Shown here piece by piece: positions 1 to 64,000 of a DNA stretch of 64,000 nucleotides; positions within the stretch are counted from its first letter, which is position 1; each line of letters begins with the position of its first letter. The stretch lies in assembly GCF_014295415.1 (NCBI RefSeq), contig NZ_CP052909.1, positions 186,001-250,000 of the forward strand, given 5' to 3'. The notes under the pieces were generated by a model, which saw only the letters and a program-made list of their open reading frames with translations, did no database searches and was not told where the DNA came from. This DNA is from Constantimarinum furrinae. Lineage in GTDB: Bacteria > Bacteroidota > Bacteroidia > Flavobacteriales > Flavobacteriaceae. A program made the position numbers and the translations under genes.

Positions 1-661
1 TTAATAGCAATAATTTTTCCACTTTTCGGGTGTCACTCCCGTACGCAACGCCAACCGAAACTTTTTCCCGGGTGGTCTTTCTGTTTTGCGTATAGTTAAA
101 GATAGAGTCTGTGATGAACTTATGGTTAGGAATTATGATAATTTTATCATCTCTGGTAATCGCACGGGTTGTACGTAACTTAATGTCGATCACCCTACCT
201 ACTTTACTATCAACCTCAATAATATCGCCCACTAACAAGGATTTATCGACGATAATAAAGATTCCGCCTATGACGTCCTGAAATAAATCCTGTAGGGCTA
301 ATCCTACACCTACCAGGAGGGCAGCGGAAGCTGCTAGAAAGGGTGTAATATTGACTCCGGCAAAACTGAGGACTGCGAAAACAACAACGATATAGGTAAC
401 GTACTTGATAAATTTGAAAACGCTTATGAACTTTAATTTATCTGTTTCCCCCATCTTTCGGGTAAACAGACGTCTCATAAGTTTCAACAGTAAGCTGGCA
501 ATAAAAAAGGACAGAGCTATAAGCAGCAGTAAACCAACTGTTATTTCAATTTGGTTATCTTCTTTTCCAAAGGAAAAACCCCAATTCAAGAAGTCCTTTA
601 TGGCTCCCCATATATCATCTTTGACGACATCAGTGATTTTATCAGTAACTTCTTCTTGCAC
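1..661 (-). CDS. MscS-family mechanosensitive ion channel (3' end outside window)
   Basis: The reading frame runs from a GTG at 659-661 and leaves the window at base 1 without a stop, giving about 220 residues. There are three hydrophobic stretches (about residues 38-55, 75-95 and 98-130); the third is Ala/Gly-rich with the motifs AALLVGVGLALQD and GGIFIIVD, the pore-lining helix pattern of MscS. It is followed by the beta-domain start (LLVGDIIEVD ... PNHKFITDSIFNY). By family it is an inner-membrane osmotic safety valve. An in-frame TAA (668-670, the stop of the upstream ABC gene) and the absence of an in-frame ATG before the first helix make GTG the likely start. It sits 6 bp behind the ABC exporter genes and is probably cotranscribed. 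The C-terminal domain cannot be seen. Confidence 0.85.
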   Translation of the reverse strand, partial: MQEEVTDKITDVVKDDIWGAIKDFLNWGFSFGKEDNQIEITVGLLLLIALSFFIASLLLKLMRRLFTRKMGETDKLKFISVFKFIKYVTYIVVVFAVLSFAGVNITPFLAASAALLVGVGLALQDLFQDVIGGIFIIVDKSLLVGDIIEVDSKVGRVIDIKLRTTRAITRDDKIIIIPNHKFITDSIFNYTQNRKTTREKVSVGVAYGSDTRKVEKLLLL

Positions 662-667
662 GGGTAT

Positions 668-1975
668 TTAGTATTTAATCCACTTAATAAGTTCCTTGTA
701 GCTGGGCTTTTTGCCGTACATTAAAATTCCGACACGATAAATTTTTGCAGCTATCCATACGGTTCCTATAAATGTAGCAAATAAAATTACTAATGAAAGA
801 ATTTGTTGCCATAGCGGGACGCCAAAGGGAATTCGCATAAGCATGACTACGGGTGATGTAAAAGGAATATAAGAAAATACCTGGGATACGGTGCCGTGTG
901 GATTCTCAATCACTGTAAAGAAACCAACATAAACCGCTAATATTAATGGCATAAGTATTGGAAGCATAAATTGCTGAGTATCGGTTTCGCTGTCCACAGC
1001 CGCTCCTATCGCTGCGTACAGCGAAGCATATAGTAGATATCCTCCTATAAAGAAGAGAACGAACATTATGATAAGATTGAGAATGGGCATATTGTTAATT
1101 TCCAGAAATACTTCCGAAATAATATTTTCCATGCCTCCTGCATCCGTCTGAACCATTTGTTGCTGCGGTGTTGATATTGCTGAAGGGTCGATGTTAAAAA
1201 TTGAAGTAATGACAGCACTGAAAACCGTCAACAGGATGACCCATGCCAAAAACTGCGTGATCCCTGCCAGTGAAGTGCCAAAGATCTTACCCAAAAGCAG
1301 TTTTACCGGTTTTACCGACGATATGATCACTTCAATGATTCGGCTGGTCTTTTCTTCAATGACCGAACGCATGATCATATTGCCGTAAATGATAATGAAC
1401 ATAAACAATAGGTATCCTGCAGCCCCACCAAATATAAGTTTCAGTCCCGATCCTAATTTAGATGTTTCCTGCCCTTGAAAAGTTTCCAGATTTGTATCTA
1501 TTTTGATACGAAGTGATCTAATTGTCTCAGCGTCAATACCCACTTCCTTCAGTTTTATATTATTTGCCTTTTGCTCTATGGCATCTTCAATATCGTCCAT
1601 CACAAGTAATGACGGGGAATCTTCAGAATAAAAAGTAATTGCTTCGGCTAGTTCTTCAACCGTGTTGGTCTTCGGAATGTACAACAACCCGTATTCTTCA
1701 GATTCCTGAGTTTTCTGTTTTGCTTCGGAAAGCGATATATCTGAAAGAACATGGTAGGTTAACCCGGCTGTGCTCTCAAACTGGTCTGCAAAGAGTCCGC
1801 TTTCATCTAAAACTGAAATAGTGCGAATCTTGTCGTTGTTGAGTTGTGATAGATAGGCAACCAAGGTAAATATACCCACCATGATAAGTGGGCTTAAAAA
1901 CGTCATAATAATAAAGGACTTATTACGGACCTTATTCAGATATTCTCTTTTAATTATAAGGGAAAGGTGGTTCAT
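668..1975 (-). CDS. ABC-2 type transporter permease (NatB-like)
   Basis: A 435-residue membrane protein with one N-terminal helix (about residues 20-42), a long extracytoplasmic region (about 45-175) and a cluster of helices from about 180 to 420. This is the layout of the ABC2_membrane_3/NatB family of export permeases. It lies 9 bp downstream of an ATPase gene on the same strand, so the pair should form one exporter. The motif VIEEKTSRIIEVIISS after the second helix is the cytoplasmic coupling segment typical of ABC-2 permeases. Substrate cannot be read from the sequence; NatAB exports sodium, but family members vary. Confidence 0.88.
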   Translation of the reverse strand: MNHLSLIIKREYLNKVRNKSFIIMTFLSPLIMVGIFTLVAYLSQLNNDKIRTISVLDESGLFADQFESTAGLTYHVLSDISLSEAKQKTQESEEYGLLYIPKTNTVEELAEAITFYSEDSPSLLVMDDIEDAIEQKANNIKLKEVGIDAETIRSLRIKIDTNLETFQGQETSKLGSGLKLIFGGAAGYLLFMFIIIYGNMIMRSVIEEKTSRIIEVIISSVKPVKLLLGKIFGTSLAGITQFLAWVILLTVFSAVITSIFNIDPSAISTPQQQMVQTDAGGMENIISEVFLEINNMPILNLIIMFVLFFIGGYLLYASLYAAIGAAVDSETDTQQFMLPILMPLILAVYVGFFTVIENPHGTVSQVFSYIPFTSPVVMLMRIPFGVPLWQQILSLVILFATFIGTVWIAAKIYRVGILMYGKKPSYKELIKWIKY

Positions 1976-1984
1976 AGTAAAGTC

Positions 1985-2911
1985 TTAGTTTTTATTCACG
2001 GTTTCTATGAATATATCATTTGCTGAAGGAATCACCTCTACAAAATGTGTAAGGTTTCCTTTTGATGTGAGATAGTTCACAAGATCGTTTGCGGAAGCGT
2101 TCTCCGCTATCTTTATTCTATACTGAAGCTCATCGTTAATACTCTTGAAACTGGCGGGGAACAATTCAAATTTTTCGTGCAATTGTGCCGAAACCAGATC
2201 GGGTGTATCTGTGGTAAGACCAATTTCGAAAGTATTGGATTTATAAGCTCTTTTAATATCCAACAATTTTCCATCGAGTATTTTATTGGATTTATGAATT
2301 AGGGCGATATGATCACACATTTCCTCTACCGATTCCATTCTGTGTGTAGAGAAGATCACCGTTGCACCCTGATCCCGCAATCGAAGGATCTCATCCTTGA
2401 TAAGATTTGCGTTTATTGGATCGAAGCCACTAAAGGGTTCATCGAAAATGAGAAGTTTGGGTTCGTGAAGGACGGTTACCACAAACTGTATCTTCTGCGC
2501 CATTCCTTTAGACAATTCCTGAATTTTTTTATTCCACCAGTCTCCAATGTCAAGCCTGTCGAACCAATACTTTAATTTTTGTTTAGCATCCTGTTTAGAG
2601 AGTCCTTTAAGTTGCGCCAGATACAAGGCTTGCTCCCCTACCTTCATAGACTTGTAGAGGCCGCGTTCTTCGGGCAAATAACCAATATACCTGATATGAT
2701 CGGGTTTTAAATGCTCCCCATCCAAGACAACAGTTCCGATATCCGGCATAGTGATTTGATTAATGATACGGATAAAGGTGGTCTTTCCCGCTCCATTGGG
2801 TCCCAGTAGGCCAAAAATACTGCCTTTGGGAACCGATATTGAGATGTCGTTAAGGGCCTTGAAATTTCCAAAATTCTTGGATACATTGGAGGCCACCAAA
2901 AGGTTTTCCAT
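1985..2911 (-). CDS. ABC transporter ATP-binding protein (NatA-like)
   Basis: A 308-residue cytoplasmic ATPase. Walker A is GPNGAGKT (37-44), the signature LSKGM is at 133-137 and Walker B LLIFDEP at 153-159, followed by the D-loop (SGFDP) and the switch His in STHRMES. The about 80-residue C-terminal tail resembles the DUF4162 extension of NatA/Bcr-type ATPases. It is the first gene of the unit that continues with the permease at 668-1975 and the MscS gene. It energises export by the adjacent permease. Substrate is unknown. Confidence 0.92.
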   Translation of the reverse strand: MENLLVASNVSKNFGNFKALNDISISVPKGSIFGLLGPNGAGKTTFIRIINQITMPDIGTVVLDGEHLKPDHIRYIGYLPEERGLYKSMKVGEQALYLAQLKGLSKQDAKQKLKYWFDRLDIGDWWNKKIQELSKGMAQKIQFVVTVLHEPKLLIFDEPFSGFDPINANLIKDEILRLRDQGATVIFSTHRMESVEEMCDHIALIHKSNKILDGKLLDIKRAYKSNTFEIGLTTDTPDLVSAQLHEKFELFPASFKSINDELQYRIKIAENASANDLVNYLTSKGNLTHFVEVIPSANDIFIETVNKN

Positions 2912-3068
2912 GCTGTTTTTTTACTGATTGTAAAGATATTGAAATGCTAAAGAACGGCTAGATTCAAACCGACTAATTTCTCAAAGTAAGTCTGAAAATC
3001 GGAACATATGTTACAACATTGCCGTGTTACTAAAGAAAAAACAATGGAAAAGTCCTAAAACAACAAAA

Positions 3069-3095
3069 CCCACCCTCAATAAATTGAAGGGTGGG
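3069..3095 (-). terminator. intrinsic terminator after grpE-dnaJ
   Basis: The arms CCCACCCT and AGGGTGGG, extended by CAA/TTG with one bulged A, enclose a short AT loop. Read on the minus strand the hairpin is followed by the T-rich run TTTTGTTGTTTT. It lies about 90 bp past the dnaJ stop. The remaining 2912-3183 sequence shows no gene. Confidence 0.75.
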
Positions 3096-3183
3096 AAAAA
3101 AATTGCTATGAAAAAGAAAAATTATCACTAAAAGATTAGTGACACTCAAATATATACAAATTATTTTAAAAATTAACCTTTTG

Positions 3184-4302
3184 TTAAGAAAACATATCTT
3201 TCACTTTTTCGAAGAAAGATTTGTCTTCTTTTTCCGGTCTCGGTTGAAAATGCTCGTCGTCCTTCATACGCTCAAAAAATTCCTTTTGTTCCTTACTAAG
3301 TGATCTGGGGGTCCATACATTCACATGAACCAAAAGGTCACCGGTTCCGTAGCTGTTAATAGACGGAATACCTTTGTTTCTAAGTCGAAGTATCTTTCCG
3401 CTTTGGGTTCCGGGTTCGATCTTTATACGCACCTTTCCGGTAACCGTGTCAATTTCTTTGGAGGTTCCCAAGGCTGCTTCAGAAAAACTGATATATAGAT
3501 CGTTGTGTAAATTATCTCCTTCACGCTGAAGTGATGCATGAGGAATTTCTTCAATAGCAACCAAAAGATCACCGGCGATTCCGTTACCACCGGGAGCTTC
3601 ATTTCCTTTTCCGGAAACCTTTAATTGCATTCCGTCTACTACACCGGCCGGTATTTTTATTGAAACAGTTTCTTCTGTAAGCAACATTCCATCACCATCG
3701 GCATTAGCAGGCTTCTTGTCGATCATTTGTCCGCTACCGCCGCAAACATTACAGGTTGCAGATGTTTGCATACGCCCCAAAATAGTATTTTGAATGCGTG
3801 TTACTTGTCCGTGACCGTTACAGGTTGTACAGGTTTTGAAAGTAGTACCCTGTGCAACCTTTTTACGTTTTACTTTTATCTTTTTCTCAACGCCGTTTGC
3901 GACCTCTTCCAAAGTCAACTTCACGCGAATACGAAGGTTACTTCCTTTTACTCGACGCTGACCACCACCAAATCCACTAAATCCTCCAAAATTGCCTCCC
4001 CCAAAAGCGCCACCGAAGATATCCCCAAACTGACTGAAAATATCGTCCATGTTCATTCCGCCTCCGCCAAAACCACCACCTTCGAATGCTTTATGACCAA
4101 ACTGATCATAGCGGGCCTTTTTATCGGGATCGCTTAAAACCTCGTAGGCTTCAGCTGCCTTTTTAAACATTTCTTCCGCTTTTGCGTCCCCGGGGTTTTT
4201 ATCGGGATGGAATTCGATAGCCTTTTTCCGGTATGCTTTTTTAATTTCAGCTGCCGAGGCATTTTTTGAGATTCCTAATATATCGTAAAAATCGTCTTTC
4301 AT
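3184..4302 (-). CDS. dnaJ: chaperone DnaJ (Hsp40) with a half zinc-finger domain
   Basis: Co-chaperone that delivers unfolded proteins to DnaK and stimulates its ATPase; 372 residues. It has a J domain (1-70) with HPD at 32-34, a Gly/Phe-rich linker (about 74-118), a Cys-rich region and the C-terminal substrate-binding beta domains. Only two CxxCxGxG motifs are present (starting at C158 and C184); type I DnaJ proteins usually have four, binding two zinc ions. The missing ones are motifs 1 and 4, so one complete zinc site (motifs 2 and 3) should remain. grpE lies 5 bp upstream on the same strand, the usual operon pairing. Confidence 0.96.
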
Positions 4303-4307
4303 CTTTT

Positions 4308-4862
4308 CTATTGTCCTATCACTACTTTTGGGAATCGGATAATCCTTTCACCTAACGTATATCCCTGTTCAATTACATCGATGATCTTTCCTTTTAAGGA
4401 ATCATCTGGTGCCGGAATCTGAGTAACTGCCTCGTGAATTTCGGCATCAAATGTATCACCTTGATTCGTTTCAATAGGTTTTAACCCTTTAGTTCTTAAG
4501 GTTTCCCTAAATTTATTGCTAATGAGTTCAACGCCTTTAAACAGGCCATCGTCCTCGGTTCGCTCTATCTCCTTTAAGGCGCGATCAAAATCATCCAATA
4601 CCGGAAGCAAAGAGACCATTACTTCCTGACTTGCGGTTTTAAAAAATTCTATACGTTCGCGACCCGTTCGCTTTTTGTAATTTTCAAATTCGGCAAAAAG
4701 ACGTAAATATCTGTCTTTTTCCTGTTCCAATTCCAACTTCAGTGATTCTACCGGGTCCTGCTTCTTATTCTTTTTAGAATCCTTCTTCTCGGATGATTCC
4801 ATCACCGTTTCCTGAACCTGCTCCTCGGTCATTGTGTCTTTGTTCTTATCTTTTTTGCTCAT
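4308..4862 (-). CDS. grpE: nucleotide exchange factor GrpE
   Basis: A 184-residue cytoplasmic protein that releases ADP from DnaK. It has a charged Lys/Glu-rich N-terminal tail (1-40), a long coiled coil (about 38-95, with [14 protein letters not shown]) and the C-terminal beta wing with the family signature ([10 protein letters not shown] ... [17 protein letters not shown]). It is the first gene of a grpE-dnaJ operon. The promoter should lie in 4863-4960, but I see no clear TAnnTTTG on the minus strand. Confidence 0.95.
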
Positions 4863-4985
4863 ACCTCGAACGAAATTTCAATTTTCAGTTAGGGGAGCAA
4901 AAGTACTGCCATTTCTTATAAAATGTCAAAATGTCACAGTTTAATTTTTAATAAAACATTAAGAGACATTTAAACCCTGCTTAAA

Positions 4986-4993
4986 TACTTTTG
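4986..4993 (+). promoter_or_regulatory. -7 element of the YceI gene promoter
   Basis: TACTTTTG fits the Bacteroidota sigma-A consensus TAnnTTTG and lies 26 bp before the ATG at 5020. No good -33 TTTG is visible at the expected 19-bp spacing, so this is a moderate call. Confidence 0.5.
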
Positions 4994-5019
4994 CATCATT
5001 AACCATTAAAAAACTAATA

Positions 5020-5688
5020 ATGAAAAGATCATTTTTAACATTGGCACTGATTGCTTTTGTATTCGCGGGTTTTACTTCGTGTAAAGAAAAAAATTCCGAT
5101 ACATTGGGTGAAGCTGAAGAAGTAGTTGAAGCAAGTGATGCTGCTGTGACTTATACCGTAAACACCGAAAAATCTGTAATCAATTGGAAAGGAGAAAAAC
5201 CTACCGCGACACATACAGGAACCATTAAATTATCTTCCGGAGAGCTTTCTGCCGTTAACCGAGATATAGAAGCAGGAAAATTTACAATAGACATGAATAG
5301 TATTACCGATACCGATTTGGAAGGTAAAGCGAAGGCCAATCTAGAAGCGCATCTAAAGGGTACTGTGGAAGGTAAAGAAGGTGATTTTTTCAATGTTCCT
5401 AAATATCCGGAATCTACTTTCGAATTAACCGGAGTTTCAGGAGAGAACGGAAAGATCACGGTAAGCGGAAATCTTACAATAAAGGATCAGACACATAATA
5501 TTGAATTTCCGGCGACAGTTTCATTTCCCGGGGATGAAATTTTTCTAAAGAGTGCTCCTTTCACCATTGACCGCACCAAATGGGGCGTGAACTTTGGATC
5601 TAAGTCAATTTTTGACAATTTAGGTGATAAATTTATCAATGATGAAGTGGAACTAGTAGTTGAATTACACGCTTCAAAAATGGAATAG
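5020..5688 (+). CDS. YceI-family lipoprotein
   Basis: A 222-residue protein with a lipoprotein signal peptide (FAGFTSC, Cys21). A short acidic spacer is followed by a YceI domain from about residue 45: the VNTEKSVINWKG start, central GKFTIDMNSI, and closing DEVELVVELHA strands. YceI folds are lipocalin-like barrels that bind isoprenoids or other amphiphiles in the cell envelope; the ligand here is unknown. Monocistronic, between a TAnnTTTG promoter and a strong hairpin terminator. Confidence 0.9.
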   Translation: MKRSFLTLALIAFVFAGFTSCKEKNSDTLGEAEEVVEASDAAVTYTVNTEKSVINWKGEKPTATHTGTIKLSSGELSAVNRDIEAGKFTIDMNSITDTDLEGKAKANLEAHLKGTVEGKEGDFFNVPKYPESTFELTGVSGENGKITVSGNLTIKDQTHNIEFPATVSFPGDEIFLKSAPFTIDRTKWGVNFGSKSIFDNLGDKFINDEVELVVELHASKME

Positions 5689-5712
5689 CAATTGCTTTGA
5701 AAAAGAAGATTA

Positions 5713-5737
5713 TGGGGCGGCCAAAGGCCGCCCCATA
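5713..5737. terminator. bidirectional terminator between convergent genes
   Basis: Perfect 11-bp arms ATGGGGCGGCC and GGCCGCCCCAT with an AAA loop, followed by ATTTTTAT on the plus strand and by T-rich sequence on the minus strand. It serves the YceI gene (stop 5688) and the converging gene ending at 5741. Confidence 0.92.
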
Positions 5738-5740
5738 TTT

Positions 5741-6643
5741 TTATAACAATTCCTTGAGAGCGCTTTCTATATTGTGATACCGAAATTTATATCCGTGAGA
5801 TTCGATCTTTTTAGAACTTACCAGCTGTCCGTCCAGCACAAGGGTAGCCATTTCGCCCAAAACGAGCCGCAGAATAAATGACGGAACATTTGGTAGCCAT
5901 AAAGTTACGTTTAATTTATCGGCGATCTCTCTAGTCATTTTATTATTGGTTACCGGGGTTGGAGCCACCGCGTTAAAGGTCCCTTCCCATTCATTTTTTA
6001 TCATTTGAAGGTAAATACAAGCAATATCTTCCAAATGAATCCACGACATCCACTGGTCACCACTACCTAGAGGTGCGCCGAGACCCTTATCTATTGGTGC
6101 TACAATTTTAGGAAATGCTCCCTGCTCTGCGGATAAAACCACGCCGGTTCTTACTTTGGTAACATCTATTCCCAATTGTTTAAACTGATCTGCTGCTGCT
6201 TCCCAGGCCAAAACCACTTCGGCAAGAAACCCGCTTCCCGTTTCCGATTCATTTTCAAAATACAGTTTGGTTTTAGAATCCGGATAAACGCCAACCCCAC
6301 TGGCTGAAATTAACTGCCTGACGTCATGTTTTATTTTTTTAAGAGTATCGTAGAGCAAATTAGCGGTTTTGGTTCTGCTCTCGAGAATTACTTTTTTGTA
6401 CGATTTGGTCCATCTCTTGGAAATACTCGCTCCCACCAAATTTACGATCACGGTCACTCCTTCAAATGCAGCCGTATCTATCTCGCCCTTATATGGGTCC
6501 CAATAAAACCCCTTAAAATTGGGTAAGGTTTCGATCTTATTCTTGCTCGTAGTTAAATAGTGAACGATATAATTTTCGTCATGGCAGTACTTTACCAATT
6601 GCGCACCAATTAATCCCGTAGCTCCGGTGATTAATACCTTCAT
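5741..6643 (-). CDS. TIGR01777-family NAD-dependent epimerase/dehydratase (SDR)
   Basis: A 300-residue extended short-chain dehydrogenase. The N-terminal Rossmann motif is GATGLIGAQLV (about 6-16); a central ISASGVGVYP segment holds the family catalytic region, and the C-terminal part (NVPSFILRLVLGEMATLVLDGQ) matches the DUF1731 tail of TIGR01777/YfcH proteins. Cytoplasmic, substrate unknown. Transcribed convergently with the YceI gene and downstream of the repeat block at 6732-7032, so readthrough from mnmD would cross the repeats. Confidence 0.9.
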   Translation of the reverse strand: MKVLITGATGLIGAQLVKYCHDENYIVHYLTTSKNKIETLPNFKGFYWDPYKGEIDTAAFEGVTVIVNLVGASISKRWTKSYKKVILESRTKTANLLYDTLKKIKHDVRQLISASGVGVYPDSKTKLYFENESETGSGFLAEVVLAWEAAADQFKQLGIDVTKVRTGVVLSAEQGAFPKIVAPIDKGLGAPLGSGDQWMSWIHLEDIACIYLQMIKNEWEGTFNAVAPTPVTNNKMTREIADKLNVTLWLPNVPSFILRLVLGEMATLVLDGQLVSSKKIESHGYKFRYHNIESALKELL

Positions 6644-6731
6644 AGCTTTTTGTACATAATTTACGTATTAGTCCCTAGATCGTCAAAGGGTTTAACTCAA
6701 TATTAGCAAAGGAATGATTTTTTTAAGAAAT

Positions 6732-7032
6732 GCTATAACTTCATAGCCCGCAGCATGTGAAAAGAATTCCGAATGCTGCTATAACTTCATAGCCCGCAGC
6801 ATGTGAAAAGAATTTCGAATGCCGCTATAACTTCATAGCCCGCAGCATGTGAAAAGAATTCCGAATGCTGCTATAACTTTATAGCCCGCAGCATGTGAAA
6901 AGAATTCCGAATGCTGCTATAACTTCATAGCCCGCGGCATGTGAAAAGAATTCCGAATGCTGCTATAACTTCATAGCCCGCAGCATGTGAAAAGAATTCC
7001 GAATGCTGCTATAACTTCATAGCCCGCAGCAT
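6732..7032. repeat. 46-bp tandem repeat array (six full units plus 25 bp) derived from the mnmD 3' end
   Basis: Units start at 6732, 6778, 6824, 6870, 6916, 6962 and 7008, exactly 46 bp apart, with only single-base differences between copies. The last, partial unit (7008-7032) overlaps the final codons and stop of mnmD, so every unit carries a copy of ATGCTGCGGGCTATGAAG plus the TTATAG end, followed by about 22 bp of spacer with GAATTC. On the minus strand each unit can fold (GCTAT/ATAGC and TGCT/AGCA arms). No unique spacers, so not CRISPR. Confidence 0.95.
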
Positions 7033-7677
7033 TTCTCTTTTGCCGGGAGGACCCGGAAGTCGTTCTACCGTAAAACCAACTGCTTGCATGGCTCTGCGCA
7101 CGCTTCCTTTTGCGGAATAGGTAACCAGTACTCCTTTGGGCCTTAGCGCCTCGATCATGCGTCTAAATATGGATTCCTCCCAAAGTTCCGGTTGAACTCT
7201 GGCGCCAAAAGCATCAAAATAAATAAGGTCGAATTCCTGTTTATCAGTTATTTCTGAAAAGAATTGTTTTCGTTTCCGTAGCGAAAAATTTTTGTGTATC
7301 TCTGAAAATTCTTCCCAAGAAACGGTATGAATCTGCTTAAATTCCTCTTTTGATGACTGTGTTAACTCGGTATAATTCAGTTGCTCAATTTCAGAAATAG
7401 CTACCGGATAGGCTTCTACTCCAGTATAACGAATTGGGACATTGTGTAGAGCTGCGAACTGCAAGGAAAGTAAAGCATTTAATCCGGTACCAAATCCGAT
7501 CTCAAGAATATCAATTAATTCAGATTTGTTGTTACCCACAAGATACTCCAAACCCGATTTAATAAAGACGTGTTGCGCTTCAGCTATAGCTCCATGCTTA
7601 GAGTGGTACTGTTCATTCCATTCCGGGAGACGGATCGTCGCCGATCCATCTCCCGTAATAAGAATTTCGCGTTTCAA
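7009..7677 (-). CDS. mnmD: tRNA 5-methylaminomethyl-2-thiouridine methyltransferase MnmD (MnmC2-type)
   Basis: A 222-residue SAM-dependent methyltransferase that completes mnm5s2U34 in tRNA anticodons. It corresponds to the methyltransferase half of MnmC without the oxidoreductase domain. Visible motifs: the SAM-binding ILEIGFGTGLNALLSL (about 58-73), FDLIYFDAFGARVQPELW and the closing GPPGKREMLRA. It overlaps the terminal unit of the tandem repeat with its last eight codons including the stop. The DUF4920 lipoprotein gene lies 3 bp upstream, so the two are probably cotranscribed. Confidence 0.9.
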   Translation of the reverse strand: MKREILITGDGSATIRLPEWNEQYHSKHGAIAEAQHVFIKSGLEYLVGNNKSELIDILEIGFGTGLNALLSLQFAALHNVPIRYTGVEAYPVAISEIEQLNYTELTQSSKEEFKQIHTVSWEEFSEIHKNFSLRKRKQFFSEITDKQEFDLIYFDAFGARVQPELWEESIFRRMIEALRPKGVLVTYSAKGSVRRAMQAVGFTVERLPGPPGKREMLRAMKL

Positions 7678-7680
7678 CGT

Positions 7681-8211
7681 TTATTGATTTTGGTAGTCTT
7701 CAGGAATTAAGACCCCGTTGGAAATAAAAGACAAAGTTCGTTTTGGTTCTGTGATGGCAGCGATCTCCTCTTTGGATTTTCCTGCGTCTTCAGCAAAATG
7801 GCGCTGATCTTCAACACTCATCTCTTCCACAAAGGCTACCCCACCAACGATCACTTCGGCTCCTGCCAGATCCTTAGGCATAAAGAAACCATAATCCTTA
7901 AACTTCACCATTGATTCTGCGTCACCCATATCCATTTTCATCCAGCAGCCCTTATTCTGACAAACTGCATTTACTTTAGATTTGAAGGTAATAGCAATCG
8001 TATCGCCCGGTTTCATACTTTTATATTTTTCGGCAATTTCTTCAGTTGTCATTACATCCTCACTTGAAATTTCATCACCAATTGAGCTATATTCAGTCGC
8101 CATCGCAATGGATTCGGTCTCAATTTCACTTTCGTCGTTTTGTTTTTTATCTGTTTGATTGCACGCCACTGTAAATATGGCGATCAAACAAAGGATTACT
8201 ACATTTTTCAT
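7681..8211 (-). CDS. DUF4920 domain lipoprotein
   Basis: A 176-residue protein with a lipoprotein signal peptide (IFTVAC, Cys17), an acidic spacer and a DUF4920 domain (about 65-170). The domain shows VNAVCQNKGCWMKMDM and VKFKDYGFFMPKDLAG; the CxxxxCW pair may bind a metal or form a disulfide. Function is not established. The gene begins a unit with mnmD, but no functional link is obvious. Confidence 0.85.
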   Translation of the reverse strand: MKNVVILCLIAIFTVACNQTDKKQNDESEIETESIAMATEYSSIGDEISSEDVMTTEEIAEKYKSMKPGDTIAITFKSKVNAVCQNKGCWMKMDMGDAESMVKFKDYGFFMPKDLAGAEVIVGGVAFVEEMSVEDQRHFAEDAGKSKEEIAAITEPKRTLSFISNGVLIPEDYQNQ

Positions 8212-8322
8212 AAGTTGAATTTCAGAATTTTAATAACTATTAATATACTGCAATTTTATCATTTTTTTTGATTTTTTATGGACAAAAAATTAAGTAATTT
8301 TACATCCTAAAATTCCTACCTA

Positions 8323-9393
8323 ATGAGTTTGATCACTTCGCAGAAAATACATATAAACAAAGCATCTTCCTCCAGAATTAATGATGTTGATTTTAACAAC
8401 CTCACCTTCGGAAGTGTTTTTACAGATCATATGTTCGAATGCGATTTTATCGATGGCAACTGGCAGAACCCGACTATAAAACCATATGGCCCTATTTCCA
8501 TATCACCTGCAGCCAAAGTGTTTCATTACGGACAGGCCGTCTTTGAAGGCATGAAAGCCTATAAGGATGACCATGGCAAAGTATTCTTATTCCGACCTAA
8601 AGAAAATCTTAAGCGAATCAACAAATCGTCTGTTCGGATGGCAATACCGGAGTTTCCTAAAGATGTCTTCTTCGAGGCTATGCATAAGATTTTAGAACTG
8701 GATAAGGATTGGATAAAGAGCGGCCTTGGAAATTCATTGTACATACGTCCTTTCGTTATGGCTACCCAAGTGGGTGTTTCCGCCTCCCCTTCTAACGCCT
8801 ATAAATTTATGATCCTCTTGTCACCTGCCCAAGCTTATTATACTGGAGAAGTAAGGGTGGTGATCGCACAACAGTATAGCAGAGCAGCCGATGGCGGGGT
8901 AGGGTTTGCCAAAGCCGCAGGTAATTACGGGGCTCAGTTTTATCCCACTAATCTTGCGCGGGAAAAGGGTTTTCAACAAGTGATCTGGACCGATTCGAAT
9001 GAACATAAATATTTGGAAGAAGCCGGAACGATGAATGTTTTTTTCCGAATTAATAATACACTTATCACTGCGCCCACTAACGACAGAATCCTTGACGGTA
9101 TAACCAGAAAAAGCGTGATCGCTATTGCTGAAAAGAACAATATCACTACCGAAGTGCGAAAAATAACGGTTTCAGAATTGGTAAACGCAGCGAAAGACGG
9201 AAGCTTAAAAGAAATATTTGGAGCAGGAACCGCGGCCGTTATTAGTCCGGTGAGCGCTTTCAGTTATGAAGAAACACTTTATGAATTACCAAAACAGGAG
9301 CCAAGTTTTGCTTCAGAATTTAAAAAGGAACTTATGGAGATTCAGCATAACTTAACCGAAGATCCATTTAACTGGCGTTATAAAGTTTTATAA
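8323..9393 (+). CDS. ilvE: branched-chain amino acid aminotransferase
   Basis: A 356-residue cytoplasmic PLP enzyme (fold type IV, EC 2.6.1.42) that interconverts Leu, Ile and Val with their 2-oxo acids. Motifs seen: HYGQAVFEGMKAY (68-80), IRPFVMATQVG (141-151), the Schiff-base Lys197 in GFAKAAGNYGAQ, YLEEAGTMNVFF and the cofactor-phosphate segment LDGITRKSV. Full length for the eukaryote-type long BCAT family. Monocistronic by spacing. Confidence 0.95.
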   Translation: MSLITSQKIHINKASSSRINDVDFNNLTFGSVFTDHMFECDFIDGNWQNPTIKPYGPISISPAAKVFHYGQAVFEGMKAYKDDHGKVFLFRPKENLKRINKSSVRMAIPEFPKDVFFEAMHKILELDKDWIKSGLGNSLYIRPFVMATQVGVSASPSNAYKFMILLSPAQAYYTGEVRVVIAQQYSRAADGGVGFAKAAGNYGAQFYPTNLAREKGFQQVIWTDSNEHKYLEEAGTMNVFFRINNTLITAPTNDRILDGITRKSVIAIAEKNNITTEVRKITVSELVNAAKDGSLKEIFGAGTAAVISPVSAFSYEETLYELPKQEPSFASEFKKELMEIQHNLTEDPFNWRYKVL

Positions 9394-9416
9394 CCTTTAG
9401 AAAGTCTAATTTCAAT

Positions 9417-9803
9417 TTACAAGTTCAGAATTTTTTCAATATTGGGTTTAAAATAATTCGGCCCTTTTAAAACCTTCCCGTCTTCACGGTAAATAGGCTT
9501 TCCGTCGGCTCCCAGCTTACTCATATTACTACGCTGAATCTCATTAAAAACTTCCTCTATTTTCTCCTGCATCCCATGTTCGATGATGGTTCCGCAGAGA
9601 ATATAAAGCATATCTCCAAGCGCATCTGCAACTTCAACGAGATCATTATTATTGGCCGCTTCCAAATATTCTTCATTCTCCTCCCTCATCAGTTTGTATC
9701 GCAACAAATTTTTAGCCTCACCAAGATCGGCTGTGGGTTCATTCTTAATTCCTAATCCGAAGGCATCGTGAAATTCATGTACTGCGGCTATTTTGTTTTT
9801 CAT
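9417..9803 (-). CDS. MazG-like nucleoside triphosphate pyrophosphohydrolase
   Basis: A 128-residue all-alpha NTP pyrophosphohydrolase. The metal-binding pattern EExxE...ExxD appears as REENEEY (about 40-46) and EVADALGDMLY (about 57-67). Such single-domain proteins clean up non-canonical nucleotides or act like phosphoribosyl-ATP pyrophosphohydrolase; the substrate cannot be assigned. It converges on ilvE with 23 bp between stops. Confidence 0.82.
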   Translation of the reverse strand: MKNKIAAVHEFHDAFGLGIKNEPTADLGEAKNLLRYKLMREENEEYLEAANNNDLVEVADALGDMLYILCGTIIEHGMQEKIEEVFNEIQRSNMSKLGADGKPIYREDGKVLKGPNYFKPNIEKILNL

Positions 9804-9914
9804 ATTTTCTGAAATGTTTATTTGATGATTCGTCGATCCGTCTGCTTAAATTTTCTGAAACTTCGCAGGACTCCAACTAAAATTGTAAATTTACCTGTGT
9901 AAAACTACAAATTT

Positions 9915-10103
9915 ATGTTTAGTACCAGCCAATGGATTTTCTCTGCATGTTTTCTGGTTGCCTTTGTTATTTTAATGATCTTCAGTTATAAAAAAGATAA
10001 AAAACTCCATAAAAAGCACTATAAAGGAACCCTTTGGATCCTCGCCGGTTTTCTGGTTTTTGTCTTGCTTTTACTCGCTATAAAAACCGTGCTGAAGGAA
10101 TAA
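9915..10103 (+). CDS. small two-helix membrane protein
   Basis: 62 residues with two hydrophobic helices (about 7-24 and 42-58) joined by a very basic loop rich in Lys (KKDKKLHKKHYKG), so the loop should be cytoplasmic. No recognised domain. The clean start after an AT-rich leader and the typical membrane-protein composition support a real gene. Function unknown. Confidence 0.6.
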   Translation: MFSTSQWIFSACFLVAFVILMIFSYKKDKKLHKKHYKGTLWILAGFLVFVLLLLAIKTVLKE

Positions 10104-10184
10104 TTATAATTTAAATGCCGTCCTTTAAGTTCCGGGCTTCTAAAAAGTTGCAGTTGTGATACATTCCTTATAACTTAGATAAAA

Positions 10185-10202
10185 ATACCCAGTATCGGGT
10201 AT
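10185..10202. promoter_or_regulatory. inverted repeat ATACCC-N6-GGGTAT upstream of the lipoprotein-kinase-regulator unit
   Basis: ATACCC at 10185-10190 and GGGTAT at 10197-10202, spaced by AGTATC, preceded by AAAA and followed by TT. The right end is 54 bp before the ATG at 10256. The same repeat with the same N6 spacing and the same 54-bp distance occurs before the gene at 13447. It is a candidate site for the NarL-type regulator encoded between them. Confidence 0.7.
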
Positions 10203-10255
10203 TTACCATTTCATTAAAAACAACAAACTTAGCTAACACCTTAAAAACCAAAATC

Positions 10256-10822
10256 ATGAAACTCATTTCTAAAGTATTTTATTTATTACTTGGTATTCTT
10301 TTACTGAATAGTTGTTGCAGTAATTGCCCTCCAAAATGTGAAGAATGTCCTCAAACCGAATGCACCGATAGAAAACCGAGTGTGGAAGATGAGTTCTTTT
10401 TATCCATAAGAATGGACGAATCTGCTCCTTATAGCGATAAGTTCCAAACCATATTCGTGGAATCTCCAATGGATGAAACCGGAGATGTTTTCGTTATTGG
10501 ATCTAAAATAAAGGGAATAAAAGATGTACAGACCAATGTTTATAAAGATGTTGGTTTTAAAGATATTACCTTACGTCGTCTTGCCGGACAAACTTATGGA
10601 ATCACCAATATTGAATTGATCGATGATCATCCCAATTATAGGTATGTCTTAAAAGTATCTATAGACAGTATTGCCAATACTCCGGAAAATGATCAGGTCA
10701 AGTATTCTCAAAATATAATCATTCCGGAAATTACCCCAAATGATAAATTGGAAGTACAGGTTACAAACCTCCACAAGCCTTCGCTGCGCACCAAAATATG
10801 TCAAATACAAGCCGGCTCATAA
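10256..10822 (+). CDS. lipoprotein of unknown function, first gene of a two-component unit
   Basis: 188 residues with a lipoprotein signal peptide ending at LLNSCC, then a short Cys/Pro-rich segment (SNCPPKCEECPQTEC) with several CxxC-like spacings that might bind a metal or form disulfides. The rest is a predicted beta-rich domain without a family I recognise. The stop is 6 bp before the histidine kinase start, so it is likely cotranscribed with the two-component genes and may act as an envelope-side partner or target. The matched inverted repeat at 10185-10202 suggests control by the response regulator. Confidence 0.75.
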   Translation: MKLISKVFYLLLGILLLNSCCSNCPPKCEECPQTECTDRKPSVEDEFFLSIRMDESAPYSDKFQTIFVESPMDETGDVFVIGSKIKGIKDVQTNVYKDVGFKDITLRRLAGQTYGITNIELIDDHPNYRYVLKVSIDSIANTPENDQVKYSQNIIIPEITPNDKLEVQVTNLHKPSLRTKICQIQAGS

Positions 10823-10828
10823 ATTCTG

Positions 10829-12727
10829 ATGATTTTCGGAAAACTTAACTGTAAAAGAAAGCTAAGGCTGGTCATGATCCCCTTGTGCTTTCCTATGTTA
10901 TTGGTCGCCCAATTTAATGAGGGCCAGCAAGGTCTGTTCGATGCTATCAGAACGATGCGAATCGATTCGTTACAGTTGTTTTCCATGGAAGAAACCGTGG
11001 TAAATCGTTTTTTACACCAACAATTCGCTATTTTAAAAACCGGAGATCCTTTTTTTAAGGATGATGAAGAACCTGCTCCCGAATTCGAAAGGACACTGTA
11101 CTACCTTTCAAAAGGTGACAAGATCCTGGAAGAACAGAAAAATAAAGAGTCGGATTCAACAGCCTATTCCTATTTTATAAAAGCCTTATATATTACCGAA
11201 AACAATAATTGGAATGTTCTAGGGTGTGAAGCCTATAAACGTATTTTGCGTTATCAGTTTAAAAATCAAAAGGATTTCGACACATTTGAACGGCTTGCAG
11301 GAGAATATTCTAAAATAGCCTACGACGATTTCGAAAAGATCTATGCCACCTACTTCAGAGTTGGCGCCGAAATGACCAAACATTATTATATAGACACGCC
11401 GCAACATGATATTGAAGAAAAACTGCTTACCGCTATTCACAATGCTTCCATTAAGGATCATCCGTACCTTGAAGCCAGACTGAGTCAGTTGCTTGGTGTA
11501 TATTACGATCTCGAAAAAGTTACAGACAAACCCGTAGAATACTATAGTAAGGCGCTAAATATTTACGAAAGTATCCCCCTGTATTTTGTTCAGAAACACG
11601 CTATTGACATGAAGTTTAATATTGCGAGTTATTACAATGACCGGGATGATATGGTCAAAGCTCTAGAGTATGTACAATTAATAAACCCTAAGGAGATCAC
11701 TAAAAAAGATAGCAGGGATCTGCTGCTTATTAACGATATGTTCTATCAGATCTATAAGAAGTCGGATCAATTAGACAGTGCTCTCTTCTATTTAGAAAAA
11801 AAGAGTTTACTCAAGGATAGTGTCGATATGGAAAACCGAGCCAATGCCATCTCAGAGTTTGAAACCAAATACAGAGCCAGTGAAAAGGAGCGGCAAAATC
11901 TGGAATTACAAACTGAAATCACCAAAAAACAGCGTCAGCAGCAGAATACGATTATTGGAGGATTAATACTTTTACTAGTTGGAAGCATAATCGGGTATTT
12001 ATTATATAAAAACACTAAAAGAAAACAACGTATCGCCGAGCAACAGAGCGAAATCGAAATTCAGAAAACCGAGAAACTTCTAAAGGAACAAGAACTTACC
12101 TCTATTGATGCAATGATAGCCGGACAGGAAAAAGAGCGGCAGCGATTGGCTTCAGACCTGCACGATAGTGTTGGGGCGACACTGGCAGCGGCCAAATTAC
12201 AGTTTCACCACCTTTCACAAAACAAAGAGAAAGCTCAAGATTTGGGTGATTTGTATTCTAAGACAGAAAGCTTATTGTCTCAGGCATATAACGAAGTAAG
12301 AGCTATGGCTCATTTAAAAAACAGCGGAGTCATTGCAAAGAACGGATTGCTTCCCGCCGTCATGAAACTCGCTAAAAATGCTTCAGGAACCAATGATCTG
12401 CACATAGAGGTTCAGGATTATGGGCTGAACGAGCGGCTCGAAAATTCTTTGGAAATCGCCATTTTCAGAATTATTCAGGAATTAGTGACCAATATTATAA
12501 AACATGCGAATGCTTCCGAAGGAAGTATTTCGATTACACAACACGATGATTCCTTGAATATTATTGTGGAAGATAACGGTACCGGTTTTAATTTTAACAC
12601 CGTTCAAACAAAAGAAGGAATGGGACTCAGCAGTATAGAACGCAGAGTAGAACATCTCCAAGGCAGTATGGAAATAGACAGCACGCCCGGAAAAGGAACT
12701 TCAATTTTAATCGATATACCACTATGA
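10829..12727 (+). CDS. sensor histidine kinase, NarL/LiaS type with periplasmic TPR-like domain
   Basis: 632 residues: an N-terminal signal or anchor (about 8-28), a long helical region resembling tetratricopeptide repeats (about 40-345), a coiled coil, one membrane helix (about 375-395), a second coiled coil, then the kinase core. The H-box ERQRLASDLHDSVGATL places the phospho-accepting His at residue 445 (HisKA_3 type). The ATPase has NIIKHANAS, VEDNGTGF and GMGLSSIERRV. It should sense an envelope signal through the TPR region and phosphorylate the regulator, whose start overlaps its stop by 4 bp. Confidence 0.93.
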   Translation: MIFGKLNCKRKLRLVMIPLCFPMLLVAQFNEGQQGLFDAIRTMRIDSLQLFSMEETVVNRFLHQQFAILKTGDPFFKDDEEPAPEFERTLYYLSKGDKILEEQKNKESDSTAYSYFIKALYITENNNWNVLGCEAYKRILRYQFKNQKDFDTFERLAGEYSKIAYDDFEKIYATYFRVGAEMTKHYYIDTPQHDIEEKLLTAIHNASIKDHPYLEARLSQLLGVYYDLEKVTDKPVEYYSKALNIYESIPLYFVQKHAIDMKFNIASYYNDRDDMVKALEYVQLINPKEITKKDSRDLLLINDMFYQIYKKSDQLDSALFYLEKKSLLKDSVDMENRANAISEFETKYRASEKERQNLELQTEITKKQRQQQNTIIGGLILLLVGSIIGYLLYKNTKRKQRIAEQQSEIEIQKTEKLLKEQELTSIDAMIAGQEKERQRLASDLHDSVGATLAAAKLQFHHLSQNKEKAQDLGDLYSKTESLLSQAYNEVRAMAHLKNSGVIAKNGLLPAVMKLAKNASGTNDLHIEVQDYGLNERLENSLEIAIFRIIQELVTNIIKHANASEGSISITQHDDSLNIIVEDNGTGFNFNTVQTKEGMGLSSIERRVEHLQGSMEIDSTPGKGTSILIDIPL

Positions 12728-13350
12728 TCACAGTTGCCATTGCCGAAGATCACCAGTCCTTAGTCGACGGGATTAATCTTTTACTGAAATACGAAGAAGA
12801 TATTAGTATAGTTGGAATGGCTAACGATGGAGAAGCGTTGTTGGAGATCGTTAGAAGCAAACAACCAAAGGTTGTGCTAACAGATATTAAGATGCCAAAG
12901 ATCGATGGGATCGCGGCAACACGTATCATCAAAAAGGAATTCCCTCACATAAAAGTGGTTGCATTTACAATGTTCGATCAGGAGGATGCCATATCGCAAA
13001 TGGTTGCAGCCGGAGTTTCAGGCTATATTCTAAAAGACTCCCCACTCGAAGAAGTGATGAATGCCATACGAAGCGTTGCCGAAGGAAGTACATTTTTTGA
13101 TGCGGCCATTGACCTTACAAATCTTAATAAAGCTTCAGACCGAACTGAAAAAAAACCTGTCCTGAGTAAAAGTGAGCGTGAGATCTTAAAGCTTATTGGG
13201 GAGGGAAAGGCAACCAGCGAAATCGCAAAACTGCGCTTCACCGCTGTATCTACGGTTGAAAAACACCGAAAAAATATGATCCGAAAACTCGGACTCTCAG
13301 GGAAGGGAGAATTATTGCGGTATGCTCTTGAAAAAAAGTATGATTTTTAA
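12724..13350 (+). CDS. response regulator, NarL/LuxR family
   Basis: 208 residues. The receiver domain (1-120) carries the acidic pair at residues 8-9, phosphorylation site Asp54 in LTDIKMPKIDG and the conserved Lys in YILKDS. The C-terminal LuxR-type helix-turn-helix (about 145-205) reads LSKSEREILKLIGEG and VSTVEKHRKNMIRKL. It overlaps the kinase stop by 4 bp (ATGA type), a classical translational coupling. NarL-family regulators bind short inverted repeats as dimers; the two ATACCC-N6-GGGTAT sites that flank this system are the best candidates. Confidence 0.95.
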   Translation: MITVAIAEDHQSLVDGINLLLKYEEDISIVGMANDGEALLEIVRSKQPKVVLTDIKMPKIDGIAATRIIKKEFPHIKVVAFTMFDQEDAISQMVAAGVSGYILKDSPLEEVMNAIRSVAEGSTFFDAAIDLTNLNKASDRTEKKPVLSKSEREILKLIGEGKATSEIAKLRFTAVSTVEKHRKNMIRKLGLSGKGELLRYALEKKYDF

Positions 13351-13375
13351 TTTAACGGAATGACGACCTATAAAA

Positions 13376-13422
13376 ATACCCCCCAATGGGTATATTTTTT
13401 GTGCTTTTCTAGAGTATATTTG
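13376..13422 (+). promoter_or_regulatory. second ATACCC-N6-GGGTAT repeat plus TATATTTG -7 element
   Basis: ATACCC at 13376-13381 and GGGTAT at 13388-13393 with spacer CCCAAT; the right end is 54 bp before the ATG at 13447, identical to the site at 10185-10202. A TATATTTG matching TAnnTTTG lies at 13415-13422. No -33 box at normal spacing is apparent, compatible with an activator-dependent promoter. Confidence 0.7.
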
Positions 13423-13446
13423 ATCTATAACTAAAACCAAATTATT

Positions 13447-14286
13447 ATGCGAAATTTGAAATTCATTCTACCATTATTCTTAGTTTTTGCGATTACGTTT
13501 ATATCGTGTGAAGAAGAAGAAACCCCCGAACCTGAGGAAGAACAAATAGAAGTAAACGAAACTTCAATAATCCCCTCAACCTATTCCGGAAGACCCAACA
13601 ATGTATTGGGTTGTATTGAAATTGGCAGTAGAATTACCAGTATTGAAGTATGGGATCACGGAACGGTCGATGGTGACATCGTTTCTATTATTGCCAATGG
13701 AGATGTTATCATTGACGAACAGGTACTTGACGGTCCCTCCAATCCCATTGAAGTAAACTATAACTTCAGCTACAACGGGTTTAATTACGTAACGCTGTAT
13801 GCACATAATTTAGGTGATATCGCACCTAATACGTGCACCATTGCCATTAACGGTGTTGAGTTTATCTTAGAAGCCAATCTTGATGCCAATGGTGCAATTA
13901 ATGTGATCGTCGAAGGTTATGGAGTCGATTGTACCGATGCCCAGAGCGGTACCGGTGGTGGATCCGGTGGATCTGGTGGATCCGGTGGATCTGGAGGATC
14001 TGGAGGATCAGGTGGTGGCGGAAGCACTAACGGAGATGTTATTTTCTGGACAAGCACGGATTTTGGCTGTGGTCCAATTAGTGTAAACGTGAGTGGTGTG
14101 GGGTCGTCTACGATCACCGGTTTTTATTCTTCAACCCCGGATTGCGATCAGACCGGTGCCGGAGGTAACTTCAATAACCTCGCTCCCGGAACATACAATT
14201 TCAGTGCGAGTTGTACTACGCTAACCTGGAATGGTTCATTTACTATATCGGAAAATACTTGTACGACATTTCAACTAACCAATTGA
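13447..14286 (+). CDS. lipoprotein with two domains joined by a Gly-Gly-Ser repeat linker
   Basis: 279 residues: lipoprotein signal (ITFISC, Cys21), an acidic spacer rich in Glu and Pro, a beta-rich domain (about 38-160) with two Cys, a linker of repeated GGS (about 168-193) and a C-terminal beta domain (about 197-279) with four Cys (FGCG, TPDC, SASC, ENTC). No established family recognised. Probably exposed on the outer membrane. A likely target of the upstream two-component system because it carries the matched inverted repeat at 13376-13393. Confidence 0.8.
   Translation: MRNLKFILPLFLVFAITFISCEEEETPEPEEEQIEVNETSIIPSTYSGRPNNVLGCIEIGSRITSIEVWDHGTVDGDIVSIIANGDVIIDEQVLDGPSNPIEVNYNFSYNGFNYVTLYAHNLGDIAPNTCTIAINGVEFILEANLDANGAINVIVEGYGVDCTDAQSGTGGGSGGSGGSGGSGGSGGSGGGGSTNGDVIFWTSTDFGCGPISVNVSGVGSSTITGFYSSTPDCDQTGAGGNFNNLAPGTYNFSASCTTLTWNGSFTISENTCTTFQLTN
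13954..14024 (+). repeat. 9-bp in-frame repeat coding the GGS linker
   Basis: Reiterated GGTGGATCC/GGTGGATCT/GGAGGATCT units coding Gly-Gly-Ser. Gain or loss of units keeps the frame, so linker length could vary between strains. Confidence 0.85.
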
Positions 14287-14312
14287 TTCTTTGTTCTGAC
14301 TGATTATCCGAA

Positions 14313-14340
14313 AACCTCTCTGGTTAGTCGCAGGGAGGTT
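14313..14340 (+). terminator. terminator of the GGS-linker lipoprotein gene
   Basis: AACCTC and GAGGTT arms, extended by CTG/CAG across a T-G wobble, followed by TTTTTTATTTTT; 26 bp after the stop at 14286. Confidence 0.85.
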
Positions 14341-14365
14341 TTTTTATTTTTAATAAGGTATAAAA

Positions 14366-14394
14366 AAACCTCCTTACATATTGCAAGGAGGTTT
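14366..14394 (-). terminator. terminator of the M49 peptidase gene
   Basis: Perfect 10-bp arms AAACCTCCTT and AAGGAGGTTT; on the minus strand the hairpin is followed by a run of T. It lies 22 bp beyond the stop at 14417. Confidence 0.85.
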
Positions 14395-14416
14395 GTATTT
14401 AATGATCAATGTTTGC

Positions 14417-16453
14417 CTAGTTCTTTATCGGCAAATTGCTGTATTTTTCAGCATAAAACAACATCTGCTCTTCAAAAGTGTCTGGTTGCTTTACTTCAAA
14501 ACGCTCTATTTCACCTTCATCGTTCATTTTTGGAATGATCACCGGATTTACGAAACCGCTGTACGGTGCCGAAGTAAATTGTTTGTTTCGTTCAAGCACC
14601 TCAGCGTGAAGTTTCTGATCTACTTTTACACCGTATCCTTCCACCAAGGCTTCTACTGCAGCATAGTCACCTTCCGACTTAATGCGCTGCGTTTCGCGCA
14701 ATAGCTGTCCGAATAACTCGTGTAATTTATCGTAATCATTAATATTGAAATAGGTTTTGCCATCCCGGGTGATCTTCTCGATCACATTGTCTTCTAATCC
14801 TTTTTCATACGCCCATGCCGATACCCACTGTCGGTTTCTCATGTGAGCTTCTTCTACATCATCCCCAAGATTAAGGCGAATTAACTGCGACATTAATCCA
14901 TTTCTGATGTAACCGTCGTAAGCAGCCATACCAACTTTTTTCCAGTCATCTACCAAACCTAATTCTTGTAATTTGGGATTGTATAAGTAATACAAGCCTA
15001 TAAGGTCTGCACGTCCTTCCTCCAATGTAGAAGCATAATTCTTAAGCGTTTCCTTGGTTTCTCCAACACCGGGATTTAATTGTCCCGATGCATGACCTAT
15101 CACTTCGTGAAGTGCCGTGTGAAGCTTGTCGGCGATTTGTCCGTATTCTTCTTCCAAAGCCAGTTCTTCTTCATCATTCACGAATTCCTTTAAACGTCCC
15201 GAACTACCCGCATTGTTATAAGCTTCAATAATATTTCCAAGGGAAACCGACTTACTTCCAACGGCAGCCCGAATCCAATTGGCATTGGGTAAATTCACAC
15301 CAATGGGTGTACTCGGGGATGCATCTCCGGCTTCTCCGGCTACATTTACTACCTTATAGGTTACGCCAACTACACTATCCTTTTTATGCGCTTCCATTAA
15401 GGGAGAATTATCTTCAAACCATTGTGCATTTTCAGAAAGCACAGCCATCTTTTCAGACATATCAAAATCCTTGATCTGTACGATGGTCTCATACGAACCT
15501 CTATATCCTAATGGATCATTATAGACTTCAATAAAACTATTGATGTAATCAATATTTCCTTCTGTGGCTTTTGTCCAAGCTACATTATAATCGTCCCAGG
15601 TTTGTAAGTCACCTGTCTTATAATATTCGATCAACAGGCCAATAGCATCGCCTTGAGCTTTATTTTCGGCAACTCCTTGTGCCTTTTCTAACCAAACTAT
15701 GATCTTGTCGATGGCAGCACCATAAAGTCCGCCCGACTTATAGACCCGTTCTTTTAATACTCCATTCTCTTTCACCAATTGTGAATTTAATCCATAAGAT
15801 AATGGCTTATCGGGATTTGGAGATTTCTTCTGCGCATAAAAGCTCTCTACGTCCTTATTTGTTACGTTTGGTCCGTAAAAATTCACAGCCGATAGCGCAA
15901 CATTGTCCACACCTTTCGCCTGATTTACCTTTTTGGAATCTTTGTCATTAAAGATCACATCGAATGCTTCACCCTCTAGTGTACTATTTGTTTCTGAAAG
16001 CAACGTTCTTAGATACTCGGCCGAAAAATCGGGTTTTATTTTGTCATTCGAATAATGGTGGTGGATACCGTTAGAGAACCATACACGTTTTAAATAGGTT
16101 TCAAAATTCTTCCAGTCGTCTGTAGATTTATCACCATTGTAGGTTGTATAGACATTTTCCAACGCCTTACGAATGGCCAGGTTATGTCGATAATTCTGGT
16201 CCCACATGATATCGCGACCTTCAAGTCCCGCCTGAGTTAAATAATAAACCAGTTTTTGTTCTTTAAGCGTAAGGTCATCCCAGCTTGGAATCTGGTACCT
16301 TAATATCCTAAGGTCTGCAAACTGATCTACATTGTAATTAAATTCGGCAGATTCAACAACTTCCGTCTCAACTTTGGGTTCCTTCTTATCGTCTATACAC
16401 GAAAAAAACAGCAAACCACTCATAGCCACGGCTATATAAAAAGTATTCTTCAT
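14417..16453 (-). CDS. dipeptidyl peptidase III-like zinc peptidase (M49 family), lipoprotein
   Basis: 678 residues with a lipoprotein signal peptide (LLFFSC, Cys19). The zinc motif of family M49, HExxGH, is seen as HEVIGH with the first His at residue 449, and the third ligand region as EEGRADLIGLYYL downstream. M49 enzymes remove N-terminal dipeptides from short peptides. Length fits the bacterial members, and the lipid anchor points to a periplasmic or surface role in peptide use. Monocistronic with its own terminator. Confidence 0.93.
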   Translation of the reverse strand: MKNTFYIAVAMSGLLFFSCIDDKKEPKVETEVVESAEFNYNVDQFADLRILRYQIPSWDDLTLKEQKLVYYLTQAGLEGRDIMWDQNYRHNLAIRKALENVYTTYNGDKSTDDWKNFETYLKRVWFSNGIHHHYSNDKIKPDFSAEYLRTLLSETNSTLEGEAFDVIFNDKDSKKVNQAKGVDNVALSAVNFYGPNVTNKDVESFYAQKKSPNPDKPLSYGLNSQLVKENGVLKERVYKSGGLYGAAIDKIIVWLEKAQGVAENKAQGDAIGLLIEYYKTGDLQTWDDYNVAWTKATEGNIDYINSFIEVYNDPLGYRGSYETIVQIKDFDMSEKMAVLSENAQWFEDNSPLMEAHKKDSVVGVTYKVVNVAGEAGDASPSTPIGVNLPNANWIRAAVGSKSVSLGNIIEAYNNAGSSGRLKEFVNDEEELALEEEYGQIADKLHTALHEVIGHASGQLNPGVGETKETLKNYASTLEEGRADLIGLYYLYNPKLQELGLVDDWKKVGMAAYDGYIRNGLMSQLIRLNLGDDVEEAHMRNRQWVSAWAYEKGLEDNVIEKITRDGKTYFNINDYDKLHELFGQLLRETQRIKSEGDYAAVEALVEGYGVKVDQKLHAEVLERNKQFTSAPYSGFVNPVIIPKMNDEGEIERFEVKQPDTFEEQMLFYAEKYSNLPIKN

Positions 16454-16566
16454 TATGTTAGTTTTTAATTTTCAACAAATGTAGCAAAATCATTTCATCT
16501 CTATATCATTAATTCTACGGCATAAAATTGATTATCTTAGCAGCAGTAACCAACAAACCAAAACCC

Positions 16567-17628
16567 ATGAAACTCTTAAAGTATCTGTTTTTTCTACTAC
16601 TTATCATCCTAGTTGGAGGTGCTATTTATTTTGGCACCAAAGATGGAAGTTTCGACATTTCAAAGACTAAAATGATCGAAGCACCTTCCGAAGTGATATA
16701 CAACAATGTAAAGGATTTCAAGAATTGGGAGACTTGGGGACCCTGGATGGACGATGATCCCGACCTGGAAATTAATTATGCGGAAAAGACTGAAGGCGAA
16801 GGCGCCTCTTATTCCTGGAAAAGTGAAATTGTTGGTGATGGTTCGATGAAAACTTTAAAGGTTATTCCACATAAGGAAATTGATCAGGAAATTGTTTTTA
16901 ATACTCCCATGGGAGATAGTAAAAGTGAGGTTTACTGGCGTTTTAACGATACTGAGACTCCCGGACAGACCGAAGTGGTCTGGGGCATGCGTGGAGAACA
17001 ATCCTTTATGGAAAAAGTGTTTATGGGTCTTTTTTCAGATGAGGATTTTGAATCCACTTTAGGCGCCATGTATGATGAAGGCCTAACTAAGCTGGATTCG
17101 GTGGTGGTGCAGTCTATGAATAACTATACGGTGAGTGTCGATGGTGTAACTCAATATGGCGGAGGCTATTATATGTTTAATACTACGTCTTCGAAAATTA
17201 GTGAGATAGGTGAAAAAATGGGCCCGATGATGGGACAGGTAGCCGGGTTTATGGCTCAAAACAACCTTCAGAGTGCCGGAATGCCCTTTACCATTTACAA
17301 TGAAATCGATCAAGCCAACGGAACCGTGATCTTTTCTGCGGCAATTCCAGTGAAGGAAAAAGTGATTACTGCGGAAGGAACTCCGGTGCTTTGCGGCTTT
17401 ATGGACCCTGTTACTACCTTAAAAACGACGCTAAAAGGAAAGTACGATTTTCTTCCGAAGGCTTATGAGGCAGCACAGGAATATATTCAAAAAAACAATC
17501 TTACTCCTCATCCTTCAGCCAATATGTTTGAAGTATATGCTACCGATCCGGGAGAAGTACCAAACCCTTCCAATTGGGTCACCGAAATTTATATTCCAAT
17601 TGTAACCCCTGTCGAACCGCAACAGTAG
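16567..17628 (+). CDS. SRPBCC-fold protein with C-terminal GyrI-like domain
   Basis: 353 residues counted from the ATG at 16567. An upstream in-frame ATG at 16528 would add 13 residues before the obvious membrane anchor (MKLLKYLFFLLLIILVGG), so the later start is preferred. After the N-terminal anchor comes a START/polyketide-cyclase-like SRPBCC domain (about 25-165, with KTKMIEAPSEVIYNNVKDF) and then a GyrI-like small-molecule binding domain (about 180-350). The combination is common in Bacteroidota; ligand unknown. crcB follows after 3 bp and is probably cotranscribed. Confidence 0.82.
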   Translation: MKLLKYLFFLLLIILVGGAIYFGTKDGSFDISKTKMIEAPSEVIYNNVKDFKNWETWGPWMDDDPDLEINYAEKTEGEGASYSWKSEIVGDGSMKTLKVIPHKEIDQEIVFNTPMGDSKSEVYWRFNDTETPGQTEVVWGMRGEQSFMEKVFMGLFSDEDFESTLGAMYDEGLTKLDSVVVQSMNNYTVSVDGVTQYGGGYYMFNTTSSKISEIGEKMGPMMGQVAGFMAQNNLQSAGMPFTIYNEIDQANGTVIFSAAIPVKEKVITAEGTPVLCGFMDPVTTLKTTLKGKYDFLPKAYEAAQEYIQKNNLTPHPSANMFEVYATDPGEVPNPSNWVTEIYIPIVTPVEPQQ

Positions 17629-17631
17629 CCT

Positions 17632-18003
17632 ATGAAACAGCTGCTATTGGTTTTCCTGGGAGGAGGCCTTGGAAGTGCCTTGAGATTTGGAGTAATGAAA
17701 ATTATGAGCACACCGGCTAATGCATTTCCTTATGGCACACTCTCTGTAAATATTCTCGGTAGTTTGATAATAGGAATTCTTTTAGGGGTACTTGTAAAGG
17801 GAAACCCAACATCCGAAAACATGACCGTGCTACTCGTTGCCGGATTTTGTGGTGGTTTTACGACCTTTTCGGCTTTTGCACTGGAAAATTATCAGTTTCT
17901 AAAGAATGGGGATCTACTCAATTTCTCCCTATATACGGGGGGAAGTATTTTATTAGGCTTGTTGGCAGTTTTTTTAGGGATATGGCTGGGAAAGGCCATT
18001 TAG
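17632..18003 (+). CDS. crcB: fluoride channel CrcB/Fluc
   Basis: 123 residues, four membrane helices. The family motifs are GGGLGSALRFGVM near the N-terminus, GTLSVNILGSLIIG and GFCGGFTTFSAFALE, which hold the pore Asn and Phe residues of Fluc channels. Functions as an antiparallel dimer that exports fluoride passively. It starts 3 bp after the preceding stop, leaving no room for a crcB fluoride riboswitch directly ahead. Confidence 0.94.
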   Translation: MKQLLLVFLGGGLGSALRFGVMKIMSTPANAFPYGTLSVNILGSLIIGILLGVLVKGNPTSENMTVLLVAGFCGGFTTFSAFALENYQFLKNGDLLNFSLYTGGSILLGLLAVFLGIWLGKAI

Positions 18004-18048
18004 AGTTTTTTATTAATTGATTTTTCTGAATCGTAAATAATTTTTTTC

Positions 18049-18056
18049 TACATTTG
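18049..18056 (+). promoter_or_regulatory. -7 element of a short transcription unit
   Basis: TACATTTG is an exact TAnnTTTG match. A TTGA at 18018-18021 is near the position expected for a -33 element. Transcription would begin around 18062-18065, just before the ORF at 18074. Confidence 0.65.
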
Positions 18057-18073
18057 ATTCAATATTTTAAAAA

Positions 18074-18148
18074 ATGAGAACGAACACACGTATGTATAAT
18101 AAGATTCAGGTCGTGATTATCGAACTTGATCGGCGATGCGTGTATTGA
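18074..18148 (+). CDS. 24-residue ORF inside a promoter-to-terminator unit (leader peptide or sRNA-encoded peptide)
   Basis: An ATG-to-TGA frame coding MRTNTRMYNKIQ followed by VVIIELDRRCVY. It lies between an exact -7 element (18049-18056) and a strong intrinsic terminator (18179-18204), so the whole transcript would be only about 140-150 nt. The MFS gene starts 25 bp after the terminator. It may be a leader peptide controlling readthrough into the MFS gene, a small protein, or chance coding within a small RNA. No family recognised. Confidence 0.4.
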   Translation: MRTNTRMYNKIQVVIIELDRRCVY

Positions 18149-18178
18149 TTATAAAACTATAAGCTAATTCAATATGAA

Positions 18179-18204
18179 AACGTCCCGATCTCCATCGGGA
18201 CGTT
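18179..18204 (+). terminator. strong intrinsic terminator 25 bp before the MFS gene
   Basis: Perfect 11-bp arms AACGTCCCGAT and ATCGGGACGTT with loop CTCC, followed by TTATTTTTATT. It stands between the short unit at about 18063 and the MFS start at 18230. Confidence 0.92.
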
Positions 18205-18229
18205 TTATTTTTATTCTGTTAACCTAACC

Positions 18230-19474
18230 ATGCGAAAGATATACCTCAACTATATAAGTAATTTCAGCGGACTCTCTCAGGAGATCTGGTTGTTATCCCT
18301 GGTTACCTTTGTGAACCGGGCCGGGGCTATGGTTATTCCTTTTTTATCCCTGTATCTGGTGAATGCAAAAGGATTTACACTGCCTCAGGTAGGTTGGATC
18401 ATGTCTGCTTTTGGGTTGGGATCTCTGGTTGGGACTTATTTTGGCGGCAGATTAACGGATGCTATCGGATTTTATAAAGTGATCACATACAGCCTCTTTT
18501 TAGGAGGCCTGGGCTTTATAGGGCTGCAATTCTTAGATACGTTTTACGGCTTCTGTTTAGGAATATTTTTTCTTACTCTGGTGGCAGATGCCTACAGACC
18601 GGCGATCTTTGTCGCCTGCGAAGTTTACAGCAAGCCGGGAAATGTAACCCGAAGTATTGCACTAATTCGATTGGCCATCAATCTGGGGTTTTCGATTGGT
18701 CCGCTAATCGGCGGACTTATCATCGCTCATATCAATTATACATCACTTTTCTGGATAGACGGTATTTCATGCGTAATTGCTTCAATTATTCTTATAGGGA
18801 AGATTAAGCCTAAATCGCGAAAAAGTAAAAACATACAGGTGACCCTACCAGAAGAAAAGGTGCCCAAGGTAAAGGAAGGAGTTCCTCCCTATCGCAATGG
18901 TTATTTTATGCTGCTCTTTATAATTATGATCGCCTCTACGTTAACCTTTGTGCAATACTTCTCTGTCATGCCGTTGTACTACGAAACAGTCCATTTGCTG
19001 AGTGAAGATCGCATTGGCTGGTTGCTATTTCTCAACGGTGCCGTGATCGTAATTTTTGAAATGCCGCTTGTTAACTGGATGGAAAGAATAAAAATTTCGA
19101 AAACCATGGCGACATTCTGGGGAATAGTGTTTATCGCACTTAGCTTTATTGTACTCAATTTCACTACATGGGGTGGTATTTTGATCATTGGAATGTTACT
19201 CATGACTTTGGGTGAAATGGTGGGCTCGCCCTTTTCAAACGCACTTGCACTCGAAATGGCTCCAAAAGGACGAAAGGGGAGCTATATGGGCTTGTACAGC
19301 ATGAGTTTTTCCATGTCGCATATTATTGGCCACAACAGCGGAATGAATTTGGTGGATTCTTATGGTTTCGATTTCACCTGGTACGTGATGTTTGGTTTTC
19401 TTGTACTTGTAGGCGTATTAACGCTTTGGTTGTATCGTTTGCTGAAAAAATCCCCTAAATTCGCTACGTATTAA
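18230..19474 (+). CDS. major facilitator superfamily transporter
   Basis: A 414-residue inner-membrane protein with about 12 helices in two halves and a cytoplasmic loop around residues 200-220 (KPKSRKSKN and a Lys/Glu/Pro-rich stretch). Motif A-like GTYFGGRLTDAIG lies between helices 2 and 3, as in drug or sugar exporters of the MFS. Substrate unknown. The terminator just ahead suggests regulated readthrough or an independent promoter in a very short interval. Confidence 0.9.
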   Translation: MRKIYLNYISNFSGLSQEIWLLSLVTFVNRAGAMVIPFLSLYLVNAKGFTLPQVGWIMSAFGLGSLVGTYFGGRLTDAIGFYKVITYSLFLGGLGFIGLQFLDTFYGFCLGIFFLTLVADAYRPAIFVACEVYSKPGNVTRSIALIRLAINLGFSIGPLIGGLIIAHINYTSLFWIDGISCVIASIILIGKIKPKSRKSKNIQVTLPEEKVPKVKEGVPPYRNGYFMLLFIIMIASTLTFVQYFSVMPLYYETVHLLSEDRIGWLLFLNGAVIVIFEMPLVNWMERIKISKTMATFWGIVFIALSFIVLNFTTWGGILIIGMLLMTLGEMVGSPFSNALALEMAPKGRKGSYMGLYSMSFSMSHIIGHNSGMNLVDSYGFDFTWYVMFGFLVLVGVLTLWLYRLLKKSPKFATY

Positions 19475-19491
19475 GACTGAATTTCTCAAGA

Positions 19492-20250
19492 ATGAAATAT
19501 GTAATAACTGTAATAGTTTTCTTCGGAATGATCTCCTGCGGAGAGAACGTGAAAAGTGAGAGAATTATTTCAAAAAATAATGCTGAAACAGCTGAAGCTG
19601 CGAAACAATTTCCGAAACTTGACAGCAGCAGGTACAATGTTGCATTTTTAATCATGGATGGTGTGTATAATACCGAACTCACCGCACCTTACGATATATT
19701 TCAGCACACTATATTCCGTGAGAATATTAAAGCCATGAATGTATTTACCGTGGCAAATACAGACAATACAATAACAAGTTTTGAAGGGCTTCGTATTATT
19801 CCCGATTTTAATTACTTAACCGATCGTATTCCCAAGATTGATATATTGGTGGTGCCAAGCGCAGAACACCACCTAGATACCGACCTAGATGATGAAGCAA
19901 TGCTGGATTTTATACGTAAAACTGATAAACAGGCAACATTTGTGACTTCTCATTGCGATGGAGCATTTGTGTTAGCCAAAGCTGGAGTTTTAGAGGGCGT
20001 AGTCTCTACAACCTTCCCAAGCGATATTGATGCTATGAAAGCAATGTTTCCCCACCTGGATATACGAAAGGATGTGCTGTTTGTTCACGATGGAAAATAT
20101 ATTACCTCGGCCGGAGGAGCCAAAAGTTTTGAAGCGGCGCTCTATCTTTGTGAATTTCTTTATGGCAAAGAAATAGCCCAATCCCTTGCGGGTGGGCTTG
20201 TTATCGATTGGAACCTCAATACGGTTCCTCATACGGTCATTCAGAAATAA
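19492..20250 (+). CDS. DJ-1/PfpI-family protein with lipoprotein signal
   Basis: 252 residues. The N-terminus looks like a lipoprotein signal (FFGMISC, Cys16), followed by a spacer and a class I glutamine amidotransferase-like DJ-1/PfpI domain (about 50-245). The nucleophile elbow is TSHCDGAFVLAKAG with Cys155. DJ-1/PfpI proteins are mostly cytoplasmic (deglycase, chaperone or transcription-factor modules), so an envelope-anchored form is unusual. It starts 17 bp after the MFS stop, so possibly cotranscribed. Confidence 0.85.
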   Translation: MKYVITVIVFFGMISCGENVKSERIISKNNAETAEAAKQFPKLDSSRYNVAFLIMDGVYNTELTAPYDIFQHTIFRENIKAMNVFTVANTDNTITSFEGLRIIPDFNYLTDRIPKIDILVVPSAEHHLDTDLDDEAMLDFIRKTDKQATFVTSHCDGAFVLAKAGVLEGVVSTTFPSDIDAMKAMFPHLDIRKDVLFVHDGKYITSAGGAKSFEAALYLCEFLYGKEIAQSLAGGLVIDWNLNTVPHTVIQK

Positions 20251-20253
20251 AAA

Positions 20254-20466
20254 CTATTCCCGAACATCTTGACGTTGTTCCTTTAGTTTTAAATTCCTGG
20301 TTTTTCTTGAAATTAACACTGAATCGAGACAAGATATCAGTAAACCAATAAAAGAAATTAGGAAAATGATTCTTACAAAAGTATCGCCGGGATATTCCAA
20401 ACCGGTGAAACCTAATAGAGCTGTGATACAAGTTATCACTAAAAGTTGGAAAGTGTAATTTTTCAT
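20254..20466 (-). CDS. small membrane protein of unknown function
   Basis: 70 residues with two hydrophobic helices (about 6-22 and 30-48) and a charged C-terminal tail (SRKTRNLKLKEQRQ). It converges on the DJ-1 gene with 3 bp between stops. Composition is typical of a real small inner-membrane protein; no family recognised. An overlapping frame (20237-20431) is less protein-like and was left out. Confidence 0.55.
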   Translation of the reverse strand: MKNYTFQLLVITCITALLGFTGLEYPGDTFVRIIFLISFIGLLISCLDSVLISRKTRNLKLKEQRQDVRE

Positions 20467-20575
20467 GATTTTGGCAATTTAATTTTCATCTAAGGTACAT
20501 TACGATCAGAGCATTTTTCCTTAAAAAAAAATCAATTGTTTTAAATTTAACCTGAAATAAGAAGGCTTTAACAAT

Positions 20576-21019
20576 TTACTTCACCGGTTTTAGTTCACTA
20601 TTGATCACCACATGCGATAGGACGATCTGAGTCTTTGTTTCTCCAAAGACGATCAACTGATCAATAAAAGCTTCCAGGTGTTTTTGGTTTTTAAGAACCA
20701 CTTCCATCACAATATTTTCGTTACCAGTTATACGATAGCAGTTTAAGACCTCGTCGTAGGTTTTGACCTTCTCTAAAAACGGTTTCAGTTTACCCATAAA
20801 GGCTCTTAAGGTAATGATGGCCTTTAATTGATATCCTGCCTCAAAAGGAGAAACCAGGGTTTTATATCCATGGATAAGGCCCGAATCTTCCATCTTCTTT
20901 ATCCTTTCTGAAACTGCCGGGGAACTAATACCCACTGTTCGCCCAATTTCGGCATTAGACATTCTTGCGTGTTCCTGCAGACATTTTAATATTTTCCAAT
21001 TTAAAGAATCTATCGACAT
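20576..21019 (-). CDS. Lrp/AsnC-family transcriptional regulator
   Basis: 147 residues: an N-terminal winged helix-turn-helix (5-60; LNWKILKCLQEHARMSNAEIGRTVGIS) and a C-terminal RAM/AsnC ligand-binding domain (65-145; GYQLKAIITLRAF ... ENIVMEVVLKN). Usually responds to amino acids. Divergent from the gene at 21150 with a 130-bp AT-rich spacer that would hold its operator; targets cannot be read. Confidence 0.93.
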   Translation of the reverse strand: MSIDSLNWKILKCLQEHARMSNAEIGRTVGISSPAVSERIKKMEDSGLIHGYKTLVSPFEAGYQLKAIITLRAFMGKLKPFLEKVKTYDEVLNCYRITGNENIVMEVVLKNQKHLEAFIDQLIVFGETKTQIVLSHVVINSELKPVK

Positions 21020-21149
21020 TTTAAGGAGATTTTTAATAAAATACTTAATTATTAAAGCAAATATACGCTTTTACTTTAAAATCGATAGTTACAAACCAAC
21101 TCTTGTTAGTAAATTTGAGGTGCTTTGAAGATAGAAGAATAATTTTAAA

Positions 21150-21545
21150 ATGATACCTACGATCCCAAATAGTTTTCCGCAATCCCCTCTGTACAAGAAG
21201 GCTATGGATATTTTTATCCTATCCAGAAATATCTCTTCGTATTTAGTTCATGATCTTGCTCCAATTCAGGCATCGGGTAAGGAGGATCCCAATATTTATT
21301 TCAGTGGTGACATCGTTCAACAATCGGTATCCCTGGCACCTTCCATATTAAAAGCTGAAAGTCAGCACTTTTCAGAAGAAAAACAAAAATATGCGGCTTC
21401 GGTTACCCGGCTAACCAATTTGTTGTATAAGAATTGTGAACGATTAGAGCGGGCGAACAGCAATGGAAAAGACTTTTTGCCAATACTTCGGAAAGAACTG
21501 AAGAAATTCCGAAAACTACAACGAACCTGGATGATGACCTTATAA
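21150..21545 (+). CDS. helical protein of unknown function
   Basis: 131 residues, no signal peptide, predicted all-alpha with a basic C-terminus (RKELKKFRKLQRTWMMTL). The pattern YKKAMDIFILSRNISSYL followed by later long helices faintly recalls four-helix-bundle (23S rRNA intervening-sequence type) proteins, but the characteristic motifs are missing, so I do not assign it. Divergent from the Lrp gene and so possibly controlled by it. Confidence 0.6.
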   Translation: MIPTIPNSFPQSPLYKKAMDIFILSRNISSYLVHDLAPIQASGKEDPNIYFSGDIVQQSVSLAPSILKAESQHFSEEKQKYAASVTRLTNLLYKNCERLERANSNGKDFLPILRKELKKFRKLQRTWMMTL

Positions 21546-21629
21546 ACTGGTCTATTTTCTAAACACCTCTTATTTTCTGAAATACCGTGGTAATAAACGT
21601 TGACTTCCATTGAAATCCTGTTTAATTGC

Positions 21630-24600
21630 CTACATATTTCGTCTGTATTGACCCCCAACTTCAAAGAGTGCCTTGGTGATCTGACCCAATGAACAGACCT
21701 TCGTAGCTTCCATCAATTTTTCAAAGATATTTTCATTGTTAATTGCGGCCTGCTGTACTTCCTTTAGCGCCTCTTCAGCTTGAGATTCATAAGCTTTATG
21801 CAGATTGCCCAAGGTGTCGATCTGTGCCATTTTCTCTTCTTCCGTGGCACGAATCACTTCCGCAGGTAAAACCGTCGGTGATCCTTTACTGCTTAAGAAT
21901 GTGTTTACCCCAATAATGGGAAATTCACCTGTATGTTTCAGAGTTTCATAATACAGACTCTCCTCCTGGATCTTACTGCGCTGATACATGGTTTCCATGG
22001 CTCCCAATACACCGCCCCGTTCTGTAAGCCGGTCGAATTCCTGTAAAACGGCTTCCTCCACCAGATCGGTAAGCTCTTCAATGATAAAAGATCCCTGTAT
22101 CGGATTCTCATTTTTCGCTAGTCCCAGTTCCTTATTGATTATAAGCTGAATGGCCATAGCGCGACGAACGCTCTCCTCGGTAGGAGTGGTAATCGCTTCA
22201 TCGTAAGCGTTGGTATGCAAGGAATTACAATTATCGTAGATTGCGTACAAGGCCTGAAGCGTTGTTCGAATATCGTTAAAATCAATTTCCTGAGCATGTA
22301 AGGATCGCCCTGAAGTTTGTATATGGTATTTCAACATTTGTGCTCTTGGGTTCGCACCGTACTTATCGCGAAGTGCCTTAGCCCAAATTTTTCTGGCCAC
22401 CCTACCTATAACAGAATATTCTGGATCTATTCCATTGCTGAAGAAAAACGACAGATTTGGTCCAAATTTATTTATGTCCATCCCACGAGATAGGTAATAC
22501 TCCACATAGGTAAATCCGTTAGACAATGTGAATGCAAGTTGGGTAATTGGATTGGCTCCGGCTTCGGCGATATGATATCCGCTAATAGAAACAGAATAGA
22601 AGTTACGTACCTTCCTTTCAATAAAATATTCCTGGACATCGCCCATGAGTCGCAACGCAAATTCTGTGGAAAAAATACAAGTGTTTTGTGCTTGATCCTC
22701 TTTTAAAATATCGGCCTGAACTGTGCCGCGAACCTGCTGAAGGGTTTCTGTCTTTATCTTTTGGTACACCTCAGCGGGTAACACCTGGTCTCCGGTAACA
22801 CCCAAAAGGAATAGCCCGAGACCGTTGTTTCCTTGAGGTAATTCCCCATAATATTGAGGTCTATTTATCCCCTTCTCCTTATAAATGGAAGCGATCTTCT
22901 CCTCAATTTCCTTTTCAAGCCCTTGCTCCTTTATATACTTTTCACAATTCTGATCGATCGCAGCATTCATAAAGAATCCAAGCAGCATAGGCGCCGGACC
23001 GTTGATCGTCATACTTACTGAAGTTAATGAATGACTAAGATCGAATCCGGAATACAGCTTTTTGGCGTCATCCAAACAACATATCGACACCCCTGCATTT
23101 CCGATCTTCCCATAAATATCGGGACGGTGATCGGGATCATTGCCATAGAGCGTAACACTATCAAAGGCTGTGGAAAGCCGCTTGGCCGGAAGTCCCGAGC
23201 TAACATAGTGGAACCTTCTGTTGGTGCGTTCTGGCCCCCCTTCTCCTGCAAACATACGGGCAGGATCTTCGCCTGTTCTTTTAAACGGATAAAGGCCCGA
23301 AGTATAGGGAAACTCTCCGGGAACGTTTTCCTGCAATGTCCAGCGCAAGATATCTCCCCATGCCTTGTACTTTGGTAAAGCGACTTTTGGGATTTGCGTA
23401 TGAGACAGTGATTCGGTATGCGTATCTATGTTAATTTCCTTATCCCTTACCTTAAAAGTATAGACTGGAGACTTGTATCGATCTACTTTTTCAGCCCAAC
23501 CTGTGATCACTTCCCAGTTATAAGGGTCGAGATCCATTTTAACACGGTCGAATTCGCCCAGAAGAAGCTTGAGCAATGATTTGTTTTCTTCAGAAACATT
23601 CGATTCTATGGATTCTGAAACAATTCCACTCTTGTCCAAATCTGGAGTTTTGCCGGCAACCGACTGCATCGTTTTATATATCCCGTAGAGTTTTTGAGCG
23701 ACTTCAGCCTGTTCCTCGGCTTTTTGGTCATACGCTCTATTATTTTCTGAGATCTCTGAAAGATATCGGGTACGCGCAGGAGGAATTACAAATATCTTCT
23801 CAGACATCTCATCACTTATTTCATAACTGCTTTTTAAGTCGGAATCTGTTTTTTTTACGATCTCGTCCATAATGGCCTTATACAGCTTGTTCATGCCGGG
23901 ATCATTGAACTGCGATGCTATAGTTCCATAGACCGGAAGGTCATCCTGAGGCGTGTCCCACAACTGATGGTTGCGCATATATTGTTTTTTTACGTCGCGA
24001 AGAGCATCCAGAGATCCTCTCTTATCGAATTTATTGATGGCGACGAGATCGGCAAAATCTAACATGTCGATCTTCTCAAGTTGAGTGGCTGCACCAAATT
24101 CGGGGGTCATTACATACAGAGATACATCACTGTGATCGAGAATTTCGGTATCACTTTGTCCAATTCCGGAGGTTTCCAGAATGATAAGGTCATATTCTGC
24201 GGCTTTTAGAACCTCAATGGCTTCAGACACGTATTTGGACAGCGCAAGATTACTCTGACGGGTTGCGAGACTTCGCATAAAAACTCTTGGGGAGTTAATA
24301 GCGTTCATTCTAATTCTATCGCCCAACAATGCCCCCCCTGTCTTCCTTTTGGAGGGATCTACAGAGATCAAGCCTATGGTTTTTTCAGGAAAATCAATAA
24401 GAAACCTTCTAACCAATTCATCGACCAGTGAAGATTTCCCGGCACCCCCTGTTCCGGTAATTCCCAATACCGGTGTACTCAATTGTTGATTTTTCTCGTG
24501 AATTTTCTGTAACGCATCTTTTGCCACTTCCGGAAAATTTTCGGCGGAAGAAATTACTCGGGCGATCGCACCGGGAACTTTTTGATCTAATTCATCGATT

Positions 24601-25061
24601 TCACCATTTAGAGTATTGCCAATCGGAAAGTCGGATGTCTTGACCAGATCATTGATCATACCTTGTAACCCCATTTCTCTTCCATCATCGGGCGAATAAA
24701 TACGAGTGATCCCATATTCCATGAGTTCTTTAATTTCTGAAGGAAGAATCACTCCTCCTCCACCTCCGAAGATCTTAATATGAGTAGCACCTTTTGCCTT
24801 TAAAAGATCATACATGTATTTAAAATACTCGTTATGCCCTCCCTGGTACGACGTCATCGCAATTGCATTAGCATCTTCCTGAATAGCAGTGTTTACAACC
24901 TCTTCAACACTTCTGTCATGCCCCAGATGAATCACTTCGACCCCTGTCGATTGAATAATTCTTCGCATGATATTGATCGCTGCATCATGACCGTCAAAAA
25001 GCGAAGCTGCAGTTACAATTCTAACTTTATTTTTGGGAATATAAGGTGCAGTTTGTTGCAT
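21630..25061 (-). CDS. icmF: fused isobutyryl-CoA mutase IcmF
   Basis: 1143 residues in the IcmF order: a B12-binding domain (about 10-150) with the base-off ligand His25 in LFDGHDAAI, a MeaB-like GTPase chaperone (about 190-420) with P-loop GTGGAGKSS and [20 protein letters not shown], then the substrate-binding TIM barrel (about 540-1090). IcmF interconverts isobutyryl-CoA and n-butyryl-CoA, and some members also use pivalyl- or isovaleryl-CoA. The fusion couples GTP-dependent cofactor loading to the mutase. Requires adenosylcobalamin. Monocistronic. Confidence 0.94.
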
Positions 25062-25225
25062 ACGAATGAGTTAAATATATAAAGGTTTCAAATTTACGAA
25101 AAAGCTAATAAAATAAACGGTTATCGAGAATTATAACCTCTAAAAAAATCTTAATATGTATTGTCTAACATATATATTTTTGTATATTGCGTCCTCAATA
25201 TTAAACAACAAATATTTAAATTATT

Positions 25226-26137
25226 ATGAAAAAAATTTACTTTTTGGCTATTGCAGCTTTAGCATTTAGTTTTTCAGTCAATGCACAGCTTATTGACGAT
25301 GACATGGAGTTTTACACTCTAGGAGAAATGGGAACTCAGAATCCAAGTGTTTGGACAAGTTGGACCAACGATGGTGGAGCAGCAAATGATGGATTTGTGG
25401 TAACAGACGCTCAGAGTAACTCTGGAAGCAAATCTCTTGTTGCTGTAGGTGGTGAAGCGAGAGACCCTCTTATGTTATTAGGAAACCAAACTACTGGTGA
25501 CTATACAATAAGATGGGAGTTTTACATTCCTTCAGGTAAAGAAGGATACTTCAACATTCAAGGAGAAATTCCTGCTACTGGTACTCCATTATCAGGTGTT
25601 TGGAACTCTGGTGACATCTACTTTAACGAGGCAGCTGGAAATCCAGGTGGTGTAACTGACACTAACGGTGATCTTACAATGTTAAGTTTTAATCACGATG
25701 AGTGGTTTACTGTTGAACTTTATGTTGATGTAGACGCTCTTACGTATCAAATGACTATTGGTGGTGTTACTTCTCCTGCTATTCCTTTCCAAGGAACTGG
25801 AGACACTACTTTAGGTGGTCTTAACTTCTACCCTGGTTCTGCTAGTAGTGAATTCTACGTAGATGATGCATACTATGTTGAAGGGACTCTTGCAAATGAA
25901 GATTTCAACACAGTACAGGTGAGTGTTTATCCTAACCCAGTTAAAGATGTATTAAACATCTCTTCTATCGAAGCTGTTAACGCTGTTACTGTTTATGACG
26001 TACTTGGTAAAGTTGTGCTTCAGGCTCAGCCTAACGCTGTTTCTCCAAGCATCAACATGAGCGCACTTTCTAGTGGAGCTTACCTTGTTCAAGTTAAAAT
26101 AGGAAATGCTACTAAGACAATTAAAGTTGTGAAGTAA
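25226..26137 (+). CDS. secreted protein with T9SS type A sorting domain (paralogue 1)
   Basis: 303 residues: a Sec signal peptide ending SVNAQ (about 20), a beta-rich jelly-roll-like region (about 22-220) with FYTLGEMGTQNP at its start, and a C-terminal sorting domain of about 75 residues (VYPNPVKDVLNISS ... GAYLVQVKIGNATKTIKVVK). The tail sends it through the outer membrane by type IX secretion. Codon choice is strongly biased towards GCT, ACT, CTT and AAC, unlike its neighbour, suggesting high expression. The next gene is a paralogue. Confidence 0.88.
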   Translation: MKKIYFLAIAALAFSFSVNAQLIDDDMEFYTLGEMGTQNPSVWTSWTNDGGAANDGFVVTDAQSNSGSKSLVAVGGEARDPLMLLGNQTTGDYTIRWEFYIPSGKEGYFNIQGEIPATGTPLSGVWNSGDIYFNEAAGNPGGVTDTNGDLTMLSFNHDEWFTVELYVDVDALTYQMTIGGVTSPAIPFQGTGDTTLGGLNFYPGSASSEFYVDDAYYVEGTLANEDFNTVQVSVYPNPVKDVLNISSIEAVNAVTVYDVLGKVVLQAQPNAVSPSINMSALSSGAYLVQVKIGNATKTIKVVK

Positions 26138-26160
26138 TTATTCCTATAATTACAATTTTA

Positions 26161-26186
26161 AAAGGCCTTTCTTTCGAAAGGCCTTT
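26161..26186 (+). terminator. terminator of T9SS paralogue 1
   Basis: Perfect 11-bp arms AAAGGCCTTTC and GAAAGGCCTTT with loop TTTC, followed by TTTTATT. Confidence 0.93.
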
Positions 26187-26346
26187 TTTTATTCCCCAAT
26201 GTTTAGGCTTGAGGCAATCTAATCGAAGTTAAAAATAATTGAATGAGTTAATGCAACCAAGTATTCAGCTTCGATCATAGTTATAGTAGAGAATTACTCA
26301 CCCTCTTTATACTTCAAACTGCTTCTTTTACCTTTCTCGCATCATA

Positions 26347-26372
26347 TATGTTAAATAAATATATTTAACATA
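26347..26372. promoter_or_regulatory. perfect inverted repeat upstream of T9SS paralogue 2
   Basis: TATGTTAAATA and TATTTAACATA, 11-bp arms around AATA, 57 bp before the ATG at 26430. There is no T tract directly behind it on the plus strand, so an operator is more likely than a terminator. The rest of 26187-26429 contains no gene. Confidence 0.55.
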
Positions 26373-26429
26373 ACCTCATATTCTATTTTGTGTTTTTTAT
26401 TATATTTATACATTAAAATTTTATTGATT

Positions 26430-27365
26430 ATGAAAAACAAATACTTTATTACGCTATTGATAGGTGCGTTTACACTTACACTAAATGCGCAAATCGAGTA
26501 CGAAGAGGATTTTGAATTCTTTACGTTAGGAGATATTTCCATGCAATCACCACACTGGAGAACCTGGTCCGGTAATAACGGTGGTGCAGAAGATGCCGAT
26601 GTTGTTGACTCTCAATCATTATCCGGAGATCAATCGGTTTTAATTGATGATTCCGAAATAATGGATCAGATTCTACTTACTCCTTCTCAACCCACTTCAG
26701 GGGTGTATTCCCTAAAGGTAAATATGTATATTCCTGCCGGAAGAGGAGCATATTTTAATATGCAGGCAGCTAATTCTGCCGGGGCATGGAATCAGGCTCT
26801 AATGGGAGGAAATGTTTATTTTAATTGTGATGGAGCTTCTGGTGGATCTGGTGGTGTGACAGGTGTTATTGATTGTTCTACATTTGATGTAACATTTGCT
26901 TACCCGGAGGACCAATGGTTCGAAATGATCTGTGTCTATGATATTGATGCAATGGAATGGGCGATGTATATCGATGGCACCGAACAATTTTCGGGCTATC
27001 CATTTGCATTCGGAACGACTGTTTTTGTCGAACTAGCCGGTTTCGATTTTTTCTCAGCCAGTCCGCATAATGAATACTACATGGATGACTTGGTTCTTGC
27101 AGTAGGTGATTTAACCTTAGGCGTTAATTCGTTTACCGAAGGTAATTTCAGTGTGTATCCTAATCCGGTAAAAGACATATTAAATATCTCCTCTGTTGAT
27201 GCAGTGAGTCGAGTTACGGTTTATGATGTACTTGGAAAAGTAGTTTTACAAGAACAGCCCGACAGAGTATCACCCAGTATAGATATGGGAGCTCTTTCAA
27301 ATGGAGCTTACCTTGTTCAGGTAACAATTGGTAACTCAACGAAAACAGTAAAGGTTGTAAAGTAA
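26430..27365 (+). CDS. secreted protein with T9SS type A sorting domain (paralogue 2)
   Basis: 311 residues from the ATG at 26430; an in-frame ATG 42 bp upstream is rejected because it would precede the signal peptide (MKNKYFITLLIGAFTLTLNAQ). The jelly-roll-like region starts with EFFTLGDISMQSPHW, clearly related to paralogue 1, and the sorting tail (VYPNPVKDILNISS ... VKVVK) is close to identical in pattern. Codon use is ordinary for the window. The pair looks like an old tandem duplication with divergence of expression level. Confidence 0.86.
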   Translation: MKNKYFITLLIGAFTLTLNAQIEYEEDFEFFTLGDISMQSPHWRTWSGNNGGAEDADVVDSQSLSGDQSVLIDDSEIMDQILLTPSQPTSGVYSLKVNMYIPAGRGAYFNMQAANSAGAWNQALMGGNVYFNCDGASGGSGGVTGVIDCSTFDVTFAYPEDQWFEMICVYDIDAMEWAMYIDGTEQFSGYPFAFGTTVFVELAGFDFFSASPHNEYYMDDLVLAVGDLTLGVNSFTEGNFSVYPNPVKDILNISSVDAVSRVTVYDVLGKVVLQEQPDRVSPSIDMGALSNGAYLVQVTIGNSTKTVKVVK

Positions 27366-27387
27366 GACTTACCCAATTATTATACGT

Positions 27388-27414
27388 AAAGACCCTTTAT
27401 TTTGAAGGGTCTTT
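27388..27414 (+). terminator. terminator of T9SS paralogue 2
   Basis: 10-bp arms AAAGACCCTT and AAGGGTCTTT with a 7-nt loop, followed by TTTTTA; 22 bp after the stop. Confidence 0.92.
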
Positions 27415-27446
27415 TTTTTATCTTTAAATTCTAAACTGCTGCCGAT

Positions 27447-28154
27447 ATGATCCCAAAAAAGATATTCTTTGTTTGTTTTTTATTTATACTAACTTCATGT
27501 GCTGAGTTACAAAATGTAGTCAACACACTTCCCGGACAAACAGGCCCAGACCCTCTAATGATTGCTAACGGACTTAGACAAGCACTTGATTTTGGAATAG
27601 ACAAACAAGTATCGAAACTAACCCAAAAGGACGGGTTTTATAAAAATCCATTGGTAAAGATTCTATTACCTCCGGAATTACAAAAAGTCGATAAAACACT
27701 TCGTGATATTGGACTTAGCAGCTTGGCAGACGAAGGACTTAAAGTACTTAACAGGGCAGCAGAGGATGCAGTTAAGGAGGCTACTCCTATATTTGTGAAT
27801 GCCGTCAGGGAGATTACCTTTACTGATGCTAAAAATATACTATTGGGTCCAGACAACGCAGCAACCTCATATCTCGAAATGAAAACCAATAGTCAACTAT
27901 ATGCTCGTTTCAATCCAGTGATTCAGAATTCATTTTCTAAAGTAGGAGCAGATCAGATCTGGAACAATATTATCACCCGTTACAATTCGGTTCCTTTTGT
28001 AAATAAAGTAAATCCTGATCTCACCGATTATGTCACCAATGAAGCGCTGGATGGTGTCTATAAAATGATCGCAGTAGAAGAAAAAAAGATCCGCACTAAG
28101 GTAGCTTCTCGAACCACAACACTGTTAAAACAAGTTTTTGCTTTACAGGACTAA
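27447..28154 (+). CDS. DUF4197 lipoprotein
   Basis: 235 residues with a lipoprotein signal peptide (FILTSC, Cys18) followed by an alpha-helical DUF4197 domain: IANGLRQALDFGIDKQVSKL, FYKNPLVKILLPPELQK, an AATSYLEMKTNSQL segment and the C-terminal DGVYKMIAVEEKKIR. Function of the family is unknown; it is periplasmic or outer-membrane anchored. Confidence 0.88.
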   Translation: MIPKKIFFVCFLFILTSCAELQNVVNTLPGQTGPDPLMIANGLRQALDFGIDKQVSKLTQKDGFYKNPLVKILLPPELQKVDKTLRDIGLSSLADEGLKVLNRAAEDAVKEATPIFVNAVREITFTDAKNILLGPDNAATSYLEMKTNSQLYARFNPVIQNSFSKVGADQIWNNIITRYNSVPFVNKVNPDLTDYVTNEALDGVYKMIAVEEKKIRTKVASRTTTLLKQVFALQD

Positions 28155-28262
28155 CCCTAGTAAACACAGGGATTGGTTTTAAAACATTATGATTCCGTTA
28201 ACCTCTCTTTATGCTTTTCTTGATAGAATGTACCGTACTTTTGTAGCAGAAATTAATTACGA

Positions 28263-28445
28263 ATGTATACCTGGTTCAAAAAACAGACTCAACTGGAAAA
28301 ATTAAAAAAGCGATATACAGCGTTAATGCGTAAATCGTACAATACTGCTTTATACAATTCAGAAAAAAGTGATAGAATTCACCATGAAGCAGATGAGGTA
28401 TACAAAAAAATACAAATGCTTACATTAAAGTCGGGGGACAAATAA
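28263..28445 (+). CDS. small Lacal_2735-type (DUF6435-like) protein
   Basis: 60 residues, soluble and helical, beginning MYTWFKKQTQLEKLKKRY, with a second amphipathic helix containing SDRIHHEADEVYKKI. This matches my memory of a short Flavobacteriaceae family of unknown function with the same two-helix pattern. It ends exactly where the converging gene's stop begins (28446). Confidence 0.7.
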   Translation: MYTWFKKQTQLEKLKKRYTALMRKSYNTALYNSEKSDRIHHEADEVYKKIQMLTLKSGDK

Positions 28446-29222
28446 TTAAGGATCTAAAGAACTAAAGTATTTAAAGCCTTCAATTAACCTGGAACCATAC
28501 CAACTAAAATATTCCCCGTTTACCTGCATCACTTCCTTTTTATATTTGTTTCTCAAGTATTCGGCGTGTTCTTTTTTAAACGGATACGGTTCGGAGGACA
28601 ATAAGATGAGATCTGCCATTTCAAAGAAAGATTCCTCCACTTCCGGATATCTGGTATCATTCTCAGAAAATACATTCTGAAATTTATTCAGTTCTAACAT
28701 TGAATCTATAAAAGTATCCTTAGCAGCCGCCATGTAGGGATCCTTCCAAATGAGATACAAAACCTTCCTATGCTCTCTGTCTTTAATACGATCTAAAAAT
28801 TCACTCTGTGCGCTTTGAATGGAATCTATTACCACTGAAGACTCCTCGCTTCTCTTACATAATTCCCCCAATTGAGCAATCATGTGGATGCAATCAGAAA
28901 TATTTTTTATATCACTAACCCAAACCGGAGCGATCGCTTCGAGGGCCTGAACCATCTCCAAAGTATTTTCTTCCTTATTGCAAATAATTAGATCCGGCGC
29001 CAATACCTCTATTTTACTATAATGAACGGTTTTTGTGCCACCAACCACTTTAATTTCCTCCCGTAGATCTTTAGGGTGCACGCAAAACTTAGTTATCCCA
29101 ACAAGATTTTTTCTTAAGCCCAGATCAACCAGTAATTCGGTTTGGGAAGGAACTAAAGAAACTATTCGAACGGGAGAACGTGGTAAACGGATGTTTCTAT
29201 TTAGCTGATCCTTAATTATCAT
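28446..29222 (-). CDS. helical-backbone metal receptor/BtuF-like binding protein without signal peptide
   Basis: 258 residues from the ATG at 29220-29222, which overlaps the 3' end of pyrF by 11 bp; a longer frame to 29303 would run inside pyrF. The fold signature of periplasmic-binding-protein class III is visible ([47 protein letters not shown]). Such proteins bind cobalamin, haem or ferric siderophores for ABC importers, but no signal peptide or transporter gene is present. A cobalamin role would fit the presence of icmF; that link is an inference. Confidence 0.8.
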
Positions 29223-30030
29223 GAAGCAAGATAGCCATCTTAGTTTGAAGCTCTTGGGCCTTGATCGAAGCAGCTCGGGCAAAATCGGTATCAGAAGAGG
29301 CATAAATTATTCCTCTTGAGGAATTTATCAATAACCCACAATCTTCCGTTAGGCCATATTTACATACTTCCTCCAAACTACCACCCTGTGCCCCTACTCC
29401 GGGTACTAACAAAAAGTTATTTGGAATAATCTTGCGTATTTCCATTAAATACTCCGCTTTTGTAGCACCCACAACATACATCAGGTTTTGGGAATTTTGC
29501 CAGCCTTTCGAAACCTCGATCACGGTTTTATAAACTTCTTTCCCGTCAACCAGACGTGTTTGAAAATCGAAAGCACCTTCATTTGAAGTTAACGCAAGCA
29601 ATATGGTGTGTTTGTCGTTAAAGGTTAGGAAGGGTTCAATCGAATCTTTACCCATATAGGGTGCCACAGTAACCGAATCGAAACCAAGATCTTGAAAGAA
29701 AGCCTTCGCATACATCTTGGAGGTATTTCCAATGTCACCCCGTTTTGCATCGGCTATGGTAAATATTTCGGGATATTGTTCACGTAAATACCGAACTGTT
29801 TTCTGAAGAGAATCCCAACCTTTGGATCCATTTGCCTCGTAAAATGCAATATTTGGCTTATATGCCACACAAAGGTGATGCGTAGCATCGATAATGGCCT
29901 TATTGAACTCAAAAACCGGGTCTTGGGCTTGTAATAGATGACTAGGAATTTTACTGATATCGGTATCCAAACCAATACACAGGAATGATCCTTTTCTTTT
30001 TATTTCTGAAACAAGTTTTTGAGTGGTCAT
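29212..30030 (-). CDS. pyrF: orotidine-5'-phosphate decarboxylase (type 2)
   Basis: 272 residues. It converts OMP to UMP, the last step of UMP synthesis. The type 2 signature is seen: [14 protein letters not shown] near the N-terminus, the catalytic segment [21 protein letters not shown] with the Lys-x-x-Asp pattern, [16 protein letters not shown] and VPGVGAQGG. It is followed by a metal-receptor gene that overlaps its end, and prfA ends 3 bp upstream of its start, so the three are probably cotranscribed. Confidence 0.95.
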
Positions 30031-30033
30031 GTT

Positions 30034-31110
30034 TTAAAAACTTTCTCCTGCCTCCTTGAGCTTTTCGGTATTACTTACCAGCTGAAGCTCATCGATGATC
30101 TTTTGTATGTCCCCGTCAATAATATTACTTAAGTCGTAAAGCGTAAGATTTATTCGGTGGTCCGTTACTCTCCCCTGTGCGTAGTTATAAGTTCTAATTT
30201 TCGCACTTCTGTCTCCACTTGTTACCATAGACCCCCGTTTTGCTGCGTCTTCGGCCTGTTTTTTAGCCAATTCCAGATCGTACAACCGCGATCGTAATAC
30301 CTTAAATGCCTTTTCCTTATTCTTATGTTGGGATTTCTGATCCTGACATTGGGCCACCAAGCCGGTAGGCTCATGCGTTAAACGAACCGCAGAATAAGTG
30401 GTATTCACCGACTGTCCTCCAGGACCCGATGAACAGAAATAATCGACCCGAACATCCTTTGGGTCAATTTCAATATCAAATTCTTCCGCTTCAGGGAATA
30501 CCATCACAGTTGCCGCACTGGTATGAACACGTCCCTGCGTCTCTGTTTGGGGAACACGTTGAACTCTGTGTACTCCTGCTTCAAATTTCAGAATTCCGTA
30601 GACATCATCACCTTCAATTTCAAATTGAATTTCCTTAAAACCACCACTCGTACCTTCACTAAAATCAACTACGCTGGTACGCCAACCCTTACTTTCACAA
30701 TATTTGGTATACATTCGATACAAATCGCCAGCAAAGATACTGGCCTCGTCTCCTCCGGTCCCGGCTCGAATTTCCATGACCGCATTCTTTGAGTCCTCTG
30801 GATCTTTCGGAATTAGCAAAACTTTGATTTCTTCTTCTAGTTCGGGAATTCGAGACTTTGCCTCTTCGTATTGCATTTTCGCCATTTCCACCATCTCGGC
30901 ATCGCTTCCGTCGGCGATTATTTCTTCAGCCTCCTTTAAATGTTCGGTATGCTTAATATATTCCTCCCGTTTATCCATAAGTTTACGCAGATCCTTATAT
31001 TCCTTGTTTAGTTGAATATATTGTTTCTGATCACTTATGATATCGGGCTGGATGATAAGATCACTTACCTCATCGAAGCGCTGTTTTATTATCTGAAGTT
31101 TTTCTAACAT
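30034..31110 (-). CDS. prfA: peptide chain release factor 1
   Basis: 358 residues from the ATG at 31108-31110; the frame extends 14 codons further but [19 protein letters not shown] is the normal RF1 start. RF1 reads UAA and UAG stops. The GGQ motif sits in [18 protein letters not shown], and the PxT-type codon-recognition region follows [17 protein letters not shown]. Full length. It lies directly upstream of pyrF. Confidence 0.95.
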
Positions 31111-31308
31111 ATAGGATATGAATTGCCGTACAATTAGCCCGGACAGCTGCAAATTTACAATAAATAAGTAGAATTAATTTTTGAATTTAAAGCTTGTTTA
31201 AAAAGCAACTTGAAAACGTGTTATAAAAAACGCAGTGCTATTCCTGATCATGGTACTAAGTACCCTCAAATCTGAACGTGAGAAATAAAATGATTAAAAT
31301 CCAGTCAA

Positions 31309-32487
31309 CTAATAAGTAAATATACCGTTGCTAGTTTTAATAGTAAGTTGTCTTTTTTCTGAAGCCTCCACACGACCAATAACCCGAGCGTCTATATTGA
31401 AAGATTCCGAGATCTCAATGATCTTCTGGGCTTCGGAGGAAGGTACGTATAATTCCATTCGATGTCCCATATTGAATACCTGATACATTTCTTTCCAATC
31501 GGTTCCGCTTTCAGACTGAATTAGTTTGAAAAGCGGGGGTACCGGAAATAAATTGTCTTTAATGACATGGAGTTTGTCTACAAAGTGAAGGATCTTTGTC
31601 TGGGCTCCACCACTGCAATGTACCATTCCATGAATATTTTTCCTATCCAGTTTAGATAATATCGACTTTATAACCGGTGCGTAAGTACGTGTTGGTGACA
31701 AAACTAACTTCCCGGCGTTTAGCGGGCTATCCTCAACATCGTCCAGTAATTCCTTTGTACCCGAATACACCAAAGAAGAGGGTACCGAGGGGTCAAAGCT
31801 CTCCGGATATTTCGTGCCTAGGGTATGATTAAATACGTCATGTCTAGCAGATGTAAGTCCATTGCTTCCCATGCCCCCGTTATATTCCTTTTCATAGGTA
31901 GCTTGTCCAAAGGAAGCCAGGCCAACTATCACATCCCCGGGTACTATATTTGCATTATCTAGTACATCACTTCGCTTCATCCGGGCAGTCACCGTGGAAT
32001 CCACTATAATCGTACGGACAAGATCGCCTACATCGGCAGTTTCTCCGCCAGTTGAGTGAATTTGAACTCCAAAATCTGACAGCTCATTTATAAGTTCTTC
32101 AGAACCATTAATGAGTGCAGAAATAACTTCTCCCGGAATAACATTCTTGTTTCGGCCAATGGTAGAAGAAAGCATAATATTATCAACTGCTCCTACACAC
32201 AACAGATCGTCAATATTCATTATAAGCGCGTCCTGTGCGATCCCCTTCCAAACAGAAAGATCTCCGGTTTCTTTCCAATACATATAGGCAAGTGATGATT
32301 TGGTCCCTGCTCCATCTGCATGCATTACAAGACAGTAATCCTCATCCCCGCTGAGGTAGTCTGGTACAATTTTACAAAATGCCTTAGGAAACAGGCCTTT
32401 ATCCACATTCTCAATAGCGTTGTGAACATCTTCCTTACCGGCCGAAACTCCTCGCTGCGCGTACCTTTTTGAAATATCCTGACTCAT
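31309..32487 (-). CDS. purM: phosphoribosylformylglycinamidine cyclo-ligase (AIR synthetase)
   Basis: 392 residues from the ATG at 32485-32487 (MSQDISKRYAQRGVSAGKEDV); the frame extends upstream but contains no better start. It makes aminoimidazole ribotide in purine synthesis. Seen: VMHADGAGTKSSLAYMY, NIDDLLCVGA, IHSTGGETADVGDLV and FNMGHRMELY. Somewhat longer than the E. coli enzyme, as usual in Bacteroidota. The 31111-31308 gap holds nothing recognisable. Confidence 0.93.
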   Translation of the reverse strand: MSQDISKRYAQRGVSAGKEDVHNAIENVDKGLFPKAFCKIVPDYLSGDEDYCLVMHADGAGTKSSLAYMYWKETGDLSVWKGIAQDALIMNIDDLLCVGAVDNIMLSSTIGRNKNVIPGEVISALINGSEELINELSDFGVQIHSTGGETADVGDLVRTIIVDSTVTARMKRSDVLDNANIVPGDVIVGLASFGQATYEKEYNGGMGSNGLTSARHDVFNHTLGTKYPESFDPSVPSSLVYSGTKELLDDVEDSPLNAGKLVLSPTRTYAPVIKSILSKLDRKNIHGMVHCSGGAQTKILHFVDKLHVIKDNLFPVPPLFKLIQSESGTDWKEMYQVFNMGHRMELYVPSSEAQKIIEISESFNIDARVIGRVEASEKRQLTIKTSNGIFTY

Positions 32488-32518
32488 AATAAGATTTGCT
32501 ACAAAAGTAATCAATAAA

Positions 32519-32543
32519 AAAAAGCCCACAAGGTGAGCTTTTT
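32519..32543 (-). terminator. terminator at the end of the curli-type operon
   Basis: AAAAAGC-C-CAC and GTG-A-GCTTTTT arms with an AAG loop and one C-A mismatch. On the minus strand the stem itself ends in a long T run. It lies 20 bp past the stop of the last operon gene and ahead of purM. Confidence 0.75.
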
Positions 32544-32562
32544 AATAATTTTTTTCTACCCA

Positions 32563-34059
32563 TTACTCCCAATCGGGCATAAAGGCATTGCTGAACATTA
32601 GCTCTCTGGTATCGGCAACATTAATTTCCAAAGTATAAACATCCTTTTGCGAAATACCGTCATTAGACGTGTTCATAAATACCACAAAGGCTTCATTTGG
32701 TGAAAAAATGGGGTCGAGATCTGATGTCCCGTTCGGTTTATTATCTGAAATATCTGTAGTCGTGCCTGAAGGAATATCATAAAGGAAGATACGTGAATCC
32801 AATCGGCGATACGACGGTGCCTCATAGCCTGAAACGTCGTATGAATAAACCACAGATTGATTAGTAACCGACAGACTTAGTCCGCTTACACCCCCGGGAA
32901 CTCCCGTTAATATAGTATCTATAACCGTTCCGGAAAAATCTATGGTAAAGACATTTACATTATATCCGTTGATATCGTTTGTTTTTAAGGCGATCAGATT
33001 ATCGGTATCACTTACCGATACTTCAGAGATAAACGATCCATCAACTGTTTGATACACCATTTCAATTCCTAATCCGTTGGTTTTGATTCGATACAGCTTA
33101 TCGAAATTCGGAAAATAGATATAATCACTGTTTAACGGCCATGAAAAATTGATTTCATTTAAATTAAAACCGTTAGGCTTAACTGTTGAGGTTATCCTTG
33201 TAATGTTTGAACCATCTCTGTCCATGGTATAAATATCGGTCGAAGCACCATCAGACTGGAAAAAAGCAATTCGGTTAGCGGTAATATTGCGTCTTGGTCG
33301 ATAACTGTTCATTTCCTGAGATGTAAGCTGAAATTCGGTTCCATCCTCATCTGCTGAAAATATCACATTATTTCCATCAATATTTCTTACAAACAAAAAT
33401 CGGTTATCACCGGGAGCGCCAATCACTTCAAAGGTGCCCACGGGACTTAGTACGGGATCGTTAATACCATCGCTCACGGAAACCTGCCAGAAATACTGTG
33501 CTCCAAGCATTAAAGGAGAATAGGTAAATGTGGTATCTTCTATGTCTTCAAACAATAGCACATCATTGTTTTGGTCATTTCTGAGCTCCAGACTATAGGT
33601 AAGAGGATCCTCTTCAGGGTCTGTGGCCGACCATTCGAAAACGGCTTCGATGCTTTGTAACACCTCATTCTCGCCGGGTGCGATCAACTGAGGAGCTGTT
33701 GGCGGCCTATTATTTGCGGTAGAAACTTCAAGTTCAAAAACTACTTGTACAGTACGATTAGCCTGTACTGTTGTGGGTTCAAAATCGGTAATATATCCTT
33801 CAACCCGTGCTTCAACGGCAAAATCACCAACCGGTACATTTTCAATGGTAAATTTCCCGTTACTGTCAGTAAAAACGGTGCTGGAAATGGGTTGCGTAGA
33901 TATTCTCACATTTTCCAGAGGGGTATTTGTTCCGGAGGCAACTACAGTTCCCTGAATCGTTCCAAAATCAAACTCTCCGATTCTATCCTCATTACACGAT
34001 GTAAAAAGGATTAATAACATACCAACACTTATATAAAATATCTTAGTAACTCTCCTCAT
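32563..34059 (-). CDS. propeller-type lipoprotein, last gene of the curli-type operon
   Basis: 498 residues: lipoprotein signal (ILFTSC, Cys22), a carboxypeptidase-regulatory-like beta sandwich (about 30-115; GTIQGTVVASGTNTPLENVR), an FN3-like domain (about 118-215; PPTAPQLIAPGENEV) and a TolB/PD40-like repeat region (about 218-498; repeats such as IYTMDRDGSNITRITS). It starts 2 bp after the csgG-like stop and belongs to the same transcript. Not part of the classical csg set. Its surface-type domains suggest anchoring or chaperoning of the fibre, which is an inference. Confidence 0.85.
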   Translation of the reverse strand: MRRVTKIFYISVGMLLILFTSCNEDRIGEFDFGTIQGTVVASGTNTPLENVRISTQPISSTVFTDSNGKFTIENVPVGDFAVEARVEGYITDFEPTTVQANRTVQVVFELEVSTANNRPPTAPQLIAPGENEVLQSIEAVFEWSATDPEEDPLTYSLELRNDQNNDVLLFEDIEDTTFTYSPLMLGAQYFWQVSVSDGINDPVLSPVGTFEVIGAPGDNRFLFVRNIDGNNVIFSADEDGTEFQLTSQEMNSYRPRRNITANRIAFFQSDGASTDIYTMDRDGSNITRITSTVKPNGFNLNEINFSWPLNSDYIYFPNFDKLYRIKTNGLGIEMVYQTVDGSFISEVSVSDTDNLIALKTNDINGYNVNVFTIDFSGTVIDTILTGVPGGVSGLSLSVTNQSVVYSYDVSGYEAPSYRRLDSRIFLYDIPSGTTTDISDNKPNGTSDLDPIFSPNEAFVVFMNTSNDGISQKDVYTLEINVADTRELMFSNAFMPDWE

Positions 34060-34061
34060 CT

Positions 34062-35477
34062 CTAAAAATGTTCGTTAGTTTTTAATTTAGATTTCTTAGA
34101 ACCAAAATGATAATTTAGACCAAAACCAAAAGTGTAAAAGAAATCGTCTCTTCTTCCTCCCGGCTGATTGTCGATTTTATCGGAAAAGGTTCGGTTAAAA
34201 TCACCGGTTAATACAAAAGATACCCGGTCTGATACTGCATATTCAAGTCCGGCCCCAAATTTTAATGCAAAAAAGGAATCCCAGCGTTGTAAATAAAGGG
34301 AAGGCGAATCGTCAGCAAATAACAGGATCTCAGGTCCGGCAAAAATAAATGGTGATAATCGATCATGTGGCAAAATATTATACTCGACATTAAAGCTTTC
34401 ACTTAGCCACCAATGATTGGTTTCTTCGGTAGAATTCAATTTAAATATCTGAAATCTGGATGAAATACTCAATTCGGGAATTAAACGATATTTATATCCC
34501 AGTTCGGCCATATAGTCTAACTGACCCGAAGTATAATCTCCATCAACCAGCGCAACGCCACCCGAAACATTGAACGCATGCTTAAAATCGTGCTTAAGAT
34601 ATTTTCGATCATATAAGGCTGTGGATTCTTCCAATTGCTTTTCTATAAGATATTCTTCAACCAATTCCTTATCCTTTTCCTCTCCATCGGCAGATGTCCA
34701 TAATTTATCCTGAATACCTTCAAGGATAAGTAAATGAACTGCTAGCTCAATGGCCTCCTGAACGGCCATCTGTGTTGGTTCATTTTTTGTAAAACCTGTC
34801 TCTACTTCCAACAATCGTTGAAAATTCACATACTTAAAAATACCGACATCAACCGATTGAGAAAGTATGGTCTTTGATACATTAACTGTTTTTAAAACCT
34901 CTCCGGTAGAGGTAGATATTGCTCGCAAATAAACCGTAATCCTGTCCTGTCTGTACTGTGATGAACCTCCTGTTCCGAAATATCGTGCTCCAACACCACC
35001 GGTCATTAAATTGGTGTCATAAGAAATAACACCACCCTCCAGTAATATTCCGGCAAAAAGCAGAGGATTCAACCTTTGTACCGGGTCATCGGCAGATTTC
35101 CTGTATTCGTCTCTTGTTGTTCTAATTATATTTCTTTCGTTAAGAAGATTATTAAGGTTCTCACGTTCTATGGGCCTGAACCATTTTGAATCTTCCAACG
35201 CCTTAATGAGAATGGTTGTAGCACCCTGAGTGACAGCGGTGCTAAACGTACTTCCGTTTTCTATGTTTTTATACTGACCTGTCTGATCTTTAAAATTATA
35301 AACACCCACTACAATCGGGCTTAAAGGTTTGGGTAAATCCTTTAATTTTCGGGTCTGGTTTGTCACTTCGGCCATTCTGGCATCCTGAGGTGCAATAGGC
35401 TGGTTAAAATAAGCCCCACAACCCGTAAGAAGTAATACAAAAGATATAAGCAGCGTATTTCGTAAATATATAATCAT
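34062..35477 (-). CDS. csgG: CsgG-type curli secretion pore with C-terminal barrel-like extension
   Basis: 471 residues against about 277 for E. coli CsgG. Lipoprotein signal (LLLLTGC, Cys20), then the CsgG domain (about 40-285) with VGVYNFKDQTGQYK, FSTAVTQGATTILIKALEDS, FRPIERENLNNLLNERNIIR and the channel-forming stretch around GGVISYDTNLMTGG. The extra C-terminal about 170 residues (from KHAFNVSGGVALV) alternate polar and hydrophobic residues and end in FGLNYHFGSKK, typical of a small outer-membrane beta-barrel domain. It exports curlin subunits across the outer membrane. Starts 9 bp after csgF. Confidence 0.92.
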   Translation of the reverse strand: MIIYLRNTLLISFVLLLTGCGAYFNQPIAPQDARMAEVTNQTRKLKDLPKPLSPIVVGVYNFKDQTGQYKNIENGSTFSTAVTQGATTILIKALEDSKWFRPIERENLNNLLNERNIIRTTRDEYRKSADDPVQRLNPLLFAGILLEGGVISYDTNLMTGGVGARYFGTGGSSQYRQDRITVYLRAISTSTGEVLKTVNVSKTILSQSVDVGIFKYVNFQRLLEVETGFTKNEPTQMAVQEAIELAVHLLILEGIQDKLWTSADGEEKDKELVEEYLIEKQLEESTALYDRKYLKHDFKHAFNVSGGVALVDGDYTSGQLDYMAELGYKYRLIPELSISSRFQIFKLNSTEETNHWWLSESFNVEYNILPHDRLSPFIFAGPEILLFADDSPSLYLQRWDSFFALKFGAGLEYAVSDRVSFVLTGDFNRTFSDKIDNQPGGRRDDFFYTFGFGLNYHFGSKKSKLKTNEHF

Positions 35478-35486
35478 ACAGACTGT

Positions 35487-35861
35487 CTAATTAGGAACAA
35501 TTATTTGCGTTTGTTCGCCGGTGGTAATGTCTAAAATATTTATAACAAGACCTTCATTCGATTCGTAAACCTCGTACTCCAGATTTCCATTCTGAGATGT
35601 GCCAAGTGGAGGTAGCTCTCCCTGTCCGAACTGGCCTCCTAATAGTTGATTATTTAAACTATTGTTTAAAGCTCCAAGATCACCGAAGTCACCAAACTGA
35701 CTCTCATCGGTAAACGGATTCTGAGCGTTGGCCGAATTTAACAACCAGGTATAATTAAATGGGTCCCCTCCAAATGCCGGGTTTTTAGGAGTATACACGA
35801 ATTGTTGTCCAAATGCGTAGGAGCTTCCTACCAAAAATAATATCGTAACTATGGTTTTCAT
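35487..35861 (-). CDS. csgF: curli assembly component CsgF
   Basis: 124 residues with a Sec signal peptide (to about residue 18). The mature start QFVYTPKNPAFGGDPFNYTW followed by LLNSANAQN is the CsgF signature, the segment known to insert into the CsgG pore. The C-terminal part (LEYEVYESNEGLVINILDITTGEQTQIIVPN) is the beta domain. CsgF couples secretion to nucleation at the cell surface. Sits between csgE and csgG with 9-11 bp spacers. Confidence 0.93.
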   Translation of the reverse strand: MKTIVTILFLVGSSYAFGQQFVYTPKNPAFGGDPFNYTWLLNSANAQNPFTDESQFGDFGDLGALNNSLNNQLLGGQFGQGELPPLGTSQNGNLEYEVYESNEGLVINILDITTGEQTQIIVPN

Positions 35862-35872
35862 AATAAACGTTT

Positions 35873-36655
35873 TTAAAATCTTCTCACGTAATCTTTACTT
35901 TCTTCCAGATACTTAAAATGAAGAAAAACTCTTCGTATAGATTCAGTTGCCGCTTGCTTTAGAAAATCGGTTTGGGGACGAACAAAGAACTCGAATATAA
36001 CTTCGTTCGCAACCAATATCTGAATTTTCGTATTGTTAGCAAGTGCCAATTCTTCTTTAACCGTTACCACTTCTCTACCATTCAGGTTATTATTTTGATA
36101 TAGAGAAGAGAATTCCTTAAAGAAATCACGCCCGGGTTTAGTTTTGGTTTCCTCTAATACTATTCCTCTTAAAAAAACCCCATCACTATTATCATGTTGA
36201 GCATCCGGCGAGAGGTTTAGTTCCTTTTCTTCCTTAAGTGCCTGTTCCTTATTATCTGCTTCAGTACCGTTTATAACGATTCGGTCTTTTCCCTTTAGAT
36301 TATTTTCCAGATCATATATTAACAAAAGTATAATGATCCTATCTGTATCGCCGGCATTAATTGTGGTGGAGGAGAGATTACTTTTTTGTCCGGCATCAAG
36401 GACAATTCTACCGCTCTGATCATTTTTACTTCTATTAGAACTTTGCGGGTCATTTTTTATAACAGAAAGGACATACCGTACACTCTGACTAAATTCCGTT
36501 TTGTTAAATGCAGAACCGGTTATACTTATGAATTCAGTGTTGCTCTCCATATTGATCTTCGCCTCAATTTCAGTATTGTAGATCTGTGAATACCCAATAT
36601 GAGTCGTCAATAGAAGACACATTAGTGTTAGCGTGTATTTAAAATCAAAAAACAA
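35873..36655 (-). CDS. csgE: CsgE with N-terminal CsgH-like domain
   Basis: 260 residues, twice the length of E. coli CsgE (about 129). After a signal peptide (to about residue 23) comes a beta domain (about 30-130) with SVRYVLSVIKNDPQSSNR, QSGRIVLDAGQ and LSSTTINAGD, which resembles the CsgH chaperone fold. The C-terminal half (about 155-250) is CsgE: GVFLRGIVLEETKTKPGRDF, FSSLYQN, NEVIFEFFVRPQTDFL. CsgE caps CsgG and selects cargo; CsgH of alphaproteobacteria inhibits premature amyloid formation. The fusion assignment of the N-terminal part is an inference from pattern only. Confidence 0.85.
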   Translation of the reverse strand: MFFDFKYTLTLMCLLLTTHIGYSQIYNTEIEAKINMESNTEFISITGSAFNKTEFSQSVRYVLSVIKNDPQSSNRSKNDQSGRIVLDAGQKSNLSSTTINAGDTDRIIILLLIYDLENNLKGKDRIVINGTEADNKEQALKEEKELNLSPDAQHDNSDGVFLRGIVLEETKTKPGRDFFKEFSSLYQNNNLNGREVVTVKEELALANNTKIQILVANEVIFEFFVRPQTDFLKQAATESIRRVFLHFKYLEESKDYVRRF

Positions 36656-36661
36656 GATAAA

Positions 36662-37198
36662 TTATCTTTTAAAATTTCGAACAAAAACCGTTTGCTTCTT
36701 TCCCTGCATTGTAATTAGCATAGAATCTGAAATAGAGTTTGTACCGGTCCAGATCAAATTCTGGTTGGTTCCTCTCTGAATTACAGTAGCGGTATGAAAA
36801 GCATTTCCTGTTAAACTTAGGTCCAAAAATGAGTTGTTATATCCCAATTGATAAACATTCTCAAAAATATTCTTGGAAGCAATATTTAACTGAATTTCAT
36901 TATTATTTCCTCGCTGAAAGAGTTGAATTCGGCTCTTGTCAGAAATAGTATTTGCAATTGAGCTATTGTAATTTCCAACCTGCTCAATATAAATGGCATT
37001 GTTTAGGGAAGAGTTGGTAATGTTAGTGGAGGTAGATGCCTGAGAGGCGATAAATGTCTGTTGTGCCGCAGCACTTTCAATGTTTTTTATTCCTGAAGTG
37101 GAACCTGAGGATGTATACGTTTGTGCCAGTGACACTGTTGTGGCCAACATAAGAATTATAACACCATATTTAAAAATGAATTTCATCATTTTGACCAC
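36662..37198 (-). CDS. minor curlin-like protein (CsgB-like)
   Basis: 178 residues: signal peptide ending SLAQ (about 26), a Ser/Thr/Ala-rich spacer, then irregular curlin repeats of the N-x-x-x-x-x-Q-x-G type (IYIEQVGNYNSS, IQLFQRGNNNEI, ENVYQLGYNNSF, ATVIQRGTNQNL). It ends in a basic tail (GKKQTVFVRNFKR). Degenerate repeats and a basic end fit a nucleator/minor subunit role as in CsgB, but sequence alone does not prove it. ATGs at codons 1, 4 and 5 are all possible starts. csgE follows after 6 bp. Confidence 0.8.
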   Translation of the reverse strand: MVKMMKFIFKYGVIILMLATTVSLAQTYTSSGSTSGIKNIESAAAQQTFIASQASTSTNITNSSLNNAIYIEQVGNYNSSIANTISDKSRIQLFQRGNNNEIQLNIASKNIFENVYQLGYNNSFLDLSLTGNAFHTATVIQRGTNQNLIWTGTNSISDSMLITMQGKKQTVFVRNFKR

Positions 37199-37256
37199 TT
37201 AATTATTTTAATGAAGTTACGTGATATTATTGATAATCGCTATCAATTTTTTATGA

Positions 37257-37298
37257 AATAATGTATAAGAGCATTTTTCAACACCCTTATACATTATT
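37257..37298 (-). promoter_or_regulatory. 13-bp inverted repeat between the two curlin genes
   Basis: AATAATGTATAAG and CTTATACATTATT are perfect complements with a 16-nt loop, in the 132-bp gap between the major curlin gene and the rest of the operon. No clean T tract follows on the minus strand. A second small repeat, ATTGATA-N5-TATCAAT, lies at 37229-37247. Likely an mRNA-stabilising or attenuating hairpin that lets the major subunit be made in excess, or an operator. Confidence 0.65.
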
Positions 37299-37330
37299 TT
37301 CAACATAAGAATCTTATACTTAAAAGAGTC

Positions 37331-38152
37331 TTATAGATTGTGCTGTACAACAGAAGAAGTGTTTCCGGCTCCTAACTGAATTACAGTACTCATGTGTCCA
37401 AGACCGTGCTGATGCGTGTAGCTAAAGTTTAAAAGACCAACTTGAAGAACATCAGAATCGTTGTCTCTTCCATATTGCTCAGTCCAAGAACCGTTTCCGG
37501 CTCCAATTTGCCATGTGTCAGAATCGTTTCTTCTTCCATGTTGATCAGTAACACTCCAGTTACCTAGACCTAACTGAACAGAAGTAGAAGTATTTCTTCT
37601 TCCCATTTCATGAACATACGCATAGTTGAAAGCTCCAACTTGAACCGCATAAGCATCGTTACGACGTCCTTCCTGGTCGATATCAGAAACGTTTCCAAGA
37701 CCGATCTGAATAGCGTCTGCATCGTTACGACGACCAATTTGGTCAATGTCAGATTCGTTACTCCATCCTAATTGGAACGTATTCGCATCGTTACGTCTTC
37801 CCTGCTGATACACGTCAGAGTCGTTATCAAGACCCAATTGTACAACATTAGACTCGTTACGACGTCCTCTCTGATCTACTTCAGAATAGTTGTCGGCACC
37901 AATCTGAAGTACATCAGATTCGTTAAGACGTCCTCTCTGATCAACATCAGACTGGTTCTCAACTCCAAGTTGATCTACGTCAGAATCATTCGCAATTCCT
38001 AATTGGAACACATCAGAATCATTCAGTAAACCTGTTTGATCAACATCAGAATTGTTAAGAAGTCCTACTTGAAGAACATCACTGTCATTAAACTGAGCAA
38101 ACCCTACGGTTGCTACCATTAGTGCTAATGCACTTAGAATCACTTTTTTCAT
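37331..38152 (-). CDS. csgA: major curlin-like amyloid subunit with 23 gapless 11-residue repeats
   Basis: 273 residues. A Sec signal peptide (MKKVILSALALMVATVGFAQ) is followed at once by 23 consecutive 11-residue units of the form N-x-S/A-x-x-x-Q-x-G-x-x (for example NDSDVLQVGLL, NESDVDQ-type variants, NDADAIQIGLG), ending in VVQHNL. No residues separate units. Alternate units differ: one set carries QLG/QIG with hydrophobic ends, the other QRGRR or QEGRR with Arg pairs. Two units would make one strand-loop-strand coil of the curlin cross-beta fold. Most likely the major fibre subunit; gene symbol by analogy. Confidence 0.88.
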   Translation of the reverse strand: MKKVILSALALMVATVGFAQFNDSDVLQVGLLNNSDVDQTGLLNDSDVFQLGIANDSDVDQLGVENQSDVDQRGRLNESDVLQIGADNYSEVDQRGRRNESNVVQLGLDNDSDVYQQGRRNDANTFQLGWSNESDIDQIGRRNDADAIQIGLGNVSDIDQEGRRNDAYAVQVGAFNYAYVHEMGRRNTSTSVQLGLGNWSVTDQHGRRNDSDTWQIGAGNGSWTEQYGRDNDSDVLQVGLLNFSYTHQHGLGHMSTVIQLGAGNTSSVVQHNL

Positions 38153-38661
38153 AATTTAAAAGATTTAAAGATTAATATTGGTTAATAAAAATTTTTGTCT
38201 CATTTTGCTAGGTGTAAAACTAGGTTACACTGTTTACCAAATCATAACTTAAACGATTTGAAACTATTAAGTATGTCTTATACTTTTCGCATACCATTAA
38301 AATACATTTCGCTACGCTTTAATGTATTCGTTCTTTCAAAGATCAATGTGAAAAATCCTCACATTCGGTTTACACCATATTATAATTCAGCCTGTGGCCT
38401 TTGGTTAAGTTATGGGTAAATAATTGAGGAGTAATAGAGTTGAGTTTACGATTCGTTATAAACTAAATTCTGTATCAAATATCTAAAAAATAATCATACA
38501 AAGTAATACGTGCTAACACGTATTTTACTGATAATCAGTATTGTGTAAGAATTTTCCTATTAACGAAATTAGTAGGAATCGACCTACGTATAAAAAAGCC
38601 GCCTAAGGGTTAGGCGGCTTATAAAAATAGCAGAAATCTAATATGTTAAAGTTTTGTTAAA
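38153..38661. promoter_or_regulatory. 509-bp upstream region of the curli-type operon with several inverted repeats
   Basis: No convincing gene. Contains four short palindromes: AAGTAT-N5-ATACTT (38269-38285), AATACATT-N12-AATGTATT (38301-38328), AATACGTG-N4-CACGTATT (38505-38524) and TACTGAT-A-ATCAGTA (38526-38540), plus the glnA terminator (38596-38620). The decamer TCTTATACTT (38276-38285) recurs at 37312-37321 before the second curlin gene. The length and density of repeats suggest complex control of the amyloid operon. No exact TAnnTTTG is seen on the minus strand. Confidence 0.5.
38596..38620 (-). terminator. terminator of glnA
   Basis: Perfect 11-bp arms AAGCCGCCTAA and TTAGGCGGCTT with loop GGG; followed by TTTTTTA on the minus strand. 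41 bp past the glnA stop. Confidence 0.93.
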
Positions 38662-40848
38662 TTACTTTGTAAACAGCAATTCACGGTACTTTGTGAGGGG
38701 CCAGATCTCATCATCGACCAATAATTCGAGCTTATCGCAATGATATCTAATAATATCAAAGTAAGGTTTTACCTTCACACAATAGGCCGAAGCCTTCTTT
38801 TCTGCATCATCAATTTTATTAGCTTTCTTACGTTCATTAATCATATCGGTAATCCCTTTATTAATATTTTCGATATGCTTCGAAATTTGCTCAATCAACT
38901 GCATCTGCTCTCCGGCGATTTTCTTAAAATTCGTACCATAAATATCTTTAATTCCTCGCACGTTTTCAATTAATATATTTTGGTATCTGATAGCTGTAGG
39001 TATAACATGGTTTCTGGCAATGTCTCCTAAAATTCTTCCTTCTATCTGGATACGCAGTGCATATTCATCTGTTTCGATCTCATAACGAGCTTCCATTTCT
39101 GTCTTACTCATTATTCCCAATTCTTCAAACAAGGCAATCGATTTTTTGGATACTTTCGCTTTTAATGCTTCAGGGGTGGTCTTGTGATTACTCAAACCAC
39201 GCTTCTTCGCTTCTTTCTCCCAGGCTTCACCGTATCCGTCACCTTCAAAACGAATTCGTTTTGAATCCTGAATATATTCACGAAGTACATTAAATATAGC
39301 ATCATCCTTCTTCATCTTCTTGTCTTTAATAAGACCATCTACCTGCTTTTTAAAATCCATCAACTGCTTTGCTACTATGGCATTCAGTACTGTCATTGGA
39401 TTCGCGCAATTGGCGGTGGATCCTACGGCACGCAATTCGAACTTATTTCCAGTAAAGGCAAACGGCGAAGTTCTGTTCCTGTCGGTATTGTCCAATAAGA
39501 TCTCAGGTATCTTTCCTACCACGTTTAATTTAAGGTCGGTTTTTTCTTGTGGCGATAGTTTTCCATTGGTTACTTTTTCCAACTCATCTAAAACTTCAGT
39601 GAGCTGAGACCCAATGAAAACTGAAATGATGGCCGGGGGTGCTTCATTTGCTCCCAGACGATGATCGTTACTGGCGCTTGCGATCGACGCTCTAATTAAC
39701 TCCTCATGTTCATTAACTGCCTTAATGGTGTTGATGAAAAAGGTTAAGAACTGAAGGTTCTTCATTGGAGTACTTCCTGGTCCTAAAAGGTTCACTCCGG
39801 TATTTGTAGCCAGAGACCAGTTGTTGTGCTTCCCGCTACCGTTTACTCCTGCAAATGGTTTTTCGTGAAACAATACCTTAAAATTGTGCCGATCTGCGAT
39901 CTTGTCCATTACATCCATTAATAAGGAGTTGTGATCGACCGCAAGATTTGTTTCTTCAAAAATTGGCGCTAATTCAAATTGATTTGGAGCTACCTCGTTG
40001 TGTCGCGTCTTTACAGGTATTCCCAAATACATACATTCGGTTTCAAGATCCCGCATATAATTTAAAACGCGAGCAGGAATAGATCCAAAATAATGATCGT
40101 CCAACTGTTGTCCCTTAGCTGAAGCATGTCCCAGTAAGGTTCTCCCTGCCAAAGAAATATCCGGGCGGGATGCAGCAAGCGCCTTATCAATTAAAAAATA
40201 CTCCTGCTCCCACCCTAAGGTTGCGTTTACTTTGGTTACGTTTTTATCGAAATACTTCGCTACGGCTGTTGCAGCCGTGTCAATCACCTGAAGTGCCCTT
40301 AGTAATGGAGTCTTATAATCCAAGGCCTCTCCGGTGTAGGCTACAAAAACAGTAGGTATACAAAGGGTTGTTCCGTAAATAAATGCAGGTGAAGTGGGAT
40401 CCCAGGCTGTATATCCCCTGGCCTCAAAGGTATTTCTTATTCCTCCGTTAGGGAAACTCGAGGCATCGGGCTCTTGTTGCACCAATTGTCCACCTCCAAA
40501 TTTTTCGATAGTTTGTCCGTTACTTAAGGTTTCAAAAAAGGCATCGTGTTTTTCTGCAGTGGCTCCAGTAAGTGGTTGAAACCAGTGGGTGTAATGTGTG
40601 GCACCTTTAGAAATAGCCCACTCTTTCATTCCAGTTGAAATATGATCTGCAATGGGTCGTGCGATCTTAGTTCCGTTCTCTACCGCATCCATAATACTAG
40701 TGTAGGAGTCTTTGGTAAGATACTGTCGCATCGCATTTTCATTAAATACATTATTTCCGAAAATGGATGAGCGACGTTCGGGCTCGGTTACTTTAATTGG
40801 TTCACGATTAAATGTTTCTTTAACAGCGTGGAATCTTAATGTGGACAT
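38662..40848 (-). CDS. glnA: glutamine synthetase type III
   Basis: 728 residues, the length of the GSIII (GlnN) family rather than the 470-residue GSI. It makes glutamine from glutamate, ammonia and ATP. Seen: GWEQEYFLIDK (metal-binding Glu residues), KTRHNEVAPNQFELAPIFEE, VNGSGKHNNWSLAT, NDHRLGANEAPPAIISVFIG and the C-terminal coiled region. The 215-bp upstream gap (40849-41063) has no gene. Monocistronic, central to nitrogen assimilation. Confidence 0.97.
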   Translation of the reverse strand: MSTLRFHAVKETFNREPIKVTEPERRSSIFGNNVFNENAMRQYLTKDSYTSIMDAVENGTKIARPIADHISTGMKEWAISKGATHYTHWFQPLTGATAEKHDAFFETLSNGQTIEKFGGGQLVQQEPDASSFPNGGIRNTFEARGYTAWDPTSPAFIYGTTLCIPTVFVAYTGEALDYKTPLLRALQVIDTAATAVAKYFDKNVTKVNATLGWEQEYFLIDKALAASRPDISLAGRTLLGHASAKGQQLDDHYFGSIPARVLNYMRDLETECMYLGIPVKTRHNEVAPNQFELAPIFEETNLAVDHNSLLMDVMDKIADRHNFKVLFHEKPFAGVNGSGKHNNWSLATNTGVNLLGPGSTPMKNLQFLTFFINTIKAVNEHEELIRASIASASNDHRLGANEAPPAIISVFIGSQLTEVLDELEKVTNGKLSPQEKTDLKLNVVGKIPEILLDNTDRNRTSPFAFTGNKFELRAVGSTANCANPMTVLNAIVAKQLMDFKKQVDGLIKDKKMKKDDAIFNVLREYIQDSKRIRFEGDGYGEAWEKEAKKRGLSNHKTTPEALKAKVSKKSIALFEELGIMSKTEMEARYEIETDEYALRIQIEGRILGDIARNHVIPTAIRYQNILIENVRGIKDIYGTNFKKIAGEQMQLIEQISKHIENINKGITDMINERKKANKIDDAEKKASAYCVKVKPYFDIIRYHCDKLELLVDDEIWPLTKYRELLFTK

Positions 40849-41063
40849 ACCAGGTACTTTTTAAGTGAATTTCAAGTTTAAACACCGCAAAAATATACTT
40901 TTTAGAGATACACCCCCTATTTTTTTATTCAAAGTTGTAAATATTTTATATTATTTATCAACACACCCCCTGTGTTTTTACAAAAATTGCCTAATAAAGT
41001 GTCTTTTTTATTAAATAGACCCTAATTTTTTGGAGGGTACTGGTGGAATTATTGGTATGATGG

Positions 41064-42047
41064 CTAATCGATAAACGCCAGACCTACAAAAGCACAATAA
41101 GCAATTACGATCACTATGCCTTTATACCTTCCTATAGTAAATTTCTTCGGAAGAAATGCAAACGGAATTAATATTGCCGAAAACCCGATCATCCACCAAA
41201 TATCATTGGTTAGTATTTTCAAGCTATCTGCTGAAATTATACCGGAAGTTTCATCAATTAGGGAAATTGGATTAATAATGGCAGTAATCCCTAATACTGA
41301 AGCAATGTTAAAAATATTTGATCCGATTAGATTTCCTAATGAAATGGCTTTTTCCTTTTTAAGTGCTGCGATCACAGAAGCCGCCAATTCCGGTACACTG
41401 GTCCCTACGGCGATCATCGTAACTGCAATTACCCGTTCACTTATACCCATTGCAGTGGCCAGATCGACAGCTCCGGTAACCAGAAGTTCACTTCCTCCGT
41501 ATAAGGCAGCACCTCCCAACAACAACCAAATCCCTATTTTAAAATTTGAGGCTAAAGATAGCCCATCGTCAATGCCATCGTCTGTTGGTTGAGATTCGCG
41601 CTGATTACGGGCTCGTCTAATGAGTAGAAAAAGATAGACCATTAACAAGACCACGAATACCATGCCTTCCATACGGCTTAATTCATTTTCACTTTTCAGA
41701 AGAAAATAAAGAAGTACCGACAGGAGCATCATCACCGGCCAATTGAATTTATAAAAATCCTTGTCTATTGCCAAAGGAGCAATTACAGCTGTTATTCCCA
41801 AGACCAATCCTATATTCGCAATATTAGATCCTATAACATTTCCTAAAGAGATATCACTAAACCCATTTACCGCTGCCTGTACGCTTACTAATAATTCCGG
41901 AGCGGAAGTAGCAAAAGAAACCACTGTTAATCCGATCACCATTTTGGACAATCGAAGTTTAAACGAAAGTGCCACAGATGATCTTACCAGAAATTCTCCT
42001 CCAATTACCAACAACAAAAGCCCTAAAAAGATAAAGAGTATGCTCAT
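41064..42047 (-). CDS. calcium/sodium antiporter (CaCA family, YrbG-like)
   Basis: 327 residues, about 10 membrane helices in two inverted halves. The two alpha repeats that line the ion site are visible: VVSFATSAPELLVSVQAA with GNVIGSNIANIGLVLG in the first half, and AVGTSVPELAASVIAA with GNLIGSNIFNIASVLG in the second. Inner-membrane exchanger for Ca2+/Na+ (or K+). Monocistronic, divergent from the BlaI unit. Confidence 0.94.
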   Translation of the reverse strand: MSILFIFLGLLLLVIGGEFLVRSSVALSFKLRLSKMVIGLTVVSFATSAPELLVSVQAAVNGFSDISLGNVIGSNIANIGLVLGITAVIAPLAIDKDFYKFNWPVMMLLSVLLYFLLKSENELSRMEGMVFVVLLMVYLFLLIRRARNQRESQPTDDGIDDGLSLASNFKIGIWLLLGGAALYGGSELLVTGAVDLATAMGISERVIAVTMIAVGTSVPELAASVIAALKKEKAISLGNLIGSNIFNIASVLGITAIINPISLIDETSGIISADSLKILTNDIWWMIGFSAILIPFAFLPKKFTIGRYKGIVIVIAYCAFVGLAFID

Positions 42048-42164
42048 ACAAAATTATTATGCGGCGAAGATACTATACCTCTCCTAGTGAATCAACCCCT
42101 TTGTTATTTTAGTTGTCGCTTTTATTATTCTACTCCTATATAATATATCACAATAACGTCCGTT

Positions 42165-42199
42165 ATAGTTAAATAACTATTTTTATAGTTGCATAACTA
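42165..42199. promoter_or_regulatory. tandem BlaI-type operators
   Basis: ATAGTTA-AA-TAACTAT (42165-42180) and TAGTT-GCAT-AACTA (42186-42199) are two closely spaced palindromes built from the same TAGTT/AACTA half site; a further half site TAGTT is at 42206-42210. The second overlaps a TTG (42189-42191) in the -33 position of the promoter, so BlaI binding would block transcription of its own operon. Confidence 0.75.
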
Positions 42200-42219
42200 A
42201 AATAATAGTTTTACATTTG
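42189..42219 (+). promoter_or_regulatory. promoter of the blaI-M56 operon
   Basis: A TTG at 42189-42191 and an exact -7 TACATTTG at 42212-42219, separated by 20 bp, close to the Bacteroidota sigma-A arrangement. ATG of the regulator is at 42237, giving a very short leader. Confidence 0.75.
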
Positions 42220-42236
42220 AATTATAAGCATACAGC

Positions 42237-42593
42237 ATGGAACAGTTAACAAATAAAGAAGAAGAGGTAATGCAATCCCTTTGGAAGCTTGAAAAGGCTT
42301 TCGTAAAAGAAGTAGTTGCAGATCTTGGGAATTCCAATCATTACAATACCGTATCGACGATAATAAGAAATATGGAAGATAAGGGTTATGTTTCTCATGT
42401 GGCCTTTGGAAACACCCACCAGTACTTTCCCGTGATCAGCAAGGAAGAATATACTGAGAAATATATGAATCGAGCCACCAAGCGTTATTTCGATAACAGC
42501 TATAAAAGCATGGTGTCCTTCTTTGCCAGAGAAGAAAAAATTAGTGCAGAGGAACTCCGAGAAATTTTAGAGATCATAGAAAACAAACAATAA
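42237..42593 (+). CDS. BlaI/MecI/CopY-family repressor
   Basis: 118 residues: a winged helix-turn-helix (5-70; LTNKEEEVMQSLWKLEKAFVKEVV, YNTVSTIIRNMEDKGYVSH) and a C-terminal dimerisation helix pair (80-115). This is the BlaI pattern; family repressors are inactivated by cleavage or conformational change triggered by a partner M56 membrane peptidase, encoded 1 bp downstream. Palindromic operators precede the gene, pointing to autorepression. Confidence 0.95.
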   Translation: MEQLTNKEEEVMQSLWKLEKAFVKEVVADLGNSNHYNTVSTIIRNMEDKGYVSHVAFGNTHQYFPVISKEEYTEKYMNRATKRYFDNSYKSMVSFFAREEKISAEELREILEIIENKQ

Positions 42594-42594
42594 T

Positions 42595-44505
42595 ATGGAG
42601 CTTTTAGACTATATATTAAAGTCGGCTGGAATCTTAACCATCTTCTATTTGTTTTACGCCGTCATGCTTCGGAAGAATACGCATTTTACCGCAAAACGAC
42701 ATTATTTGTTTGGAGGTATTACTGCTGCCTTACTCCTTCCGCTCTTTGAATACACCAAAATTATTTATATTGAAATACCCTCTACCGTAGTATCGGCGAC
42801 TTCTGTGCTTTCTCCAGTAGATCAAGCTGTAATTCCATCTGAATCTCTTTCAGTAGATTGGTGGGAGGTTCTTTTTGTGTGTTACCTCACTGGGATTTTG
42901 GTTATGACCGTGAGATTGATCGTTCAGCTTATTTCATTACTCACTTTACTCACAGGAAATCCTACGGCAAAAAAAGGCAAATTCACCTATGTATACGTTT
43001 CAGAAAGGATCGCTCCTTTCTCTTTTTTCAATTATATAGTATTTAATCCCGACTTGCATCAAGAAAACGATCTTACCATGATCCTTCAACATGAAAAAGT
43101 TCATGCATCCCAGTGGCACACCATAGATATTCTGGCCGCCAATTTGATGCGAATACTTCAATGGGCCAATCCGTTTTCGTGGTTTTATAAAGTAAGTCTT
43201 GAAGAAAATCTCGAATATATAGCCGATAGCGAAACTGCTCAAAAGGTTCCTTCGGTTAAACAATACCAGTTGGCGTTGGTAAAGGCATCATCATCCTTGA
43301 CTACGCCGGCTCTGACAAACAATTTTTATCATTCATTCATCAAAAAACGAATCATTATGTTAAACAAAAGCAATTCAAAAAAGTACGATCTGTGGAAATT
43401 AGCGATCATTTTACCAATTCTGGCGGTATTCTTATGGAGTTTTAATGTTTCTGAAAAAATAGAGTACATCGAAACTGAGGTCACTGAAGATATCAATGTC
43501 GAACCCACATCGATGGATGCATTACCCGAGATCACTTCTGAAGAAACTTCGATTTCAGAAACTAATGAAACCCAAAATAGCGAAGATAGTACCCCGACTA
43601 CGGTAGCGGTGGTTTCAGAAAATCAAACCGAAGACAATGAGCGTATTCAGCAGGAGGTTGTAGCTGAAACGTCATTTAATGAGGTCTACATTCTCATAAC
43701 CAAAAGCACAACTAAAGCCGAATTGGAAATTCACAAAAAAGAGCTTAAAAGGGAGCATAATATTGACTTCAACTATAGCAATTTAGAATATAACAGCAAG
43801 GGAGAGCTCATTTCTATTGCGATTGAATATAATACCAACAAAGGGGGTCATGGGAATTATCATGTTGTGGAAGACGATGGTCCAATAAAGGACTTTTACT
43901 TTTTCGTATCTGAGGACGGACGTTCGGGATTTGTAGCTGAGGGATCTGAAGAGCGTATGATCGAGCGTGAAAAAAAGATTAAGGAGCGAATGGAAAAACG
44001 TGTAGAACGCATAGAAGAAATGAAAAAAGAACGCGTAAAAAAGCGTAACGAAATGGCAGATGTACGAAGAGCAAAAGTCGCTGAGCTGGTAGAAACGGAA
44101 AAGAAGCTGGTAAAAGCACAAAATAGGGTTGTAGCACGTGCCAGTGATCTTGAAGACCGCTATGCCGCTTTGGTGTATTCAGATGGTAACGAGGTTAGCG
44201 AAGATGTTGACGATGAAATGGTTTATGTGATCTCCAAAAACACACCGTCAAGTTCGTATGTATCTTCCTCCGGAAGAAACAGTGTGGTCATTAAAAAGAA
44301 TACAACCGATGCACAATTGGCTTCGATGAAAGAAAAACTGGAGGGAAAAGGAATTACGTTTACGTATCGCAATGTGAAACGAAATTCGAGGGGTGAGATT
44401 ACCGGAATTAAATTGCGAATGAAGGACGGAAACGGCTCTGAAACCTCATCAAATGTTAAATCGGATGACGAACCTATTTCTCCAATACGTCTAACTTTGG
44501 ATTAA
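42595..44505 (+). CDS. BlaR1-like M56 metallopeptidase with duplicated C-terminal domain
   Basis: 636 residues. Four membrane helices in the N-terminal part (to about residue 275) enclose the zinc motif HExxH, seen as LQHEKVHASQWH, with NLEYIADSETAQ as third-ligand region. The extracytoplasmic part has an acidic Thr/Ser linker (about 290-355), then two related about 50-residue units (TKSTTKAELEIHKKELKREH ... and KNTTDAQLASMKEKLEGKG ...) separated by a highly charged coiled coil (about 455-515). No penicillin-binding sensor domain, so the inducer is probably not a beta-lactam. Should control the adjacent repressor. Confidence 0.9.
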   Translation: MELLDYILKSAGILTIFYLFYAVMLRKNTHFTAKRHYLFGGITAALLLPLFEYTKIIYIEIPSTVVSATSVLSPVDQAVIPSESLSVDWWEVLFVCYLTGILVMTVRLIVQLISLLTLLTGNPTAKKGKFTYVYVSERIAPFSFFNYIVFNPDLHQENDLTMILQHEKVHASQWHTIDILAANLMRILQWANPFSWFYKVSLEENLEYIADSETAQKVPSVKQYQLALVKASSSLTTPALTNNFYHSFIKKRIIMLNKSNSKKYDLWKLAIILPILAVFLWSFNVSEKIEYIETEVTEDINVEPTSMDALPEITSEETSISETNETQNSEDSTPTTVAVVSENQTEDNERIQQEVVAETSFNEVYILITKSTTKAELEIHKKELKREHNIDFNYSNLEYNSKGELISIAIEYNTNKGGHGNYHVVEDDGPIKDFYFFVSEDGRSGFVAEGSEERMIEREKKIKERMEKRVERIEEMKKERVKKRNEMADVRRAKVAELVETEKKLVKAQNRVVARASDLEDRYAALVYSDGNEVSEDVDDEMVYVISKNTPSSSYVSSSGRNSVVIKKNTTDAQLASMKEKLEGKGITFTYRNVKRNSRGEITGIKLRMKDGNGSETSSNVKSDDEPISPIRLTLD

Positions 44506-44526
44506 AAAATAAAAGTGTTAATGTAG

Positions 44527-44544
44527 GGCCCCGTTTTCGGGGCC
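44527..44544 (+). terminator. terminator of the blaI-M56 operon
   Basis: GGCCCCG and CGGGGCC arms with a TTTT loop followed by TTTTTATTTG; 21 bp after the M56 stop. Confidence 0.92.
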
Positions 44545-44566
44545 TTTTTATTTGTATTTTTATATT

Positions 44567-44719
44567 ATGAAAAAGTGGATCTTTAAAAAACTGGCTAAAC
44601 TGAATAAGGCTGTACTTCCAAGTTTTACCAAGAAGGGTGTCGATCTTACAAAAGCATCGAAACTTCAGCTTATGATCTTCAGCTATAAGTTATGGGTAAC
44701 AAAAAATGCGCTCGATTAA
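44567..44719 (+). CDS. 50-residue basic small protein
   Basis: ATG at 44567, TAA at 44717-44719. Sequence begins MKKWIFKKLAKLNKAVLPSF, continues TKKGVDLTKASKLQLMIFSY and ends KLWVTKNALD. It matches a short conserved Flavobacteriaceae protein that is often labelled SsrA-binding protein in databases, a label that looks wrong because the SmpB fold is far larger. Basic, amphipathic, perhaps membrane-associated. Its stop overlaps the converging apt stop by 4 bp. Confidence 0.75.
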   Translation: MKKWIFKKLAKLNKAVLPSFTKKGVDLTKASKLQLMIFSYKLWVTKNALD

Positions 44720-45231
44720 TAGGTGAGCAATGATCGCACTTCGTAGTTATTTAATTTTTGTGCACCTTTTAAAAATTCAATTTCAATTAAAAAATTGCAT
44801 TGTACGATTTCGCCACCCAGTTTTTCGATAAGGTTGCAGGCGGCCCTTGCCGTACCGCCCGTTGCAAGTACATCATCATGTAGAAGTACTCTGTCTCCTT
44901 TTGAAATGGCATCTTCATGAATTTCGAGAGTATCCATGCCGTATTCCAGCGTATAGGGTTGTTTAAGTGTATCGAATGGCAGCTTTCCAGGCTTCCTTAT
45001 AGGGATAAATCCAGCGTTTAACTTTTGGGCCATAAGAGTAGCAAAGAAAAATCCGCGCGTTTCTATCCCTACAACTTTGTTGATGGCCATATTTTCACAA
45101 AAGCCGGTTAGTTGTTCCAGACAGTACGATGTTGCTTCTGCGTTCGACAACAAGGGTGTAATATCCTTAAAAACCACTCCCCTTTTCGGAAAATCCTGAA
45201 CATCGCGAATATATTTTTCTATTTCGATCAT
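44716..45231 (-). CDS. apt: adenine phosphoribosyltransferase
   Basis: 171 residues. Converts adenine and PRPP to AMP (purine salvage). Seen: the N-terminal IRDVQDFPKRGVVFKDITPLL, GIETRGFFFATLMA, the flexible-loop segment and the PRPP-binding motif VLLHDDVLATGGTARAA. Full length. Convergent overlap of 4 bp with the small protein gene. Confidence 0.96.
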   Translation of the reverse strand: MIEIEKYIRDVQDFPKRGVVFKDITPLLSNAEATSYCLEQLTGFCENMAINKVVGIETRGFFFATLMAQKLNAGFIPIRKPGKLPFDTLKQPYTLEYGMDTLEIHEDAISKGDRVLLHDDVLATGGTARAACNLIEKLGGEIVQCNFLIEIEFLKGAQKLNNYEVRSLLTY

Positions 45232-45328
45232 TTTTTAAAAATCAGCTTTGCTATAAAGGTAAAAAGAAATATATTTGCAGCCCTTAATAATCCTGACTAT
45301 TACGTAAGTTTTGATTATTTTTGTATAA

Positions 45329-45402
45329 GGCCTCGTGGCGCAACTGAATAGCGCATCTGATTACGGCTCAGAAGGTTACAGGTTTGAATCCTGTCGAGGT
45401 CA
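45329..45402 (+). tRNA. tRNA-Arg (anticodon ACG)
   Basis: A 74-nt cloverleaf: acceptor GGCCTCG pairs with CGAGGTC (one G-U), D stem GCGC/GCGC, anticodon stem TCTGA/TCAGA with loop TTACGGC (anticodon ACG), T stem ACAGG/CCTGT with loop TTTGAAT, discriminator A. CCA is not encoded. ACG needs A-to-I editing at position 34 to read CGN codons. Confidence 0.95.
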
Positions 45403-45427
45403 CGAATAAATAGTTCAATAAGAAAAA

Positions 45428-45450
45428 AACGCCAAGCTTGCTTGAGCGTT
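45428..45450. terminator. terminator after tRNA-Arg
   Basis: AACGC-CAAGC and GCTTG-A-GCGTT arms with a TT loop and one bulged A, followed by eight T; also preceded by an A run, so potentially bidirectional. Confidence 0.88.
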
Positions 45451-45474
45451 TTTTTTGTTTGGACTATTTTCAAA

Positions 45475-45714
45475 GCGGAGCTTTGTCAGGTTGTGAGCGA
45501 AGCGAACCATCCTGAAGTGAAAGCGGAGCTTTGTCAGGTTGTGAGCGAAGCGAACCATCCTGTAGTGGTAGCGGAGCTTTGTCAGGTTGTGAGCGAAGCG
45601 AACCATCCTGAAGTGAAAGCGGAGCTTTGTCAGGTTGTGAGCGAAGCGAACTATCCTGTAGTGGTAGCGGAGCTTTGTCAGGTTGTGAGCGAAGCGAACA
45701 ATCCTGTAGTGATT
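45475..45714. repeat. 48-bp direct repeat, five copies
   Basis: Units start at 45475, 45523, 45571, 45619 and 45667, each beginning GCGGAGCTTTGTCAGG and containing GTGAGCGAAGCGAAC. Two variants alternate in the last nine bases (GAAGTGAAA and GTAGTGGTA). All six frames stay largely open because 48 is divisible by three, which produces spurious 16-residue-repeat ORFs on both strands. Lies directly behind tRNA-Arg and its terminator. Confidence 0.93.
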
Positions 45715-46074
45715 GTTTAAAGCGCCATCTGTATGAAAATGCAAGGTTTTCATTTTTGGAAACGTCAAAAACCACAGGTTTTTGGAGGTGAACAGAAACT
45801 GAAAAACCAATGGTTTGACATTGTAAGATTGCATTTTCAGAAAGGACCACAAAGGAACACCGGAGGTAATCCTGTAGTGATTGTTTAAAGCGCCATCTGT
45901 ATGAAAATGGAAGGTTTTCAATTTTGGAAACGTCAAAAACCACAGGTTTTTGGAGGTGAACAGAAACTGAAAAACCAATGGTTTAGCATTGTAAGATTGC
46001 ATTTTCAGAAAGGACCACAAAGGAACACCGGAGGTAATCCTGAAGTGAAAGCGGAGCTTTGCCAGGTACTTTAA
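45700..46074. repeat. 168-bp direct repeat, two copies, plus terminal fragments of both repeat types
   Basis: AATCCTGTAGTGATTG begins at 45700 and 45868 and a third, partial copy (AATCCTGAAGTG) at 46036: the spacing is exactly 168 bp. Each unit contains the palindrome AAAAACC-ACA-GGTTTTT. After the third start, the head of a 48-bp unit recurs (GCGGAGCTTTGCCAGG), so the short repeat borders the long one on both sides. No coding content believed. The whole 45451-46104 interval is repeat. Confidence 0.9.
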
Positions 46075-46104
46075 AACAATAAAACTTCCTTTTAGGGTAC
46101 GATA

Positions 46105-46380
46105 CTAAAGGATCTCCGCACTTAGTCCGGCCTCCAAAAGCATGGTACAACGAGGTTTAAGCTCTTCGAAGGAACCCGATTTTACGGTACACTGACCTTT
46201 ATAATGAACTATAATAGAACATTGTTCGGCCTGCTCAGGCGTATGTTCACAGGCATAGATTAAGGTGTTGATCACATGATCGAAGGTATTTACATCGTCA
46301 TTATAAAGAATGATCTCATTTTCCTTCGCTTCTTTTTCGGCGTATAGTACGTCTTCCTGAATTTTTTCTTTTCCACTCAT
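46105..46380 (-). CDS. clpS: ATP-dependent Clp protease adaptor ClpS
   Basis: 91 residues from the ATG at 46378-46380; 15 upstream in-frame codons overlap the end of prmA and are unlikely. The ClpS core is clear: IILYNDDVNTFDHVINTLIYACEHT and QAEQCSIIVHYKGQC. It presents N-end-rule substrates to ClpA/ClpC. prmA ends 17 bp upstream, so the two may be cotranscribed. Confidence 0.93.
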   Translation of the reverse strand: MSGKEKIQEDVLYAEKEAKENEIILYNDDVNTFDHVINTLIYACEHTPEQAEQCSIIVHYKGQCTVKSGSFEELKPRCTMLLEAGLSAEIL

Positions 46381-46397
46381 AACCAATAAGATGTCCT

Positions 46398-47231
46398 CTA
46401 ATTTACAAATTTTGCAGCAATCCAATTATTCTTTTCCTTTTTTTCAACGAAGGAAAATCCCAACTTATTGCAGGCATTTGTAATAATTGGTAAATCTTCA
46501 GAATAAAAACCGCTGAGATATAATTCTCCCCCATCCATCATGCTTTCTCCATAAATAGGCAGGTCGTTCAATAAAATGTTTCGGTTAATATTGGCGATAA
46601 CCGTATCATATTTTTTCTCCGGAATAACGGTCGCATCTCCTAACATAACTGATATCGAATCACAACCGTTTCGCATGGTGTTTTCCAGTGAGTTCTCATA
46701 ACACCATGGGTCAATATCTATGGCATCCACTTTATCAGCTCCTCTCATTTTAGCCAGTATCGCAAGTACGGCCGTACCACAACCCATATCCAATACCGTT
46801 TTGTCATTGAATTCATTTTCAAGTATAAACTGAAGCATCATAAAAGTGGTTTCATGATGTCCTGTCCCGAAAGACATTTTTGGTTCAATTACGATCTCAT
46901 AATCAACACCAAATTCAGGATGAAAAGGGGCTCTTACTACACATTTTCCTTCCACCTCTATGGCTTCAAAGTTTTTTTCCCATTCGGCATTCCAGTTTAC
47001 CTGTTCAATTTCTTCACGGGTATACGATATTTTAAATTCTTCCGAAGATAAAATCTGAATATCATCTAAAATACCCTCTTTCCATGCTGCCTTCTGAATA
47101 TATGCAGTAAGTCCGTTGTCTGTTTCTGTAAAACTTTCAAAACCGGCATATCCCAATTGTGCGATCAATATTTCACTTCCAGGTTGAAGAGGTGCTACTG
47201 TAAAATGATATGCTATATAGTTTTGAGACAT
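46398..47231 (-). CDS. prmA: ribosomal protein L11 methyltransferase
   Basis: 277 residues from the ATG at 47229-47231 (MSQNYIAYHFTVAPLQPGSE); the longer frame to 47300 runs through a heptamer repeat (SFQLQTSDFG) and is rejected. Trimethylates L11. The methyltransferase part shows MSFGTGHHETTFMMLQFI, VLDMGCGTAVLAILAKMRG and VIANINRNILL, the PrmA signature. Confidence 0.94.
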   Translation of the reverse strand: MSQNYIAYHFTVAPLQPGSEILIAQLGYAGFESFTETDNGLTAYIQKAAWKEGILDDIQILSSEEFKISYTREEIEQVNWNAEWEKNFEAIEVEGKCVVRAPFHPEFGVDYEIVIEPKMSFGTGHHETTFMMLQFILENEFNDKTVLDMGCGTAVLAILAKMRGADKVDAIDIDPWCYENSLENTMRNGCDSISVMLGDATVIPEKKYDTVIANINRNILLNDLPIYGESMMDGGELYLSGFYSEDLPIITNACNKLGFSFVEKKEKNNWIAAKFVN

Positions 47232-47262
47232 AGTGCTTTCTTTGTTGTTTCTAATTGAAGGA

Positions 47263-47292
47263 GGTCCGAAGTCCGAAGTCTGAAGTTGGAAG
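47263..47292. repeat. 7-bp repeat (CCGAAGT), short tract
   Basis: GTCCGAAGTCCGAAGTC followed by TGAAGTTGGAAG, about four heptamer units upstream of prmA. The same heptamer forms a longer tract at 59046-59109. Confidence 0.8.
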
Positions 47293-47344
47293 GACGACAA
47301 GATTCAGCGTATTCAAAAACAGAAATTATTATTGAACAAGTAAA

Positions 47345-48103
47345 TTACGGTCTTGGAAACGCATTAACAATAGCCATAAAACTTTCGGCGTCTAAGGAGG
47401 CTCCGCCAATTAATCCTCCGTCTACATCTTTCTGACTAAATATTTCTCCTGCGTTTTCTGGCTTTACACTTCCTCCATATAAAACCGATACGCTTTCGGC
47501 CAACTCACTTCCACAGTTCTCGGCAATCATTCTTCTTATATACTCATGCATTTCCTGGACCTGCTCCGGACTGGCGGTTTCGCCGGTTCCGATAGCCCAT
47601 ACGGGTTCGTAAGCAATGACAACCTGTTTCCAGTTATTTTCAGAAATATGGAACAGCCCGTTTTCCAGTTGTGTTTTAATCACATTAAAATGGCCATCCT
47701 TTTTTCTATCTTCCAACTCCTCTCCGATACAAAAAATGACATCCAGTTCGTGTTCAAGAGCGGTATTCACCTTTTCGGCCAACAACGCATCATCTTCCTT
47801 AAAATATGCACGACGTTCGCTATGGCCCAAGATCACACTTTCCACTCCTACACTTTTCAGCATTGCAGCAGAAATTTCACCGGTGAATGCACCTTCATTG
47901 GACTGATGCATATTCTGTGCAGCCACCCCTATAGGATGATCCCGTAAAGACACAAAACTATGATGCAAGTTAGTAAAAGGTGGGGCGATGATCACTTCAA
48001 CATCTTCCGGGATGATCTGCTTTTTAAGATCTTTCAGTAATAATTCGGTTTGTGCCAGATCATTGTTCATTTTCCAGTTCCCGGCTACAATTTTCTTTCT
48101 CAT
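47345..48103 (-). CDS. tpiA: triosephosphate isomerase
   Basis: 252 residues, glycolysis and gluconeogenesis, interconverts DHAP and GAP. Seen: the N-terminal KIVAGNWKMNND with the catalytic Lys, VILGHSERRAYF with the catalytic His, the catalytic Glu in IAYEPVWAIGTGETASPEQ and the phosphate-binding VLYGGSVKPENAG and GGLIGGASL. Full length. Confidence 0.97.
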   Translation of the reverse strand: MRKKIVAGNWKMNNDLAQTELLLKDLKKQIIPEDVEVIIAPPFTNLHHSFVSLRDHPIGVAAQNMHQSNEGAFTGEISAAMLKSVGVESVILGHSERRAYFKEDDALLAEKVNTALEHELDVIFCIGEELEDRKKDGHFNVIKTQLENGLFHISENNWKQVVIAYEPVWAIGTGETASPEQVQEMHEYIRRMIAENCGSELAESVSVLYGGSVKPENAGEIFSQKDVDGGLIGGASLDAESFMAIVNAFPRP

Positions 48104-48148
48104 AATGCTTTTTTTTAATTTTACTTTTTCAAAAGTCCTGCTTTTTTA

Positions 48149-49222
48149 CTAACTACTGATCTTAGGATCAAGCCATCCATAGATAATATCTACAAAAATA
48201 TTGATAATAATGAACAATGTAGCTATTACCAGAACGGCACCCATAATTACGGGCAGGTCCAATGTGTTCAACGCATCTACGATCTCCTTTCCCAAACCGT
48301 TCCAACCAAAGATATATTCCACGAAAACAGCACCTGCAAGCATGGAAGCAAACCACCCGGACACAGCTGTCACAACAGGATTTAGAGCGTTTTTTAATGC
48401 GTGTCTTTTAATGATGGTATAAAATGACAAGCCTTTTGCTTTAGCCGTTCTAATATAATCCTGACTCAATACTTCGAGCAGGGAATTTCGCATCAACTGA
48501 CTCACTACAGCCAAGGGGCGAATTCCAAGAACGATGGCAGGAAGGATCAGGTTTTTCCACTGTATATATTTTCCGTTCCCCATATCATCCACTTCATATA
48601 AACTACCAGTCATATTCAAATTGGTGTATTCGTGGAGCAGAAACCCGAAGATCCACGCAAAAATGATCGCGCTAAAGAACGAAGGCACACTCATCCCCAG
48701 AGTACTTATCAATTGTATGGTTTTATCTATAAACCCATCTTTAAAAAGTACTGAGATGATCCCTAAAAATATTCCAAGAATAATAGCAATAATTATGGCC
48801 GATACCGCTAACACAAAGGTGTTGGGAAGTGTTTCGGCGATCACAGCGCTCACCTTCTTGTCGTTCTTCTGAAAAGATTCTCTTAAATAGGGCAGTTTGA
48901 GAACCACGGTAGTGTTGGAAACCGAAAACAATGGGGTAGCATTGTATTTATTTTCTGAAAGATAGGTATAATCTGAAGGGTCCTCACTGTGAAAAGAGAC
49001 GGGAGACAAATCGTTCATATAATACAAATACTGAACTCCCAACGGTTTATCGAAACCATATTTTTTCTTTACCACGGCAAGCTGCTCGGCATTTTCATTC
49101 TGCCCCAGCATCATTCTTGCAGGATCCCCGGGAAGTATCGTAAACAATAAGAAAATAACAGTGACTACTCCTAAAATAGTAAGCAATGCATAGCCTAGTT
49201 TTTGAAGGATGTATCGCGCCAC
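48149..49222 (-). CDS. peptide/nickel-type ABC transporter permease (DppB-like), orphan
   Basis: 357 residues: an N-terminal helix (about 9-30), an extended extracytoplasmic loop (about 35-130), then about five helices with the BPD_transp_1 EAA-type loop (NSLLEVLSQDYIRTAKAKGLS). MMLGQ and FTILPGDPARM are typical of DppB/OppB. No second permease, ATPase or binding protein lies next to it, so partners must be encoded elsewhere. It starts 1 bp after the BT_3928-type gene. Confidence 0.9.
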   Translation of the reverse strand: MARYILQKLGYALLTILGVVTVIFLLFTILPGDPARMMLGQNENAEQLAVVKKKYGFDKPLGVQYLYYMNDLSPVSFHSEDPSDYTYLSENKYNATPLFSVSNTTVVLKLPYLRESFQKNDKKVSAVIAETLPNTFVLAVSAIIIAIILGIFLGIISVLFKDGFIDKTIQLISTLGMSVPSFFSAIIFAWIFGFLLHEYTNLNMTGSLYEVDDMGNGKYIQWKNLILPAIVLGIRPLAVVSQLMRNSLLEVLSQDYIRTAKAKGLSFYTIIKRHALKNALNPVVTAVSGWFASMLAGAVFVEYIFGWNGLGKEIVDALNTLDLPVIMGAVLVIATLFIIINIFVDIIYGWLDPKISS

Positions 49223-49223
49223 A

Positions 49224-50321
49224 CTACTCCAGCTTTAGATCATCTGCATCATTCCAGTGCAATTTCTGGGTAATTGTACCTCGTCTTAATTCCAGGATCC
49301 CAGGATTACTTCGCACTATGGTCTTTAGCGTGGTCTCGTCGCAGAAATAAAAGTCGAATTGGAGATCGTATTTGGCTTCCAGTTCGTCCATTACTTCTCT
49401 TGACGATGCCGAAAGTCCAATTACCTTATAGCCCTTTTCCCAGGCTTTATTGGTAATCTCACGGATTTTGGCATACGCCTCTTCTTCGGTAGTGGTTCGG
49501 TTATAAGCAACTATAACGATTACTTTGGCTTCGGTTAAATATTGTATGGTGAATTCCTGTTCACCCATTTCTATACTGAAATCATGAATAGGCGGTTCGT
49601 ATCCGGCCTGGATCTGAGTGGTTTCAACACTTATAAACTCACCCTCCTGTTGTGGATATTCCCCACTGGTTGTCACTATCTTTTCTTCTCCATTCACATT
49701 AAATTTCCACGCATATTCAAAAATGGGTTTTGGAGCACCTTCAGGAACAGACATTCCCTCTTCAATGTTGGCTCCAATTTTATACGGTCTGAAGTCTATG
49801 ATAGGTAAATGCTGAAGCACATAATAGGTAATTCCAAGGCAAAAAATAAAGGAAAGGAAAATAATGATACTTCGGGCAAACCGGGTGAAAAACGGCTGAA
49901 TGTATTTTCTTCCGAAGAAAAGAATCAGAATTAAGACGAGCAACACCACATCCTTTGTAAATGATTCCCATGGTGTTAGTTTTAGCGCATCACCGAAGCA
50001 TCCGCAGTCGGTTACTTTATTGAAATAAGCCGAATAAAACGTAAGAAATGTAAAGAAAACGATCATGAGAAGCAGACTCCAAAGGGTAAATTTCTTAGCA
50101 TAGCCAATGATGATCATCACCCCAAGCAAGACTTCGTAGATCACAACAAAAATTGCAATTACAAGCGCGTAGGGCACTAAAAATTCGAGGTTGAGCACAT
50201 CGGGGGCGAAGTAATCCTGAAGTTTAAATGAAAACCCCATTGGGTCATTCAGTTTAATGAGCCCGCTGATTAAAAATAAGATTCCTACAAATATTCTTGA
50301 GATTCCAACTAGTACTTTCAT
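49224..50321 (-). CDS. BT_3928-type membrane protein (DoxX/MauE-like plus thioredoxin-like domain)
   Basis: 365 residues. Four to five membrane helices (about 5-165) in a DoxX/MauE-like arrangement with the motif GLIKLNDPMGFSFKLQDYF and CGCFGDALKLTPWES, the latter a conserved Cys pair. A periplasmic thioredoxin-like domain follows (about 190-360; VIVIVAYNRTTTEEEAYAKI) but lacks a CxxC. Known as a conserved Bacteroidota family; perhaps concerned with redox or disulfide transfer. Between DUF1599 and the permease gene, likely one transcript. Confidence 0.8.
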   Translation of the reverse strand: MKVLVGISRIFVGILFLISGLIKLNDPMGFSFKLQDYFAPDVLNLEFLVPYALVIAIFVVIYEVLLGVMIIIGYAKKFTLWSLLLMIVFFTFLTFYSAYFNKVTDCGCFGDALKLTPWESFTKDVVLLVLILILFFGRKYIQPFFTRFARSIIIFLSFIFCLGITYYVLQHLPIIDFRPYKIGANIEEGMSVPEGAPKPIFEYAWKFNVNGEEKIVTTSGEYPQQEGEFISVETTQIQAGYEPPIHDFSIEMGEQEFTIQYLTEAKVIVIVAYNRTTTEEEAYAKIREITNKAWEKGYKVIGLSASSREVMDELEAKYDLQFDFYFCDETTLKTIVRSNPGILELRRGTITQKLHWNDADDLKLE

Positions 50322-50343
50322 GTGCTTCTAAAATTTTATTACT

Positions 50344-50880
50344 CTATTCTGATAAATGGATCATTGCAAAAACGGCGTAATTGATCATATCCTGATAATT
50401 GGCATCAATACCTTCCGAAACCAATGTCTTTCCTTTATTATCCTCTATTTGTTTTACCCTCAGTAATTTCTGAAGGATGAGATCGGTTAATGAGCTCACC
50501 CGCATATCCCGCCATGCTTCTCCGTAATCGTGATTCTTATCCATCATGAGTTGACGTGTAAGTGCAATTTTCTCGTTGTACAAAGCTAAGGCTTCGTCTA
50601 CAGAAAGATCAGGCTGTTCTACAACTCCTTTATCAAGTTGAATTAAAGCCATCACCGAATAATTAATAATACCGATAAATTCACTTTGCGCTCCTTCATC
50701 TACTTTCCGTTCTGTATTTTGCTGCAGCCCGCGAATTCGCTGCGCCTTTATAAAGATCTGGTCGGTTAATGAGGGTAGTCTGAGGATTCGCCAGGCACTG
50801 CCGTAATCTTTCATTTTATTGATAAACAGTGCTCTGCATTCGTCTATTACTGCATCGTATTGTTTTGAGGTATCTGGCAT
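50344..50880 (-). CDS. DUF1599 protein with internal duplication
   Basis: 178 residues made of two similar halves: NKMKDYGSAWRILRLPSLTDQIFIKAQRIRGLQ (5'-half, shown here in part: KDYGSAWRILRLPSLTDQ) and NHDYGEAWRDMRVSSLTDL in the second, each followed by an alpha helix with INYSVMALIQL or INYAVFAMIHL. Duplication is usual for DUF1599. Cytoplasmic, function unknown. Divergent from folP with a 52-bp gap. Confidence 0.85.
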   Translation of the reverse strand: MPDTSKQYDAVIDECRALFINKMKDYGSAWRILRLPSLTDQIFIKAQRIRGLQQNTERKVDEGAQSEFIGIINYSVMALIQLDKGVVEQPDLSVDEALALYNEKIALTRQLMMDKNHDYGEAWRDMRVSSLTDLILQKLLRVKQIEDNKGKTLVSEGIDANYQDMINYAVFAMIHLSE

Positions 50881-50932
50881 CAGGTCTCTAAGATTTTGCG
50901 TAAATTTCGCTTAAATAAATCAATTTAAAAAA

Positions 50933-51766
50933 TTGAAGTCCATCAATTGTCACGGAACCCTCATTGACCTTTCCACTCCTAAAGTAATGGGGATCATTAA
51001 TTGCACTCCCGATTCATTTTACGACGGAGGAAAAACGGTTTCCCAACGCGAGATAGTTAGCCAGGCCGAGCGCATGTTGTCCCATGGGGCGACTTTTCTG
51101 GACCTTGGAGGTTACAGCTCTAGACCGGGTGCCGATGATATTTCGGAAACGGAGGAACTACATAGAGTCATCCCTGCAATTAAAGCCGTTGCAAAAGAAT
51201 TTCCTAAGGTCAATATTTCTGTAGATACGTTTCGAAGTAGCGTAGCCAAACAAGCTATCGACTCCGGAGCTTGCATGATTAATGATATAAGTGCAGGAAT
51301 TCTGGACACTGCCATGATCCCAACTGTGGCAACATTAAAAGTTCCCTATGTGATGATGCATATGCGCGGAACTCCGCAAACCATGGCTAATAAAACGGAT
51401 TATACGAATATTACTAAAGAAGTTTTGTTTTATTTTTCTGAACGGATCGCAAAAGCTAGGGAAGCCGGAATTAATGACCTGATCGCTGATCCGGGTTTTG
51501 GCTTCGCCAAAACCCGACAGCAAAGTTTTACACTCCTGAAACATCTTGAAGATTTCGCAATGTTAGAACTCCCGATCTTGGTTGGGTTATCCCGAAAATC
51601 CATGATATACAAAACGCTTGAAACTAATGCTGAAGAAGCTTTAAACGGCACCACTACCCTTAACAGTGTTGCTCTATTAAAAGGGGCTTCCATACTTCGG
51701 GTTCACGATGTAAAGGAGGCGGTGGAGTGTGTAAAACTACATGAGAAGTTGAATTCCAATGCCTGA
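50933..51766 (+). CDS. folP: dihydropteroate synthase
   Basis: 277 residues, folate synthesis, joins p-aminobenzoate and pterin pyrophosphate; target of sulfonamides. Seen: VMGIINCTPDSFYDGG, GATFLDLGGYSSRPGAD, ISVDTFRSSVAKQAIDSGA, DPGFGFAKT and LVGLSRKSMIYK. Start is TTG at 50933; the next in-frame ATG is inside the first conserved motif, so the non-ATG start is well supported. Confidence 0.96.
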   Translation: MKSINCHGTLIDLSTPKVMGIINCTPDSFYDGGKTVSQREIVSQAERMLSHGATFLDLGGYSSRPGADDISETEELHRVIPAIKAVAKEFPKVNISVDTFRSSVAKQAIDSGACMINDISAGILDTAMIPTVATLKVPYVMMHMRGTPQTMANKTDYTNITKEVLFYFSERIAKAREAGINDLIADPGFGFAKTRQQSFTLLKHLEDFAMLELPILVGLSRKSMIYKTLETNAEEALNGTTTLNSVALLKGASILRVHDVKEAVECVKLHEKLNSNA

Positions 51767-51810
51767 AATTTTTAATTAATTTAACCTATTTTTACAAAAA
51801 GCCATAACTC

Positions 51811-52593
51811 TTGGAATTATTCGATTTTACAGAAATCCGCGTTATTGACATCATCGATGTGGTTCTTGTGGCACTACTTTTATACTACCTCTACAAACTT
51901 ATAAAAGGGACGGTAGCAATCAATATTTTTATTGGGATCGTGATCATTTATGGAATCTGGAGGCTTACTGTATTTTTAGATATGTTATTACTCAGTAAGA
52001 TCCTTGGGGGTTTTTTAGGTGTTGGGATGGTAGCATTGGTAGTGGTCTTTCAGCAGGAAATAAGAAAATTCCTCTTAATGCTGGGATCAACTAACTTCAG
52101 GGCACGTAGGCGAATCTTAAAAAGACTCAGTTTTTTCTCAGATGAAACCGGTTTTGGCACTAATGTGGAAGCCATCGTTAAGGCGTGTGCCCGCATGTCT
52201 GATAGCCGAACCGGCGCGCTTATCGTAATTCAACGAAACAACAGCCTGGATTTCGTAAAGAATTCGGGTGATGAAATGAACGCCGAAGTAAACCGTCCTT
52301 TAATAGAAAGCATCTTTTTTAAGAACAGCACGCTCCACGATGGAGCTATGATCATTGAAAGCAATAAAATTACAGCAACTCGGGTCATTCTGCCGGTATC
52401 GAACGATCGGTCCATTCCACAGCGTTTCGGATTACGACACCGGGCAGCCATTGGAATTACCGAAAAGACAGATGCATTATGCCTGGTTGTTTCAGAAGAA
52501 AACGGACAAATCTCCTATTTAAAGGAAGGTGATTTTGTGTTGTTTGAAAATTTGGATGAGTTAAAAGCTATTCTTGAAAAAGACCTAAGTTAA
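51811..52593 (+). CDS. cdaA: diadenylate cyclase CdaA
   Basis: 260 residues: three N-terminal membrane helices (about 8-75) and a cytoplasmic DAC domain (about 100-235) with the catalytic DGAMII and RHRAAIG motifs. Makes the second messenger c-di-AMP from two ATP. An in-frame TAA lies two codons upstream, and the first ATG is far inside the membrane region, so the TTG at 51811 is the start. The DUF3667 gene begins 4 bp after the stop. Confidence 0.95.
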   Translation: MELFDFTEIRVIDIIDVVLVALLLYYLYKLIKGTVAINIFIGIVIIYGIWRLTVFLDMLLLSKILGGFLGVGMVALVVVFQQEIRKFLLMLGSTNFRARRRILKRLSFFSDETGFGTNVEAIVKACARMSDSRTGALIVIQRNNSLDFVKNSGDEMNAEVNRPLIESIFFKNSTLHDGAMIIESNKITATRVILPVSNDRSIPQRFGLRHRAAIGITEKTDALCLVVSEENGQISYLKEGDFVLFENLDELKAILEKDLS

Positions 52594-52597
52594 TTCT

Positions 52598-53440
52598 ATG
52601 GCTTACTGCAAAAATTGTAACACGCCGCTTTCCGAATCTGCCAAATTTTGTGAGCAATGCGGGGCAAAAGTAATTCACAACCGACTTACACTGAGAAATA
52701 TTTTCGACGATTTTAGTGAGCAATTCCTCAATTGGGACAATAAGATATTGCGCACATTTATCGATCTGTTCAGACAACCCGAAGTTGTCATCAACGGTTA
52801 CATTTCCGGCACGCGAAAACGCTACATGAACGTGCTCAGTTACTTTGCGATCGCCATAACCCTTTCTGGTTTTTATATGTACATCAACCAGAAATTCTTC
52901 CCCGACACATTTAGCAAATTATTTGAGAAGATGAGCAATGATCCCAATCAGATGCAAGCCTCATTGGATTTCTATCAGAATTTTATCGAATATCAGTCGT
53001 TTATCTTTTTTTTGATGATTCCTATATTGGCCGGAATGTCAAGGTTGGTTTTTCTGAAGAATAAGAAGTTTAATTACTCCGAGCATCTGGTGCTCAATAT
53101 GTACACCTATTCTCAAGCCTCAATTTTAATTACGCTTATCGCATTTGTTGCGCAGTTCAATGAGGATGCTGCTTATGTCTTTCAAATTTCAAGTCTGGCA
53201 ATTCAAATACTGTTTTTTGCCTATGTACTGAAACGAGTTTTTGCGCTCAATTTAATTCAAATTATTCTGAAAACACTGTTATTTTTAGTAGTCCTGATCC
53301 CTGTATATATTATATTCGTGATCATCGCGACTATCTATATGCTATTGTTTACTGATGCATTTCAGAATATTATGGAAGTAGAAAAGGCGAAACGAGGAAT
53401 ATCTTACGTCATCTCCTCAGCAAGAAACTGGACCTCGTAA
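52598..53440 (+). CDS. DUF3667-like membrane protein with N-terminal zinc ribbon
   Basis: 280 residues. An N-terminal zinc ribbon (CKNCNTPLSESAKFCEQCG, 4-22) precedes a short linker and a domain with an amphipathic N-terminal part (LRTFIDLFRQPEVVINGYISGTR in outline: TFIDLFRQPEVVINGYI) and four to five membrane helices (about 80-265), as in DUF3667. Function unknown. It starts 4 bp after cdaA, so it is cotranscribed with the c-di-AMP synthase. Its last 37 bp overlap the converging ABC gene. Confidence 0.82.
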   Translation: MAYCKNCNTPLSESAKFCEQCGAKVIHNRLTLRNIFDDFSEQFLNWDNKILRTFIDLFRQPEVVINGYISGTRKRYMNVLSYFAIAITLSGFYMYINQKFFPDTFSKLFEKMSNDPNQMQASLDFYQNFIEYQSFIFFLMIPILAGMSRLVFLKNKKFNYSEHLVLNMYTYSQASILITLIAFVAQFNEDAAYVFQISSLAIQILFFAYVLKRVFALNLIQIILKTLLFLVVLIPVYIIFVIIATIYMLLFTDAFQNIMEVEKAKRGISYVISSARNWTS

Positions 53441-55167
53441 AGATTGCGATAATACCCGTCCTGCTTTTTAAGCAATTCCTTATGCGTACCGGTTTCAACG
53501 ATCTTACCGGCATCCATAACAAGGATCCTATCGGCTTTTTTTATAGTGGCCAGTCTGTGAGCGATTACAATGGAAGTACGGCCTTTGGTGATCTTTTCGG
53601 TGGCAGTCTGGATCATTTCTTCGGAATAAGTATCCACCGAAGAAGTAGCCTCGTCTAATACCAATATACTTGGGTTGCTCACATAGGCTCTTAAAAAGGC
53701 GATCAATTGTCGCTGACCCGATGACAACATGGTGCCGCGTTCCTTAACGTTATAATGGTATTTACCCGGCAGTGAATTAATAAATTTATGTACCCCGATC
53801 TCCTTGGCGGCAGCAATTACCTCTTCTTCGGTAATTGAAGGATCGTTCAGGGTAATATTGTTGAGAATGGTATCGGCAAAAAGAAAAACATCTTGTAGCA
53901 CTATCGCAATATTATTCCGAAGCGAGAATAGCGTATAATCCTTTATGGAAACCCCATCGATCAAAATTTCACCGCTGTTAATTTCATAAAAACGGTTTAG
54001 TAAATTCACTATGGTCGATTTTCCGGCACCTGTTGCACCTACTATGGCAATGGTTTGTCCGGGTTGCACTTCAAAAGAAATATCCTTTATCACTTCTTCA
54101 TTGTCTACATATCCAAATCTTACATTTTTGAAGGCAATTAATCCGTTGGTTTGCTCGAGAATAACTGTCCCTTCATCAGATATGTGGGATTTAGTATCTA
54201 GTATTCCGAAGACACGGTTGGCAGCCACCATCCCCATTTGCAGGGTATTGAACTTGTCGGCGATCTGCCGCAACGGACGGAACAACATTTGAGAAAGCTC
54301 TACGAAAGCGACAATGATACCGAGGGTGATCGCACCATCGGCTGAAGCGTTTAATCCACCATACCATACAACTAAACCAATGGCAACACTGGATGACATT
54401 TCGGCAATAGGAAAGAAAATGGAGTTATACCAAACCGTCTTTATCCAGGCTTTTTTATGCTTTTCATTTATTTCCTTGAAATGCTTGTATTCGGTGTCCT
54501 CCCGGGTAAAGATCTGAACGATCTTCATTCCGGTAATACGCTCCTGAACAAAGGAATTTAAATTCGCTACCTGATTCCTTACTTCCTCAAAAGCAGCTTT
54601 CATAGCTCTCTGAAACACGCGAGTGGCATATAGAATTAACGGAAGGATCGCAAAAACAATAAGTGACAACTCCCAACTGGTATACAGCATAAAGGCCACG
54701 ATTACCAGCATCTTTAGGAGATCACTAATGATCATAAAGAGTCCCTGACTAAAAATACTTGAAATAGTCTCGATATCATTTACCGCTCGGGTGGTTAATC
54801 GCCCCACTGCACTGGTATCGAAATATTTCATCCGGAAGCTGAGCATTAGTTTAAACAACTTTACCCTTATATCCTTGATCACACTTTGTCCTAACCAGTT
54901 GGCATAGAAAATAAAGGCAAACTGAAAGACCACTTCCAGCACCAATACGACCACCATGGCAATTATATAGAAGAGTAAGGAATCGGTATCTTTGGGAACG
55001 ATCGATTTGTCAATAGCTTCCTGTAAGAGATAGGGTCGCAAAACCGCCAGACCAGACATTACTATAGCGGCAAAAGCTACAAAATAGAAAGTCCATTTGT
55101 AGGCATTGGTAAATTTTAACAGCCTTCTGAATAATTTAAAATCGAATGCTCTACCTGAGTCTGCCAT
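53404..55167 (-). CDS. ABC transporter with fused permease and ATPase (MsbA-like)
   Basis: 587 residues: six membrane helices (about 25-320), then the nucleotide-binding domain (about 340-580). Walker A GATGAGKST, signature LSSGQRQ, Walker B ILVLDEATSSVD, switch IVIAHRLATI. A homodimeric or heterodimeric exporter of lipids, drugs or peptides. Its 3' end overlaps the DUF3667 gene by 37 bp in the convergent direction. Confidence 0.94.
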   Translation of the reverse strand: MADSGRAFDFKLFRRLLKFTNAYKWTFYFVAFAAIVMSGLAVLRPYLLQEAIDKSIVPKDTDSLLFYIIAMVVVLVLEVVFQFAFIFYANWLGQSVIKDIRVKLFKLMLSFRMKYFDTSAVGRLTTRAVNDIETISSIFSQGLFMIISDLLKMLVIVAFMLYTSWELSLIVFAILPLILYATRVFQRAMKAAFEEVRNQVANLNSFVQERITGMKIVQIFTREDTEYKHFKEINEKHKKAWIKTVWYNSIFFPIAEMSSSVAIGLVVWYGGLNASADGAITLGIIVAFVELSQMLFRPLRQIADKFNTLQMGMVAANRVFGILDTKSHISDEGTVILEQTNGLIAFKNVRFGYVDNEEVIKDISFEVQPGQTIAIVGATGAGKSTIVNLLNRFYEINSGEILIDGVSIKDYTLFSLRNNIAIVLQDVFLFADTILNNITLNDPSITEEEVIAAAKEIGVHKFINSLPGKYHYNVKERGTMLSSGQRQLIAFLRAYVSNPSILVLDEATSSVDTYSEEMIQTATEKITKGRTSIVIAHRLATIKKADRILVMDAGKIVETGTHKELLKKQDGYYRNLYEVQFLAEEMT

Positions 55168-55198
55168 AATTATCTCAACGTGTGAGTACTTCTTTTAT

Positions 55199-55951
55199 TT
55201 ACTGGTTCTCTAAAAAAATGTCCTTCGGATATTGGACTCTGGTTAAATATAGGCCATGTGCCGGAGCCGAGGCACCTGCTTTGGTTCGGTCTTTATGTTC
55301 TATGATTTTCTGAAATTCCTCCAGCGTTATCTTATGATACCCTACCTCCAGCAGGGTTCCTACGATAGCCCTTACCATATTCCTTAAAAAACGATCGGCC
55401 GCAATAGTAAATACCAGCGTATCCTCATTCCGCTCCCAGCCAGCGCTTTTGATCACACAATGATACGTTTTTACATCGGTTTTTGATCGTGAAAAGCATT
55501 GAAAATCCTTATGGTCAAATAGAATTTTCGCTGCCTGATTCATCGTTTCCATATCGGGTTCTAAGTGAACCTCATACACTAATTCATTCAAGAAAGGATC
55601 CTTCTGTAACCCAATAAAATATTGATACTCCCGTTCAACTGCATCAAATCGCGCATGGGCATCAGCCTGTACTTTATATATATGTAAGACTGAAATATCC
55701 TTCGGAAGAAAAGAATTAAGTCTGAAAATAAGCGCTGATACATCGGCGATCTCATCATAGTCAAAATGCGCAAAAAGTTGTTTGGCGTGTACTCCGGTAT
55801 CGGTTCTCCCCGCTCCGGTGACTTTTATTTCCTTCCGAAGTAAGGTCGAAAGCGAACGTTCTATAACCTCCTGTACACTAATTGCATCCGGCTGAATTTG
55901 CCAACCGTGATAGTTCTTTCCGTTATAAGCTATTTCAATAAAATATCGCAA
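55199..55951 (-). CDS. truA: tRNA pseudouridine synthase A
   Basis: 250 residues when started at the TTG at 55949-55951, giving the usual opening (M)RYFIEIAYNGKNYHGWQ; the frame can be extended 7 codons to another TTG at 55970-55972. Makes pseudouridine at positions 38-40. The catalytic Asp is in GAGRTDTGVHAKQ. No in-frame ATG exists near the N-terminus. Located 31 bp after the ABC gene start, same strand. Confidence 0.92.
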   Translation of the reverse strand: MRYFIEIAYNGKNYHGWQIQPDAISVQEVIERSLSTLLRKEIKVTGAGRTDTGVHAKQLFAHFDYDEIADVSALIFRLNSFLPKDISVLHIYKVQADAHARFDAVEREYQYFIGLQKDPFLNELVYEVHLEPDMETMNQAAKILFDHKDFQCFSRSKTDVKTYHCVIKSAGWERNEDTLVFTIAADRFLRNMVRAIVGTLLEVGYHKITLEEFQKIIEHKDRTKAGASAPAHGLYLTRVQYPKDIFLENQ

Positions 55952-56056
55952 GAAAATGATTTGAGAAGACAAAATTACAACTTAAGGGTTTAAAATGCAT
56001 CAATTAGAAACCGAAAATTCGTAATACCTTAGCGGTGTAATCTCAGTTTTAAAAGT

Positions 56057-56548
56057 TTGAAAAAAATACTGCTCCTTAGTGACACTCATGGTTATATGGA
56101 TGAAGCCATACTAAAACATGTCGAACAGGCCGATGAAGTTTGGCATGCCGGAGATATTGGCGATCTTTCAGTGACCGACCAAATTAAACAACGAAAACCT
56201 TTACGTGCGGTCTATGGAAATATAGACGGAAACAAAGCCAGAATGGAATTTCCACTTCACAATCGTTTTACTCTGGAGGGCGTAGATGTTTGGATCACCC
56301 ACATTGGCGGATATCCGGGACGGTATGCTGCTGAAGTTAGAGATCGTATAAAAAGCGATCCTCCCATGCTTTTCATTTCGGGCCATTCTCACATCCTGAA
56401 AGTCATGAATGACAAAAAACTTAAATTATTGCACATGAATCCCGGAGCTGTGGGAAAACACGGTTTTCAGCAAGTGCGTACCATGTTGCGATTTGCACTT
56501 GACAATGGAAAAATTCAGCAATTGGAAGTGATTGAATTTAAAAGATAA
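56057..56548 (+). CDS. metallophosphoesterase (YfcE/MJ0936 family)
   Basis: 163 residues of the calcineurin-like phosphodiesterase fold: LLLSDTHGYMDE, WHAGDIGD, VYGNIDGNK, ITHIGGYPG and the closing SGHSH give the two-metal site. Likely a small phosphodiesterase; true substrate unknown. The start is TTG at 56057. Divergent from truA. Confidence 0.92.
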   Translation: MKKILLLSDTHGYMDEAILKHVEQADEVWHAGDIGDLSVTDQIKQRKPLRAVYGNIDGNKARMEFPLHNRFTLEGVDVWITHIGGYPGRYAAEVRDRIKSDPPMLFISGHSHILKVMNDKKLKLLHMNPGAVGKHGFQQVRTMLRFALDNGKIQQLEVIEFKR

Positions 56549-56580
56549 AACCCCCAAAGGTGGCATCCTTTGAGGGTTTT
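56547..56580. terminator. bidirectional terminator
   Basis: AAAACCC-C-CAAAGG and CCTTTG-A-GGGTTTT arms around TGGCAT, overlapping the stop of the metallophosphoesterase gene and 25 bp from the converging DUF4293 stop. Confidence 0.88.
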
Positions 56581-56604
56581 GCACTAATATACTAAGCAAT
56601 AGTT

Positions 56605-57015
56605 TTAACGCAACCGATCCACAGATTTTACGAGGTCCTCATCCCTTTTGATGGCCTTATTGGCCAGCACTAAAAAAACGATAGAAATGATAGGAAGTAG
56701 CACCCCAATACCCTTCTCCGAGACTAAAGTCTCTCCGGATAACGTTAGCGATCTGTATACGAAAACTCCCAGTAATACAAAGTTTAATATGATATTCAGG
56801 CGGTTTAGCACAAATTGTAATTGCCGCTTTTTATAAGTTAAAATTGAAATAACTGCCAGCGCGATGGATGCGAAAATTAGCCCGAAAACCAAGGGCTCGC
56901 TTCGTTCAATAACTGCAATTCCCGCTGCATCTTCTACAGACGGAAACCATAAATAGAGAGCCCCTATGCACAGCATAGCGACGATCATATATACAGTTTG
57001 TACGCGTTGTAACAT
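56605..57015 (-). CDS. DUF4293 membrane protein
   Basis: 136 residues from the ATG at 57013-57015 (MLQRVQTVYMIVAMLCIGALYLW in outline: MLQRVQTVYMIVAM); an ATG eight codons upstream is possible but MLQR is the family start. Four membrane helices, basic C-terminus. Conserved in Bacteroidota, function unknown, often next to rho as here. Confidence 0.88.
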   Translation of the reverse strand: MLQRVQTVYMIVAMLCIGALYLWFPSVEDAAGIAVIERSEPLVFGLIFASIALAVISILTYKKRQLQFVLNRLNIILNFVLLGVFVYRSLTLSGETLVSEKGIGVLLPIISIVFLVLANKAIKRDEDLVKSVDRLR

Positions 57016-57214
57016 AAATATACCGTTTGGCAGATGCAAAAATACTGTTTCTTTTTAATAAATTTAAATGCAAAATCTAATTTATTGTTGTATACTTGCA
57101 GTACCAGTCTGTAACCATTTCAATTTAGGTTACTTAGTCTTCAAAAAATTATTTTCAACTAATTATCCTTCTCAGGAGTAATTATTTATATCACTAAAAC
57201 ATACAGAATTTTAA

Positions 57215-58864
57215 ATGTTCGAAATTTCAGAATTAAAAGCACAAAAGTTGCCTGAACTTCAGGAACTTGCTAAAACGTTGGGCGTGCCAAAATATCGCAG
57301 CCTTAAAAAACTAGACCTGGTTTACCAGATATTGGATTATCAGGCAGCAAATCCGAAAGCGGTAAAAGCAGTTGCTACAGATACTAAATCGGCAGCTACT
57401 TCCACTCCTTCGGAAAAGACTTCAGAAGAAAAAGAAGTTAAACCGGAAGCAAAAACCGAGAATAAGTCTTCAGACAAAAATACTCCGGCCTCTAAAGCAC
57501 CTTCAAGAGATAATCGCAATCAGAATCAGAGAAACGATAATCGCAATCAAAAAGGTCAGCAAAAATCACAGTCACAGAAGCCTCATCAGAAACCGCATCA
57601 AAAAAGCAATGCAGATGATGATAAACAACGGCCTAAATCTTCCGACAATAAACCGAAACACCAAAAGGATAATCGGCAGCGTGACAACAATCAGAATAAA
57701 AACGGAAACAAGGACAATCGCAATCGCTATAAGGAACCCGATTATGAGTTCGACAGTATCATTGAGAGCGAAGGTGTGCTCGATATCATGCAGGATGGCT
57801 ACGGTTTCTTAAGATCCAGTGATTATAACTATTTATCTTCTCCAGACGATATTTATGTTTCGCAATCGCAAATACGGTTATTCGGACTTAAAACCGGAGA
57901 TACAGTACTGGGAGAAGTAAGACCCCCAAAAGAAGGGGAGAAATACTTTCCGCTTATTAAAGTGAACAAAATAAACGGCCTCAATCCAAATGTCGTGAGA
58001 GACCGGGTTTCTTTTGAGCACCTTACTCCGCTGTTTCCGCAGGAAAAATTTAATATAGCCGAAAGACAAAGTACTATTTCCACACGTATTATAGACCTGT
58101 TCGCTCCCATTGGAAAAGGGCAACGTGGAATGATCGTAGCACAGCCTAAAACCGGTAAGACGATGCTCTTAAAGGATATTGCCAATGCAATTGCTGCCAA
58201 TCATCCCGAAGTGTATCAAATCGTTCTGCTTATAGACGAGCGCCCTGAAGAAGTTACCGATATGCAACGTAATGTTAGCGGTGAAGTGGTTGCCTCTACG
58301 TTCGACAAAGAAGCGACCGAACACGTTCGGGTTGCCAATTTGGTGATCGATAAGGCAAAACGTTTGGTGGAATGCGGACACGATGTAGTGATCCTTCTGG
58401 ATTCTATTACCCGTTTGGCAAGAGCATATAATACGGTTCAACCTGCCAGTGGAAAAATATTAAGTGGTGGTGTGGATGCAAATGCATTACATAAACCTAA
58501 ACGATTCTTTGGTGCTGCCCGTAATATTGAGAACGGTGGTTCCCTAAGCATCATAGCCACGGCACTTACTGAAACCGGATCGAAAATGGACGAGGTGATC
58601 TTTGAAGAATTTAAAGGAACCGGTAATATGGAACTTCAGTTGGATCGAAAGATCTCCAACCGACGAATATTCCCTGCCATCGACCTTACTTCCTCGAGTA
58701 CGCGTAGAGACGATCTGTTATTAGATGACAACACCATACAGCGAATGTGGGTGATGCGAAAGTATCTTGCCGATATGAACCCTGTAGAAGCCATGGAATT
58801 CATAAACGAGCGCTTTAAACAAACCCGTAACAATGAGGAATTCCTCATTTCTATGAACGGTTAA
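57215..58864 (+). CDS. rho: transcription termination factor Rho with long disordered insert
   Basis: 549 residues against about 419 in E. coli. An N-terminal Rho_N/SAP-like domain (1-45; [20 protein letters not shown]) is followed by about 135 residues rich in Asn, Lys, Gln, Arg, Ser and Asp (about 50-180), a predicted disordered segment, then the RNA-binding domain (about 185-260; [20 protein letters not shown]) and the RecA-type ATPase (about 265-545; [43 protein letters not shown]). Ring helicase that releases RNA polymerase. The insert is a known Bacteroidota feature. Confidence 0.96.
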
Positions 58865-58888
58865 GTCATTTAGAAATCAAAATATATA

Positions 58889-58912
58889 TCCCCCGGTCGA
58901 AAGGTCGGGGGA
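58889..58912 (+). terminator. terminator of rho
   Basis: TCCCCCG and CGGGGGA arms, 10-nt loop, followed by TTTTTTTA; 25 bp after the rho stop. Confidence 0.92.
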
Positions 58913-59558
58913 TTTTTTTATGCTAATCGTGATGGTTAGTGAGACGTAAATCGTGAATGGTCACGTCGATTGCCTGGCGCAGCCGACGTATCGAGAAGTG
59001 TATGTTGGAAAAGATGAACAGTGAGCGGTGAGTCGGATGTCAGATGTCCGAAGTCCGAAGTCCGAAATCCGAAGTCCGAAGTTCGAAGTTCGAAGTTCGA
59101 AGTTCGAAGAAGTGAGTATAGAAGCAACGTATTACAGAATAAGTATAAAACCAATTTATATTAATAAACGAAGCTATTCAGAAATAATGTTCGCTCGATC
59201 GGAACTGCGTTTTGCGAAGCAAAAATAAAGCATGAAGCGATAAGAGCGCTACATGGTTTTTAGTGAAACTAAAAAGTCTCCTATAGCTTCTTGAAATTTT
59301 TGATTCGTTTTTACTCACACATTTATATTTAATATTTTAGAGTTCGTGAATCTACGAATTGGGTCAAGCCAAAAATGAATGAACTAATACAATTCTTTCT
59401 AATTTTTAGTACATATATCACATGAGCAGTGAGTCATTTCACGCAAAGGATTGGAAGGATAAATTGTGAATCGTGAATCGACACCTCGAGTTTAAAGTGT
59501 GACAAGGTGCATTGAAAAGTGACGGGATACGTGAAAAACATTAAAATCTTAGCATAAA
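58913..59558. other. intergenic region rich in degenerate repeats, no gene
   Basis: No convincing reading frame. It carries the heptamer tract at 59046-59109 and scattered fragments such as GTGAATCGTGAATCG and TCACGTCGATTGCCTGGCGC that look like decayed interspersed repeats. Reading frames through the tract give RTSDFG-type low-complexity peptides and are not genes. Confidence 0.65.
59046..59109. repeat. heptamer tandem repeat (TCCGAAG / TTCGAAG)
   Basis: About nine units of seven bases: five TCCGAAG-type units (one TCCGAAA) grade into four TTCGAAG units. The TTCGAA units are themselves palindromic. The same heptamer occurs at 47263-47292. Confidence 0.9.
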
Positions 59559-59588
59559 AAAAGCCTTCAATGTACATTGAAGGCTTTT
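59559..59588 (-). terminator. terminator of the T9SS gene at 59609
   Basis: A perfect 30-bp palindrome with arms AAAAGCCTTCAATGT and ACATTGAAGGCTTTT, followed on the minus strand by TTTTATGC; 20 bp past the stop. Confidence 0.92.
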
Positions 59589-59608
59589 AAAATTCTATCA
59601 AAGGATAA

Positions 59609-60481
59609 TTACTCCTTAACTACTTTTTGAGTTAAAGTTCCTCTGTCAGTTTTAAGGTTCAAGATGTAAACACCTCTGCTTAGGTTTGAAGTGTTGATCG
59701 CACCATTAACCAACTGAAGTCCTGTATCTTTTCCTAAAACATCATACAACTGAGCGCTCAAGACTTCCACATTTCCTGGAAGATCTACGTTCAATACAGT
59801 AGTTGTTGGGTTAGGATAGATAGATACTAACTCAGATAAGTTGTCACCAACACCAAGAATCTCAGTACCTACTAAGTTGATCACGTAAGGCTGAGGAGCA
59901 CCTGCAACAACAGTGTTCGCATCAGTCCACTCGATACCACATCCTGTGCTTGCTCCACCGGTACCTGTACCATTAGATTTTAACCAAGGTGTGCTGTTTT
60001 CACCAGCCATATTAAATCCTGGGAAGAATCGCTGGTTTACTGTAGTTCCTTCGTCCGGACCAAATACTTCAACCACTACAATAGATCCGGCAGGGATCAA
60101 TTGTACCAATGGAGTAGTGATAAGTGTATTGTCACCAGCAGAAGTTACGATTTGTGACGTAGTTCCAACCAAAGTTAAGGTAGCTGTAGTAAGATCTTCA
60201 GAATCTGAAGTATAAATGTTGATGTCCATAGACTTACCGTCATCGGCAGTACTCTGTCCGAATTCAACCGCAGAGATCTCAAAATCACCGGTAATACCAA
60301 ATGAATTCAAGTCGTACGTTCTTGCAAAGGCATTATCACGGTACTCGCCTGTACCGGAAGACCAACACGCAACACCCGGACTGTCAATAGTAACCGGATC
60401 CACACTCTGAGACAATGTAATCTGCGCATTAGTTACCGTAGCAACTAATAATGCAACAATTAATAAAGTAATTTTTTTCAT
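59609..60481 (-). CDS. secreted protein with T9SS type A sorting domain
   Basis: 290 residues: Sec signal peptide ending TVTNAQ (about 20), a beta-rich domain (about 22-210) with two Cys (ACWSSGTGEY, STGCGIEW) and a C-terminal sorting domain (about 215-290; LVSIYPNPTTTVLNVDLPG ... LTQKVVKE). Exported by the type IX system. Codon bias towards GTA, ACT and similar resembles the highly biased paralogue at 25226. The functional domain is not recognised. Confidence 0.85.
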   Translation of the reverse strand: MKKITLLIVALLVATVTNAQITLSQSVDPVTIDSPGVACWSSGTGEYRDNAFARTYDLNSFGITGDFEISAVEFGQSTADDGKSMDINIYTSDSEDLTTATLTLVGTTSQIVTSAGDNTLITTPLVQLIPAGSIVVVEVFGPDEGTTVNQRFFPGFNMAGENSTPWLKSNGTGTGGASTGCGIEWTDANTVVAGAPQPYVINLVGTEILGVGDNLSELVSIYPNPTTTVLNVDLPGNVEVLSAQLYDVLGKDTGLQLVNGAINTSNLSRGVYILNLKTDRGTLTQKVVKE

Positions 60482-60742
60482 AATAATTATAATTAAAGTT
60501 TAATATTGAGTAACAAATATAGAAAAGCAAATTAATTTTTCTTTACAATTTTACTAAATTGTTACACTGTCACCAAGATTTAACATTTCTATTTTGTTTT
60601 GAAAGTTTAAATTAAATAAACGCAATTGAAATTAGAAGAATATGTAGTTTTATTAATCATATGTTTACTTAAAAACATTTTCAATCAAAATAAACTACAT
60701 ATTCTATAAAATAATCACTCTATAAACTAGATGCAAATCTTA

Positions 60743-61228
60743 CTAATACTCAATGCATTTAGTCCCGTTCCATACACCACATAGAACGGATTCACAATAT
60801 AATGCTGGCGGTACAATACATTCTTGCGTACATGTAGTATTAGGAATGGCTCTAAAACAATATTGTGTAAACTCATCAACTTTGATATCGGTAAAATCTA
60901 TAAATGTGTACGTTTCATTCTCAATATCAATTTTCTCTATTTTTAGATTAATAGAGGTCTCTACGCCTTTTTTAGCTCCAATTACCTGATAATAATACAA
61001 ATCTCCATTAGAACGAGCGTTCACATAATTTACTTCGTCAAAGTAGCGAACAAAATTCTTTTGAAGTTCCTTGTTCAAATCTTGGTTTATAATAGTTTTA
61101 ATTAAATCGTCTTCATTAATTAAAATTTTTTCTTCCAAACTTTTTGTTTGGTACAAATCATTTGTTGTAAAGCTGTAAACGGAAAAGCCTAAAACAACAA
61201 CCATTACGATTAATAGTGCTTTTTTCAT
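60743..61228 (-). CDS. exported protein with Cys-rich C-terminus, unknown function
   Basis: 161 residues with an N-terminal hydrophobic signal (MKKALLIVMVVVLGFSVYSF), a mixed alpha/beta region and a C-terminal segment with five to six Cys (YCFRAIPNTTCTQECI, LYCESVLCGVWNGTKCIEY) probably forming disulfides. No family recognised. The AT content is high and codon use loose, which may hint at accessory origin. Preceded and followed by gene-free gaps of 129 and 261 bp. Confidence 0.6.
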   Translation of the reverse strand: MKKALLIVMVVVLGFSVYSFTTNDLYQTKSLEEKILINEDDLIKTIINQDLNKELQKNFVRYFDEVNYVNARSNGDLYYYQVIGAKKGVETSINLKIEKIDIENETYTFIDFTDIKVDEFTQYCFRAIPNTTCTQECIVPPALYCESVLCGVWNGTKCIEY

Positions 61229-61357
61229 CGCGTAAGAATTTAAGTTAATAAAATAAGGGGAGCGGCATAAATTTAATTAAAAACTAATTAATGTTTATGT
61301 TTATTTATATTTTTAACACCCTGGTCACTTTTTTACCTACCCATTCATATTCAATTT

Positions 61358-63103
61358 ATGAGAACAATAATATATTTATCAATCTTAATTAGTCTTTTAT
61401 CGTGCTCCGACTCTAAAGAAAAAATTACCGGTTCAATGACCACTTTATTTGAAGAATCGGGCGGCACCGAAACTCCTCAGTATGACGAAGTGATCTCCTT
61501 TTACGAACAACTTGCAGACGGCCACACCGCTGTCGCTATGTATGAAATGGGTAAGACCGATAGCGGCCACCCGCTCCATCTGGTCACCTTTAATCCTAAC
61601 CGCTCCTTCGAATCTGAATTTTCCGGCAACGAACGAAAAAGTGTACTCCTTATTAATAATGGAATTCATCCCGGCGAAAGTGACGGTATAGATGCTTCCA
61701 TGATGCTTATTCGCGATCTGGCCGAAGGAAAAATAACAGCTCCGGAGAATATGATCATTGCGGTTATCCCGGTCTATAATATAGGTGGCGCCCTCAATAG
61801 AAACAGCAGCACACGAACCAACCAGAATGGTCCAAAGGAATACGGCTTCAGGGGGAATGCACGTAATTATGACCTAAACAGAGATTTTATAAAGGCCGAT
61901 ACCCGAAACGCCCTGGCATTTATAGATATCTTTCAGACCGTAAACCCCGATTTCTTCATTGATTCTCATGTGAGCAATGGCGCAGACTATCAGTATACCT
62001 TAACGCACCTGTTTACGCAACACAATAAACTGGGAGGTGAGCTGGGAGGCTACCTGCAGCTAACCTTTATGCCCCGACTTGAGGATTCCTTGCAAAAACG
62101 ATCCTGGGAGATCACTCCTTACGTAAACGTTTTTAACAGAACTCCCGAAAGTGGTTTTTCTCAATTCCTGGACGGTCCGCGATATTCTACAGGCTATACC
62201 ACCTTATTTAATACTCTTGGAATGATGATTGAAACCCATATGCTTAAACCCTACAAACAACGTGTGGAAGGAACCTATGCTTTATTAAAGGAATTTATAG
62301 ATATAGCAGATGCAGAAGCGGAGGTGGTAAAACAATTACGTAAAGTAACTACCGAACAATATAAAACAGCTACATCTTACCCCATACGTTGGGAAATAGA
62401 CAGTAGCCGAACAACCACCCTCGATTTTAAAGGCTATGAAGGGAACATGGTGACAAGCGAGCTTACCGGAGCGCAACGATTAAAATACGATAGAAACAAA
62501 CCCTTCTCCAAAGAAGTGACCTATTACGATCACTTTAAACCGGTGGATTCTGTCACCATACCCGACTATTATATCATTCCGGCAGGTTATCACAACGTGG
62601 TGAATTTACTTCGGGCAAATGGAATAAAATGCGATATGGTGAATACCGACACAACAGTTACTGCGCAGGTCTATTATATTGAGGATTTCAAGACCACCGG
62701 AAATCCTTATGAGGGGCATTACCTTCATTACAGCACTCAAGTAACTCCCAAAATGGAGCAACTGGAAGTTAGGAAGGGTGACTATAAGGTATCAACAGAT
62801 CAAAACGGAATACGATATATCTTAGAGACTCTGGAACCTGCTGCCCCCGATTCCTACTTTAACTGGAATTATTTTGATGCCATATTGCAACAAAAAGAAG
62901 GCTTTTCTCCTTATGTCTGGGAAGATATGGCCATTGAATTTTTAGCGTCCGATCCCCAGCTCAGAGCCGAATTTGAAAACAAAAAAGCATCGGACCCTGC
63001 TTTTTCAGGAAATTGGTACGCACAATTGGATTGGATTCACAAAAAATCTCCCAATTACGAGAGATCACACCTTCGTTATCCTGTCGTTAGGGTGGGTGGT
63101 TAA
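61358..63103 (+). CDS. M14-family zinc carboxypeptidase-like lipoprotein
   Basis: 581 residues with a lipoprotein signal (LISLLSC, Cys16). The M14 zinc ligands are visible: the HxxE pair in NNGIHPGESDG (His104, Glu107) and the later His in FFIDSHVSNGADYQYT; ARNYDLNRDFIKAD carries the substrate-binding Asn/Arg region and MMIETHML the probable catalytic Glu. The C-terminal about 250 residues are of uncertain fold. Likely a periplasmic peptidase. Its last 39 bp overlap the converging NUDIX gene. Confidence 0.9.
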   Translation: MRTIIYLSILISLLSCSDSKEKITGSMTTLFEESGGTETPQYDEVISFYEQLADGHTAVAMYEMGKTDSGHPLHLVTFNPNRSFESEFSGNERKSVLLINNGIHPGESDGIDASMMLIRDLAEGKITAPENMIIAVIPVYNIGGALNRNSSTRTNQNGPKEYGFRGNARNYDLNRDFIKADTRNALAFIDIFQTVNPDFFIDSHVSNGADYQYTLTHLFTQHNKLGGELGGYLQLTFMPRLEDSLQKRSWEITPYVNVFNRTPESGFSQFLDGPRYSTGYTTLFNTLGMMIETHMLKPYKQRVEGTYALLKEFIDIADAEAEVVKQLRKVTTEQYKTATSYPIRWEIDSSRTTTLDFKGYEGNMVTSELTGAQRLKYDRNKPFSKEVTYYDHFKPVDSVTIPDYYIIPAGYHNVVNLLRANGIKCDMVNTDTTVTAQVYYIEDFKTTGNPYEGHYLHYSTQVTPKMEQLEVRKGDYKVSTDQNGIRYILETLEPAAPDSYFNWNYFDAILQQKEGFSPYVWEDMAIEFLASDPQLRAEFENKKASDPAFSGNWYAQLDWIHKKSPNYERSHLRYPVVRVGG

Positions 63104-63694
63104 ATATTCCTTCGGAAAGAGTAGTTTTATATTCTCGTAAGAATTCTGAAGGGCCTTCTGTGACTTTTCGAAATTCTTCCACTTTACTTTTTTAATTCCT
63201 TCACTGGGTTCGGGAATTAATGGCCCATTATAATTGGAATGCATTTCATACCAGTAGGTCACCTTTAATTTGTACTTATCGTTTCGCCTGAAAATATGAT
63301 AGGTGGTTTCCATATATTTCACGATCTCGAGATCCTTAACTCCGGTTTCTTCAATGACCTCACGCAGGGCAGCTTCTTCGTGCGTTTCTCCTTTTTCTAT
63401 TTTTCCCTTCGGAAGGTCCCATTTCTTATTTCGGTGGATGAATAGAATTTCTTTGTCATCATTAAAAACCATCCCTCCTGCAGCTTCAACTACGGGTAAT
63501 TTTTTCCGAAGGAAACGTTCCAGCTTTTCAGGATTCTTATGAAACAGATTTACATACGTAAGCTCATTATTATTGATCTTTCGGATTATTTTTTTTAGTC
63601 GGACTTCCTTTAACGGAATCGCGGTATACTGTTTGCCAATATTTTCCTCAGTTGAAAGAATTATTGGAATGTCATTGACAAAAACTTTATACAT
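63065..63694 (-). CDS. NUDIX hydrolase
   Basis: 209 residues from the ATG at 63692-63694 (MYKVFVNDIPIIL); the longer frame to 63817 runs inside pyrE and is rejected. The Nudix box G-x5-E-x7-REVIEETG is GKIEKGETHEEAALREVIEETGV in outline (GKIEKGETHEEAALREV). An N-terminal about 65-residue domain precedes it, as in a Bacteroidota subfamily. Substrate unknown. Start lies 7 bp from the divergent pyrE start; 3' end overlaps the M14 gene. Confidence 0.92.
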   Translation of the reverse strand: MYKVFVNDIPIILSTEENIGKQYTAIPLKEVRLKKIIRKINNNELTYVNLFHKNPEKLERFLRKKLPVVEAAGGMVFNDDKEILFIHRNKKWDLPKGKIEKGETHEEAALREVIEETGVKDLEIVKYMETTYHIFRRNDKYKLKVTYWYEMHSNYNGPLIPEPSEGIKKVKWKNFEKSQKALQNSYENIKLLFPKEYLTTHPNDRITKV

Positions 63695-63697
63695 TTG
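63690..63697 (+). promoter_or_regulatory. -7 element of the pyrE promoter, overlapping the NUDIX start codon
   Basis: TACATTTG is an exact TAnnTTTG match ending 4 bp before the pyrE ATG (63702), which would give a nearly leaderless mRNA. No -33 TTTG at 19 bp is visible, so moderate confidence. Confidence 0.45.
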
Positions 63698-63701
63698 CAA
63701 A

Positions 63702-64000
63702 ATGATTTTAGACAAACAAACAGCCCAAAAGACCGCTGAATTATTATTACAAATTAATGCAATTAAATTGCAACCGCAAAACCCTTTTACGTGGGCCTCA
63801 GGATGGCGTTCGCCCATCTATTGCGACAATAGGATAACCCTCTCATATCCAATGATTCGGAATTATTTAAGAGAGCAATTGGCCAAGCAATTAGAGGCCG
63901 TATACGGCAAACCAGATTGTATAGCGGGGGTTGCGACAGGAGCAATTGGCATTGGTGCTCTGGTAGCGGATTACCTCAATCTACCATTTTGTTATGTGCG
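63702..64000 (+). CDS. pyrE: orotate phosphoribosyltransferase (3' end outside window)
   Basis: The first 99 residues: MILDKQTAQKTAELLLQINA, LQPQNPFTWASGWRSPIYCD, then CIAGVATGAIGIGALVADYL. This is the PyrE N-terminal half; the PRPP-binding motif lies beyond the window. It converts orotate to OMP, one step before PyrF, encoded at 29212-30030. The frame is open to the window end. Confidence 0.92.
   Translation, partial: MILDKQTAQKTAELLLQINAIKLQPQNPFTWASGWRSPIYCDNRITLSYPMIRNYLREQLAKQLEAVYGKPDCIAGVATGAIGIGALVADYLNLPFCYV

Follow-up and report, generated by a model that had tools for sequence, protein, structure and literature searches.

A predicted curli-type amyloid export operon of Constantimarinum furrinae in which CsgE carries a chaperone-type domain and a csg-linked lipoprotein follows CsgG

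A stretch of 64,000 nucleotides from Constantimarinum furrinae (NZ_CP052909.1, positions 186,001 to 250,000; the window) holds what is, judged from its genes alone, a complete operon for curli-type (type VIII) amyloid export in a Bacteroidota layout (Table 1). Its gene content, domain content, linkage and conservation were observed, and they are best explained, with a probability of roughly 0.55, by a complete operon with a chaperone domain fused to CsgE, an extended CsgG, and a surface lipoprotein that would dock the fibre. Most of what is known of curli assembly comes from enterobacteria, and the redesign described here is seen across much of the phylum.

Table 1. Features of the curli-type operon and its borders, in window coordinates.
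Feature	Length	Position	Strand	Basis
Terminator-like hairpin after upstream glutamine synthetase gene		38596..38620	-	11 pairs, 6 GC, T-run
Major curlin, CsgA/B-like	273 aa	37331..38152	-	PF07012 1.2e-25; NCBIfam CsgB 7.7e-51
Intergenic region with stable hairpin, major/minor curlin	hairpin ~20 bp	37199..37330	-	folding
Minor curlin-like protein	178 aa	36662..37198	-	NCBIfam CsgA 7.7e-05, CsgB 9e-04
CsgC/CsgH-CsgE fusion (predicted)	260 aa	35873..36655	-	NF041112 CsgH, PF10627 CsgE, profiles, model
CsgF	124 aa	35487..35861	-	PF10614 9.6e-24, profile 7-132 of 132
CsgG lipoprotein secretion channel with predicted C-terminal barrel-type domain	471 aa	34062..35477	-	PF03783, PF13505
Lipoprotein, probably surface-exposed	498 aa	32563..34059	-	PF13620, model, N-terminal statistics, linkage
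Terminator-like hairpin closing the unit		32519..32543	-	11 pairs, 4 GC, T-run

An ORF check of the window recovered six minus-strand ORFs from 38152 to 32563, encoding the major curlin, minor curlin, CsgE, CsgF, CsgG and lipoprotein, as the initial annotation had listed them on one strand. The tight spacing of 2-11 bp that it gave from the minor curlin through the lipoprotein also held, with measured gaps of 6 bp (minor curlin/CsgE), 11 bp (CsgE/CsgF), 9 bp (CsgF/CsgG) and 2 bp (CsgG/lipoprotein), while the major curlin is set apart by 132 bp. The signatures it had called for CsgE, CsgF and CsgG were recovered with Pfam (PF10627, 1.3e-11, and PF10614, both above cut-off; PF03783, 2.5e-65), and the channel homologue and the CsgE and CsgF homologues thereby share one locus. 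Curlin repeats were found as PF07012 matches in the major curlin (10 detected stretches), which scores 171.8 bits against NCBIfam CsgB (cut-off 165) and has a signal peptide recognised by eye; secretion of the subunits is a prediction. Both NCBIfam matches of the minor curlin lie under their cut-offs and the Pfam curlin repeat reaches only 0.2; proteins resembling it stand directly before csgE in related loci.

Between the major and minor curlin genes lies a strong hairpin that the initial annotation did not record. Folding of 37190-37335 gave -36.4 kcal/mol (z -6.33; 0 of 200 dinucleotide shuffles as low), and z was below -2 in 72 of 74 related gaps when compared with plain base shuffles. The hairpin has no T-tract and is possibly an attenuator or an mRNA stabiliser.

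Upstream, a terminator-like hairpin separates the glutamine synthetase gene from the curli unit. At the other end, the terminator said to close the unit was found as a hairpin, but the scan total was at chance level (5 sites, 5.2 expected), so that the assignment rests on hairpin and T-run and not on statistics. A promoter and expression pattern of its own had been named as speaking against a dedicated role of the lipoprotein. No match above chance was found in front of the gene in a sigma-70-like scan (24 sites, 25.6 expected; the nearest at 34138-34110, 9/12), and none within 600 bp upstream with a Bacteroidota-type pattern. Across the whole window the latter consensus had 45 matches where 36.4 were expected, with as many in 8 of 100 shuffles, a near-chance total that decides little.

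The view that only the sixth gene is non-classical proved incomplete, as CsgE, with its predicted CsgC/H fusion, and CsgG, with its predicted barrel-type domain, are non-classical too. The CsgE protein is laid out as a signal peptide (by eye), a CsgC/H-type domain (residues ~29-128), a low-confidence linker (131-161) and CsgE proper (162-243). For the N-terminal half both sequence and fold point to CsgC/H. NF041112 (CsgH) matches residues 33-109 at 4.1e-07 with 30 bits, under the NCBIfam cut-off of 35, and a profile search gave CsgE (2na4) at 7.6e-10 and CsgC (2xsk) at 1.7e-05. The predicted model resembles CsgC 2xsk with Z 12.9 (rmsd 2.3, 94 of 95 CsgC residues aligned), CsgH 2n59 with Z 11.7 and CsgE 2na4 with Z 11.3; unrelated enzyme domains reach Z 12.0 with the CsgC/H-type model, so the fold match alone is not specific. 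In an alignment of 15 members, chosen from loci showing the CsgC/H domain, CsgH matched 13, CsgC 11 and CsgE 14 at E 0.1, and the CsgC/H domain went undetected in 20 of 123 sources at E 1e-3. In five distant loci the CsgC/H-type domain has a gene to itself, which lies upstream of the gene for the lipoprotein with the carboxypeptidase-regulatory domain (CRD).

From these matches and the model, CsgE of the window is predicted to be fused to a chaperone domain of the CsgC/CsgH fold, with putative amyloid inhibition, where the known CsgC and CsgH chaperones share the fold but not the fusion. Bacteroidetes have been reported to be without csgC. CsgH-like sequences in Bacteroidetes are mentioned by Taylor et al. 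(PMC4838910), whose main text contains neither "fusion" nor "fused". The putative amyloid-blocking chaperone, reported missing, would be there after all, covalently joined to the gate adaptor, which suggests that holding and delivery of subunits are one step.

In CsgG, E. coli CsgG from the PDB (7.5e-66) aligns with residues 9-276 only, and residues 298-458 match the outer-membrane barrel-type profile PF13505 (OMP_b-brl) with 31.2 bits (cut-off 28.7). PF03783 is found in all 25 aligned CsgG members and PF13505 in 16, with nine falling short of it at E 0.01. By this profile match, the channel is predicted to carry an added C-terminal outer-membrane barrel-type domain.

The lipoprotein has a lipobox with C22 followed by N-E-D, a CRD (34-111), an FN3-like domain (~120-212) and a TolB-like beta-propeller (~216-498). 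Of these three domains, all named in the initial annotation, the CRD is well matched (PF13620, 4.1e-12, 46.7 bits, cut-off 32.3). The propeller is clear in the predicted model (pLDDT 88.8; TolB 1crz, Z 26.9 over 251 residues) and weak in the single sequence (TolB 2.3e-06), and the FN3-like domain was reached by profile only, with no Pfam match above cut-off. A 22-row profile retrieved TolB chains from 1.7e-08 and matched FN3-bearing chains. With 26.8 bits against an NCBIfam equivalog cut-off of 343.15, the protein has a TolB-like propeller and is not a TolB orthologue. It was also rejected as a known defence-system protein, PADLOC giving no match at E 0.01.

Acidic residues (D/E) at both +3 and +4 were found in 97 of 103 csg lipoproteins, in 0 of 116 CsgG and in 6 of the 115 further lipoproteins predicted in those loci, with lipoboxes called by pattern and ORFs by a simple longest-ORF script. 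A looser rule, two acids within +2 to +6, holds for 99/103 and 33/115, respectively, and of 14 short csg-linked CRD lipoproteins without propeller a single one has both acids. The signature fits the F. johnsoniae surface export consensus SDDFE (PMC5080379, in excerpt), which suggests export to the cell surface. With C-N-E-D behind its lipobox, the window lipoprotein very probably lies on the cell surface, the export signal being a statistical signature.

Among 388 Flavobacteriaceae genomes the lipoprotein (E 1e-60) was detected in 83, CsgF (E 1e-10) in 83 and both in 82 (Fisher p 2e-82, relatedness ignored). The two exceptions come from csg loci that are broken or run off a contig: G734 seems to lack the lipoprotein, but each of its csgG copies is followed by a lipoprotein gene truncated at a contig end, and G642, without CsgF, has the lipoprotein gene immediately after a csgG fragment. 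Two CsgF genes and two lipoprotein genes, in pairs, occur in G663 and likewise in G741 (same-contig distances were compared by eye). In a set of 395 phylum genomes, all 24 with full-length homologues are csg-positive. Matches at 1e-10 to any CRD, FN3 or propeller fragment occur in 316 of the 395; only the gap between the lowest full-length match (554 bits) and the next (161 bits) separates the family, and short CRD proteins were therefore counted apart. In named genomes (loci L074-L153, 80 of 305 relatives kept) csgG is directly upstream in all 79 testable loci; this set and L032-L073 overlap in some genomes (e.g. L034/L097, L037/L098, L035/L108, L039/L131). The family, phylum and named-locus linkage agrees with the proposal of a dedicated role and leads us to reject a generic lipoprotein adjacent by chance; homologues mostly away from csg genes, the outcome named as speaking against that role, were not seen. 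The lipoprotein is very likely a dedicated curli component.

That it should always be the next gene is true of the testable named loci but not of 4 of the 24 phylum genomes, where it stands behind extra curlin genes instead of csgG, nor outside the class of the window, where only 2 of 18 csg-positive genomes have the full-length form and 15 a short one. The short csg-linked CRD lipoproteins lack the propeller, which is hence not needed in every system. Nine weak CsgF matches, with E from 1.9e-6 to 5.1e-4, were left out of the phylum count. Four of them (G048, G173, G291, G370) exceed the curated cut-off; they are from genomes without the full-length lipoprotein and were not counted as csg loci because CsgE was not found there. 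The one match in a search of plasmid DNA was to a CsgG/HfaB family gene of Spirosoma and spanned 9% of the query.

In the mechanism that we propose, curlins would cross the periplasm held soluble by the CsgC/H-type domain covalently joined to CsgE, the presumed adaptor at the gate of the CsgG pore. They would exit through CsgG, each protomer of which would bear an extra small barrel-type domain, with CsgF at the exit. The dedicated lipoprotein would be flipped across the outer membrane to face outwards, its CRD-FN3-propeller rod held beside the CsgG/CsgF exit, where it may provide a docking site for both the minor curlin and the nascent fibre, as BtuG caps BtuB (PMC10404256, in part). Contact with CsgG, CsgF or the minor curlin is something we infer, and a role in docking or nucleation is tentative, with chances a little under even. 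The likeness to BtuB-BtuG is one of arrangement, an outer-membrane channel gene beside a surface beta-propeller lipoprotein gene, and no homology is claimed; BtuG is seven-bladed and binds B12, whereas the window channel is predicted to export. If this is correct, the fixed lipoprotein names a specific gene by which fibres of Bacteroidota may be initiated and kept on the cell.

The lipoprotein might instead act at the base of the fibre as a surface adhesin or receptor, co-expressed with curli for biofilm formation and without a part in fibre making. Glycans, metals or other surfaces are candidate ligands. Many binding proteins contain CRD, FN3 and propeller folds, the propeller model is similar to the LRP6 and megalin receptors as well (Z ~22-25), and the short versions look as if an optional binding head had been lost. 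However, the near absolute linkage, kept where CsgF is duplicated, is tighter than expected for an accessory adhesin, and conservation runs along the whole length (63% mean column identity, nine-row alignment), so that we consider this unlikely. A PorE- or TolB-like scaffold of CsgG on the periplasmic side or on mixed faces, linking the pore to envelope parts, would suit a propeller nearest to TolB. PorE (PG1058) shares propeller and CRD with the window lipoprotein, albeit in a different domain order and with TPR and OmpA_C domains, which Pfam did not find in the latter. The combination in this type IX secretion-system protein is described in PMC5053529 (in excerpt). The acidic +3/+4 signature, strong in the lipoprotein and absent from CsgG of the same loci, speaks against such a scaffold, which we hold to be very improbable.

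Like E. coli curli (CsgA-G, type VIII), the window has PF07012 curlins together with homologues of CsgE, CsgF and CsgG at a single locus. The window differs in being a single operon of six genes without csgD or a separate csgC, and in having the CsgC/H-type domain on CsgE, the barrel-type CsgG extension and the extra lipoprotein. Among the matches listed from open-licence PubMed Central text, supplements aside, none described a propeller lipoprotein linked to csg genes, a fusion of CsgC/H with CsgE, a barrel extension of CsgG or slippage in csgE.

In Flavobacterium, 15 loci have the gene for the chaperone-CsgE protein split in two, always at a tract of exactly ten A (A10), which is absent from the window itself. 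Owing to genome overlap among the locus sets and the near-identical CsgG of L068 and L084, these amount to about 14 independent loci. The out-of-frame half is under purifying selection, with a median dN/dS of 0.099 (48 usable pairs) against 0.083 in in-frame relatives (32 pairs), for pairs with dS 0.1-1.5 only; left out as saturated were 86/105 pairs for the split N-domain, 56/105 for the split C-domain and 157/190 per domain for 20 hand-picked in-frame Flavobacterium rows. A conserved slippery tract accompanies constrained out-of-frame coding, and the probable cause of the split is programmed slippage, either as a frameshift at the ribosome or during transcription; the stem-loop result below does not decide between the two. 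Homopolymers mutate readily and are prone to error, one relative (L073) carries A11 in frame, two others (L120 and L151) carry A10 in frame, and no consistent stimulatory stem-loop follows the tract (z 0.3 to -3.6, plain base shuffles). All of this would suit an error of sequencing, a pseudogene or a switch by phase variation. Yet the run is exactly 10 in 15/15 split loci, where a phase switch should give mixed lengths; 38 runs of at least 10 A occur in 1,336,243 bases of the named loci, and for 13 of them the stop of an ORF of at least 100 aa is no more than 45 nt away, all 13 being the csgE split site; and the starred branches of the CsgG tree require the split state to have changed at least twice. 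Together with the low dN/dS, this makes such explanations improbable.

Going further, one may picture a distinct Bacteroidota exporter in which a nine-fold CsgG pore would be ringed by nine small barrels and fed by the covalent CsgC/H-CsgE protein, a lid-like lipoprotein would gate or template outside, and A10 slippage would set the ratio of free chaperone to chaperone-adaptor in some Flavobacterium lineages; we regard this as possible but doubtful. The A10 tract is a natural experiment on the requirement for free chaperone. A comparable A-tract before a premature stop, A11, is a site of transcriptional slippage in a different gene, tssM1 of Citrobacter rodentium, where it gives two length variants, as is proposed for the A10 csgE of Flavobacterium, both of them needed (PMC4256274, in excerpt).

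The curli locus consists of six genes, with gaps of 6, 11, 9 and 2 bp within the last five and 132 bp between the upstream major curlin and the minor curlin. CsgG, CsgE, CsgF and the lipoprotein each have a single match in the genome. Judged by gene content, the locus encodes a true curli system, in a new variant form. Terminator-like hairpins lie before and after the unit (table below); since the terminator scan of the window gave a total at chance level, these calls rest on the hairpins themselves. A further long hairpin, lacking a T-run, occupies the gap between the two curlin genes (z -6.33, fold against shuffles), and the equivalent gaps in named relatives gave z < -2 in 72/74 cases under a shuffle laxer than that used for the window. 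It may act as an attenuator or RNA stabiliser that holds the major curlin in excess.

Features of the curli region, in positions of the window
Feature	Position	Strand	Remark
Type III glutamine synthetase gene	38662-40848		upstream of csg
Terminator-like hairpin before the unit	38620-38596		terminator scan of window
Curli unit	38152-32563	minus	major curlin, minor curlin, CsgE, CsgF, CsgG, lipoprotein
Lipoprotein gene	34059-32563	minus	sixth gene, 498 aa
Terminator-like hairpin after the unit	32543-32519		terminator scan of window
Bacteroidota-type promoter pattern	32531-32502		exact match; overlaps terminator, just before AIR-synthase-like gene
AIR-synthase-like gene	31309-32529		downstream of csg

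The product of the sixth gene has its lipobox cysteine at residue 22, followed by a carboxypeptidase-regulatory domain (CRD; residues 34-111, over the Pfam cut-off), an FN3-like domain and, last, a beta-propeller of TolB type. The predicted model (pLDDT 88.8) matched TolB with Z 26.9 over 251 residues at 13% identity, and a 22-row profile searched against the PDB found chains of TolB at 1.7e-08 and chains with a CRD at 2e-11.

The initial annotation had proposed that this lipoprotein is dedicated to the fibre system, a view that homologues mostly away from csg genes would contradict. Homologues were looked for, and the full-length ones found were linked to csg, so this objection does not stand. 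Across the phylum, CsgE (E 0.001) was present in 41/395 genomes, with strong CsgF in the same 41, and the full-length lipoprotein in 24/395, every one among the csg-positive genomes; of the csg-positive genomes in the window's class 22/23 had the full-length form, versus 2/18 of those outside it. Nine genomes with weak CsgF matches (E 1.9e-6 to 5.1e-4, exceeding the curated cut-off in four), and with neither CsgE nor the full-length lipoprotein, were not counted as csg-positive. Among the other 17 csg-positive genomes, 16 had a match to a short CRD lipoprotein without propeller (79-149 bits), located within about 8 kb of csgE in 15 and on another contig in one (G119), and G042 had one lipoprotein match (9.5e-15). 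Within the family, 388 Flavobacteriaceae genomes were surveyed; lipoprotein and CsgF were each found in 83, and both in 82. The exceptions are G734, in which each of the two csgG copies is followed by a lipoprotein gene truncated at a contig end, and G642, whose genome gave no CsgF match but has a full-length lipoprotein immediately after a fragment of csgG; this G642 locus (L154) is perhaps in decay. Both genes share one contig, roughly 1.4-2.1 kb apart as judged by eye, in 81/82 genomes and lie on two contigs in G532; G663 and G741 each carry two CsgF genes paired with two lipoproteins. With co-occurrence in 24/24 phylum and 82/83 family genomes, the sixth gene proves to be a real and dedicated part of the system.

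On the question, also raised there, of whether the lipoprotein always comes next after csgG, the answer is that it does in most genomes and not in all. In the named-genome loci (the best 80 of 305) csgG was the preceding gene in 79, the remaining locus, L142, beginning only 154 bp before the lipoprotein gene, too short a stretch to show its neighbour. In the phylum survey the lipoprotein stood directly behind csgG in 20/24 genomes and behind extra curlin genes in 4/24 (positions from fetched loci for 23 genomes and from match coordinates for G353).

In E. coli, CsgG faces the periplasm, and CsgG can therefore serve as an internal control for counts of surface-export signals. Acidic residues (D/E) at both +3 and +4 after the cysteine were found in 97/103 members of the lipoprotein family, 0/116 CsgG and 6/115 of the remaining lipoproteins predicted in these loci; when any two acids within +2 to +6 were accepted, the counts became 99/103, 0/116 and 33/115. 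The export signal of Bacteroidota surface lipoproteins is described as sitting right after the cysteine, with the consensus SDDFE in F. johnsoniae; in Capnocytophaga, motifs of this kind brought an otherwise periplasmic lipoprotein to the cell surface (PMC5080379). The short CRD versions (K at +3 in 9/14, E at +4 in 11/14, acids at both in 1/14) are reminiscent of the K-(D/E)2 signal of Capnocytophaga, though poorer in acids, which makes their location less certain.

More surprising than the sixth gene are the fusions and, in relatives, the splitting of csgE at a run of ten A. The N-terminal half of the window CsgE, searched alone, matched the CsgH family at 4.1e-07, under the model cut-off. 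An alignment of 15 members, including the window and picked from loci showing the N-domain, gave matches (E 0.1) to CsgH in 13, CsgC in 11 and CsgE in 14, and the fusion profile found CsgE 2na4 (7.6e-10) and CsgC 2xsk (1.7e-05) in the PDB. The predicted N-domain is nearest to CsgC (Z 12.9, 94/95 residues; CsgH Z 11.7) and the C-domain matches CsgE (Z 11.3); as unrelated enzymes also contain domains scoring up to Z 12.0, the CsgC/CsgH assignment is carried by the sequence match. Of 123 sources, made up of the window and 122 loci, 82 had both domains fused in frame, 15 had them frame-split and 5 had them as separate genes; in 20 no N-domain was detected at E 1e-3, and csgE was missing from one contig. 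Where the genes are separate (L049, L052, L055, L059, L065), the free CsgC/CsgH gene precedes the CRD lipoprotein gene in the same orientation, at a distance of up to about 0.2 kb in all but L055, where it is about 0.7 kb away. Fusion to CsgE would explain the absence of csgC from Bacteroidetes genera reported by Dueholm et al. (PMC3521004). Because CsgC and CsgH are described as inhibiting curlin amyloid formation in vitro (PMC4838910), the N-domain is most naturally read as a chaperone held on the adaptor of the pore.

The frame-split csgE genes of Flavobacterium are broken between the two domains at (G/C)AA AAA AAA AAG, ten A then G, in 15 loci, 13 of them from the named-genome set and about 14 independent (L068, L069, L081, L084, L092, L100, L107, L109, L119, L124, L129, L133, L134, L136, L144); L107 and L124 are from F. 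hibernum and F. pectinovorum. The zero frame stops 1-10 nt past the run, and the -1 frame leads into an intact CsgE domain. This out-of-frame half is under purifying selection, near in-frame relatives (median dN/dS 0.099, maximum 0.39, 48 usable pairs; in-frame relatives 0.083 and 0.26, 32 pairs). The 1,336,243 bases of named loci contain 38 runs of at least 10 A, 19 within ORFs of at least 100 aa; 13 runs lie within 45 nt of their ORF's stop, each at the csgE split site. On the CsgG tree the split state takes 3 changes, and the starred branches force at least 2. All split loci except L133 fall in one 17-row clade, whose non-split members L073 (A11), L120 and L151 (both A10) have the tract in frame. 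In-frame runs of 8-10 A occur at the same place in some Aquimarina and other loci; the window csgE is in frame and has no such tract. A_AAA_AAG is a known class of -1 motif (PMC4066793), and tssM1 offers a likeness in that a poly-A tract is reported to yield two products, both needed (PMC4256274). The Flavobacterium sequences likely reflect programmed frameshifting or transcriptional slippage.

CsgG is likewise extended. Residues 9-276 align to E. coli CsgG (277 aa), and residues 298-458 match an outer-membrane barrel profile over the cut-off. Of 25 aligned members, each longer than 440 aa, 16 match that profile at E 0.01. A nonamer would bear nine extra barrels if these domains were inserted.

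Genes, domains and linkage are observed, and on them we infer the contacts, docking and barrel insertion of the following scheme. The fused chaperone-adaptor would keep curlins soluble and deliver them to the extended CsgG, which would export them, with CsgF at the exit; in our view the propeller lipoprotein would meet them outside and dock the minor curlin and the fibre base. Partnerships of channels and surface lipoproteins, as proposed here for CsgG, are described in the same phylum for BtuB, capped by the propeller BtuG (PMC10404256), and for a BAM complex with four surface-exposed lipoproteins (PMC12578637).

Some side observations concern related sequences and the flanks. In another family, f18, seven genomes have weak CsgF matches without a CsgE match (for example G173:C1:389013-389354 and G291:C27:6491-6862); in four of the seven the curated cut-off is exceeded, and these matches possibly represent a divergent relative. 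Proteins of ~430-460 aa matching only the CRD-FN3 half occur in six genomes (G212, G196, G160, G109, G389, G156), in which profile searches found no CsgE or CsgF. A contig labelled Sulfurovum (Campylobacterota; L116) has csg genes together with the lipoprotein gene, falls among Flavobacteriaceae in the CsgG tree and is probably mis-binned. The glutamine synthetase and AIR-synthase-like genes flank csg in 62/80 and 59/80 named loci, respectively, so the site is often conserved among named relatives.
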